From a virus: DNA of 37,387 nt. Below the pieces are notes generated by a model, which was given only the letters and a program-made list of their open reading frames with translations, had not been told where the DNA came from and made no database searches. A program made the position numbers and the translations under genes. Positions 1 through 37,387 of this stretch are shown in pieces; the stretch's first letter is position 1, and each line of letters starts with the position of its first letter. The stretch covers positions 1-37,387 of IMG/VR virus record IMGVR_UViG_3300043773_000651; one strand, written 5' to 3'.

Positions 1-367
1 GTCCAGCCACGCCCAGGATCACCCGCCCGCGCATCGCAACCGCCAGCGTCGCCTGCACATTCGCCGGCATCCCCATCGCCCGCTCAAGCTCGGACGCATC
101 CGGTGCAGTTGACCGTGGCACGAGCACCTCGAAAAACGGTTCGATTGGCCCGGTCACCTCGTAAATCGCCTCGGTCCCGTTGCCGCCGGTCCTGACCGAC
201 GATATGGCCCCGATTCGGCGCAGGGTCACGATGGAGTTCCGCAAGTCGGCCACGCGGGAATCAGGCATGGCGGTGCGAATCGTCTTGAGGCGGGTGTGTC
301 CGGCTGCGATGGCTCGGAGCACGTCGCAGGATCGCAGGCGCGAGACTAGGTAGGCGTCGTGGTTCAT
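1..367 (-). CDS. Hypothetical protein, winged-helix-like N-terminus (3' end outside window)
   Basis: The frame stays open for 122 codons from an ATG at 367 to the left edge, so the C-terminus is missing. The ATG overlaps the TGA of the upstream gene (ATGA), which supports this start and translational coupling. Residues 10-70 look like a winged helix: a helix (DVLRAIAAG), a second (RLKTIRTAMP), a recognition-type helix (VADLRNSIVTLRRIGAI), then a short beta wing ending in AIYEVTG. It is the last visible gene of the leftward early operon. No specific family is recognised. A DNA-binding role is inferred from the predicted fold only. Confidence 0.7.
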   Translation of the reverse strand, partial: MNHDAYLVSRLRSCDVLRAIAAGHTRLKTIRTAMPDSRVADLRNSIVTLRRIGAISSVRTGGNGTEAIYEVTGPIEPFFEVLVPRSTAPDASELERAMGMPANVQATLAVAMRGRVILGVAG

Positions 368-1221
368 GCTGTCACCCACGATTCATACGGCGCATGCAGC
401 ACCCGCGATTTCGACTCTCGTTGCGGAGTCGGCTTCGACAGGGTTTGCTTGGCGAATTGCACAGCCGCATCACAATCGTCCACGCGGATCTGGATCTTCG
501 TGATGTCAGCGCGGGCGCTATCGAACACTCGCAACGCCCTGGCCAACGTGTCGCGGGTTTCGTTCGCAGACGCTTTGCGTTGATTGACTTGCCGCACAAG
601 CGCCATTGCGCTCGGGGTCATGCGGTCGAAGTCGAGCAGGCATAGCGCGCGGTATTGCCGACACACGAAATCCGCGTCCTCGCCGACCATCATCATCAGC
701 GCAGCCGCCAGCTTGACCGGAGCGGATGAGAAATACCGGCGCGCAGAATTGCACTGTCCAACCAAGTATTCGACGTAATCCATCAGACCGTCGTCGGCGA
801 CTTGCCTCATCTGCATGATCGTTGGCTTGGATGTGCCGGTGACGTATTGCGCGGCCAGTCTGATCACGTCGGTAATGTTTCGATCCATCCGCATCCGATC
901 TGCGTAGCTGCGGGTCGCGCCGCAGTCGATCACCTCGTACACGTTCGTCGGCAATCCCGTGGTCACTGACATCCGCACCGCAATCCCGGCTTGCACGATG
1001 GCATGCAGCCGATGATGCCCGTCGACCAGCGTCCCGGCGCGGTCAAACGCGATGCCCTGATGGCTGGTCTGCCACTCGCCGCGCAGCATCGCCGCCGCAA
1101 ATAGCTTGACGTTACCTGCCCGGATATTTCGATTGCCTGCGCTGGACGCGAGCATCTCTGCGGCCATCTGCGGCGTAACTGCAACGTAGTTCGTTTCCTC
1201 GCTTGCTGTCGTCAATCTCAT
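364..1221 (-). CDS. ParB/sulfiredoxin-like phage protein
   Basis: A 285-residue protein. Around residue 68 it carries LVDGHHRLHAIVQAG, which matches the D-G-x-H-R-L signature of ParB N-terminal-like domains. That fold is used by ParB CTPases and by several phage nucleases or modification proteins. The C-terminal half is helical and unassigned. The start at 1221 overlaps the stop of the preceding gene (ATGA), and its own TGA overlaps the next start, so it sits in a coupled early operon directly downstream of the primase-helicase. Proteins of this type are common and uncharacterised in phages of Proteobacteria. A role in DNA metabolism is likely; partitioning is not supported because no ParA is seen. 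Confidence 0.75.
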   Translation of the reverse strand: MRLTTASEETNYVAVTPQMAAEMLASSAGNRNIRAGNVKLFAAAMLRGEWQTSHQGIAFDRAGTLVDGHHRLHAIVQAGIAVRMSVTTGLPTNVYEVIDCGATRSYADRMRMDRNITDVIRLAAQYVTGTSKPTIMQMRQVADDGLMDYVEYLVGQCNSARRYFSSAPVKLAAALMMMVGEDADFVCRQYRALCLLDFDRMTPSAMALVRQVNQRKASANETRDTLARALRVFDSARADITKIQIRVDDCDAAVQFAKQTLSKPTPQRESKSRVLHAPYESWVTA

Positions 1222-1445
1222 GACTTTCCCTCGTTGTTAGGTTTCCCAAACTTCCCCGCCGCCCGGTCCATCACGGCTTCCCAATCCTCGCGCATGCGGT
1301 ACACCTTGCCGTCGACCAGTACCGTTCCGTGCTCGAACTGATCGCGGGCGGCTTGGGCTTCGGCGGTCATGCGGTCGATGAGCGATCCTTTTCCAAGGGT
1401 ATCGAACGTCCAGCCCATTCCGTTTTCTCGTACTCCGCTATCCAT
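1218..1445 (-). CDS. Small hypothetical early protein
   Basis: A 75-residue protein with no recognised domain. A strong ribosome binding site (GGAGG, 8 bases before the ATG at 1445) supports the start. It overlaps the end of the primase-helicase gene by 8 bases and its stop overlaps the start of the ParB-like gene, so it is translated as part of the early operon. The middle (about residues 39-52, VLVDGKVYRMREDWE) looks like a beta hairpin followed by a helix. The C-terminus is short and charged. Function unknown. Confidence 0.7.
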   Translation of the reverse strand: MDSGVRENGMGWTFDTLGKGSLIDRMTAEAQAARDQFEHGTVLVDGKVYRMREDWEAVMDRAAGKFGKPNNEGKS

Positions 1446-3240
1446 TTCCCATGCCTCCTGCGACAGATGAAACCAAGGTAGGCCGAGCGAATGGCACGTA
1501 AGCCTCTGGCCGTTGCTGCGGCGAATCTAGAAATTGAAAGCTGGCCGTATCGAACCACAGCCACTTGCGCCCTTCCCAATCCCCGTATCGCTGCTTCTGG
1601 CACGACAGAATCACGTCGGCTTCGTCCTTCAGTTCCTCGGGCTTCTCCTCTTTCCGCTTGTTGCGCCACACGTTCAGCAGTGTGCAGGCCAAATCCGTAA
1701 TCGAACCGGAGCCTTTTACGTCCATCTTGTCCGCTCGCTCGTGCTCGCTTTCCAGCTTCCTCGAATGCGTAATCAGGAACACGATTGCTTTGTGCTGGAT
1801 GGCGAAATCGCACAGCTTTTCTACCCATAGTTTTTGCGCCCCGTAGTCGTCATCCGCGATACCACACTTGGCAAGGGAATCGATTGCGAATACCGAAATC
1901 CCATAGCGCCGCCGTGCGTAGGTGAAGACCTCGATAAGCCGGTTCGTATCCGCAGTCCCGACCCGATCAAACGCCCATAGCTTGTCGCCGTACCACTTCG
2001 ATATTGCCCGGATGTACGGTATCGACGGTTCACGCACGGCCCCGGCTTGGTTCGTCAATCGTCGCAGCCACTTCGCTACGGGCATTTCGAGCGATGCGAT
2101 GCACACTCGCTCATTGCGATGCATTGCTTCGAGCATCAAATGTCCGAGCACCTGGGATTTGCCGTGGCCATTGATGCCGTTCAAGATCACAACTTCGGAC
2201 GGTCGAAAGATCAACTTTCCGTGCAACGACGGCCACGGTGTAGGGATGCCGACGAATTCCCCCTCGGGCGGGTAGAACTCACGAACCACATCGTCCGCAT
2301 AGTCCGCAGCCGACCGCAGTTCAGGCGGATCTATCGACTTCGATGCCTTGATGCATGCTGCGAATCCGGCAGAATCCATGCCTGCACAGAGCGCCTCGTT
2401 TACATCGTTCGCAGGCAACGACACGACCCGGCAACGATCCGTTCCGAGACGTTCAGCCACCAGTGCGGAACCCTTACGCCCCGCCTCGTCTTCGTCGAAC
2501 GCGACGTAGATCACGTCGAACCGATCAAGATTCGGGTACTCGATTTCGACCCACTGCATCCCGCTTGCGCCGTTCGGGACGGACAACGCAGGCATGCCAA
2601 GCTGGTACGCCGACATGGCATCAATCTCGCCCTCGCACAGCACGACTTCGCGCGCATCTGCTGGCACGCATTGCCAGCCGAACAACAACGGTTCGCAGTC
2701 GGTTTCCATCCGCATGATCTTTTTCCCTTGCGGACGATCCACACGCAACCACTTCGCGTTGAGCAGTTCGGTTCCTCGCAGGTACGGGAGCAGGATGTCT
2801 TCGCCGTCGTCTGAAGCGCGGACCTTGAACGCTCGCAACGTCTCTGCCGTGAGTCCTCGGCTGGCGAGGTAGGAAGCAACCTTGCCCTCTGCGGGCCTGT
2901 GCGTCACAGTCGGCTTTCGATACTCCTTCGGCTGATGCGCTTGAAAGGTCGGCTCTTGTACGCCGAGAAATTCGGTCGCTTCCCGCATCGCATCCCGGAG
3001 CGATACGCCTCGCGCCTGCATCCACAAGCCGATCAGGTCGCCGCCCTTATCGTCGCTGGAAAAGTCCTTCCACACGCCCGCCTTGGCCCCGGTGAGATGC
3101 ACACCGAGACTGTCACCGGCACCGCCTTGAACCGATCCGCAGCGGTACTCCGATCCTTCACGCTTGCCACCTGGGCACAGGAATTCGGCAACACGCCCGA
3201 CATCCTTGGCCAGCATTGCGGCGAGTTCTGAGGCTCTCAT
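1438..3240 (-). CDS. Primase-helicase, TOPRIM plus DnaB-type RecA domain (T7 gp4/Twinkle-like)
   Basis: A 600-residue replicative protein combining primer synthesis and 5'-3' fork unwinding. The N-terminus (residues 1-90) resembles a CHC2-type primase zinc region, but only C22 and C34 are visible as ligands. The TOPRIM domain (about 195-285) has CEGEIDAMS with the catalytic E203 and the acidic FDEDEAG at 248-254. The RecA/DnaB-like ATPase has Walker A NGINGHGKS (354-362) and Walker B FAIDSLAKCG (451-460). The frame extends upstream to 3315, but the ATG at 3240 overlaps the upstream stop as ATGA and begins the conserved protein, so it was chosen. It follows the DUF1376 gene, its likely loader or partner. 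Confidence 0.93.
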   Translation of the reverse strand: MRASELAAMLAKDVGRVAEFLCPGGKREGSEYRCGSVQGGAGDSLGVHLTGAKAGVWKDFSSDDKGGDLIGLWMQARGVSLRDAMREATEFLGVQEPTFQAHQPKEYRKPTVTHRPAEGKVASYLASRGLTAETLRAFKVRASDDGEDILLPYLRGTELLNAKWLRVDRPQGKKIMRMETDCEPLLFGWQCVPADAREVVLCEGEIDAMSAYQLGMPALSVPNGASGMQWVEIEYPNLDRFDVIYVAFDEDEAGRKGSALVAERLGTDRCRVVSLPANDVNEALCAGMDSAGFAACIKASKSIDPPELRSAADYADDVVREFYPPEGEFVGIPTPWPSLHGKLIFRPSEVVILNGINGHGKSQVLGHLMLEAMHRNERVCIASLEMPVAKWLRRLTNQAGAVREPSIPYIRAISKWYGDKLWAFDRVGTADTNRLIEVFTYARRRYGISVFAIDSLAKCGIADDDYGAQKLWVEKLCDFAIQHKAIVFLITHSRKLESEHERADKMDVKGSGSITDLACTLLNVWRNKRKEEKPEELKDEADVILSCQKQRYGDWEGRKWLWFDTASFQFLDSPQQRPEAYVPFARPTLVSSVAGGMGNG

Positions 3241-3959
3241 AGCCGCTCCGGGGGAATGGATGAAACCGTTGTTTTTGCATGTGTGTGCCCGTTGATTGGG
3301 AACAAACCCGTCCATCCGCGTTGCGTAGATCGGTTCAAGATTTCCTCCGGGTCATCACCAAGCGCCCGGAGTTTTTCCAACTCCCTGACGGCGAGATTCA
3401 ACGCATGCTCGGTGTTCGGCGTGCGCTTCTTCGCTCGCATCATCACCCAACCTTCCCAAGCCTGCTGCGGAATCCAGTCCGGCAACGAAAATGGCGCTTG
3501 CGCCTTGTTTTTGACTTTCTTTGGTTCTTGGTTATTGGTTATTGGTTCTTGGCTATTGGGAGTATTGCCTTCGTACTGCGTTGATAATACGTTCGTATGT
3601 TCGTTCGTAGATACGTTCGTATCGGTTCTAGTATTGCGTTCGTTCGTCCATCGCTTTTCGACCGATGCCCTAGCCTTATCCGATTTCGCCTGCATCCGTA
3701 GGATTTCCGCATCGCATCGACGCTGCGTGTAGCCTGCATCCGTAAGCGTGAAGAACTCGTTCAGCATGTCGGAAACCGCTTTGCGATCTTGCTTCGTGAA
3801 TGCGCGCACGAGCCGGTACAGCTTGGTCATGTCGGATGTAAGAGGCGCTTCGGTCGAGTAATAAAGATCGATGAGTCGCCGATACGCACCGTCCTCGATC
3901 ATGGAAAGGTGCGCCGTGTCCTTGGCGTAGTCGCCTATATGGTGCGGGTAGTAGTTCAC
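3237..3959 (-). CDS. DUF1376-type replication protein (O-like, candidate helicase loader)
   Basis: A 240-residue protein. Residues 1-95 match the DUF1376 family seen in phage replication cassettes (NYYPHHIGDYAKDT, then MIEDGAYRRLIDLYYSTEAPL). A polar linker (about 100-150, rich in T, N, E, Q) leads to a helical C-terminal part (about 155-225). The frame runs upstream to 4199, but the GTG at 3959 overlaps the previous stop (GTGA), is preceded by GAGAGGTGG, and starts the family consensus. The layout (N-terminal DNA-binding region, low-complexity linker encoded by DNA repeats, C-terminal part next to the helicase gene) resembles lambda O. An origin-binding or helicase-loading role is inferred. 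The linker DNA carries the candidate origin. Confidence 0.82.
   Translation of the reverse strand: MNYYPHHIGDYAKDTAHLSMIEDGAYRRLIDLYYSTEAPLTSDMTKLYRLVRAFTKQDRKAVSDMLNEFFTLTDAGYTQRRCDAEILRMQAKSDKARASVEKRWTNERNTRTDTNVSTNEHTNVLSTQYEGNTPNSQEPITNNQEPKKVKNKAQAPFSLPDWIPQQAWEGWVMMRAKKRTPNTEHALNLAVRELEKLRALGDDPEEILNRSTQRGWTGLFPINGHTHAKTTVSSIPPERL
3521..3562 (-). repeat. Heptamer array, candidate origin unwinding element
   Basis: Six consecutive 7-base units read on the plus strand: TTGGTTC, TTGGTTA, TTGGTTA, TTGGTTC, TTGGCTA, TTGGGAG. Five match TTGGYTM exactly in register and the last is degenerate. The stretch is clearly AT-richer than the surrounding genome. Seven is not a multiple of three, so the periodicity is not a by-product of a protein repeat. 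It lies in the linker-coding part of the DUF1376 gene, 27 bases from the 12-bp iterons. Confidence 0.7.
3590..3621 (-). repeat. 12-bp iterons (CGTTCGTA), candidate replication origin
   Basis: CGTTCGTA occurs at 3590, 3602 and 3614, exactly 12 bases apart, with spacers TGTT and GATA. Further CGTTCGT copies follow at 3637 and 3641. Each iteron spans about one helical turn. Together with the adjacent AT-rich heptamers this resembles oriLambda, which lies inside gene O. The repeat encodes a T-N-x-x pattern in the low-complexity linker. Origin function is inference. Confidence 0.6.
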
Positions 3960-4270
3960 GAGCAATCCACCTCTCTTAAAACATACCGGCCTTTGCTGTT
4001 CTTCGCCCAACCGTGGACGATGATTCGCCACCCTGCCTTGCGCACCGCTGCGACGTTCTCGTGCTCTGCGATCTTGTTCACGCGCGCCGAGACGTTGCGG
4101 CCGCTCGTGGTTTGCACAGCTAACGTCTCGTTCTCGCGGATCGCCAGCAAGTCCACAAAGCCGAACAGATCCACGCGACGACGCGCCCACTGGTTCCAAT
4201 GCTCCACGATGGCAACCGTGTAGCCTTGTTCCTCTAGAAGCGCCTTAGAACGCTGCGTGGGGCTGGCCAT
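3956..4270 (-). CDS. PD-(D/E)XK-like (resolvase or VRR-NUC-like) protein
   Basis: A 104-residue protein. RRVDLFGFVDLLAI (31-44) followed by TLAVQTTSGRN (49-59) resembles the GxxD...(E/Q)xxT core of small restriction-endonuclease-fold proteins found near phage replication genes. The acidic second-strand residue is replaced by Q (VQTT), as in some VRR-NUC or resolvase-like members. HENVAAVRKAGWRIIVHGW then gives the usual helix-strand ending. It lies between ssb and the DUF1376 gene, 3 bases after the ssb stop, and its TGA overlaps the downstream GTG. A role in processing replication or recombination intermediates is inferred. It could be a catalytically weak member. Confidence 0.65.
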   Translation of the reverse strand: MASPTQRSKALLEEQGYTVAIVEHWNQWARRRVDLFGFVDLLAIRENETLAVQTTSGRNVSARVNKIAEHENVAAVRKAGWRIIVHGWAKNSKGRYVLREVDCS

Positions 4271-4273
4271 CGC

Positions 4274-4729
4274 TCAGACGACGTAGCAGATGCGGCCACG
4301 GTAGGGGTTGCTAAATGGGATGTCGCTGTCCATATCCTGCACCGCCTGCATCGCCGTCTTCGCCGCAACCGGAGCACGTTCCGCAGGCTCACCCGATGAG
4401 CCCGACTTGCTGCCGAGCATCTTCATCTCGTTGACGATCACCTCGGTCGTGTACCGCTTCACGCCGTCCTTCTCCCACTCGCGCGTCTGCATCTTGCCCT
4501 CGATGTAAACCTGCGATCCCTTCTTCAAATACTCGCCGCAGATTTCGGCCAGCTTGCGGTACACCACGCAGCGAACCCACTCGGTGCGCTCCTGCTTCTC
4601 GCCGTCCTTCTTCCAAGTTTCGGTGCAGGCGATGGAAAATTTGCAGACCGGATCACCGTTTGGAAGATGTCCCAATTCTGGATCGCGGCCCAGGTTGCCG
4701 ATTGCGATGACTTTGTTCAGTGATGCCAT
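4274..4729 (-). CDS. ssb: Single-stranded DNA-binding protein
   Basis: A 151-residue OB-fold SSB. The start [19 protein letters not shown] and internal [19 protein letters not shown] and [15 protein letters not shown] are characteristic of bacterial SSB. The ATG at 4729 follows GGAGAG at about 7 bases; an upstream extension to 4774 is rejected. The DNA-binding domain covers residues 1-110, followed by a short linker. The interaction tip DSDIPF, normally C-terminal, is followed here by 14 more residues ([12 protein letters not shown] at the end). It protects single strands during replication and recombination. It lies in the early operon between an HTH gene and a nuclease-like gene. Confidence 0.95.
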
Positions 4730-4730
4730 T

Positions 4731-5051
4731 TCATTTCTCTCCGTTAATCCGTTCAACCGTGACCCGATACCCACACGCGTTCATGGTCCTCAAAAACAAG
4801 TCAACCCTCGGCATCGTCCCATCCACCTCCCACTTGTAAATCGGCGTGTGCCCGATGTCCGCCGCATACGCCAGCCGCGACCGTGACATCCCACTGACCC
4901 GCCGCGCGCGCCGGATCACGTCTGCGGGCGTGCGTGGCTCGCCGTCGAGATAGATGACCGTGGCGCGGTCCTGTGCTTCGGCCACACATGCGGGGCAGTC
5001 GCGCTGATACCAAACACGATGGATCGTGCAGAAGCAGTCGTGGGTTTTCAC
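4731..5051 (-). CDS. Zinc-ribbon plus XRE-type HTH protein
   Basis: A 106-residue protein starting with GTG at 5051, overlapping the previous stop (GTGA). Residues 5-22 ([19 protein letters not shown]) carry paired cysteines suited to binding one zinc. Residues 40-100 form an XRE-like helix-turn-helix: [20 protein letters not shown], then [20 protein letters not shown]. It is probably a DNA-binding regulator of early genes, perhaps the operon itself. It ends 1 base before the ssb start and is probably co-translated with ssb. Its target is unknown. Confidence 0.7.
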
Positions 5052-5302
5052 CAGCCTGCCCCATACACATACCCAGTCCTGTACGGCCTCGGCGCAATCA
5101 CCCCCGACTTCCCGTTAGGCTTGACCCGCACCGGCCTCGGCGCATCCTCCGTATCGGCCGCACGGTGGAACCAATAGTGAAGCGCGCCGGTTGAGACGGA
5201 CAGACGCTCCGAAATCTGCTTCGGTGTCAGCCCTTCAGCACGCAGGCGCAGGGCTTCGGCGCGGGTTTCAAGGGAATGGTATTTGGCGCGGGCTGCGGTC
5301 AT
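5048..5302 (-). CDS. Homeodomain-like HTH protein
   Basis: An 84-residue protein. RAEALRLRAEGLTPKQISER followed by LSVSTGALHYWFHRA (14-48) is a tri-helical HTH of the kind seen in transposase N-termini, Hin-like recombinases and small terminases. The tail is basic and proline-rich (RPVRVKPNGKSG). There is no catalytic domain, so it is not a transposase. The ATG at 5302 overlaps the stop of the 50-residue gene upstream (ATGA). A regulatory role is likely. A small terminase role is considered but unlikely in this early operon. Confidence 0.65.
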   Translation of the reverse strand: MTAARAKYHSLETRAEALRLRAEGLTPKQISERLSVSTGALHYWFHRAADTEDAPRPVRVKPNGKSGVIAPRPYRTGYVYGAGW

Positions 5303-5451
5303 TTCGACGCCTCCCCCGGCTTGCTCGCATCAATCACCGCCTGCAATGCGACGGCTTCGGCGACATCGTTGCGTTCCAGCTTGCGCAGTGCCGCGTAGAG
5401 ATCGAGTACGGCTAGTTGCTTGGGCGTGAGGGTGAATTCTTCTTCGGGCAT
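5299..5451 (-). CDS. Small hypothetical early protein (50 aa)
   Basis: Translation from the ATG at 5451 gives 50 residues (MPEEEFTLTPKQLAVLDLYA at the start, ending KPGEASK). It is an acidic helical protein with no recognised family. Its TGA overlaps the ATG of the HTH gene (ATGA), the standard junction of this operon, which is the main evidence that it is real. The ribosome binding site is weak (GGACC). Function unknown. Confidence 0.55.
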   Translation of the reverse strand: MPEEEFTLTPKQLAVLDLYAALRKLERNDVAEAVALQAVIDASKPGEASK

Positions 5452-5518
5452 TTCATAAGGTCCGTTTTCAGGGTCCGCGAAATGGACTCAATAGGGGGCG
5501 TATTACTGCGCCTTCCGG

Positions 5519-5707
5519 TTACTGCTGTTCTTCGGCAGACTCGGCTTCTAATGCCCGCTCAATCGCGGCCATGACGAGATCGCGTAGGAGGACTTGCCGC
5601 TGCTGGCCGGTCTTGCGAACCAGAGCGTCGATCACTTCTTTTTCGCGGTCGGAGACATAGAACTTGACCGTTGTGTCACGAACTAAAGCGCGGTTGGAAT
5701 AGGTCAT
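5519..5707 (-). CDS. Ribbon-helix-helix-like DNA-binding protein
   Basis: A 62-residue protein. DTTVKFYVSDREKEVIDALV (11-30) gives a short beta strand followed by a helix, and KTGQQRQVLLRDLVMAAIER (32-51) the second helix, fitting the Arc/MetJ or MobC-like ribbon-helix-helix fold. The tail is acidic. It probably dimerises and binds operator DNA. It lies in the early leftward operon below the Cro-like gene, separated by about 70 bases from the next gene. Antitoxin is an alternative, but no toxin partner is evident. Confidence 0.65.
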   Translation of the reverse strand: MTYSNRALVRDTTVKFYVSDREKEVIDALVRKTGQQRQVLLRDLVMAAIERALEAESAEEQQ

Positions 5708-5719
5708 GACGTTTTCATT

Positions 5720-5875
5720 TCACGTGTTGAGGGAGGTTGTCGGCTTGCACGTTCCCTGCCGACGTTCGGGGTCTTGGCTGCGACGGAGGAGGTGTCGCGC
5801 GTTAACGGTGCCGGTTTGGCTGATCGGCTTACACGGACGGTCAGCCGCGCCCACGTGGTCGGGCGTTGGTTTCAT
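5720..5875 (-). CDS. Small hypothetical protein coupled to cro-like gene (51 aa)
   Basis: The ATG at 5875 overlaps the TGA of the Cro-like gene (ATGA) and the frame runs 51 residues (MKPTPDHVGAADRPCKPISQ at the start). It is basic and low in predicted structure, with two cysteines. The tight junction and otherwise empty 150 bases support it; the lack of any recognised homology and the unusual composition argue for caution. The frame is also open further upstream inside the cro-like gene, but that extension would be antagonistic to the real frame there. Confidence 0.4.
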   Translation of the reverse strand: MKPTPDHVGAADRPCKPISQTGTVNARHLLRRSQDPERRQGTCKPTTSLNT

Positions 5876-6096
5876 GCTGCGGCTCGCTTCTCGGCCTTGG
5901 CCTGCTTCCGGAAATACTCCGCAAGCGCCTCGATACGTCGGATGCCGGGGTCCGGAAACTGGCCGGTCGCAAACTTGGTGAGCCAGGAGTAATAGCCCGA
6001 AGGGTTGTCGGGCTGCATGTCGCGCGCGATCTGCGGATATGTGCCCTTCCGCTTGCGCAGTTCGGAGAGGACGGAATCCATAAGTGAGGTAGCCAT
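5872..6096 (-). CDS. Cro-like HTH regulator of the leftward early operon
   Basis: A 74-residue protein. KRKGTYPQIARDMQPDN then SGYYSWLTKFATGQFPDPGI (13-50) reads as a helix-turn-helix in which the second helix lies over SGYYSWLTKF. The C-terminus is a basic helix (EALAEYFRKQAKAEKRAAA). It is the first gene transcribed leftward, divergent from the plus-strand regulatory genes across an 82-base gap holding two GCAG-N4-CTGC palindromes, the classic position of a Cro. The ATG at 6096 was chosen; an extension to 6189 would run through the operators. It may repress or activate at those sites. Confidence in HTH is fair, in Cro role moderate. Confidence 0.7.
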   Translation of the reverse strand: MATSLMDSVLSELRKRKGTYPQIARDMQPDNPSGYYSWLTKFATGQFPDPGIRRIEALAEYFRKQAKAEKRAAA

Positions 6097-6117
6097 GTCT
6101 GCATCGTGCCACGAGTC

Positions 6118-6129
6118 GCAGATTTCTGC
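6118..6129. promoter_or_regulatory. Operator palindrome OA1 (GCAGATTTCTGC)
   Basis: GCAG-ATTT-CTGC; the arms GCAGA and TCTGC are perfect inverted repeats. It lies in the divergent gap between the Cro-like gene and the plus-strand regulatory gene. The same GCAG-N4-CTGC pattern recurs at 6141, 7009 and 7033. Confidence 0.7.
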
Positions 6130-6140
6130 AACTAGAAAAT

Positions 6141-6152
6141 GCAGCACCCTGC
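6141..6152. promoter_or_regulatory. Operator palindrome OA2 (GCAGCACCCTGC)
   Basis: GCAG-CACC-CTGC with one extra flanking pair (T before, A after). It starts 23 bases from OA1, about two helical turns, suited to cooperative binding on one DNA face. No convincing -10/-35 pair could be assigned for either divergent promoter in this gap. Confidence 0.65.
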
Positions 6153-6178
6153 AACCGCTAGGCGTTACCGTCTCAACC

Positions 6179-6529
6179 ATGGGAATCAAGCTGACTGTCG
6201 CCGATAACCTGGGGCGACTACAAAAGATCCATGGCGCGCCGGAGCATTGGGACGTTTACTACCAAAGCGGGCCAAAGAAAGGCAACAAGGTCGCATCGCG
6301 GACGATCCGAAATGCGCTCGATCCCCTACATCAAGAAATGCCGTCGCTCGTCCTCATCGAAGCTATCGCCATCCGATTCAAGCTCACGACGGCCGAGCTA
6401 CTGGTCGACTGGAAGCACGATCGGATCAAACTCATTGAGCGCGTAATGGCCGTCAAGCCTGACGAAAAATCAGACGCAAAGACGCGTACGGAATCCGTAC
6501 GACCGGGAGAACGCGCTTCTCACTTGTAA
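6179..6529 (+). CDS. Probable phage regulator, degenerate HTH (repressor-operon protein 1)
   Basis: A 116-residue protein from the ATG at 6179 (MGIKLTVADNLGRLQKIHGA). SRTIRNALDP then LIEAIAIRFKLTTAELLVDW resembles the scaffold helices of an XRE-type repressor, with an unusual segment (HWDVYYQSGPKKGNKV) in place of the usual turn. The C-terminal 35 residues are basic and unstructured. The first gene rightward of the divergent operators, it is followed by a second HTH gene in the same direction. Its own ribosome site is poor, so another start is possible. It could be the repressor or a partner of the next protein. Confidence 0.65.
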   Translation: MGIKLTVADNLGRLQKIHGAPEHWDVYYQSGPKKGNKVASRTIRNALDPLHQEMPSLVLIEAIAIRFKLTTAELLVDWKHDRIKLIERVMAVKPDEKSDAKTRTESVRPGERASHL

Positions 6530-6608
6530 GAATTACCGGTTGGTATTGTTTTTGCTGCCTGAATCCGGGTAGGGCAATCACCATGCCCAATAATTCGGAG
6601 GAAGGTTG

Positions 6609-6953
6609 ATGAAGGCGCAGCCAAGATTTCACTGCCGCTTGCGCGTTGCAATGGGCGCCAACGGAATGAAAACGGCCGAGGATCTCGCCAAGGCGACGAA
6701 ACTCTCTCGGGCCAAGGCTTACCGCCTACTGGCCGTAAACGAGGCCACAAGAATCGACGCGTTGACGTTGTTTCGTATCGCCGACGCTACGCAATTTAGC
6801 TCGCGCTGGCTCCTTTCCGGGGTAGGAACGCCGTCCATCCGCATGGCAACAACGCCGGATGAGCAATGGATGATCGACGCTTACCGTAGGCTGTCGAACG
6901 ACGACCGCACCATCATCCGGGGTGCCCTCACCCAACTGACGACGCGCGCCTAG
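6609..6953 (+). CDS. HTH transcriptional repressor (CI-like, short form)
   Basis: A 114-residue protein starting at the ATG at 6609, preceded by a strong GGAGGAAGG. The HTH spans about 18-55: TAEDLAKATKLSRAKAYRLL followed by ALTLFRIADATQFSSRWLLSG, the usual repressor ending RWLLSGxG. The tail (DEQWMIDAYRRLSNDDRTII) is a helical region seen in short phage repressors that lack a LexA-type peptidase domain. With no such domain, induction cannot be by RecA-driven self-cleavage. It is probably co-transcribed with the 6179 gene and stops before a terminator. Best candidate for the lysogeny repressor acting on the GCAG-N4-CTGC sites. Confidence 0.75.
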   Translation: MKAQPRFHCRLRVAMGANGMKTAEDLAKATKLSRAKAYRLLAVNEATRIDALTLFRIADATQFSSRWLLSGVGTPSIRMATTPDEQWMIDAYRRLSNDDRTIIRGALTQLTTRA

Positions 6954-6960
6954 CACGTCT

Positions 6961-6997
6961 CGGACCTGAGACAGAATTCTCACGTCCGAAACTTTTT
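6961..6997 (+). terminator. Rho-independent terminator of the repressor operon
   Basis: CGGAC-C-TGAG, an 8-base loop (ACAGAATT), then CTCA-C-GTCCG gives a 9-bp stem with a single C/C mismatch at 6961-6988. It is followed by AAAC and TTTTT (6993-6997). It lies 8 bases after the repressor stop and before the next promoter. Confidence 0.65.
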
Positions 6998-7008
6998 GTC
7001 TTGCGGTT

Positions 7009-7020
7009 GCAGAATTCTGC
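7009..7020. promoter_or_regulatory. Operator palindrome OB1 (GCAGAATTCTGC)
   Basis: A perfect 12-base palindrome of the GCAG-N4-CTGC class. It directly abuts the TTGACA hexamer at 7021. Confidence 0.75.
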
Positions 7021-7050
7021 TTGACAAGAATTGCAGATTCCTGCGACCAT
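7021..7050 (+). promoter_or_regulatory. Putative promoter of the recombination/integration operon
   Basis: A consensus -35 TTGACA lies at 7021-7026, with only a weak -10 (GACCAT at 18-base spacing). The two operator palindromes flank the -35 box, so a bound repressor would block polymerase. It precedes the gene chain that starts at 7080. Confidence 0.5.
7033..7044. promoter_or_regulatory. Operator palindrome OB2 (GCAGATTCCTGC)
   Basis: GCAG-ATTC-CTGC, 24 bases from OB1, mirroring the 23-base spacing of the first pair. It covers the promoter spacer region. Confidence 0.7.
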
Positions 7051-7079
7051 TACTCATCGCCAACGCAGGAGATGAGCAG

Positions 7080-7343
7080 ATGAAAGCAGCGACCGCCCCC
7101 ACCAAGCAGTACGGCGACCGACGCGCAAACGGCCCCGAACTCGCGCAGGTCATCGCCCAAGCCGACGCCCTCATAGCCGAGACCGCGCCCCGTCTCGACC
7201 GCGTCATGCTCACGTCTCGCCGCAGCGGTGCCTGCGATGCCGTGCTGGAGGCGTCCCGGTTGCTGCGGATGAACGGCCAGCAGGCGGCGGCGGATCTGCT
7301 CATCAACGCAATGGCGTCTATCGTGGATCGGGTGCAGTCATGA
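7080..7343 (+). CDS. Hypothetical early protein (87 aa)
   Basis: First gene of the rightward operon. The ATG at 7080 follows GCAGGAG at 8 bases, and the open frame upstream of it crosses the operators, so the shorter start is used. The sequence is helical (ELAQVIAQADALIAETAPRL, then AVLEASRLLRMNGQQAAADL) and ends in a hydrophobic helix. No family is recognised. The TGA overlaps the next ATG. Being first after a repressed promoter, it may be an early regulator or host-takeover factor; that is inference. Confidence 0.65.
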   Translation: MKAATAPTKQYGDRRANGPELAQVIAQADALIAETAPRLDRVMLTSRRSGACDAVLEASRLLRMNGQQAAADLLINAMASIVDRVQS

Positions 7344-7633
7344 CCCCCGCCCAAATCGCAGCCATGCCCGTGTCTACCCCGCAGCAGTGGCAGGAGCAAG
7401 ACCTTGCGGCAGCGCATGCCGTGGAACTGATCGCAATCGCCTGTGAAGGTAACGGCGATGCCTACGACGTGCTGATGACCGCTGTCGCCGAACTCCGAGC
7501 ATGTGTCCGCGACATGCGCGAACGCGATGCCATCGCCGAGGCCGACGACATCGAGCGGCGGCGGTCGCCACGGCTGCCGAAGCTGCCTAAGCAGTGGCCG
7601 TTTCCGGTTGGGGCGGAAAGGGCACTGGTATGA
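7340..7633 (+). CDS. Hypothetical early protein (97 aa)
   Basis: Coupled to both neighbours by ATGA overlaps. It is acidic and mostly helical (AAAHAVELIAIACEGNGDAY, then AVAELRACVRDMRERDAIAE), ending in a basic tail with prolines. No domain is recognised. Position in the chain is the only hint of function. Confidence 0.65.
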   Translation: MTPAQIAAMPVSTPQQWQEQDLAAAHAVELIAIACEGNGDAYDVLMTAVAELRACVRDMRERDAIAEADDIERRRSPRLPKLPKQWPFPVGAERALV

Positions 7634-8007
7634 AGGTAACGCTAAGACAGCCAAAGAAGCCAAGCGGCGCAGCGTATTCATGGGAAACCTGCCTGCCGTT
7701 CGTAGAAAACAAGCGCGGCACGCTTATCCATCGTCCGGTCACTGTCGAACGTTACAAGCACCTGCGAACGCCGTACCTCGCTGTCCATTATTGGTGCGGT
7801 AACGGAGCGAATGGACACGGCATATTCACGTTCCTAGCATCGCCTCCAAATGAAAAACTCGTCTGCGAAAAGTGCGAGGTTGCTGCGGTACTCGCGGGGC
7901 TTCCTTCGGCAGACAGAATCTGCGGCAGGCATGTCCACAAAGGACATACGAAGCCGATTCAAACGTGTTGCCAGGACGCCGAAATCGCACAGGAGCCACG
8001 CTCATGA
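7630..8007 (+). CDS. Hypothetical protein with Cys/His cluster (125 aa)
   Basis: The ATG at 7630 overlaps the preceding stop (ATGA). The N-terminal 80 residues look like a beta-rich domain (TLIHRPVTVERYKH, YLAVHYWCGNGANGHGIFTF). The C-terminal part has LVCEKCEVAAVL, ICGRHVHKGH and TCC, which could form a zinc site. Proteins with a short knuckle like this are frequent in phage early regions, but no named family is recognised. It is part of the overlapping chain. Confidence 0.65.
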   Translation: MKVTLRQPKKPSGAAYSWETCLPFVENKRGTLIHRPVTVERYKHLRTPYLAVHYWCGNGANGHGIFTFLASPPNEKLVCEKCEVAAVLAGLPSADRICGRHVHKGHTKPIQTCCQDAEIAQEPRS

Positions 8008-8174
8008 CCCCCACCATCCAAGCAATGCAGCACCACGGAGGCCGCTTCGTGCGGTCCCTAGCAGCAGCATGGCTCGCCGCAGACGAGTCAAACCGGGCTC
8101 GAATCGAGGCGGCGTTTCCGGAACTGTTCATTCGGTACGAGCGGATTGCAGCGTTGACGGAGGTGACGGCGTGA
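8004..8174 (+). CDS. Small hypothetical helical protein (56 aa)
   Basis: An ATG at 8004 inside an ATGA overlap starts MTPTIQAMQHHGGRFVRSLA; the rest is helical (NRARIEAAFPELFIRYERIA). It resembles a small phage family of unknown role that begins MTPTIQ and is often found in early regions. The stop overlaps the next GTG. Confidence 0.65.
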   Translation: MTPTIQAMQHHGGRFVRSLAAAWLAADESNRARIEAAFPELFIRYERIAALTEVTA

Positions 8175-8425
8175 TACGCAAAGGCTCTGGTGAATTCACG
8201 TTCTACGTCGAAGTGGACGACGGAAAAGAAGTACCTATTACCGTCAAGTGGCGTGGCTACTCCGATTCCGGGCAACTGTCCGGTCCACCGGAAAACTGCT
8301 ACCCGCCCGAAGGCGAAATGGAACTGGACTACGAGTTGCCAAGCAATGCCTTCGATAGCGTCGAAAAACTGCATGAGCAAATCGAACAAATGGCCTACGA
8401 CAATCTGATGGAGTATGAGCGATGA
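8171..8425 (+). CDS. Hypothetical acidic protein (84 aa)
   Basis: Starts with GTG at 8171 (GTGA overlap). A longer open frame begins at 7850, but it lies wholly over two other genes and is rejected. The protein is acidic and beta-rich at the N-terminus (GEFTFYVEVDDGKEVPITVK), then helical (SVEKLHEQIEQMAYDNLMEY). The strong negative charge is compatible with a DNA-mimic or protein-inhibitor role, which is speculation. Its stop overlaps the next ATG. Confidence 0.6.
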   Translation: MIRKGSGEFTFYVEVDDGKEVPITVKWRGYSDSGQLSGPPENCYPPEGEMELDYELPSNAFDSVEKLHEQIEQMAYDNLMEYER

Positions 8426-8622
8426 CCCAAACCATCCGCCAACTAAGGGAGCTTCGCAGCATGGACACCAGCAACCATACGCTCAGATGGAACCGCAGCA
8501 TGCAAGACGCAGGCATGGTCGGCGGCATCGACGACGACGCGCCGACGGGTGCCGCTGTAGCCTGGGGACTCGGATGCGCGTTCGTGTTCGGCGCAATCCT
8601 GCTCGCATGGTGGCTGGCATGA
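8422..8622 (+). CDS. Small membrane protein (66 aa)
   Basis: The ATG at 8422 overlaps the previous stop. A polar N-terminus is followed by one hydrophobic helix at the C-terminus (VAWGLGCAFVFGAILLAWWL), so it is a tail-anchored inner membrane protein. A superinfection-exclusion or regulatory role is possible, not shown. The stop overlaps the next ATG. Confidence 0.6.
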   Translation: MTQTIRQLRELRSMDTSNHTLRWNRSMQDAGMVGGIDDDAPTGAAVAWGLGCAFVFGAILLAWWLA

Positions 8623-8756
8623 GCATCGACCGAGTCATAGCAACGGTGGCGGTGATCGGGTGCTTGTGGCTGTTCAGCACAGCAGGCATCTGGGGGCCGA
8701 TCGTCGATAGCGTGGAATGCAGTGCGCCGAAGGTCGGCAAGCGGGTGCAGTTGTGA
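8619..8756 (+). CDS. Small membrane protein (45 aa)
   Basis: An ATGA overlap at 8619 starts MSIDRVIATVAVIGCLWLFS, one N-terminal membrane segment or uncleaved signal, followed by about 25 residues with one cysteine. Together with the previous gene it makes a coupled pair of single-pass proteins. Its stop overlaps the GTG of the exonuclease gene. Confidence 0.55.
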   Translation: MSIDRVIATVAVIGCLWLFSTAGIWGPIVDSVECSAPKVGKRVQL

Positions 8757-9550
8757 GCGAATACACCCACAGCAGCTACTACGCATCGGATGCGGTTAAC
8801 TGGTCCACGCTGAAATACATGCGCGACAGCCCGCTCGTGTACCGGCATCGCCTCACGCAAGGCACCGAAGACACGCCCGCTTATGCAATGGGGCGACTGA
8901 CGCATACGCTCGTGTTTGAGCCTGAGAAGTTCCAGGCTGAATACGCGATATGGGAAGACGGTGACCGGCGCGGGTCTGCGTGGAAGGAATTTCAAGTGGC
9001 GAACGAAGGGAAGACGATCTTCAAGCCGAACGAGATCGGAACCGCAGTAGCGATGGCGGATGCAGTCAAGCGGCATCCGCTTGTGACGCACTACCTCGAC
9101 GGCGGTCTATTTGAACACGCGATTTACTGGACGGACCCGGATACCGGATTGCCATGCAAGGCGCGACCGGATTGGATCATTCCCGAGCGCCGGATGCTGA
9201 TCGACTTGAAGACGTGCCAGAGCGCGGAGTCTCGCCGATTCGGGTCTGCGGCTGGACGGTATGCGTATCACCTCCAGCTTGCGCATTACGCCAACGCGAT
9301 CACTTACGGACTCGGATGGGCTCCGAACGCGGTCAAGATCGTGGCCGTCGAGAAGGAAGCGCCGCATGATGTTTCGATATTCAACGTCGGCAGCGATGAT
9401 TTGATGATTGCAGCAGAGGAAGTGGCTGAACTGTTGCGCGCGGTGAAAACATGCCGACAGACGAATAGCTGGCCCGGTCGTTATCTTGAGGAGCAGCCGT
9501 TGCAGTTGCCCTCGTACATCAACGGAGAGGTGGAGTTTGAATATGAATGA
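8753..9550 (+). CDS. RecE/YqaJ-like 5'-3' exonuclease (PD-(D/E)XK)
   Basis: A 265-residue protein from the GTG at 8753 (GTGA overlap). It shows the RecE C-terminal nuclease pattern in order: GRLTHTLVFEP with H51, PCKARPDWII with D140, MLIDLKTC with D151 and K153, and YHLQLAHYANAI with the Q175-x3-Y motif. It should resect double-stranded ends to give 3' single strands for annealing or strand invasion during phage recombination. The next gene is its likely partner, overlapping by 8 bases. E. coli RecE is far longer, but phage homologues are this size. Confidence 0.88.
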   Translation: MSEYTHSSYYASDAVNWSTLKYMRDSPLVYRHRLTQGTEDTPAYAMGRLTHTLVFEPEKFQAEYAIWEDGDRRGSAWKEFQVANEGKTIFKPNEIGTAVAMADAVKRHPLVTHYLDGGLFEHAIYWTDPDTGLPCKARPDWIIPERRMLIDLKTCQSAESRRFGSAAGRYAYHLQLAHYANAITYGLGWAPNAVKIVAVEKEAPHDVSIFNVGSDDLMIAAEEVAELLRAVKTCRQTNSWPGRYLEEQPLQLPSYINGEVEFEYE

Positions 9551-10136
9551 AGTGATCGACATCAGCAGCACGATTATCCCGAAGAGCGACCAGCTTAACG
9601 CCGAGCAGTTGCTATCCGACAATCTGACCATCACCGTGACGCGCGTCGAGGTTGGCAGCAGCGCCGAGCAGCCGGTGTCCGTCTACTATGAGGGAGACAA
9701 GGGACGCCCGTACAAGCCCTGCAAGACGATGCGCAAGCTGTTGGCGTATGCCTGGGGCGTGAATGCCGCAGAATGGATTGGGCGCTCGATGACGCTCTAC
9801 AACGACCCGGAAGTGAAGTTCGGTGGCGAGCAAGTCGGAGGAATCCGCATCAGCCACATGACCGACATCAAGGCCGACATTCGCGTATCGCTGACCACAA
9901 CGCGCGGGAAAAAGGCCGCGACATCGGTGCGCAAGATGGATCGGCCCGCATCGGTGGATCACGTCGGACTCATCAATGCCGCCGCCGATATGGACGAACT
10001 GAAGGCCGCATTCAAGGCCGCGATTGCATCGACTAAGGATCGGTCGTTGATGGCTTGCTACACGGAAGCGAAGGATGCCCGCAAGGCCGCACTGTCCGCG
10101 CCGACTGATCCGACGCCCGAACCCGCCGACGCCTGA
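9543..10136 (+). CDS. Conserved recombination-locus protein, candidate annealing or ssDNA-binding partner
   Basis: A 197-residue protein starting at the ATG at 9543. The N-terminal 125 residues form a beta-rich domain with VYYEGDKGRPYKPCKTMRKL, YAWGVNAAEWIGRSMTLYND and FGGEQVGGIRISHM, a pattern I recall in uncharacterised phage proteins encoded next to exonucleases. The rest is helical (MDELKAAFKAAIASTKDRSL) with a disordered proline tail. No RecT, Erf or Rad52-like protein is present elsewhere, so this occupies the annealing-protein slot. An OB-like, SSB-like fold is my inference. Not a named family to my knowledge. Confidence 0.72.
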   Translation: MNEVIDISSTIIPKSDQLNAEQLLSDNLTITVTRVEVGSSAEQPVSVYYEGDKGRPYKPCKTMRKLLAYAWGVNAAEWIGRSMTLYNDPEVKFGGEQVGGIRISHMTDIKADIRVSLTTTRGKKAATSVRKMDRPASVDHVGLINAAADMDELKAAFKAAIASTKDRSLMACYTEAKDARKAALSAPTDPTPEPADA

Positions 10137-10144
10137 GAGAGACG

Positions 10145-10315
10145 ATGATGCCATCACGAGAACCCATGATCCGCGCGGCTGAAATACTGGAGCGCGAAGC
10201 AAAAGATATTAAGGATGCACATTTCATTGATGGCAAATGGCTCTTAGAGCGGCTAAGGGCAGATCACCACGAAATGCTCGCCATCGCGGCCGAACTGCGG
10301 AGGGCTGCGGGATGA
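10145..10315 (+). CDS. Small hypothetical helical protein (56 aa)
   Basis: The ATG at 10145 gives MMPSREPMIRAAEILEREAK and a second helix ending ELRRAAG. It has strong helical periodicity with no recognised family. GAGAGACG just upstream can serve as ribosome site. Its TGA overlaps the ATG of the next gene. A second ATG at 10148 is equally possible. Confidence 0.6.
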   Translation: MMPSREPMIRAAEILEREAKDIKDAHFIDGKWLLERLRADHHEMLAIAAELRRAAG

Positions 10316-10674
10316 GCTATTGTAGATTCAGCAGCAGCGGAGATGGAAGCGACGTGTATTGCTACGCACACTGCAACGGTGGGTTCATAGTGCATGTCGC
10401 AGCGAACCGTCATGTTAGTGACCAGCCAAAGCCGGAACCGATGGAGTTAGCGATGGAACGATCCGTTGACGAGGTGATGGCGAACTATGCGCAATGGAAA
10501 GTGTGGTTTAAGACGACCACGATAGAGCCGATTGGGTTGGCTCATGACGGCGAGGACTATGCTTTTGACACTGCCGACGAGGCGGCAGACAAGCTCGAAG
10601 ATTTGCGCTCCCTTGGTTACAAGGTGCCGCAGGATGCGATCGTCGCGCTACGGGCCGAGGCGAGCGCATCGTGA
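10312..10674 (+). CDS. Conserved phage hypothetical protein (120 aa)
   Basis: The ATG at 10312 overlaps the previous stop. It starts MSYCRFSSSGDGSDVYCYAH, a beginning seen in many phage proteins of unknown role. The first 40 residues are beta-rich with three cysteines. A helical middle and an EDYAFDTADEAADKLEDLRS segment follow, then a short SLGYKVPQDAIVALR ending. It is in the recombination/integration operon. Confidence 0.7.
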   Translation: MSYCRFSSSGDGSDVYCYAHCNGGFIVHVAANRHVSDQPKPEPMELAMERSVDEVMANYAQWKVWFKTTTIEPIGLAHDGEDYAFDTADEAADKLEDLRSLGYKVPQDAIVALRAEASAS

Positions 10675-10705
10675 GCGAGCGGCTGACCGCGTCGGAGGTG
10701 TCTCC

Positions 10706-10927
10706 ATGTGGCTGACTGACGCCGAACTGGCCGACCTCACCCACAAGGCCAAGCCATCCGCCCAGGCTCGTGCGCTGCGAGCGATGTCCATCCCGTACAC
10801 TACCCGTCCAGACGGCACCCTAGTCGTGCTGCGGAGGAACCTCGATGCGTCCACGGAAAACAGACCGGCATCTCCCGCCCTGCGTTTACCTACGCCACGG
10901 CTCGTATTGGCTGGTTCGCGGAGGTAA
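10706..10927 (+). CDS. DUF4224-like protein preceding integrase
   Basis: The ATG at 10706 follows GGAGGTG. It starts MWLTDAELADLTHKAKPSAQ and continues RALRAMSIPYTTRPDGTLVV, the pattern of the short DUF4224 family found directly upstream of prophage tyrosine integrases. Family members are usually about 50-75 residues; this is 73. The last third overlaps the integrase start by 83 bases. It may be an excisionase-like or regulatory factor, inferred from position. Confidence 0.8.
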   Translation: MWLTDAELADLTHKAKPSAQARALRAMSIPYTTRPDGTLVVLRRNLDASTENRPASPALRLPTPRLVLAGSRR

Positions 10928-11834
10928 GTGGCGCAACCTTGGGCGCGACCTCCCGACCGCCCTACAGGCTTACGGCAAGGCGTACACACGTCCAGCCGGG
11001 ACAATGCCTGCCCTGATCGAGATGGCGCTAGAGGCGAAGCGTAAGCACGTCAAGCCGAACACGTTCAAGCTATACGAAGGTGCAGGCCGGAAGCTCGCCG
11101 AGATCCTGCAACAGTTCTCACCGGAAGAAGTGACTCAGCGAGACATTGTGCAGATCCGCATGGCGTTGTCGTCAACGCCCGGTGTGGCGAATCAGTGCCT
11201 ATCCGTGCTGCGGATGGTGTTCCAGTACGCTCTAGAGCATCAGTTGCTTGATACGAACCCGGCAGTCGGCATAGGTCGAGTCAAGCAGGTAGCCCGCGAC
11301 CGGCTGCTGGCCCAGGACGAATACGACCGCATCTACGCGAAGGCCACGCCGAAGCTGCGCGTTACGATGGACCTCTGTTTTCTCACCGGGCAGCGCATCG
11401 GCGACGTGCTGGCAATCCGCTACACGGACATCACGGACGCAGGCATTGCGTTCAAACAGATCAAGACCGGGGCGAAGCTCGTGCTCGGCTGGACACCCGA
11501 ACTTCGGGATGCGGTCGACCGTGCCAAGTCCCTGCACGGCAACGTCAGAGCCTTCACCTTGCTCCACGGCAGCAAAGGCAAGCCGCCGACCTATTGGGCC
11601 GTACGCGATGCCTGGGATCGCGCCGTAGCTGCTGCTGGCGTGCCGAACGCGCACATTCACGACATACGCGCGATGTCCGCTACCGCCGCAGAGGAAGCCG
11701 GTATAAATGCCACTGCGCTACTTGGCCACACGTCGCCCGCGATGACCAAGCGTTACCTGCGAAGCAAGAAAACTCCGGTCGTGCAGGGGCCGAGTTTTGG
11801 ACGAGTCATAAATGGGAAGACCAAGAAAGCATAA
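10845..11834 (+). CDS. int: Tyrosine recombinase, phage integrase
   Basis: A 329-residue integrase. The N-terminal arm-binding region (about 1-45) has PPCVYLRHGSYWLVRGGKW, then a SAM-like core-binding domain (50-150) and a catalytic domain. The catalytic set is complete: R184 (TGQRIGDVLA), K207 (KQIKTGA), H272 and R275 (HIHDIRAMSAT), H295 (LLGHTSPAM) and nucleophile Y304 (KRYLR). The ATG at 10845 follows GCGGAGG. It inserts and, with an excisionase, removes the phage genome at attP/attB. Directly downstream and overlapping is an HNH gene that shares its N-terminal domain. Confidence 0.95.
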   Translation: MRPRKTDRHLPPCVYLRHGSYWLVRGGKWRNLGRDLPTALQAYGKAYTRPAGTMPALIEMALEAKRKHVKPNTFKLYEGAGRKLAEILQQFSPEEVTQRDIVQIRMALSSTPGVANQCLSVLRMVFQYALEHQLLDTNPAVGIGRVKQVARDRLLAQDEYDRIYAKATPKLRVTMDLCFLTGQRIGDVLAIRYTDITDAGIAFKQIKTGAKLVLGWTPELRDAVDRAKSLHGNVRAFTLLHGSKGKPPTYWAVRDAWDRAVAAAGVPNAHIHDIRAMSATAAEEAGINATALLGHTSPAMTKRYLRSKKTPVVQGPSFGRVINGKTKKA

Positions 11835-12360
11835 TCCCGGCCTCCCGCGTGGAGTGTATTTCCGCCACGGCGCGTACTACCGAGTTCTGTCCGGGAAATG
11901 GATTCGGCTTGGCAATTCTACGGCCGATGTTGATCGGGAGATGGGCGAAGAAGCGATCCTGACCCCTGCCTACGTAGAAGAGGCAACCACGATGTGTCAG
12001 CGCGCTTTCAGTCGGGCAAAAAGCAATGCCAAGGGGCGCAGGCGATTGCCATTCACCATTACAAAGCACGAAGTGATGACATTGCTGCAAGCGTCACACT
12101 GGCGCTGCGCAGTCTCCGGCGCGCTGTTCTCAATGGAATTGGTAAACGGACGCAGGCCGTTTGCCCCGAGCCTCGACCGGATAGATTGCAATCGCGGGTA
12201 TGAGCCTGACAATTGCCGCGTCGTGTGCGTCTTGGCAAACCTCGCCATGAATGCTTACGGTGAAGCCGCCCTGTGGCGACTGTTTTCTCCGAAACAGCAC
12301 AGAGTATTAGACATTGTGCGATCCAGATTAGAAACACGCCCGCAAGGCGTTGATACGTAG
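11812..12360 (+). CDS. HNH-type endonuclease-like protein with integrase-like N-terminal DNA-binding domain
   Basis: A 182-residue protein overlapping the integrase end by 23 bases. Residues 1-36 (RPRKHNPGLPRGVYFRHGAY, then VLSGKWIRLG) align with the integrase N-terminus (same RPRK start, PPCVYLRHGSYW, GGKWRNLG). Residues 95-150 form an HNH-like module: HWRCAVSG, PFAPSLDRIDCNRGY, EPDNCRVVC, ANLAMN. This is the phage type with SLDRID in place of a DH pair. It may be a nicking or homing-type enzyme directed by the shared domain to arm-type sites. That function is inference; activity is not certain because the first His is replaced. Confidence 0.8.
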   Translation: MGRPRKHNPGLPRGVYFRHGAYYRVLSGKWIRLGNSTADVDREMGEEAILTPAYVEEATTMCQRAFSRAKSNAKGRRRLPFTITKHEVMTLLQASHWRCAVSGALFSMELVNGRRPFAPSLDRIDCNRGYEPDNCRVVCVLANLAMNAYGEAALWRLFSPKQHRVLDIVRSRLETRPQGVDT

Positions 12361-12522
12361 AACATTTTTTTCGCCGCAAATACTGCCGCAGTTCTTGACC
12401 GAAACGCAGCAACGGCATTGATTCGATTATGGAAACACGAACCGCTGTCCAATACTTTTATCGCGAAGAATCGCCCTGTGCGCTAGGAACGGCGCGGGGC
12501 TATTCGGTAGTATTGGACGCGA
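12361..12522. other. Convergent intergenic gap, candidate attP region
   Basis: 162 bases between the plus-strand integrase/HNH operon and the minus-strand lysis operon. It contains a T7 run just after the HNH stop (12365-12371), a weak ACGCC/GGCGT hairpin ending before it, and a long inverted repeat (listed separately). An attP core next to the integrase would lie here. No tRNA 3'-end sequence is recognised, so the core cannot be fixed. Confidence 0.4.
12447..12518. repeat. 10-bp perfect inverted repeat in convergent gap
   Basis: GTCCAATACT (12447-12456) and AGTATTGGAC (12509-12518) are perfect inverted copies with a 52-base centre. The wide spacing fits protein-binding sites (integrase arm or core sites) better than a hairpin, although a long stem-loop acting on either transcript cannot be excluded. 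Confidence 0.6.
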
Positions 12523-12981
12523 CTAACGCGGGTACGCCGCCACGCAACTAGCTAGCGCGGCCCGATCTCGATCTGCCTCACGAACCAGTCTAGCAAGGGT
12601 TTCGCCCATTCCGAGTAGCTCGGCCCCTGTCGGTCCGCTTGGGCCTGGACACTCTCCGGCAACGGGGGCGGCAAAGCGCACTCCTTTGACACTGTTAAAG
12701 GCGTTGCGCAGCCGGTCAAGAGAAGCATCGAAGCTAGAATCAGCGATCTTGGCACGTTCTGCATACTTTTCTCCCGACACTTTGACCGCGTTCGTCCACA
12801 TGCGCAGGCGTTCGGCTTCCCTGCCCGCAGCCTGCGCCGCCGCGATCCTGTGCGACTCGATCACCGCGTTAAGTTCGCCCTTCTTGGAGTCCTGTCCGGC
12901 GTCGTACGCCCACCACAGCGCCGCGACCGCGGCGAGTGCTAGGGTGCCGATTTTGATCGCCCATGCGGGTATCGGGATCAT
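12523..12981 (-). CDS. Rz-like inner membrane spanin
   Basis: A 152-residue i-spanin. An N-terminal signal anchor (about 5-26: AWAIKIGTLALAAVAALWWA) is followed by a long periplasmic helical region (ELNAVIESHRIAAAQAAGRE onward). With the lipoprotein Rz1 it bridges the envelope and fuses inner and outer membranes in the last step of lysis. The ATG at 12981 overlaps the preceding stop (ATGA). The Rz1 gene is embedded in it in another frame. Confidence 0.88.
   Translation of the reverse strand: MIPIPAWAIKIGTLALAAVAALWWAYDAGQDSKKGELNAVIESHRIAAAQAAGREAERLRMWTNAVKVSGEKYAERAKIADSSFDASLDRLRNAFNSVKGVRFAAPVAGECPGPSGPTGAELLGMGETLARLVREADRDRAALASCVAAYPR
12552..12764 (-). CDS. Rz1-like outer membrane lipoprotein spanin, embedded in Rz
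   Basis: A 70-residue protein fully inside the Rz gene in another frame. The signal peptide ends in a lipobox, LLLTGC with C19 as the lipidated residue, followed by a proline-rich mature part (CALPPPLPESVQAQ). The embedded architecture and lipobox are diagnostic of Rz1. The start at 12764 encodes MQNVPRSLILASML. Mature protein about 52 residues. Confidence 0.9.
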   Translation of the reverse strand: MQNVPRSLILASMLLLTGCATPLTVSKECALPPPLPESVQAQADRQGPSYSEWAKPLLDWFVRQIEIGPR

Positions 12982-13463
12982 CTTTTTGCATTCAACAGCA
13001 CATGGAGCAACCCGGACGTTTGTTCTGGTGTGGCTTGGCCCGCAGATGGGTCGCCGCTTAATAGGCGAGCGAGAATAGTCGCGCGCCGATCTTGCTCAGA
13101 TGCGTTTGCGTATGTCGTCGTAGACAGCAACCCATTTTGTTCTGGGGTAAGCTGAAAACTTAGCGGAGAAGCCTTCCGCAAAAGAAGCCGCAACGCTTCA
13201 TTGTTTGCAACGTGCTGTCGCTCGACTTGAGACAACGGTGAAAATGGATTGATGGTCACTTTCCCGTCTTCCGTGGCCATTCCTCCTACTGTTGGGTTAG
13301 CTTTGAAGTACGCGGATTCACTTGGATATGGACTGCGTTTTTCCTGACCAAGCGCGGAAAACAACATCCCAGGTCGAGATATATTTGGGTAGCCTGTTGC
13401 CGCCCCACCAGGGGTCGACTGAAACCCAAACAAACCTAAAAGCCCACCGGAGTTATTAGGCAT
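12978..13463 (-). CDS. Hypothetical protein in lysis cassette (161 aa)
   Basis: The ATG at 13463 has AAAGGA about 8 bases upstream; an ATG at 13478 has none, so the shorter form is used. The N-terminus is glycine-rich (NNSGGLLGLFGFQSTPGGAA). A central part MATEDGKVTINPFSPLSQVE and a helical stretch VANNEALRLLLRK look globular. There is no membrane segment or catalytic motif. It may be a virion or lysis accessory protein. Its stop overlaps the Rz start. Confidence 0.6.
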   Translation of the reverse strand: MPNNSGGLLGLFGFQSTPGGAATGYPNISRPGMLFSALGQEKRSPYPSESAYFKANPTVGGMATEDGKVTINPFSPLSQVERQHVANNEALRLLLRKASPLSFQLTPEQNGLLSTTTYANASEQDRRATILARLLSGDPSAGQATPEQTSGLLHVLLNAKR

Positions 13464-13569
13464 GGAATATCCTTTCATTGCGCCCGGCGACGTAGGACGA
13501 CACGCACAGGATGCCGACTAGAGCGGCTGCGATGCCGATACGGTAGGGAAGTGGGATTAGGCCGATCAC
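13456..13569 (-). CDS. Small membrane protein in lysis cassette (37 aa)
   Basis: The GTG at 13569 overlaps the stop of the preceding small gene (GTGA). The product, MIGLIPLPYRIGIAAALVGI at the start and ending AGRNERIFHA, has one membrane helix. It overlaps the start of the next gene by 8 bases. A pinholin, antiholin or lysis-timing role is possible by position only. Confidence 0.5.
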   Translation of the reverse strand: MIGLIPLPYRIGIAAALVGILCVSSYVAGRNERIFHA

Positions 13570-13679
13570 TTCCGCATCGCCTTATCCACGACCGCCAGCA
13601 CGATGGCCAGCAGGATCGCACCGGCACCGATTCCGACAAGGAACGAGAGCCAGCTTGCGAGCATGCAGGAGGCGGTCAC
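13566..13679 (-). CDS. Small membrane protein in lysis cassette (37 aa)
   Basis: The GTG at 13679 overlaps the lysozyme stop (GTGA). The product (MTASCMLASWLSFLVGIGAG at the start, ending DKAMRK) is one hydrophobic helix with a basic C-terminus, inside-positive at the end. An internal ATG (residue 6) with the strong GGAGG of the sense strand nearby is an alternative start. Possibly a second holin or antiholin. Confidence 0.5.
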   Translation of the reverse strand: MTASCMLASWLSFLVGIGAGAILLAIVLAVVDKAMRK

Positions 13680-14086
13680 CCTTCCCTCATCATCTTCGCC
13701 AACCGCTGCGCCCTTACGCCTACCTGCCGCGCCCACAGGCTAGACAGCATGCCCTCTGAGGCTTCTTCGTAGTTGCCTGCTTTCATCGCCGCAATCGTGT
13801 TAACGAATCCTTTCAACCGTCCTAGCCCGAGGTTGAAACACATATCCGCAAGCACCTGTTGCCGAGCGTCCGTCATCTGCCGCCACCACGGCCACGTCCG
13901 GTCAAGATCGGCTTCGACGGTATCGATGTCGTGTTCGAGCAGCGCAAACGCTTCGGCCTGCGTGATCCCCACGTCGTCCAAGTTGCGGCCGACGCCAATC
14001 GTCACCTTGCCCGCCGTGCATTTGTACGGGAACAGTCGCAGACCTTCGTGGAGCACCAGCATGCTGCGGAGTTCGTCTCGGTTCAC
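13676..14086 (-). CDS. Endolysin, T4-type lysozyme (GH24)
   Basis: A 136-residue muramidase that cleaves peptidoglycan glycan strands. The catalytic region LHEGLRLFPYKCTAGKVTIG places E14, C23 and T29 at the T4 E11-D20-T26 positions, so the middle residue is Cys in place of Asp. The E-8-(D/C)-5-T pattern is known in this family. GRLKGFVNTIAAMKAGNYEE and WARQVGVRAQRL are typical of the C-terminal lobe. There is no signal or SAR segment, so release needs the holin just upstream. It starts with GTG at 14086, preceded by GGGGGTGAG, overlapping the holin stop. Confidence 0.92.
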   Translation of the reverse strand: MNRDELRSMLVLHEGLRLFPYKCTAGKVTIGVGRNLDDVGITQAEAFALLEHDIDTVEADLDRTWPWWRQMTDARQQVLADMCFNLGLGRLKGFVNTIAAMKAGNYEEASEGMLSSLWARQVGVRAQRLAKMMREG

Positions 14087-14454
14087 TTCTCACCCCCAAT
14101 CCCAAACCGTGCGGACATGTTCTTCTCCAGCACCCGCTCCATGAAAAACACGAACCGCGTTCCCATGTGGCCGGAAATGCCGATGAATACCGCCGACAAC
14201 AGCGGGTCGACCTTACCCCACTCGCAGATGTAGAACGTCGTGATGCCCGCAAACGCAGACGTTGCAATCTCGCCAAGCAATTCGGCCAAGTTGAACGGAC
14301 GCGCATGACCTGCTTTAATCTTCCCGTACCACGACACCAGACCACCGAGCACGGACCAGATGACGACCCATGAGTACGTGATCCACGAATAGGACGTAGG
14401 ATCTTTGGCCCGTTCGATTACCGCCGCAATCGACGCCTGCGCCTCCTCAATCAT
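14083..14454 (-). CDS. Holin (LydA/superfamily III-like)
   Basis: A 123-residue membrane protein. After a helical N-terminus come hydrophobic segments around 22-44 (YSWITYSWVVIWSVLGGLVS), 60-75 (GEIATSAFAGITTFYICEWG) and 82-103 (DPLLSAVFIGISGHMGTRFV), and a charged C-terminus. It forms membrane lesions that let the cytoplasmic lysozyme reach the wall. The ATG at 14454 has AAGGAGA upstream. The gene is coupled to the lysozyme gene. Three segments fit the LydA-like group; exact family not proven. Confidence 0.82.
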   Translation of the reverse strand: MIEEAQASIAAVIERAKDPTSYSWITYSWVVIWSVLGGLVSWYGKIKAGHARPFNLAELLGEIATSAFAGITTFYICEWGKVDPLLSAVFIGISGHMGTRFVFFMERVLEKNMSARFGIGGEK

Positions 14455-14498
14455 TGGACTTCTCCTTGTGGCGGTCGATCACTTGCTGACTCCTTTGG

Positions 14499-16151
14499 TT
14501 ACTGCGAGGACTGCGACCCAACAACCGGGGCGGATTGATACAAAACTTGTTCTAAAGGACTCATGTATCGACTGGCCTGCCCGGCCATGTAAGCTCCCTC
14601 GCCCATGATTCTAGGCGATGACATGGCAGCAAGAGCCGCCGCAGCCGGGACGTTTCCAGTCATAGCAAGTCCACCAGACATCACCGAACTTGCCGCGCGT
14701 TGCATGCCTCTAGGAGTCCACTGGTTCAGGGCTTGTCCTGCGAGCGCAGGCATAAGTTCGCGCCCGCCCTGACGCTCCAGTTCTGTCATTGCAGCAGCCC
14801 GAACACCGTAATTCGTCTGCACGTTGTTCCGAAGGACAGACTGTAACTTGCGCATTGCCGTATCAGCAGATGCCCGCTGTCCTATGGATAGGCTTTTCTC
14901 AATCTCGTCGATGAGCCCTGCTGCGGTCTCATAGTCACGCATTGCCTTAGCGTATTCAGGCGCTTTGGCTTGGATGTTCCCCCACACATCCCGATACACG
15001 CCGCCAATCGCCTTGCGTACCGTCTTTTCATTGAATGGCACAGATTCCATCACTGAACCAATGCGCTGCTTTAATGCGTCCAGTCCTTCGGCAGTATGGA
15101 ATTGATTTGGATCGAGACCCTTCCAATCGTCAACAATCTGCTTTACTTCCTGCAATTTTTCCAACACCTTCGGGTCTTTTGCCTGACCCTTAAATGTGTA
15201 TTGGCGAATCGCACGAGTTACGGATTGATCTATCGGCGTCATATCGATAACGCTGGTATTTCCCTTCACCGGAGCCATGTTGCGAACGTACTCGTCAGAC
15301 TTTATCTGACGCATAGTTGCGAGGTTCTTTCTGGCATCATCAAGAACTTCTGTCATTTGGCTTGCAACCGGGTTCTTGCCTCGCATGTTTTCCGTGAACT
15401 TCTGCGCCGTGCTTCCCCCGGCTTTCCCTGCGGAATATGCGGTGCTCAATGCAGTTTCACCGGCACCGGATTGAAGTCCGATCAGATGACGCATGCCGCC
15501 CATGATGGCGTTTGCTGCCTTCGCAACAACGGGGAAAGCGCCGCCAATCGCCGCGCCTGTTGCTGCGTTTTCAGGGTCGACCATGCCGGAGGAAACTGCG
15601 CCGGTAACTGCTCCGCCGCCAATACGAGCACCAAGATTTGTCGCTGCGTTTCCTGCGCTAGAAGTCATTCCGCCAGTTTGCAACGCAGAGACAATTGCGG
15701 GGCTAGCTCCGGCCAAACGTGCGCCACCAGCCAAAGCACTGCCTGCGCCTAGCGTTCCAGCTACTTCGCCACCTAGTTTTCCCACTTGGTAAGCACCGGA
15801 CTGAGGATCAGCGCCAAGACTTCGCAACCCTTCATCAATACCAGCCCTGCGGAGTCTGTTGCTTTCCAGGGAAAACCCTTTCCCAGCCAACAGATCCTTG
15901 CCGATGTCGTAAGGCGCAAGGATGGTTGATCCAATGGAACCAGCGCCACGAATAGCGCCCGCGCCAAGATTGGCCGTCTCCTGCGTTCTCTTCAGTAGCG
16001 TGTCGACGATTTGCTGTAGGACAGACGTATCACCCACGCGGGTCGGTTCTACCGCAGCAGGCGCAGCAGTCGGCGCTTCCTGCTCGACAACCGGATCAGA
16101 AGCCCATTGTGGCGTGCTTTGTACGATAGGATCGTTTTCCCAAGCAGCCAT
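14499..16151 (-). CDS. Internal virion / DNA ejection protein A
   Basis: A 550-residue protein rich in Gly and Ala. An N-terminal polar segment (MAAWENDPIVQSTPQWASDP) is followed by long amphipathic Gly/Ala stretches (120-225: GGEVAGTLGAGSALAGG, GGGAVTGAVSSGM) able to insert in or line a membrane channel, then a helical domain (TAQKFTENMRGKNPVASQ onward) and a final Met/Gly-rich tail. P22-like phages carry three ejection proteins downstream of the tail hub, and this is the third here. Sequence similarity to P22 gp16/gp20 is not evident. It overlaps the preceding gene by 1 base. Confidence 0.65.
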   Translation of the reverse strand: MAAWENDPIVQSTPQWASDPVVEQEAPTAAPAAVEPTRVGDTSVLQQIVDTLLKRTQETANLGAGAIRGAGSIGSTILAPYDIGKDLLAGKGFSLESNRLRRAGIDEGLRSLGADPQSGAYQVGKLGGEVAGTLGAGSALAGGARLAGASPAIVSALQTGGMTSSAGNAATNLGARIGGGAVTGAVSSGMVDPENAATGAAIGGAFPVVAKAANAIMGGMRHLIGLQSGAGETALSTAYSAGKAGGSTAQKFTENMRGKNPVASQMTEVLDDARKNLATMRQIKSDEYVRNMAPVKGNTSVIDMTPIDQSVTRAIRQYTFKGQAKDPKVLEKLQEVKQIVDDWKGLDPNQFHTAEGLDALKQRIGSVMESVPFNEKTVRKAIGGVYRDVWGNIQAKAPEYAKAMRDYETAAGLIDEIEKSLSIGQRASADTAMRKLQSVLRNNVQTNYGVRAAAMTELERQGGRELMPALAGQALNQWTPRGMQRAASSVMSGGLAMTGNVPAAAALAAMSSPRIMGEGAYMAGQASRYMSPLEQVLYQSAPVVGSQSSQ

Positions 16152-17491
16152 TATTGTTTCGTCCTAGTCTTTCCATCCGGGGCGATGTACTGCGACCCAC
16201 TTGGAAGCGCGTTGTAATCAGCATCGTTGGAAATTCTTGGCACAGCCCCAGGGGAATTGGTTCGCCCAGGAGTATTGGTCTCATCGGCGGTCTTTGGCTT
16301 TTCTAGGGTTTTCAGCCAATTCTGATAATGCGTCTTTATCTTTAAGAGATTGCTTCTCAACTGCGCAGGACTTTGACCGACCTCAATGGAGGAAAGCGTT
16401 GCCTGCAACATATCCAATTCCTTCACCGCCACTTGCCCAAGAGCACCCCCTGTCGGGCTTGCGTCTCGCATGGCTTGCAGTTCTTGGAAGCCGATATTGG
16501 CTTTGATCGTGTCCACTGTTTTTTCAAGGTCGTAAGCCGGTGTGCCGCGAATTCCGGCCATAGTCCCGCCAATAAAGCCTGCCGACAGAATTCCAGTGTT
16601 TTTTAATGCCTCATCGACCTTTTCTAGAACGAGATTTAATCGAGACTTGATTCCTTCGTCTCTAACTTCCTGCTTCTGAAGGTCGCGCTGTACTCTTGCT
16701 TCGGAAGCACTGACCGGCGCTCGCAATTGCTTTCCATCTGGACCCACTGCCGGACGGAAGTTGCCGCGACCATCAGTGAGCATCATCCCTTGGTCAGTCT
16801 GAACAACACTGAGTTTTTCGCCGCCGCCACCACCACCAGAAGGACGCAATGACGCCGCAACGCGGAGCATGTACTCTCTATCGGAAGCTCGCTCCCGCGC
16901 TTGTTGCGCCTCAAATGCCTGCCTTTCAGCAAGCGTTCTATTTTCTTGATCGAACCGCATCTGCATGTCTTGACGCCGCGCCTCTCTGTCGGCCATCCGC
17001 TGCTCGATTTGAGACTGACGATTAATCATCGCCTCCGGATTCAGCACGCCTTGAGACACGCCGCCAGCGATGAGGCGGTCAACATCAAGCCTCGGTGCAA
17101 CACCCGGTTGCGCTGCCGGTGCGCCCTGCTCAGTCGGTCCAACGCCAAGCATCTGCCCAAGCCCGCCTTCGTCCATGCCGCCGGTTACACCTTGACCCGG
17201 AGCAACGGCAGGCTGTCCTGGCGTCATGTATTGCTCCATGTTCCGGGGCGAGAAGAATTCTTGTTTTTTTTGCGCCGCTTGCATGGCAAGGTTTCGCTCC
17301 TGAAGTTCTGCCTGCAATGCCTGCATTTTCAGCGGAGCCATCTGCGCTTCTCGGTCTGCCTGTTCCTGCTGTCGTAATGCAGCAGCAAGTCCGGAGACGT
17401 TTTGGAACTCTTGCGCCGCTGCCTGTCGACGCTGATTCTGCATCGCCAGATAGCCCGCAAGTCCTGGGATTTGGGAAAGTACGTCAGCCAT
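16151..17491 (-). CDS. Internal virion / DNA ejection protein B
   Basis: A 446-residue protein. Its N-terminal third is Gln/Ala-rich coiled coil (ALRQQEQADREAQMAPLKMQ), followed by a Gly/Pro linker and a long helix with basic repeats (QIEQRMADREARRQDMQMRF). The C-terminal domain includes GFIGGTMAGIRGTPAYDLEK, LKIKTHYQNWLKTLEK and a final DADYNALPSGSQYIAPDGKT, a segment that recurs in phage internal proteins. The ATG at 17491 with GAGG 7 bases upstream is preferred to a GTG at 17494. It is likely ejected with the DNA. The exact role is inferred from position. Confidence 0.68.
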   Translation of the reverse strand: MADVLSQIPGLAGYLAMQNQRRQAAAQEFQNVSGLAAALRQQEQADREAQMAPLKMQALQAELQERNLAMQAAQKKQEFFSPRNMEQYMTPGQPAVAPGQGVTGGMDEGGLGQMLGVGPTEQGAPAAQPGVAPRLDVDRLIAGGVSQGVLNPEAMINRQSQIEQRMADREARRQDMQMRFDQENRTLAERQAFEAQQARERASDREYMLRVAASLRPSGGGGGGEKLSVVQTDQGMMLTDGRGNFRPAVGPDGKQLRAPVSASEARVQRDLQKQEVRDEGIKSRLNLVLEKVDEALKNTGILSAGFIGGTMAGIRGTPAYDLEKTVDTIKANIGFQELQAMRDASPTGGALGQVAVKELDMLQATLSSIEVGQSPAQLRSNLLKIKTHYQNWLKTLEKPKTADETNTPGRTNSPGAVPRISNDADYNALPSGSQYIAPDGKTRTKQ

Positions 17492-17505
17492 CACGCTACC
17501 TCACT

Positions 17506-18972
17506 TTACGGCAAATTAAACACATTACCGCTTTGCCCTGAACCCACTCTAGATTCGCGCTTGTTCAGTAGATCCATGAATTCCGCTGCGTAATCCCGCT
17601 GGTTCCCAAATACCGACTGCAAGCCCGCTCCAAGCGCGTTGTACGTGTTCCCGGACGCGGCATTGGCTTGCTGCCCTAGTGGTGCCGCCTGACTCACGCC
17701 AAGCTGCCCTGCGCTCGCCAGTTGGTTCCAGCGCGTGTTAAACGCATCCAGACTGCCGCGCGTGGTGTAGTTCTGCATTTCCTGCAACGCGGTCGGATTC
17801 AGGATCGGATTTCCGACCTTTGCGGACAACGAACGTGAAAGCGCATCTGACCCCTGCTGCAACGCGCCTTGGAAAATGTCTGAGCCGTAGAACGATGACG
17901 GGTTGGCGTTCAGGTTCGCCAACTCTGCCCGGTACGGTGCGCCCATCCCCATGTACTGCGAAGCAAGATCCTTGGCCGCATCTGCCTGCTTATTGGACCC
18001 GTACACGCCTAAGCCAAGCCCCAAGCCCTTGCCGATCAGGTCCAGCGTAGACGAATCGACATCGATACCTAGCGTGTCTTTCAGGACTTTGGATAGGCCA
18101 GTTTTGGCGGCTTGTTGGGCAGCGGTCTGCGCCAAACCAGCCGCCCCGCCCGTTCCGCCTGCGGTTTGAGCCACATTCCATCCGGCAGAAGCATCCCCGG
18201 TAAACCCGGACGCTGCATTCGGATCGAAAATGTCGGATGCCCAATTGATACCATCAGCGATGCCACCCGTCCCGCCCGAAGTTCCGGCAACATTCCACCC
18301 GGCTGACGTATCCCCGGTAAACGTGGAAAGCGCATCCGGGTTGAAAATGTCCGACGCCCAATTGATACCGTCCAAGGCCCCGGCACCAGCACCTTCACCC
18401 GCAAGCCCGGCCACATTCCATCCCAGGTCAGATACCCCGGATAACGTGCCGCCCTCGCCGATTGCGCCCGCCCATCCGCCGATTCCAGTTTCGCCAGCAC
18501 CCGCTGCTGCCGCCCCGCCACCAAGAACGCCCATTGACGTGAGCATCGGCAAGCCGCCAGCAAGTGCAACTGCCAACGCAGCCGGTCCCATCCCATCCCA
18601 GAATCCGGTCGGGTTGATTCCAAAATAATCACCCTGCGCGAGTTCAGGACGGAAAACGTATTGCCCGTTTTCCACCTTGATCGCGGCCCGTGGATCGGCC
18701 ATATAGCTATCGAGCGTTAGTCCCGCGCCACCCTCAACGCCGCGTGTGTTGGGTGCAGAGCCGGTCAGATTCGCAAGCACTGATTGCACCTGCTGAGGGG
18801 TCAACGTCTGACCCGGTACATACGACTCGAACTCAGCACCAAATCCGGCCGGTAATCCCTGGTCTACACGCCGCTCGATGGCCGCAGGATCGACGCCCTG
18901 CCATAGACGAGAAAACTCCGCGAGCCTTCGCACTCGTTCCTGTTCCCGCTTGTCTTCTTGACGTTCGCTCAT
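17506..18972 (-). CDS. Internal virion / DNA ejection protein C with 39-residue repeats
   Basis: A 488-residue protein. The charged helical N-terminus (MSERQEDKREQERVRRLAEF) is followed by a hydrophobic Gly/Ala region (GPAALAVALAGGLPMLTSMG, about 128-150), two 39-residue repeats (201-239, 240-278) with a partial preceding copy, and a helical C-terminal domain (LASQYMGMGAPYRAELANLN, then NRRES-like ending LLNKRESRVGSG). The mix of hydrophobic and Gly-rich parts fits an ejection protein that builds a trans-envelope conduit. It is the first of three such genes after the tail-hub gene. Confidence 0.65.
   Translation of the reverse strand: MSERQEDKREQERVRRLAEFSRLWQGVDPAAIERRVDQGLPAGFGAEFESYVPGQTLTPQQVQSVLANLTGSAPNTRGVEGGAGLTLDSYMADPRAAIKVENGQYVFRPELAQGDYFGINPTGFWDGMGPAALAVALAGGLPMLTSMGVLGGGAAAAGAGETGIGGWAGAIGEGGTLSGVSDLGWNVAGLAGEGAGAGALDGINWASDIFNPDALSTFTGDTSAGWNVAGTSGGTGGIADGINWASDIFDPNAASGFTGDASAGWNVAQTAGGTGGAAGLAQTAAQQAAKTGLSKVLKDTLGIDVDSSTLDLIGKGLGLGLGVYGSNKQADAAKDLASQYMGMGAPYRAELANLNANPSSFYGSDIFQGALQQGSDALSRSLSAKVGNPILNPTALQEMQNYTTRGSLDAFNTRWNQLASAGQLGVSQAAPLGQQANAASGNTYNALGAGLQSVFGNQRDYAAEFMDLLNKRESRVGSGQSGNVFNLP
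18139..18372 (-). repeat. Tandem 117-bp in-frame repeat
   Basis: Two adjacent 39-codon copies encode DGINWASDIF...FTGD.SAGWNVA..., with CCAATTGATACC at 18241 and 18358, exactly 117 bases apart. A partial third copy (GWNVAGLAGEG) lies just beyond 18372. Divergence at the third codon base and conserved W, N and D positions point to selection on the protein. Confidence 0.8.
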
Positions 18973-18981
18973 CGTGTACCC

Positions 18982-19362
18982 CTAAAGAACCTGCCAGCCT
19001 GCGCCGTGCTCGTAAACTAGACTCTGCCCTGCGGTCATCACAGATTTCTTCAATCGCGTCGTCACCGTGCCCGTCGAGTTGTAAACCTGAACGGTCGCCG
19101 TAACGCTAACCGTGTCGTGGTTGTAGACGCAGATGTGCTCGATCATTCGCGTAACGTTCGTGTTCACCGGAGACGCGACCGCTGTTACAGCCGTTGCACC
19201 ACTGGTTGTCTGTACGTTAGATGCCCGCTTGTATTCTTCCGTACCGGACTTGGTTTGCGACAGAACGTCGTAGTAAACGCAGTAGCATTGCGCCTCGTTC
19301 GTGGTCACCGCGCCCGCTAGAACGACTTGCAGCGAGATCGTCGTGCCGTCGAGCGCGATCAT
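18982..19362 (-). CDS. Small beta-rich virion protein
   Basis: A 126-residue protein starting MIALDGTTISLQVVLAGAVT at 19362, with an ATGA overlap to the tail-hub gene. It has many Thr/Val/Ser alternations (VSVTATVQVYNSTGTVTTRL) and ends VYEHGAGWQVL, a motif common to small phage head- or tail-associated proteins. It is predicted to be all-beta. A decoration or tail-accessory part is likely. Confidence 0.68.
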   Translation of the reverse strand: MIALDGTTISLQVVLAGAVTTNEAQCYCVYYDVLSQTKSGTEEYKRASNVQTTSGATAVTAVASPVNTNVTRMIEHICVYNHDTVSVTATVQVYNSTGTVTTRLKKSVMTAGQSLVYEHGAGWQVL

Positions 19363-20984
19363 ATCGACCCCTTCGCCACTTCAAGATCAATCGCCTCGAT
19401 ACCATGTGGCCTACTGGATACACCAGAAAGCCCGGTAATCTTGATAGAGATCGCTCTGCCTACGCCAAGCCCGTTAAGTTGCTGAGTTTTCTTGCTCGCA
19501 TCTATAGTTCTTGGTGTGGAAAAGTTCTTGTAGTTGTTCGTCGACCACGACACGCTGAGATTCAACGTAGAGGCCGCTTGATCCCCAACAATCGATAGTC
19601 GGTCAAATCGTTTGAGATTTGACGTTCCTAAATCAATCTCGCCCGTCTGTATCGTTCCAGATGCCGGAGCGGCGGCATTCACAACGGCCTGCGTTGAATC
19701 TGAACCGACAAACCGCGACCCGTGCGCAGACGGACTATCAGTCGTGTCCGATTGCGTCATGCCGTATTCAAGCGCCCACGGATGCCACATATTGACGTTT
19801 GAATGCCACACGTAGCAGCTCGTCGCATTCGCCCCGGAGGTCACCGCGAGCACCGGCACGCCGTAGGACGACAGCACGTTAAGCCTCGCATTCGTCAAAT
19901 CCGTAGCCGTCAACCACGCATCAATCGTCTGGTCGGAGATGCGCCGGGGCTTCAGTCCTTCCATCAGGTACACCCCAGGTAGCCCGCGCTCCTTGCCGAT
20001 AAACGCGACCGTATCGCCGAACTCGCAGTATGCGTACTGGTTCACGCATCCGACGAGCGATGTTCCTCCGATCTCCCGCGATAGTGAACTTCCGGCAGGA
20101 TTTCCTGTGTTCTTAAACACTTCTATAGAGGACGACGAAAAACCAATGAGATACGGACCATATCGCGCGCATCCAATGCCAAGGTCAGCTATTTCCTGCG
20201 TCGAAATAAAATTTAGCGGGCCATAGGACGCGATGTTGTTGATGTCGCTGCCCCAAATCTGACCCGCCGTGTCCATCTGATAGGCGATGCCATCCAACGC
20301 CGCAAATCTCCCGGTCGGCACTCGGCTAGGCGTGGCGTTGCCCGGATACTCCGTATCGAGGATCTTCGCAATCGGAGTTCGGGTGATCGTCTGCGAAGGC
20401 GGAGAAGCCGTCGCCGCTTGGGAGATCGTGATGGTATTTCCAACAATCGCCGTGATTACCGTGTTCGCAGGAATGTTCGCGTGCGTGACCGTCTGCCCCA
20501 CGTAAACGCCTGCGGTGCTGACGACGTTCGTGATCGACGTACTGCTGTTCAAGTCGCCCGTGAACGTCGGCGAACCCGTGCCCGCGTCCGAAGCGTAATA
20601 CCACGCCGATTTATCACTGCTAGAAATCAGCAGAATTGCCACAGACGCGAAGGCTTCGTCAATGAACTTCGCCTGCCCGGTAATCGTCCCCAGGCTCGCG
20701 GACGTGTTGTAGATCGTGCTGTTGGTGGAGCCGAATGCGGTAATCGGAAGACCGGACTGATAGCGCCATTGCCGAATCGCCGTCCCCGCACCAGAAGCCG
20801 ACGCAGGATAGCCCGCCACTGCATTAGACTGCCGACCGTAGACACGCGGCGTAGTGCGCCCGCTAACGCCGTTCTTATAGACCGTGAATGTGCAGTCCTT
20901 GAATGACTGATCCTTGCCGGTTCCGTAAAGCGCCGTGTTCGTGGAGTCACGGCTGGCAAGCGATCCGATAAGCGGAATTCTCAT
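19359..20984 (-). CDS. Tail hub / DNA stabilization protein (P22 gp10-like)
   Basis: A 541-residue protein. The start MRIPLIGSLASRDSTNTALY and internal GRFAALDGIAYQMDTAGQIW, NFISTQEIADLGIGCARYGP, FGDTVAFIGKERGLPGVYLM and CYVWHSNVNMWHPWALEYG resemble the beta-propeller-like packaged-DNA stabilization proteins that plug the portal-adaptor in P22-type phages. An extra beta-rich segment (about 141-202, FTGDLNSSTSITNVVST to PPSQTITR) looks like an inserted domain. It lies right after the gp4-like gene, matching P22 order (portal, gp4, gp10). The coiled-coil gene 20981-21169 separates them. Confidence 0.82.
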   Translation of the reverse strand: MRIPLIGSLASRDSTNTALYGTGKDQSFKDCTFTVYKNGVSGRTTPRVYGRQSNAVAGYPASASGAGTAIRQWRYQSGLPITAFGSTNSTIYNTSASLGTITGQAKFIDEAFASVAILLISSSDKSAWYYASDAGTGSPTFTGDLNSSTSITNVVSTAGVYVGQTVTHANIPANTVITAIVGNTITISQAATASPPSQTITRTPIAKILDTEYPGNATPSRVPTGRFAALDGIAYQMDTAGQIWGSDINNIASYGPLNFISTQEIADLGIGCARYGPYLIGFSSSSIEVFKNTGNPAGSSLSREIGGTSLVGCVNQYAYCEFGDTVAFIGKERGLPGVYLMEGLKPRRISDQTIDAWLTATDLTNARLNVLSSYGVPVLAVTSGANATSCYVWHSNVNMWHPWALEYGMTQSDTTDSPSAHGSRFVGSDSTQAVVNAAAPASGTIQTGEIDLGTSNLKRFDRLSIVGDQAASTLNLSVSWSTNNYKNFSTPRTIDASKKTQQLNGLGVGRAISIKITGLSGVSSRPHGIEAIDLEVAKGSI

Positions 20985-21169
20985 AGATCGGAACTCGCCG
21001 TGCGGAGTTCGGTGCGCTTAAGCAAGATCGCCGCTTGGATCGAGGCAATGTCCGCTTGCAGCAACGCACGCCGAGCATTCACGTCGCCAAGCTCGTCCTG
21101 CTTCTGCTTCAGCGTATCGCGCAGCACGCGAAGTTCTGCCGCCACATCCAACGCCTGATTAATTGGCAT
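20981..21169 (-). CDS. Small coiled-coil protein (62 aa)
   Basis: A 62-residue protein that is almost entirely one amphipathic helix (ALDVAAELRVLRDTLKQKQD then ADIASIQAAILLKRTELRTA), predicted to form a coiled coil. It sits between the gp4-like and gp10-like genes, and its stop overlaps the gp10-like start. It may be a short tail-needle-like or assembly factor. P22 gp26 (needle) is longer and lies after gp10, so this is only a suggestion. Confidence 0.7.
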   Translation of the reverse strand: MPINQALDVAAELRVLRDTLKQKQDELGDVNARRALLQADIASIQAAILLKRTELRTASSDL

Positions 21170-21187
21170 GCTTGTTTACCGGCGATG

Positions 21188-22186
21188 TCATTCAGAATCC
21201 CCAGGCTGAAAGTAGAGATTGCTCGTCTCAGGATTGGCATTCCGTGCAATCGCCAGCGCCTCATCTCGCATCGTCTTGAAATACGCCGCACGAGATTCCT
21301 GACCGAATAGCCCGCATACGTCCAGAGTCAGCGCCCATCCGAGCGGACGAATCCATACTTGGTCGAAGTCAATATCGTTGCCCGCTGCGTCCAAATCTTC
21401 CGGCACGGAACGGTACGTGACGACGATTACTTCGGTCGGGTCGTCAGCGGCGCAATTAAAACGCAGCGTCCCATCGGTCAACGTCTGCTCGTAGTAATAG
21501 CTCGTGACCGTGCTTTCGGTGAATTTCTCGGTAATCGCCTCGTAGTCGTTCATCATCATGGATGACAACTGACGATCCCGGTTCCTGTAGTCTCGTCCAA
21601 GCATGCTCAGTATTTCAAGCGGTCGCCGCCCCTGATTGGCTGGCGTATACCAGTACACGCGCTGTCCTGCCGCTGCCGCACTCGTAAGCGCCACTGCAAC
21701 GGTTACGTCAATCGTCGCGCCATTGTCCGTAGGAACTCCGTTTACGGTCGTCCATTGCATGTAGCCCGTATCAAGAAGAATTCCGATCCGGTCGCCGTTC
21801 GTAATCGTGCCGTTGTCCACGACGGTCAGCACCGTTTGCCCCGCGGCTTCATCCGCGCTGATCGTGGTAGACCCGTAGCTCGTCGCCCACTTGTTCGTCT
21901 CGCCGGTCGCCGTAGTCGTCGGCCCTAAACTGTAAAGCGCCTGCCCCTTTTGCAAGAACAGATACGCGCGCTTAACGTGGTAAATCTGTATGCCTGCCGA
22001 GCCGTCCGTAGGGTGCGCGTACTGCTTTACGATGTTGTTCAGACGCCTTGCTACTGACGCAGAAAAATCCGTAAACGAAGACGAAGACGTGGTATCTCCG
22101 GGCTGCATTTGCCCAAGGTTTTCCAACGCCTCTTGGATAACGTTGTCTCTCGTCGCGTTGTAGTCGACGCTACCGGATGTCGCCAT
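21188..22186 (-). CDS. Tail accessory factor / head-tail adaptor (P22 gp4-like)
   Basis: A 332-residue protein. TRDNVIQEALENLGQMQPGD (12-31) and VARRLNNIVKQYAHPTD are helices matching the adaptor that extends the portal ring. GRRPLEILSMLGRDYRNRDR and VIVVTYRSVPEDLDAAGNDI, then FDQVWIRPLGWALTLDVCGL are characteristic of the gp4-type adaptor family. The middle (about 100-185) is a beta-rich insert (TVLTVVDNGTITNGDRIGIL). The stop of the preceding gene overlaps its ATG by 1 base (TAATG). Confidence 0.83.
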   Translation of the reverse strand: MATSGSVDYNATRDNVIQEALENLGQMQPGDTTSSSSFTDFSASVARRLNNIVKQYAHPTDGSAGIQIYHVKRAYLFLQKGQALYSLGPTTTATGETNKWATSYGSTTISADEAAGQTVLTVVDNGTITNGDRIGILLDTGYMQWTTVNGVPTDNGATIDVTVAVALTSAAAAGQRVYWYTPANQGRRPLEILSMLGRDYRNRDRQLSSMMMNDYEAITEKFTESTVTSYYYEQTLTDGTLRFNCAADDPTEVIVVTYRSVPEDLDAAGNDIDFDQVWIRPLGWALTLDVCGLFGQESRAAYFKTMRDEALAIARNANPETSNLYFQPGDSE

Positions 22187-22344
22187 TACAGATCCCTAAT
22201 CAGCAACACGTCGCCATCGGCCTCAATGGCAATGCGGCGCTTGCCTTCCTTAAGCCACCGGCAGAAAGCGCCCATATCGTTGAACCACAGACGTTGCGTG
22301 GTTCCGTGCTTGTCGTGGTGGACAAAAAACAGCTCACCCTTCAT
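22186..22344 (-). CDS. Small hypothetical protein (52 aa)
   Basis: The ATG at 22344 overlaps the stop of the MTase-GT gene (ATGA), giving MKGELFFVHHDKHGTTQRLW at the start and ending GDVLLIRDL. It appears to be a compact alpha/beta domain (beta hairpin, helix AFCRWLKEGKR, strand). A longer start at 22386 would overlap the enzyme gene. Function unknown; coupling to both neighbours suggests it serves the virion operon. Confidence 0.6.
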   Translation of the reverse strand: MKGELFFVHHDKHGTTQRLWFNDMGAFCRWLKEGKRRIAIEADGDVLLIRDL

Positions 22345-23858
22345 GCCGCGACCTTTGAGCGAATGATCTTCGTCACCGCATCCCACATTTCTTCAATGCC
22401 TATGTTCTCCTGACACAGCGCCACGCCAATTGGCCCCTTGGTGCAGGAACTCCAGTCGTAATGCATCATGTGACATGGGTAACAATGGGTTCCACGTGGA
22501 ACGAGACTCGTGGTGTTTTTCCAGTGCTTCGTCAGGTTCTCAACGCTTGAATGTGAGAGCGTGCAAATCTTAGGAACGGGCAGCATGGAAGCGGCATTGA
22601 GCACGCCCGTTTCCGCGCCGATGACAAGGTCCGCATGCGGTAGCAACGCCATCGTTTCTCGGATCGTCCACACGCCAGCACGCTTGAGCACGCGCGGCTC
22701 GTTCTCCCATCCCTCTTCCAAAATCTGATCCATGTCGGAACCGGTCAACGCCACCTTGTAGTCGGTGTGCATCATCAGCCGCGCAAGCAACGCATCCATG
22801 TGCGGCCATGCTTTGTGAATGGACGATCCGGACAACGAATAGAGGATGAACTTACCGATCTTGGACGACTCTCGACGCGCCCAATCGGCTTCCTGCGGCG
22901 AAGGGTAGAACTTGGGCGCAAACACATGCGGCAGATCCGCGATGTCGTGCGTGAATTCCAGATAGTTCTTGTCGAACAACTTGCGCCGCAGATTGATCGG
23001 CCACTTGGCCCCAATGCGCGCAGGCTGCGTCAGCAGCGTTCCCTCGACCGATTCCGAAAGGTTGATGAAGCGGTCGTATTTCTTCTCTTCGTTACCCCAA
23101 AAGTCGAACAGGTTTTCATTCGGGACTTGGTCCGTGTCCTGAAGGATCACGGCATCGATATGCGGATCGTTCTGCACGACCTCCAACCCGCGAGGCGTGG
23201 TGTAGAGCGTGACGTGATAGCCCTCTTTCTTCAGCAACGGGAAGATCGAGGAAGTCATAATCAGATCGCCAAACGCGCCATAGCGGATCACCGCGCACGT
23301 CTTGGCAGGCTTCGGTTCGTCGCACGAGTACCGATGCTTCTGACCGTTTAGTTTCTTGAAGACGAGGTAGAAGCTGTACTCGTCGTCGGCATTGCGCTCT
23401 TCCTTGCGCAGCAGATCCCATCCGCCAATGTCCTTCATGGCATCGATGATGTCTTGCGGCAGAAAGTCGTGCTTGTGATCCGGGTTGGCCCCAGGCTCAC
23501 CGCAATTCGGGTAGAACAGTTTGTGCGGCAGGTACAGGCACAGATGCCCGCCAATCTTGACGACTCGCCACCACTCTTTCAGCGCCGCCTTGTAGTCTTG
23601 GATGTGCTCCAAGGTGTGCGACGAGAAAACCGCATCGCACGATTGACTCGCCACAAGCGGCAAACTTTCTGCGGACTCTACGGGGAGATTGACTCCACGC
23701 ATGCCGAAGTGATGCCCGTTATCAACGCCGATGAAATGAGGAAACGTCTTCCACGGGCCACAACCAATATCGAGGACACGACCTCGGGTATACGGCACAA
23801 GCTCCCATCGGATCTTGGCTGCTTCGTTACCCTGCGGAGCGTTGATGTCCCAAGTCAT
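22341..23858 (-). CDS. Fusion of SAM methyltransferase and GT9-like glycosyltransferase
   Basis: A 505-residue two-domain enzyme. Residues 1-170 are a class I methyltransferase: VLDIGCGP (28-35, motif I), VD46 after motif I, and CDAVFSSHTLEHIQDY (motif IV region). Residues 187-505 are a GT-B glycosyltransferase of the ADP-heptosyltransferase (GT9) kind: CAVIRYGAFGDLIMTSSIFP and LLPHADLVIGAETGVLNAAS with P427 downstream. A C-terminal cysteine group (C459, C462, C472, C482) may bind metal. It lies inside the structural operon between the capsid-proximal and tail-adaptor genes. Likely acceptors are virion protein, nucleotide-linked sugar or LPS; the sequence does not decide. Methylation may cap the sugar. 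Confidence 0.85.
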   Translation of the reverse strand: MTWDINAPQGNEAAKIRWELVPYTRGRVLDIGCGPWKTFPHFIGVDNGHHFGMRGVNLPVESAESLPLVASQSCDAVFSSHTLEHIQDYKAALKEWWRVVKIGGHLCLYLPHKLFYPNCGEPGANPDHKHDFLPQDIIDAMKDIGGWDLLRKEERNADDEYSFYLVFKKLNGQKHRYSCDEPKPAKTCAVIRYGAFGDLIMTSSIFPLLKKEGYHVTLYTTPRGLEVVQNDPHIDAVILQDTDQVPNENLFDFWGNEEKKYDRFINLSESVEGTLLTQPARIGAKWPINLRRKLFDKNYLEFTHDIADLPHVFAPKFYPSPQEADWARRESSKIGKFILYSLSGSSIHKAWPHMDALLARLMMHTDYKVALTGSDMDQILEEGWENEPRVLKRAGVWTIRETMALLPHADLVIGAETGVLNAASMLPVPKICTLSHSSVENLTKHWKNTTSLVPRGTHCYPCHMMHYDWSSCTKGPIGVALCQENIGIEEMWDAVTKIIRSKVAA

Positions 23859-23877
23859 GCGTACCCCACATAGAGAT

Positions 23878-23898
23878 CGGGGGGCATTGCGCCCCCCG
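23878..23898. other. GC-rich hairpin between two late genes
   Basis: CGGGGGGC-ATTGC-GCCCCCCG is an 8-bp stem with a 5-base loop. It follows the stop of the capsid-proximal gene on the minus strand and sits 20 bases before the MTase-GT start. No U-run follows, so it is unlikely to be an efficient terminator. It may stabilise the capsid mRNA or cause partial attenuation. Confidence 0.6.
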
Positions 23899-23906
23899 GT
23901 TGGCCG

Positions 23907-24284
23907 TTAAGCGGTCAGGTCTGCCGGGTATGGCGTTTCAAACTCGACGGTCGCATCCACGACCATCGTCGCACTGTTGGCCTTCGTGCGAAACTCAAGC
24001 CAACCCGCCGAAGAGAGCGAAATGTCTTGAGTGAGCGAGGCGACCGTGTTGGCCGTCCCAGTGCCAAATGTTACGGCTCCAACGGAGGTTGTTCCGTTGT
24101 AGATATCGTAACCGGCGCTCGCATTGGTCCCGGCAGTGAAGACGATGCCGGTAATGCGTTTGATCTTCATCGCGCAGTGCGTAACGTACTTCAGCACCGG
24201 GGTAGAAGCCGTGGTGGCGGGCAGACGAAAGGCGGTGAATTGCCGAACGTTATACTGCGGAGAATCGTAATTAAAGTCAGCCAT
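23907..24284 (-). CDS. Small virion protein next to capsid (possible decoration protein)
   Basis: A 125-residue beta-rich protein (MADFNYDSPQYNVRQFTAFR at the start; ATTASTPVLKYVTHCAMKIK; many Thr/Ala/Val strands; ending VEFETPYPADLTA). The ATG at 24284 has AAGGAG at good spacing. It directly follows the major capsid gene in the direction of transcription, the usual place for a head decoration or cement protein. A hairpin follows its stop. Confidence 0.65.
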   Translation of the reverse strand: MADFNYDSPQYNVRQFTAFRLPATTASTPVLKYVTHCAMKIKRITGIVFTAGTNASAGYDIYNGTTSVGAVTFGTGTANTVASLTQDISLSSAGWLEFRTKANSATMVVDATVEFETPYPADLTA

Positions 24285-24293
24285 GATCGCTCC

Positions 24294-25274
24294 TTAAGCC
24301 GCCGAGTCCCATTTAATGACAGTGGCTTCACTCTCCGTAGTCCGGGCAAGCCCGAATCCGCCGAGGTAGTACCAAGCCACACCCTTAGAACGGTTGAAAT
24401 CCGTTACTTCCTTGAATCGGATTTCCTCCGGCGTATTCACGCCTTCCGCTACCGTGTCGGCCCCGAAGAAGAAAATCCAATCGGAAAGTCCGTTATCCCA
24501 AGCGTCCGACGTATTGGTATACGCGCTGAAGGTCGTGCTATTAGCCGCGCCACCACTGGGCACCGAAGTCTGCTCGACGTAGCGGGTCTGCTCGTAACGG
24601 CCAATTTCACCGTTGAACACTTGAGTAATCCCGCGCTCGGTGTACTTGTAGAGGTCTTCAAGGTTGTTCTTGAAGGTCCGCAAGGCCGAGTGTCGCGCAA
24701 TGGCCATGTAATCCTCGCCCGTGTAGGGTCGGATGTTCCGATCCTTGAGGGTATCGGTCATGGATTTAGCGTGCGTGCTATTGAACGCAATGGAGTTCGT
24801 CGCCGTCGCCGTGCCGTTTGTGGTCAGCACGAAAGCGGTTGAACTGGTGCCCACGGCTCGCAGAACGGTGCGATTGAATTGCGCATGACACAGCGCATCC
24901 AAGTCGCACTGCGAGTCGTACTTGAGCACATCCATGATCGGCTTGCGCACGCTGATTTGTGCGAGCTTTTCGAGCTTGCCGGTATACGGGACGCTAAAGC
25001 CGCGCTCGGAAATCGTGAGCGTGCCTTGCAGTACCGTGGTGTTCCCTTGCGGGATGGTCGACGTTTCCGCGAGGGTACGGTCGCCGCGAGACATCATCGG
25101 CACCAGATCCCACGTGAAGGTTTCACCGCTGCGCTTCGTATTCCAGGCGTTCTTGATGTCCGCGTACTGGCGGAATTTCTGGGTCGCCATATTGCCCTTG
25201 AGAAGCTCGTCGGTAAGGTTCTTACCGTCGAACAAGCCCCCGAGCGAACCCGTAGCAAAGATTTGACCAGACAT
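24294..25274 (-). CDS. Major capsid protein (N4-gp56-like family)
   Basis: A 326-residue protein. TFTWDLVPMMSRGDRTLAET (53-72), STIPQGNTTVLQGTLTISER and GFSVPYTGKLEKLAQISVRK are hallmarks of the N4 gp56-type HK97-fold capsid. DLDALCHAQFNRTVLR, GEDYMAIARHSALRTFKNNL and the final WDSAA complete the family pattern. The length is in the family range. The ribosome site is modest. It follows the scaffold gene. The order scaffold-capsid is standard, but a P22-type portal with an N4-type capsid marks a mosaic head. Confidence 0.9.
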   Translation of the reverse strand: MSGQIFATGSLGGLFDGKNLTDELLKGNMATQKFRQYADIKNAWNTKRSGETFTWDLVPMMSRGDRTLAETSTIPQGNTTVLQGTLTISERGFSVPYTGKLEKLAQISVRKPIMDVLKYDSQCDLDALCHAQFNRTVLRAVGTSSTAFVLTTNGTATATNSIAFNSTHAKSMTDTLKDRNIRPYTGEDYMAIARHSALRTFKNNLEDLYKYTERGITQVFNGEIGRYEQTRYVEQTSVPSGGAANSTTFSAYTNTSDAWDNGLSDWIFFFGADTVAEGVNTPEEIRFKEVTDFNRSKGVAWYYLGGFGLARTTESEATVIKWDSAA

Positions 25275-25281
25275 GATAGGT

Positions 25282-26343
25282 CTACCCTACTGGTTGCCCC
25301 CGCGCCGTTCGTAACTGATTCAGGCGATCTTCGCGGGATAGTGGTTTATCCGGTTCCGGTGCAGCCACTCGTGCAGCAGCAGTCGGAAGGTTCACTATGT
25401 TGTCCTTGCGCGACAACTTGGCATCCAGGCCACTGGTAGGCTGACCGGATTGCGGCGTTGAACTTGATGGCGTCTGCGTGGTAACAGGTTTGCCGATCGC
25501 GTTCCGAAACTCTGCCTCCAGATCGGAGTAAAAACGATTCCAATCTGAAGGCGGTGATTTGTTTAGCTTATCACGTTCCAGTACTAATGCAAGTTTTACT
25601 AATACTGGATTTTGCAGAATGTCCTGATTGCGTTGCGCGAATTGTTGCGCCGCCGTGTTCTGCTGGATCTGCGTCATCACTTGAGCCGCAACTTGATTCG
25701 CGTCCACTTGCTTAGTGTTTGACGCCAGAATCTCCTGCAACGCCTGCGCGGCTTCTTCCGGCGTTCCGAATTGGATCTGCTGCACCTTTTCCTTCAGCAG
25801 TTCTTCAGGCGGCTTAACCGGCTCCTTAGGCTTTGCAGACTCAAACATGACCCGCGCTTGCTCCAGCAGCTTGGCCATCTCCTGCTTTTCATGGTTGGCC
25901 TGAGCAAGCCGCTTCTCGGCGGCTTTATGAATCTGGTACGCAGCCACGCCGCCCAAGGCATCCACATCGGCCTTGGTTACGCTCTGCTCCTCCCCATCGA
26001 TCTTGACCGTCACCATCTCGGGTTCAGACGTAGCGGTAGGTTCAAGCGTCGGCGCTTTAGGCGCAGGATTCTCGGCTACAGGCTGCTCTGCGGGCGTGTC
26101 CTCGGACTCTTCGCGGATGTACTGGTCCATGTCCTCGGGCTTGTTTCGCAAGGCTTCCAGCTGCGCCATACGGGCAGAATGGTCGACCGTAGGCATGGCA
26201 TCTTCAGGAGCATCCGATTCAGAACCAACCGGATCGGTCGATGCTTCCGCCGCCGATTCTGCCGCTGCTGCTGCTGATTCAGCCGCCATTTCACGTTCAC
26301 GCGACCGACGTTCTTGCTGCGCCTGCTTCCGCTTATCGCTCAT
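25282..26343 (-). CDS. Scaffolding protein
   Basis: A 353-residue, highly charged, Ala/Glu/Gln-rich protein. The N-terminus is a long helix (RKQAQQERRSREREMAAESA), then a disordered acidic/proline region (EDTPAEQPVAENPAPKAPTL), a central coiled coil (KAAEKRLAQANHEKQEMAKL), and a basic C-terminus (LSREDRLNQLRTARGQPVG) typical of the capsid-binding end of scaffolds. It lies immediately upstream of the capsid gene. The ATG overlaps the preceding stop (ATGA). No protease domain is visible. Confidence 0.85.
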   Translation of the reverse strand: MSDKRKQAQQERRSREREMAAESAAAAAESAAEASTDPVGSESDAPEDAMPTVDHSARMAQLEALRNKPEDMDQYIREESEDTPAEQPVAENPAPKAPTLEPTATSEPEMVTVKIDGEEQSVTKADVDALGGVAAYQIHKAAEKRLAQANHEKQEMAKLLEQARVMFESAKPKEPVKPPEELLKEKVQQIQFGTPEEAAQALQEILASNTKQVDANQVAAQVMTQIQQNTAAQQFAQRNQDILQNPVLVKLALVLERDKLNKSPPSDWNRFYSDLEAEFRNAIGKPVTTQTPSSSTPQSGQPTSGLDAKLSRKDNIVNLPTAAARVAAPEPDKPLSREDRLNQLRTARGQPVG

Positions 26344-26621
26344 CGAGCTTCCTCATCATGTTGCAAACTTTGTAGGGCTTGTTCGCCCTCGACCACCAAT
26401 CCACGCAGCCAGCCTTCAAACGATTCCGCACGCCAAATAATTGCCTGCAATTCGCGGATACGCTTGCTGTCCTCCGGATTCACGGTCTTAAATTCTTCCT
26501 TGGCTTCCTCGGCTTCCTGAATCGCAAGGCCGATCACGACTTTTCCAAGATCCGAGCGCAAAAACTTGTCCGCGTCATCGCCCAAAATGGCTTCCGCGCT
26601 CAACGTATCGACATCAGTCAT
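26340..26621 (-). CDS. Conserved virion-assembly hypothetical protein (93 aa)
   Basis: A 93-residue acidic helical protein. EAILGDDADKFLRSDLGKVV (10-29), LAIQEAEEAKEEFKTVNPED and IRELQAIIWRAESFEGWLRG give a distinctive pattern often found in the gene just before phage scaffold. The ATG at 26621 lies within the end of the frameshifted upstream frame (stop TGA at 26614), implying coupling. It could act in head assembly or DNA packaging. Confidence 0.7.
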   Translation of the reverse strand: MTDVDTLSAEAILGDDADKFLRSDLGKVVIGLAIQEAEEAKEEFKTVNPEDSKRIRELQAIIWRAESFEGWLRGLVVEGEQALQSLQHDEEAR

Positions 26622-26799
26622 CTATCAGCCCAAGCAAGTTGATAACGATAAATTCCTCGTCCTCGGTGTCCTCGACGGATTGGACGACCACAGGGCGCGG
26701 GATAGGAATCGCCTTCCTGACCTCTTGCACAAGGTCTTCGCGCACCGCGAAGTCCGAGAAACGGATGACCTTTGGCTTTTTTTTTTTGCCCTCTGCCAA
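26614..26799 (-). CDS. C-terminal domain in -1 frame (reached by frameshift at A11)
   Basis: The -1 frame is open here for 61 codons, starting from a TTG that has no ribosome site. After the lysine run it encodes KPKVIRFSDFAVREDLVQEV, RKAIPIPRPVVVQSVEDTED and EEFIVINLLGLIDD, a compact, acidic, globular-looking ending with a normal hydrophobic pattern. It is best read as the real C-terminus of the repeat protein. It overlaps the 93-residue gene by 8 bases, the usual junction in this operon. Confidence 0.6.
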   Translation of the reverse strand: MAEGKKKKPKVIRFSDFAVREDLVQEVRKAIPIPRPVVVQSVEDTEDEEFIVINLLGLIDD

Positions 26800-27374
26800 G
26801 ATGCAGAGCCGGTCGTTTCTTCTTCCGGTAGGGAGTCGCCTAGTTGCACACTCGGAGCAACCGCAGCAATCGCTATGGCAGCGGCAGGGATCGTGATCGT
26901 CTTACCTGCCGCAATCGTCGGAGCCTGGGCTGCAATCGCCACATCCACGGACGGCACATCGACCGTAACACCGACGCCAGCGCCCGCAGAAACGGTCGGC
27001 GCAAGCGCAGCGATTGCCACATCCACCGCAGGAACGATTACGGACTTGCCAGCCGATACGGACGGCGCGACCGCTGCTATGGCGATGTTTGCCGCAGGAA
27101 TTGTGGCCGATGCACCTACGCTGATCGACGGCGCGACCCCTGCAAGCGTAATGTTCGCAGCCGGAACTGAGATCGATTTGCCCGCTGCAATGCTTGGCGC
27201 AACGCCTGCAATCGTGATGTTTGCTGCGGGCGCATTGATCGTGACGCCACTTGCGGTCGCAACCGCAATCGGCATCGGCACATCCGCATCCGACCCCGCG
27301 ACGAGCGACCCATCCCATCCGGTCGTCGTGCCCTTGTAGGCCAGCCACTGATTGTCGAAGCGATTCGTGCTCAC
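26625..27374 (-). CDS. Tandem-repeat virion protein, frame-0 product (frameshift expected)
   Basis: Frame 0 from the GTG at 27374 gives 249 residues. After MSTNRFDNQWLAYKGTTTGW come six repeats of about 22 residues (49-179), likely a beta solenoid or sandwich. After RAKKK (199) the reading frame encodes only Ser/Arg-rich sequence (SQRSSVSRTSRCAKTLCKRS) unlike a natural domain. The -1 frame instead gives a plausible 54-residue ending. The A11 run is the switch point. The biologically intended product is probably the 253-residue -1 fusion. Ordinary termination would yield the repeat domain with a junk tail. Confidence 0.75.
   Translation of the reverse strand: MSTNRFDNQWLAYKGTTTGWDGSLVAGSDADVPMPIAVATASGVTINAPAANITIAGVAPSIAAGKSISVPAANITLAGVAPSISVGASATIPAANIAIAAVAPSVSAGKSVIVPAVDVAIAALAPTVSAGAGVGVTVDVPSVDVAIAAQAPTIAAGKTITIPAAAIAIAAVAPSVQLGDSLPEEETTGSASWQRAKKKSQRSSVSRTSRCAKTLCKRSGRRFLSRALWSSNPSRTPRTRNLSLSTCLG
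26777..26787 (-). other. A11 slippery run, candidate -1 frameshift site
   Basis: Eleven consecutive A on the coding strand (T on the plus strand). Frame 0 reads GCA-AAA-AAA-AAA-AGC; a -1 slip gives AAA-AAG-CCA. An AGAGGG block lies just before it. Such runs allow ribosomal or transcriptional slippage, but are also classic sites of sequencing error. Confidence 0.65.
26838..27230 (-). repeat. Six tandem 22-residue repeats (66-bp period)
   Basis: Units follow PAANITIAGVAPSIAAGKSISV, with variants at every copy; the fourth copy is 26 residues. The consensus is P-A-x-x-(I/V)-(A/T)-(I/L)-A-x-x-A-P-(S/T)-(I/V). DNA identity is partial, so the array is old and kept by protein selection. Confidence 0.8.
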
Positions 27375-27377
27375 GAC

Positions 27378-28523
27378 TTAGCCCCAGGCGAATTCAAGGA
27401 AGCCGCCGAACAGCGTGTTACTGTTGTTTGACGCGTGACGGATCAACGTTAAGCAAGGCAACGCGCCCGCAGTTTCCGTAATCCGGCGCATTCCACCTGC
27501 CTGCGAGGGTGTCGTGCGCTCAACGGATTGATTCGCCAGCACCCCCATGAACATGATCGGCTTGTAGATGATCCCCGCAAGCACGCCAGAAGTAATGGTG
27601 CCGGTAATGATGCATGCCTCGATTTGCCGAACTCCGGTATCTGGCGAGGCCAAGCGAATCATCGGACCATCTTGCACCGGCAGCATGCGTCCGGCTGTTG
27701 CTGCGGTCGTGACAGTGATCGCGCCCGTGGAGTTGGCCGTGTTCCCCGCCTGATCCGTGTACGTGATTGCAATCGTGGGGGCTGTGCCGCCGACTAGGTT
27801 CGTCGTCACAACGAGCGACATGCAAAGCCCTTCACCGGTCGTCCACCGAGGAAGCGCCGTTGTAGATATGTCTTGGCTCGTTCCCGTCGCCGCTGCGATG
27901 CTGCCAGCACCCACCAGTAAATCGACCACGCCGAATATTTGGTTATGCAGCACGTTCGCTAATGCGTGCAGCGACACATTCGTCAAATAGCAATGATCGC
28001 TGCCGCCGATGTTTGCCGTTCCGGGCGACACCATCGAACCGACCGATGATCCCGTGAAAGCACTTCCTCCAGGGATCGCGCCAAACGATCCCGCTGTCGG
28101 CATTCCCGCAATAGCAAACTCGCACTGCCATGCATTACTGGCTAACGCATTGGATGCTTTCAAAAACGAAACCTGCGCCGACTTCCCCGCATTCATCGCG
28201 GTGACAATCTGATCCCACGAGGTAAGCGCACCCCGCATGCGCTTCATCGTTCTGATCACATCGGCATGATCCGAGATACGACGCGCAATCGGAGCCAGCA
28301 CCTCCGCTCCGTATCTTCCGTGCGATACTTCCCGCGCCGTGCGTTCGTACTCCACGCTCTCACGCAGCGCCAAATCCAACGGGCGACGATAGGCTGGATT
28401 TACGTACAGACCACGCTCGCGCGTCATGTAGCCAAGCTCGCCCATGCCCTCGATGCCCCACGGCACAGGAGCGCACTTGCCCTGCAATCCGCTGGCGACC
28501 TTGCGCAGTTCGTCGAGAATCAT
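27378..28523 (-). CDS. Paralogous virion protein 2 (381 aa)
   Basis: The ATG at 28523 overlaps the stop of the upstream paralogue (ATGA). It shares with that neighbour the N-terminal helical part (MILDELRKVASGLQG, AYRRPLDLALR, MKRMRGALTSWDQI) and a beta-rich C-terminal part with GGSDHCYLTN, RWTTGEGLCMSL, YTDQAGNTANSTGA and LPVQDGPMIRLA. The N-terminus is predicted helical and the C-terminus a jelly-roll. It is located between portal and scaffold genes on the late operon. The precise structural role is not known. No enzymatic motif. Confidence 0.7.
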   Translation of the reverse strand: MILDELRKVASGLQGKCAPVPWGIEGMGELGYMTRERGLYVNPAYRRPLDLALRESVEYERTAREVSHGRYGAEVLAPIARRISDHADVIRTMKRMRGALTSWDQIVTAMNAGKSAQVSFLKASNALASNAWQCEFAIAGMPTAGSFGAIPGGSAFTGSSVGSMVSPGTANIGGSDHCYLTNVSLHALANVLHNQIFGVVDLLVGAGSIAAATGTSQDISTTALPRWTTGEGLCMSLVVTTNLVGGTAPTIAITYTDQAGNTANSTGAITVTTAATAGRMLPVQDGPMIRLASPDTGVRQIEACIITGTITSGVLAGIIYKPIMFMGVLANQSVERTTPSQAGGMRRITETAGALPCLTLIRHASNNSNTLFGGFLEFAWG

Positions 28524-29659
28524 GAGTAGACGAACTCCAGCCACTGCAAGATTATTCCCGTGCTCGTTGTAGAGGCGAGCACGAACGATCCGACGAATGG
28601 CAATTCACCGCCGACCGCCGAGGTCAGTTGCTTGATGCCTGACAATTGCGCAGGCGTGCTGCGTTCGTTCCAGAGGTTGAGCGTCATCGTCGGACACACG
28701 ACCAGAGGCTTGTAGATCAGTGCCGCCATAACACCCGACCCCGTCATCGACGCCGACAGAATGCATCCTTCAATCGTGCGTACGCCATAGTCGCCGGTCG
28801 CAAGGCGGATCATTGGGCCATCCTGCACCGGAACGAGACGCCCCGTCGCTGCGCCCGTAGTCAACGCAATCGCGCCGGTACTGTTCGCCGTGTTTCCGGC
28901 TTGGTCGGTGTAGCTGATCGTGATATTTGCCGCTGTCGCCCCGAGCGCCGCCGTTACCTCCAGCGTCATCGCCAGCCCTTCGCCTGAAGTCCATCGCGAT
29001 AGCGATGTCGTGCTGATGTTCTGCGACGTGGCCGATGTGGCGAGAATGTTGCCCGCTGACACCAGCACATCGACGTACATGTGAACGTTTGTGCCGGTCA
29101 CATGGTTGGCGACTGCGTTGGTCAGGTACAAGTGATCCGAGCCGCCGATGGTCACCGGAATCGGCACCGCGCCCGTCGTCGCACTCGTCATGCGTCCGCC
29201 GCCCGGTATGTTGCTGTAACTCGCCGCTGCCGGAACGCCAGCCGTGCGCACGAACGACGACCAGTTATTAGCGACGGTCGTCTGCGATGCTTTGACGCCG
29301 AAGTAGTCGAAATACTGCCCATTCCCGCGTGCGTCGATCACATCGTTGAACGAGGTAATTGCCCCTCGCATCTTCTTGATCGCGCGCACGGCATCGGTCG
29401 TGTCCGATACCCGCTTTGCTGCGGCCAGCAATGCCTCGGCAGGCAATCGCCCGTTGCTCACATCCGCCGCGAGCAAGTCAATCTTGGCTTGATCGCGCAG
29501 CATGGAGGCAATCGGATTGCGATACGCCGTGTTGACGTAGACGCCGTGATCCGACGACAGATGCCCCACCGGACCAATCCCCGGCCACACCAGCGGCACG
29601 GGCGCAGTCCTTGGTTGCAAACCGCGAGACAGTTTTTGCAATTCCTGAAGTATGTTCAT
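28520..29659 (-). CDS. Paralogous virion protein 1 (379 aa)
   Basis: A 379-residue protein, collinear with the downstream paralogue along the whole length: MNILQELQKLSRGLQPR, AYRNPIASMLR, IKKMRGAITSFNDVI, GGSDHLYLTN, RWTSGEGLAMTL, YTDQAGNTANSTGA, LVPVQDGPMIRLA. The pair arose by tandem duplication. The start at 29659 overlaps the previous stop (ATGA). The regions shared most strongly lie in the C-terminal beta domain, suggesting a common partner or symmetric assembly. The function is probably structural (head fibre, collar or decoration); not established. Confidence 0.7.
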   Translation of the reverse strand: MNILQELQKLSRGLQPRTAPVPLVWPGIGPVGHLSSDHGVYVNTAYRNPIASMLRDQAKIDLLAADVSNGRLPAEALLAAAKRVSDTTDAVRAIKKMRGAITSFNDVIDARGNGQYFDYFGVKASQTTVANNWSSFVRTAGVPAAASYSNIPGGGRMTSATTGAVPIPVTIGGSDHLYLTNAVANHVTGTNVHMYVDVLVSAGNILATSATSQNISTTSLSRWTSGEGLAMTLEVTAALGATAANITISYTDQAGNTANSTGAIALTTGAATGRLVPVQDGPMIRLATGDYGVRTIEGCILSASMTGSGVMAALIYKPLVVCPTMTLNLWNERSTPAQLSGIKQLTSAVGGELPFVGSFVLASTTSTGIILQWLEFVYS

Positions 29660-30024
29660 GCTTCGATGGCCGTCCGAACGTCTACCAATGCGTCCGTAAT
29701 CAGGTTGATCGCGTCCTTGTCACCGTGGATGACCGCAGCCGCGGCGAGCGTTAGCTTTTCGTTCAGCGCCAGCAAGACCGGGTCCGGCACCTTGGAATCC
29801 TGCTCGACAATCGGCTTCGGTTCCTGCGCCTCGGCCGTCCTCGGGTCATCTAGAACGCTCGGCGCAAGCTCCCAGAATTGATGTTCCCACCAGCCATCCG
29901 CCCTCGGGTCATCCACCTTGATCAGTTCGATCCCGTACTCGTCGCCCACTTCCTGCACGCAATACGTGATGCTGTTGTCATTGGTTCCTGCCTTGCGCAC
30001 GATGTCACCGACTTGGAATGTCAT
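29656..30024 (-). CDS. Hypothetical late protein, SH3-like N-terminus (122 aa)
   Basis: A 122-residue protein. MTFQVGDIVRKAGTNDNSIT and YGIELIKVDD suggest a small SH3-like barrel, then an acidic linker (DPRTAEAQEPKPIVEQDSKV) and a C-terminal helix (NEKLTLAAAAVIHGDKDAIN). The start overlaps the DUF115 stop (ATGA). No family recognised. It may be an assembly or accessory factor. Confidence 0.65.
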   Translation of the reverse strand: MTFQVGDIVRKAGTNDNSITYCVQEVGDEYGIELIKVDDPRADGWWEHQFWELAPSVLDDPRTAEAQEPKPIVEQDSKVPDPVLLALNEKLTLAAAAVIHGDKDAINLITDALVDVRTAIEA

Positions 30025-30794
30025 GCTGCCTGCCTCTCAGTACGCGCCACACTCACGCGCGAGTGCTTGATGTTGTCCGCGACGTGTTGCATCAGCCCAT
30101 CGCCCTCCAGCACGTACCGATACGATTGGGTGTCGCTCACATGCCGCAGAAGGTCTTGCATCTGGAGAATGAGATTCTTCGTCGTCTTGAACGACCGCCC
30201 GTAGACGCTCACCTCGATCTCGTTCGGATCGTCGTTAGGATGTGCTCCAGCGTGCTGACGATCACGAAAAGAACAATCCATACCAAGCACCCGGAAATTG
30301 CGGTAGCCCAAAGCACTACCGACAGAAAGCGCACGAGTCCCGACAGTGGTGCCACCAAGCACCAGCGCAGCGCCCTTGTCCACGCTCGCCACATACGCCG
30401 CCTCATCGTCGGACTGGTCAGAGTGCCACAGCACAACCTCGTAGCCCTGGAGCGCATCAAACACCGCAGGGTCGCAGCATGACGCGATGAAATACGTGCA
30501 GTCCTTGTGCGGCCTCTGGAGGAACTGCGCCTTGTGCGCCCTCGGATCACACTCCACATGCGCGCGAGGCACGATGCCCGCATCGAGCAGCACATCATGC
30601 GCGCCACTCACGCTCCACACGTCACCCGCCGCAGACTCCAACGTATCCGCCAAGCTTGGCCCGTAGCAGCACAGAACCATCTCCCGGCCATGCGCAGGCA
30701 GCACCGGCAGCGTGTCAAGGCCACGCAGCAACGCCGAGCGGATGTTGACGAGTCGCGCGTCGGCGTCGAGGCAGGGTTTGAAGTGGATGGTCAT
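30021..30794 (-). CDS. DUF115 / MptE-like protein (possible glyco-modification factor)
   Basis: A 257-residue protein. LCCYGPSLADTLESAAGDVW (41-60), SGAHDVLLDAGIVPRAHVEC (63-82), GGTTVGTRALSVGSALGYRN (147-166) and GMDCSFRDRQHAG (171-183) match the DUF115 fold, which includes 6-hydroxymethylpterin diphosphokinase MptE and the flagellin sugar-transfer Maf proteins. Both use a diphosphate- or nucleotide-linked substrate. In a late phage operon the best guess is sugar or nucleotide transfer to virion or host glycans. The start at 30794 is coupled to the previous gene (TGATG). Activity is unproven. Confidence 0.72.
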   Translation of the reverse strand: MTIHFKPCLDADARLVNIRSALLRGLDTLPVLPAHGREMVLCCYGPSLADTLESAAGDVWSVSGAHDVLLDAGIVPRAHVECDPRAHKAQFLQRPHKDCTYFIASCCDPAVFDALQGYEVVLWHSDQSDDEAAYVASVDKGAALVLGGTTVGTRALSVGSALGYRNFRVLGMDCSFRDRQHAGAHPNDDPNEIEVSVYGRSFKTTKNLILQMQDLLRHVSDTQSYRYVLEGDGLMQHVADNIKHSRVSVARTERQAA

Positions 30795-31231
30795 CAGGCG
30801 ACGGTAAACGTCACGATACCGGACGCATTCCAGATGATTTTAAACTCTGTGGTGTCACCGGCAGACTGCGAACCATCGAGATTGATGTACGCCACAGGCG
30901 GATCGTTCGCGTCCGTGTCGTTGTAGATCAGCGCATGACTCGCCGTGATGCTGCCACCGCTCGCGGTCCACGTCACATCGCCCGCGTCGAAGGTCGCATC
31001 ATTCGTCGTCACCGTCGTGACGGTAACGCCGGTTAGCGTCTTGGCGTTCTGCGTGTAGCCGAATGCCGTAGACACCTGCGTTGCGCCCGATTCCGCACCC
31101 GCCTTCGTCGTGGCAGTCGCGTCAAACGTGAACGCGGTATAGAGGTTGATCACGTAGCTGTCGCCGACCGCGAAGCTGCCATCAGCGAACTTCGCTGCGG
31201 TGTGGTTGTAGAGGCTGATCGTCACTGCCAT
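30794..31231 (-). CDS. Small beta-rich virion protein (145 aa)
   Basis: A 145-residue protein with a Thr/Ala/Asp-rich beta pattern (MAVTISLYNHTAAKFADGSF at the start; AGDTTEFKIIWNASGIVTFT at the end). It lies directly after the portal gene on the late operon, 2 bases after the portal stop. A small tail or head accessory is likely. No named family. Confidence 0.68.
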   Translation of the reverse strand: MAVTISLYNHTAAKFADGSFAVGDSYVINLYTAFTFDATATTKAGAESGATQVSTAFGYTQNAKTLTGVTVTTVTTNDATFDAGDVTWTASGGSITASHALIYNDTDANDPPVAYINLDGSQSAGDTTEFKIIWNASGIVTFTVA

Positions 31232-31233
31232 GT

Positions 31234-33603
31234 TTACTGCTCCGTCAAAGTTTGGTACGTGCCATCGTCGTAATTCACCGTAAGACCAACGCGCTTACCT
31301 TCGCGCTTGTTCACGCTGTATCCGGTCATTTTTTTCTTCTTACCCAACTGCTCGACGTTTCCAGCCACAGCAATCAAACCTTTAACAAGTTCCTCCATCG
31401 ATGCCTTCATCCCGCCTAAATCTTCGGAAACATCGACAGGTTTTAGCGTCTCCATCTTCTGACGCATTTGCGTGATCGTGTCTGCAATCTGCCCCGTCAC
31501 TTGCCCAATTTGGTTGTCTGTTGACTGAACGGACATCGACTCGCGCTCTGACATCTGCATCTCGTGCGCTTGCTTCATCTGCTCGTTCTGGATGCGTTGC
31601 GCTTCGTGCGCGATCTTGAGCTTGGCCTCTTCGATCTTTGCCGCCATCTCAGCAACCTTCATCTGAGATTCGGTCGATTGCCCTTCGGCCTCAACCATGA
31701 TCTTCATTCGCTCAAGTTCAAGTTCGGCCTGCGAGACAGCTACCTCTGCCTGACGAATCGCCAAATCACCCTGAATGCGCTGATAGTTGACTTGGATCTC
31801 CGCGCCCTTCGTACGCTCGTTGCTGGCGATCTCCATTTGCTTCATCTGCGCCTGCGCCTGCAAGTCCATCTGCTTGCCATTCAATGCGCCTTGCAACTGC
31901 TGGATCATCTGCTGCGCCTGCGCGAGACGCGGATCACCCTGACCGACAAAACGCGAACCTTCGCGAAATCCAGCGTAGGTAAATATTTCCTTCACGACCT
32001 CTTCCACATTGATTCCCGAAGGCGCTTCTGCAATGATCTTGATCGCCGCCGTCACTGCGCCAACGAACTTCTGCAAGCGGGCTTGCGGGTCCGTCGCGCC
32101 TTGGCCAACGTTCACAGTGAGAAACACTTCCTGATTCAGCAGGTCGTCGGTGACTTGCGAGATGCCGAATCGCTGAAATAGCTTGGCCTTCTTGCCCGCA
32201 ATGGCGAGTACGTGTTGATCCGTCTCATACGCCTGCTCAAGCAACACCATTTGCCGCAGCGTAGGCTCGACCCACGTTTCAATAAACGTCCGCAACAGGT
32301 ATTCGGTCATCACGGATGCGCCCTGAGCGATCATCCGCATACCGCCCACTGTCTCGTTCAGGGAGCGATTCGATTGCACCGACGAACCGGAAAAGTTGCC
32401 CACCAGTTCATCGAAATCGACGTTGAGCCTATCCTGCTCCATGTAGGCCGACGACGTGACATCAGGCCAATTCGATTCCTGCACGTCCGTCTTCGGATCG
32501 TTCATGAACGTGACACCACCGGGCACGTTCCGCAGGAGCGATGCGGTGTCGACTTGGCGTCCACGAGCGACAAACCATCGCTTGTTCAGCACGAGCTTGA
32601 CGTTATCAAGCCGCTGATTAGCGATCTCGTTGACTTCCACTTGAAGCGGTCGAGATAGCTGCGCCACGCCATGCGGCAGTGCCTTGTGCGTCTCGATGAT
32701 GGCATTGCCGATGACGTAAGGGCGCACACCGTGGAAGTACACTTCCTCAATTGGCTTGGGGTCCGTCAGCATTTCTTCTTTGCCAAGCATGAAGAAACAC
32801 TTTTCCCCATCAGGCTCGCGCAGGAACACCTTCAGCACGTACACCAGCGAATAGTCCGTGATCGGACGATCCATGTCGGTGTGCGGGTCTAGTTGCCCCT
32901 TACCCTCTCGGAGTCTGCGCGTCGTGTCCGTGGACATGACCGACTCCGGCAACGCACGCTGAAAGTATTCGTCTCCCAGGTTCTTCCACTTGGGCCTGCC
33001 TGTCTTGTCGTCCGTCTGCTTCATCATCGTTCGAACGTCAGTGACGTACATCGGGATAATGTCGATGAAGAACGGAGACGTGCCTACCGGGTCAATCCAT
33101 GACGCCGCAGGATCGATGCGGATGTTCTCAATTGGGCGAAGATCGATACACGGGCGATCCTTGACGACGCGATCCCCGAGTTTCTTGTATTCCCAATAGT
33201 TGTAGCTACAGACCACGCCTGTCGTCTGCGCATCCTGCAAGGCACCCATGCAGGTCTTGAACCACGGGATCGACTTGTTTAGCCGGTATTGCAGCAACGC
33301 CTTAGTCGCCTCGGCAGAAGCTACCGCATACGCATTGTCCTCATCGTCCGCGCTTACAAGTACAACATCCTCATTCGCAAACAAGGCAATGCTCGCAGCC
33401 GCCTCGTTCTTGCGAATAATCGTGCGCGTCTTCGGGCGAAATATCTTCGACCGTGCCTTGTAATCTTCGGCAAGGTACTTCGACCCAGGTGCATGCTCGT
33501 TTTGGAACGCACGGATGCCGTACTCCCAATGCTTGCGGTAGTTCTGGTCGACGTAGGTCGTCGATGCGTCGAATGCGTCTTGTGCAGCTTTGAGATAGTT
33601 CAT
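31234..33603 (-). CDS. Portal protein (P22-like, with C-terminal coiled coil)
   Basis: A 789-residue portal. PKTRTIIRKNEAAASIALFA (56-75), CSYNYWEYKKLGDRVVKDRP, ENIRIDPAASWIDPVGTSPF and NRSLNETVGGMRMIAQGASV are landmarks of the podovirus portal family. The C-terminal 230 residues form a long Gln/Glu/Lys coiled coil (MEIASNERTKGAEIQVNYQR, AEMAAKIEEAKLKIAHEAQR), as in the barrel of P22 gp1 (725 residues), here longer. Twelve copies would form the DNA gate at one capsid vertex. The ATG at 33603 has GGAAGG 6 bases upstream. Confidence 0.9.
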   Translation of the reverse strand: MNYLKAAQDAFDASTTYVDQNYRKHWEYGIRAFQNEHAPGSKYLAEDYKARSKIFRPKTRTIIRKNEAAASIALFANEDVVLVSADDEDNAYAVASAEATKALLQYRLNKSIPWFKTCMGALQDAQTTGVVCSYNYWEYKKLGDRVVKDRPCIDLRPIENIRIDPAASWIDPVGTSPFFIDIIPMYVTDVRTMMKQTDDKTGRPKWKNLGDEYFQRALPESVMSTDTTRRLREGKGQLDPHTDMDRPITDYSLVYVLKVFLREPDGEKCFFMLGKEEMLTDPKPIEEVYFHGVRPYVIGNAIIETHKALPHGVAQLSRPLQVEVNEIANQRLDNVKLVLNKRWFVARGRQVDTASLLRNVPGGVTFMNDPKTDVQESNWPDVTSSAYMEQDRLNVDFDELVGNFSGSSVQSNRSLNETVGGMRMIAQGASVMTEYLLRTFIETWVEPTLRQMVLLEQAYETDQHVLAIAGKKAKLFQRFGISQVTDDLLNQEVFLTVNVGQGATDPQARLQKFVGAVTAAIKIIAEAPSGINVEEVVKEIFTYAGFREGSRFVGQGDPRLAQAQQMIQQLQGALNGKQMDLQAQAQMKQMEIASNERTKGAEIQVNYQRIQGDLAIRQAEVAVSQAELELERMKIMVEAEGQSTESQMKVAEMAAKIEEAKLKIAHEAQRIQNEQMKQAHEMQMSERESMSVQSTDNQIGQVTGQIADTITQMRQKMETLKPVDVSEDLGGMKASMEELVKGLIAVAGNVEQLGKKKKMTGYSVNKREGKRVGLTVNYDDGTYQTLTEQ

Positions 33604-33676
33604 ACTGCCTTCCAGCGCCTCACGGCGTTAGGGGTGTAGCGGGCGCATCACTGCGTTGCGCTACGGTTCTTGCGTT
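33604..33676 (-). other. 73-bp leader between tailspike and portal genes
   Basis: The longest gap inside the late operon. On the minus strand it holds GTAGCG...CGCTAC (33636-33664) and a small CGCC-GTGA-GGCG hairpin just before the portal ribosome site GGAAGG. It may serve as an mRNA leader or processing site. No clear promoter is visible. Confidence 0.4.
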
Positions 33677-35284
33677 CTATGGTCCTGCTATTGCCCTCGT
33701 CAACGCCACACTGCGCGGCGCTTCGTAGTTATAAGCACCGATGGTCGGATTGATGACGCTCATGCGTTTCCCGTTCATGTGCCGCGCTCCGGCGAGGTAG
33801 GTTGCGGCTCCGATGAGGGGAGAACCCTCGCGGGGACGATAGCCGGAGTCGAGGAGAGGATCTTCATCGACCGTGCTGTTAGCACCCTGAGATATGCCGG
33901 AATAGGCAGTGTCCGATCCAAACACCCAACTGAAGTCCTCATCGATACTTGGATTCGACCCAAATGAGTATCCAGTCTGGCAGTCTATGAATACGTTGTT
34001 TCGAGCCGTCACACTCCCGGTAAGCGCATCGGTTCCAATTCGGGTAATCCCGATCTCGCATCGAACAAACGTGTTGTTGAGAAAGCGATTGGCGAATTCG
34101 ACATTACGACCGAAACTACCTCCCCGGTAGCAGTCAGTGACCACGTTGCCTGAGTACGTGGCGCTGTTGCAATCCCAGAATGCTAGGGCCGTTCCGCTGT
34201 TGTTTATCCCCGTGCTCACAAGGTCGCTAATTCGGTTGGAAAAAGCCGCACCACCTTGCGTTAGGTTGTCAAAGAAAATGCCGTTTCCGTCGATAGGGAA
34301 TCCACCTTGATAGGCGCTCAATACCGTTCCGCTGCGGACGGACCTGATGTCGTTGTCGTATATTCTAGGATTGATATTCTTGGCCGTCTGAATCCCAGCG
34401 CCAGAAACGTACACCGAATCGACGACGTTGTTATGGCACTCCGGGGCGGTAAACCCGCTGAACGAGATTCCGCCCAGAGCACCAACAGACGTGCCGGCAG
34501 GCACACCATTCCTAGCAACAGTATTGCCTCGGATCACCAATCCCTTGGAGTACAACACAATCGGCGTAGTCGTGTCGGCTTGCCCAGACCGAATCCACAT
34601 CCCGCCACCACTATCCGTGATGGTGTTGTCCTCAATCATCACGCCATCGAAAGTGCAAGTATCATAACCGGACGACTCTACGCTGATGCGTATGCCGAGG
34701 TCTGCACACCGCTCCAGTTTGTTTCGACGGACAATGTAATTGCTCATCGTTAGGCTTGCGGAGTTTGGTAGATGCGATATGCCTCGCCCGTTCGATCCCC
34801 TCGTGCCACCTATATCGTGAATGTAGTTATCTTCGATGACAACGTTCTGGAATGCAATCGATGAGTCAAGAGAAATACCGCCACTCCCCCCGCTTATGTC
34901 ACATCGTCGAATAACAGGATTCTGAGCGAGGTTTGTATACACAACACTTCCGAGCGAGCCAGTTCTCACGATAGTTAGATCCTCGGTCGTCGTGTAGTTT
35001 CTTCCTGGGTAATAGTTCGCCCCATCAAGCGCAATTACCCCTGGCGCATATTCGCTCGCACCAGAAATGATTGCTGGCGCAGTGATGCTGGAAGCTCCGT
35101 GTGCGCCGACAGTGAGCGAACCGCCAGATTGCGTGAACGTGCCGTGCAATATCAGGGTGTCACCGCCGATCACGCCGCCAGCACCCCACACAATTGAAGC
35201 CCATCCCTGCCACGCATTCGCGTAGCTGATCCCTGCGTTTGTTCCACCGTGGGATGCATCAGGTCTAACGTGCCAAGTTGCCAT
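33677..35284 (-). CDS. Tailspike-like parallel beta-helix protein 2 (535 aa)
   Basis: A 535-residue right-handed beta-helix protein. After MATWHVRPDASHGG come repeated short N/V/I strands with GN and DN turns (VVIEDNYIHDIGG, YIVRRNKLERCADLGIRI, LVIRGNTVARNG, NRFLNNTFVRCE), typical of pectate-lyase-like tailspikes that bind or cut surface polysaccharides. No catalytic residues can be fixed. The final 60 residues (DPLLDSGYRPREGSPLIGAA, GARHMNGKRMSVINPTIGAY) are shared with the neighbouring spike. Start junction TAAGCGATGGC is identical to the other spike's. Confidence 0.82.
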   Translation of the reverse strand: MATWHVRPDASHGGTNAGISYANAWQGWASIVWGAGGVIGGDTLILHGTFTQSGGSLTVGAHGASSITAPAIISGASEYAPGVIALDGANYYPGRNYTTTEDLTIVRTGSLGSVVYTNLAQNPVIRRCDISGGSGGISLDSSIAFQNVVIEDNYIHDIGGTRGSNGRGISHLPNSASLTMSNYIVRRNKLERCADLGIRISVESSGYDTCTFDGVMIEDNTITDSGGGMWIRSGQADTTTPIVLYSKGLVIRGNTVARNGVPAGTSVGALGGISFSGFTAPECHNNVVDSVYVSGAGIQTAKNINPRIYDNDIRSVRSGTVLSAYQGGFPIDGNGIFFDNLTQGGAAFSNRISDLVSTGINNSGTALAFWDCNSATYSGNVVTDCYRGGSFGRNVEFANRFLNNTFVRCEIGITRIGTDALTGSVTARNNVFIDCQTGYSFGSNPSIDEDFSWVFGSDTAYSGISQGANSTVDEDPLLDSGYRPREGSPLIGAATYLAGARHMNGKRMSVINPTIGAYNYEAPRSVALTRAIAGP

Positions 35285-35287
35285 CGC

Positions 35288-36835
35288 TTACCCCACCATC
35301 CGCACGCTGCGGCCATCAGCCACACTACGAGCCTCGTAATACCCATGCGCCCCAATCGTCGGCGATACCACGGACATCCGTTTGCCGCCGTAGTGGCGTG
35401 CACCGGGGATGTAGGTTGCGTTATTACGGCAGGGTGAGGCGGCAGTGGGGCGGTAGGCCGAGTCTAGGAGGGGGTCGAGTAGTATCCCGTTTGCGCCGGT
35501 CGTACTTACATTTTCGCGTGCCCCGCCGCCGTTCCCATACACACAGTTGTAGTCGTCGTCTATTGTGTAGCTCGGGCTGGACGACGAAATGCCGTAACCC
35601 TCGTTCAGAAGAAATATGTTGTTCCGAAGGTAGTTGCCCGTGCCTCCCGATGCCGCGCGGAATCCCTGCTCACCGTTCAACGCAATCGTGCTGTTGTATA
35701 AACTGGTGTTTTTTCCCGCCAGAGCGTAGACCCCCTGCTTTGCGTTACGGACTGACACAATTCCAGAAAGTATTGCCGCCTGGGAAATATGAGTTGTCCA
35801 CCCTGCCCCTTGGTTGTCTCGGGACACGCAGCCGACATAGGTTGCGAACTGCGTAAGATCATCGGTTCCGAATCCGTGACCCTCGTTCCCATCGCTGTCG
35901 ATGGTGCCCCATACCTCGCATGCGTCAAAGCGAGCGTTTACCGGAAGGTAAGCGGCATATACCCCCGCCGCACTTGGCGCAGCACCTACGTTTATTTCAA
36001 GAGTGTTGCTTCCACCGGTATAAAACTGACCCGCACTCGGAGGACTTGAAGCAGTGGGAGTAAGCCAAAAATATCCGTTCTGATTTGCGCAGTACACCGC
36101 AAGCCATGTAGTGATTGTCGTCTGAAACAATGCAGTTGTACTGATTGTGGCTTGATATGCTCCACCACTCGTCGCTGTCCACGATCCAGCAGAGGCGACC
36201 AACGCCCGACTATGTGATGTGCCTATGCCATGAGACGGAGACGTAAGCCCGTTATTCCACGCTCGGCAGTTGCGTATGAGTACATTTTGCGTGTTATCCC
36301 GTACCTTAATGCCGTGTCCGTTGTTATCGAACGCATCGCATCCGTCGATGATGACGTTTGAGATTAAGCCGCCATCTTTCGCACAGCCAATGCGAATACC
36401 GTCTTTCCCGCCCTGATTTAACTTGTTTGTTTCATATGCTCGACAACCCTCGATCAATACATTACTGATCGTGACTCCAGACTGGGATTCCACTACGATG
36501 CCATCAGCAGGCGTGTTCGTCACATCAAGATCACGGATGATAAGTCGCCCGCCGCCGCTTACCTGCTTGACGTAAATCGGGTTGTAGTTGCTTTCCCCGC
36601 CAGAGAGTATCGGATTAGCTCCTTCCCCATACGCATCAATGAGTGTCACTAAGCCGCCATTGATCGTAACGTTAAGCCGAGTGCCCGACGTTAGAACCTT
36701 GGATGTACCGCGCTTTACCCGGATTCGATCCCCGGACGTTATCGATGACACAAATGGAGCGAAACTGTTGTACGGTGATAATTCCGTCCCTGTGCCGTTG
36801 CTCAAGGCAGCTAGGTCCACAAAGTATTCAGCCAT
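35288..36835 (-). CDS. Tailspike-like parallel beta-helix protein 1 (515 aa)
   Basis: A 515-residue beta-helix protein. Strand repeats include VTISNVLIEGCRAYETNKLN, LISNVIIDGCDAFDNNGHGI and NVLIRNCRAWNNG, interrupted by an extra domain (about 210-300, SWTATSGGAYQATISTTALF to AAGVYAAYLPVNARF). The C-terminus (DPLLDSAYRPTAASPCRNNA, GARHYGGKRMSVVSPTIGAH) matches the next spike. It probably recognises or degrades host O-antigen or capsule. It carries no head-binding P22-type N-domain, so attachment to the tail would be through the tail protein or the shared end. It precedes the other spike by 3 bases. Confidence 0.82.
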   Translation of the reverse strand: MAEYFVDLAALSNGTGTELSPYNSFAPFVSSITSGDRIRVKRGTSKVLTSGTRLNVTINGGLVTLIDAYGEGANPILSGGESNYNPIYVKQVSGGGRLIIRDLDVTNTPADGIVVESQSGVTISNVLIEGCRAYETNKLNQGGKDGIRIGCAKDGGLISNVIIDGCDAFDNNGHGIKVRDNTQNVLIRNCRAWNNGLTSPSHGIGTSHSRALVASAGSWTATSGGAYQATISTTALFQTTITTWLAVYCANQNGYFWLTPTASSPPSAGQFYTGGSNTLEINVGAAPSAAGVYAAYLPVNARFDACEVWGTIDSDGNEGHGFGTDDLTQFATYVGCVSRDNQGAGWTTHISQAAILSGIVSVRNAKQGVYALAGKNTSLYNSTIALNGEQGFRAASGGTGNYLRNNIFLLNEGYGISSSSPSYTIDDDYNCVYGNGGGARENVSTTGANGILLDPLLDSAYRPTAASPCRNNATYIPGARHYGGKRMSVVSPTIGAHGYYEARSVADGRSVRMVG

Positions 36836-36838
36836 CGC

Positions 36839-37249
36839 TTACGTCGCCAACGTCGAGCCAGCACCAAGCTGTACGAGCAGCGCCACAGATCCCGTCGCAC
36901 TGGCCTGGAAGTCCAGATACGCACCCGTCGCACACGAAATCCCAATCCCGCCGAAGTGATACACACCAACCGCCGTAGCGGCGGGAATAATAAACTTGAG
37001 AGTGCCCGCGTCGGTCAGCCCATCGTCGACGTGGATTGCTGCCGTAGCTGTCACCACCGACACGACGTAGCCGACGATTCGGCATGGGCCGGTGACTTGT
37101 AGGCCGTCGGCCGTACGGACGACGCAGAGATCGGCGGGGATGCTGCTGTTGACTACATCAAAGTCCGAATCCTGGCCCGGAGTGATCGCCGCGTCAGCAA
37201 CCGGCAAGTGGTCAACGATTTCCCCGTCATGAGTCCTAATGCCCGCCAT
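36839..37249 (-). CDS. Small beta-rich tail protein (136 aa)
   Basis: A 136-residue protein starting MAGIRTHDGEIVDHLPVADA and continuing with a beta-sandwich-like pattern (GVYHFGGIGISCATGAYLDF, GSVALLVQLGAGSTL). It is common in phage tail regions without a known role. The ATG at 37249 overlaps the end of the preceding, truncated gene by 14 bases. It is likely a tail fibre base or spike adaptor. The stop is followed within 3 bases by the spike 1 start. Confidence 0.65.
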   Translation of the reverse strand: MAGIRTHDGEIVDHLPVADAAITPGQDSDFDVVNSSIPADLCVVRTADGLQVTGPCRIVGYVVSVVTATAAIHVDDGLTDAGTLKFIIPAATAVGVYHFGGIGISCATGAYLDFQASATGSVALLVQLGAGSTLAT

Positions 37250-37387
37250 TTGGTTGCCACCTTTCCGCTATGCCATCCACGTGGCGAACCGTCTCGCCCG
37301 TATTCAACCCTCGGCGCAGATTGCACCGCTCCAGAAACTCACCCGCCGCAAACTTCACCTTGCGCTTGAAAATCGCCGCGTCATGGT
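37236..37387 (-). CDS. C-terminus of an upstream gene (5' end outside window)
   Basis: The reading frame enters at the right edge and runs 49 codons to TAG at 37236. The visible part, rich in charged residues (AAIFKRKVKFAAGEFLERCN, then GETVRHVDGIAERW), is predicted helical. It is too short to identify; a terminase or packaging protein would be expected here. It overlaps the next gene by 14 bases. Confidence 0.55.
   Translation of the reverse strand, partial: HDAAIFKRKVKFAAGEFLERCNLRRGLNTGETVRHVDGIAERWQPNGGH

Follow-up and report, generated by a model that had tools for sequence, protein, structure and literature searches.

In phage lambda, the N-terminal domain of the integrase (Int) binds the arm-type sites of attP. 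Free-standing HNH homing endonucleases of the kind known from T4 and ICP1 combine an HNH nuclease with a separate DNA-binding module at an intergenic position; their presence is sporadic, decayed copies occur, and they are proposed to target allelic sites that lack the gene (PMC10448857). AP2-HNH homing endonucleases are described among such enzymes (Magnani et al. 2004, as cited in PMC10448857). A precedent for the capture of a new binding domain is offered by phage ICP1, whose nuclease Odn, of homing origin, has gained the RepA_N DNA-binding domain of a satellite and cuts the satellite's origin (PMC10448857). Last, R.PacI (PDB 3ldy/3m7k) is a stand-alone restriction enzyme that has no integrase arm domain; in its HNH core (Asp-Arg...Tyr...Asn, with Gly before Tyr) the general-base His is replaced by a tyrosine that is itself positioned as general base (review, PMC4081073).

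The gene described here was found in a viral contig from IMG/VR, the whole of which (37,387 bp) was analysed and is referred to as the window; L-numbers (L035, L179, L240 etc.) are labels of the loci compared with it. Like the free-standing HNH homing endonucleases, its product joins an HNH core to a separate DNA-binding module, and the gene is intergenic, sporadically present, found in decayed copies and proposed to be directed at allelic sites without it. Unlike the AP2/NUMOD enzymes, the binding module is an N-terminal integrase arm-binding domain; the class of this module changes to match the adjacent integrase, and the location is the phage attachment site, neither of which applies to the free-standing enzymes. 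The arm domain resembles that of lambda integrase (PDB 1z1b, 1z1g) in fold class and conserved residues but, unlike in lambda Int, is joined to a nuclease without core-binding or recombinase domains. As with Odn, a homing-type nuclease would repeatedly have taken over, from a replication or recombination protein, the domain that binds DNA, and with it the target; Odn, however, is a T5orf172-type nuclease turned against a satellite origin, whereas the domain here is that of the phage's own integrase class and the predicted target is attP. By analogy, the family may work in the manner of free-standing homing endonucleases whose DNA-binding domain is modular, with the domain capture of Odn as its precedent (PMC10448857). 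In the open-licence PMC literature we found neither integrase arm-domain/HNH fusions nor homing genes inside attP described. With a probability of roughly 60%, we consider the product to be an HNH nuclease directed at attP and the gene, most likely, a selfish one of the homing type with the arm-site specificity of the local integrase.

Domain composition of the nuclease

The features of the locus are collected in Table 1. The 182-aa HNH ORF and the 329-aa integrase ORF overlap by 23 bp. The same gene is present in IMGVR_UViG_3300035663_000148, where the DNA around it is 99.7% identical to the window, and so does not stem from a one-off error of assembly. AlphaFold models of the HNH protein and of the integrase have a mean pLDDT of 80 and a pLDDT of 88.7, respectively. 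The window integrase aligns with lambda Int over its full length, and a profile of 24 related integrases aligned with residues 4-346 of lambda Int (1z1b) at 3e-34, the arm-binding domain included. Small ORFs like the window's DUF4224 ORF stand before int in many relatives, including those that have no HNH gene, and the excisionase of this integrase class may be a DUF4224 protein.

Table 1. Coordinates of genes, domains and predicted attachment-site elements in the window.
Feature	Position	Strand	Remarks
DUF4224 ORF	10706..10927	+	overlaps int start; Pfam PF13986 4.3e-14; possible excisionase-type partner (function suggested by position only)
Lambda-type tyrosine integrase, arm-binding domain at N-terminus	10845..11834	+	329 aa; Pfam PF00589 2.8e-14
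Arm-type-like site GTTTTGGACG	11794..11803	+	inside int 3' end; relic or still functional
HNH-type nuclease with integrase-type N-terminal arm-binding domain	11812..12360	+	182 aa, ATG start
Arm-binding-type domain of HNH protein	11812..11952	+	residues 1-47; BLASTP, alignment, AlphaFold secondary structure
HNH core	12001..12288	+	about residues 64-159; D122, R123, Y130, N134, N143 form the PacI-type signature
Putative arm-type site GTATTAGACA	12304..12313	+	inside HNH gene 3' end; encodes V-L-D-I
Predicted attP core position	12314..12445		between left arm site and inverted arm site
Putative arm-type site GTATTGGACA, inverted	12446..12455	-	site layout
Putative arm-type site GTATTGGACG	12510..12519	+	64 bp from inverted site, the spacing of most relatives

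In a single BLASTP comparison, the N-terminus of the HNH protein matched that of the adjacent integrase with 24 of 59 residues identical (40 bits, E = 1e-8), and none of 1000 shuffled HNH N-termini reached the score of the real comparison; a chance similarity is ruled out by these two results. Residues R3, P4, R5, L11, P12, G20, V25 and W30, a set nearly invariant across about 27 integrase N-termini, are all kept. The AlphaFold models share a beta-beta-beta-alpha domain (strands 15-18, 21-26 and 29-34 and helix 37-47 in the HNH protein; strands 14-17, 20-25 and 28-33 and helix 36-47 in Int), although the two are not fully independent, the alignment used for the HNH protein having held integrase rows for the N-terminal region. 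The domain is thus of the integrase arm-binding type and should dock on the arm-type sites of attP. It is less similar to the neighbouring integrase (44%) than to other phage integrases of the same class (58-64%), and as such is not a recent duplicate of its neighbour; a recent tandem duplication of the 5' end of the neighbouring integrase gene is ruled out on the same grounds. A tree from the N-terminal domains alone did not resolve their branching.

The remainder of the protein, from about residue 60, matches phrog_3322 'endonuclease' (1e-22), phrog_3118 'HNH endonuclease' (1e-14) and phrog_1035 'endonuclease VII' (2.5e-11), and the same three families were matched by all 16 family members tested. 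A Pfam search of the window protein gave no match, and AP2 (PF00847) was matched neither by it nor by 15 other members. The best PDB match of the family profile is R.PacI (3ldy, E = 1e-3), while Foldseek against the PDB returned only weak matches, to Cas9 HNH and to PacI (rank 2). The D, R, Y, N and N of the PacI-type pattern, including the Tyr at position 130, are invariant in the 16 aligned members, each of which, as in PacI, has DR in place of DH and so lacks the general-base His of HNH enzymes; the zinc-site cysteines of PacI seem, on our reading of the alignment, only partly kept. Among HNH and beta-beta-alpha-metal nucleases, the family fits only the PacI variant. Replacement of the histidine by Arg means that activity cannot be taken for granted; nevertheless, given the invariance of these residues and the role of the tyrosine in PacI, an active PacI-type HNH site is expected of the 182-aa protein on the strength of its sequence.

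These results bear out an earlier note on this DNA, which had described a nuclease gene overlapping the integrase gene, with an N-terminus resembling that of the integrase (a likeness that now extends to the predicted structures of both N-termini) followed by an HNH-like module. Its further suggestion of a duplicated arm-binding domain holds insofar as the domain is shared; a recent copy of this particular integrase it is not, the match being at the level of the arm-domain class.

Recurrence and class-matched pairing

Relatives were sought in IMG/VR viral contigs with patterns of the HNH core, and about 47 loci remained upon removal of near-identical contigs. By our own tally, about 40 of these 47 non-redundant relatives adjoin a tyrosine integrase, a proportion that may be biased upward, as the patterns were seeded with integrase-adjacent members, though they covered the HNH core only. 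The HNH gene usually lies directly downstream of the integrase gene, often overlapping it, and the seven relatives that have no neighbouring integrase mostly carry zinc-ribbon or other N-termini. The pairing to which the earlier note drew attention recurs, then, in dozens of other viruses. Among annotated isolate phages and plasmids no arm-domain/HNH fusion was found, the matches there spanning the HNH core only, and scans of GTDB genome contigs returned no relative. One HNH-core relative that has no integrase arm domain lies near transposase genes on the Skermanella mucosa plasmid pSM-1 (L054, 3725-4354).

The N-terminal domain varies over the HNH family and matches the arm domain of the neighbouring integrase. 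Summed over 25 HNH-integrase pairs of N-termini, the local alignment score was 2109, compared with 915.5 +/- 97.4 when partners were permuted (maximum 1546; 0 of 100,000 permutations reached the real value), and with one pair per apparent class (15 pairs) the score was 1225 against 496 +/- 70 (again 0 of 100,000). Individually, 20 of the 25 pairs have scores reached by at most 1 in 1000 shuffles of their own sequence; for the pairs of L188 and L197, local alignment gives no significant score. The agreement with the local integrase extends over at least six unrelated arm-domain classes, as in L195 (PSGLRVSGRGIQIRIQRKGRTYYHTIPG vs PKGIRPSGRGLQIRVQHGGRTYYETIPG) and L249 (GVWYARGTIYV vs GVWYARGTVNV), with further matched loci in L200, L201, L254/L256/L267, L240, L222, L181, L186 and the window's lambda-like group. 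In the lambda-like class, the integrase domain nearest in sequence to that of an HNH protein is not the one of its own neighbour, and the matching is therefore at the level of class and not the product of recent duplication.

There are departures from this pattern. In L177, an HNH protein with a lambda-like domain has as its nearest integrase one of another class, and is perhaps an orphan left by an integrase swap; a single GTATTAGACA site stands just after this HNH gene (4995-5504), and the nearby integrase is on the other strand. Integrase-adjacent members that have no arm domain (L182, L193, L199) or a zinc-ribbon in its place (L235, L258) also exist, and the arm domain is consequently not essential for living beside att. 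The integrase-adjacent HNH protein of L259 apparently has both a neighbour-type arm segment and a zinc-ribbon, and is possibly an intermediate in domain exchange. In the MASFR class (L051, L254, L256, L267) the HNH gene lies upstream of int, not downstream, and in L223 two HNH-family members (1311-1724 and 3839-4330) flank the integrase on both sides.

Putative arm-type sites and the position of the gene in attP

Where the window's integrase has relatives without the HNH gene, the 10-mer (A)GTATTGGAC(A) recurs around the int stop codon in a fixed layout of one or two forward copies near -40 and -20, an inverted copy near +95 and, 64 bp beyond it, a forward copy. Allowing at most one mismatch, 54 sites fall between -60 and +260 of the int stop in 27 loci without HNH, compared with 8 in all remaining sequence, a density 148-fold that elsewhere; the consensus was derived from these same 27 loci, but site density differs widely between this interval and the rest of each locus. 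A separate pattern scan of viral contigs for the inverted site pair recovered 11 further integrases of the class with the pair 70-150 bp beyond the int stop, none of these 11 loci having an HNH gene, together with many pairs that lack this integrase class. We read the repeats, from their sequence and placement, as putative arm-type sites of the integrase class. In the window, AGTATTNGAC occurs without mismatch four times, where 0.12 are expected, and three of these copies fall at 12303-12518.

The HNH gene of the window separates int from the core-proximal part of attP and bears an arm site in its last codons, an arrangement shared with six other loci, in one of which int is encoded on the other strand. 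The same site sequence is found inside the HNH 3' end in L035, L187, L262-L264 and L270; in L035 it is followed by an inverted and a forward site 64 bp apart, and in L040 the window-like arrangement is kept as a decayed copy. Comparable positions are occupied at loci with other site sequences. In L179, where int is 1.3 kb away from the HNH gene, two copies of TATTCCACAC lie in the HNH 3' end, followed by an inverted and a forward copy 65 bp apart; in L210, two copies of TTTTGTAGAA stand just after the HNH stop, and the inverted/forward pair is 60 bp apart. In L240/L241, int and the HNH gene are convergent, on opposite strands, with TTGCGGACCGG sites inside the HNH 3' end, inverted, and at the int 3' end (63-64 bp pair). 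The opposed orientation of the L240 integrase argues that the HNH gene tracks attP and not an int operon. Between the sites of L240/L241 lies a tRNA-Asn gene; tRNA genes are typical attachment targets of phages. The core of the window's attP was placed from the site layout and from this tRNA-Asn gene in the equivalent L240/L241 interval, the prediction being of an interval and not of a core sequence. Furthermore, in eight contigs the sequence stops precisely with the HNH stop codon, as would be expected of a gene bordering the attachment site of a provirus. The gene is flanked by putative arm-type sites, which we infer to be the cleavage target of its product. The idea in the earlier note that the protein acts at the attachment arms gains support from this position, and such action would follow from the predicted specificity of its N-terminal domain.

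Inverted and forward sites are 63-65 bp apart in most of the loci L014-L048 (about -60 to +260 of the int stop), and a similar spacing of 60-65 bp accompanies the unrelated site sequences of L179, L210 and L240, which suggests a fixed intasome geometry. For most arm classes other than the lambda-like one no arm sites were identified: de novo searches (L181, L186, L190, L194, L195, L200, L201 and others) gave nothing convincing, and none were found in the MASFR class, L051 included.

Scattered presence, proposed homing and its alternatives

The HNH gene is absent from most relatives of the same integrase class. On a tree of 37 integrases of the window's class, the 7 carriers require 7 gains or losses, 6 of them forced by well-supported branches, compared with a mean of 6.6 changes for shuffled carrier labels; real carriers are no more clustered than these, a scatter somewhat inflated by the fact that carriers and non-carriers came from different searches. 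The window integrase is sister to that of L046, and the L270 integrase to that of L037, neither of which is accompanied by an HNH gene; the L270/L273 lineage itself derives from IMG isolate contigs. Broken HNH copies exist at five loci (L040/L041, L180, L203, L205, L276), some of whose frameshifts could be assembly errors. In L040/L041 the start MGRPRKDNHDLP is kept, overlapping the int stop, and the HNH core then follows in another frame.

It is reasonable to postulate from these observations that the N-terminal domain docks on the arm-type sites of attP and that the C-terminal PacI-type HNH domain would nick or cut the DNA at or near them. The nuclease would in this manner cut the attP region in related phages or prophages that have the same arm sites and lack the gene, and repair from the gene-bearing genome would copy the gene, probably with linked int/att DNA, into the cut genome. 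Since the carrier's own attP still has arm sites, some rule of self-protection is needed. The carrier may be spared because the cut falls beyond the arm site, in a sequence that the gene interrupts; because the tandem left site pair has been lost, as in the window, L035, L187 and L262; or because the sites are occupied by Int. The computation shows the homology of the domain, its recurrence, the class-matched pairing with the adjacent integrase, the position inside attP, the scattered presence and the decayed copies; binding to arm sites, catalysis, homing and the manner in which the carrier is spared are what we infer of the HNH protein.

A protein with these properties might also serve the phage and not the gene, by destroying or blocking the attachment sites of phages or satellites of the same class. 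The class-matched capture of a domain does resemble Odn of ICP1 (PMC10448857), and elements with the same arm sites are natural competitors; nonetheless, we regard such a weapon between mobile elements as unlikely, for it has no need of a seat in attP, there is no PADLOC match, and a homing gene seated at its own target explains the position within attP, the scattered presence and the decay no less well. By the same PADLOC search, a known anti-phage defence protein was rejected as a candidate. We consider it less probable still that the protein regulates integration or excision by competing with Int for arm sites or by bending or nicking attP, shifting the direction or frequency of recombination, possibly with loss of catalysis. 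It should bind the same sites as Int, its gene overlaps int and is on that account probably co-expressed, and the general-base His of HNH enzymes is replaced. Against this, however, all 16 aligned members keep the PacI-type active-site residues, the HNH gene is missing from most relatives that share the int and arm layout, and decayed copies stand beside an open int frame (L040, L180, L203, L205, L276). The window has, moreover, a candidate directionality factor regardless, in the DUF4224 ORF beside int. Homing accounts for the position, the scatter and the decay of the gene, and neither of these two alternatives does so as well; competition with the integrase and exclusion of other phages, both raised in the earlier note, are less likely than homing.

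The directionality-factor role that was proposed alongside them fares poorly. Excisionases and recombination directionality factors are small DNA-bending proteins, typically without an enzymatic domain, and a 182-aa protein with an HNH core is unlike this type. A DUF4224 ORF stands upstream of int with or without the HNH gene, which is mostly absent and decays in several loci; a directionality factor was on these grounds set aside as unlikely. It is less probable than either the weapon or the regulator that the gene has no function at the attachment site and merely hitch-hikes beside int, gaining N-terminal pieces of its neighbour by chance fusion. HNH genes of the same superfamily are common in phages, and the HNH domain of the lambda-like class is no closer to its own int than to others, as such an origin would allow; the matching of at least six unrelated arm-domain classes to the local integrase (0 of 100,000 permutations), the retention of all nearly invariant residues of the DNA-binding domain, and the presence of the gene at attP even where int is on the other strand (L240) or 1.3 kb away (L179) all argue otherwise.

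A wider form of the homing explanation, to which we would give somewhat less than even odds, is that attachment-site homing nucleases are widespread, repeatedly acquire the arm domain of the neighbouring integrase, cut gene-less attP and spread with int/att, and so help to drive the exchange of integration specificity. If homing is correct, temperate phages carry a nuclease that takes its specificity from the local integrase and whose target, the arm-type sites, can be predicted from sequence. Three questions would then become testable: the action of homing on attachment sites, the way in which phages exchange int/att modules, and the evolution of new nuclease targets by capture of a whole binding domain.

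Natural pairs of arm domain and arm site may also inform the recognition rules of integrase arm domains. In L179, the Arg or Lys of relatives (R/KHG) is a Glu (EHG) in both Int (2496-3581) and the HNH protein (4977-5504), and TATTCCAC takes the place of TATTGGAC in the arm sites; the Glu and the TATTCCAC sites are a possible recognition-code pair.
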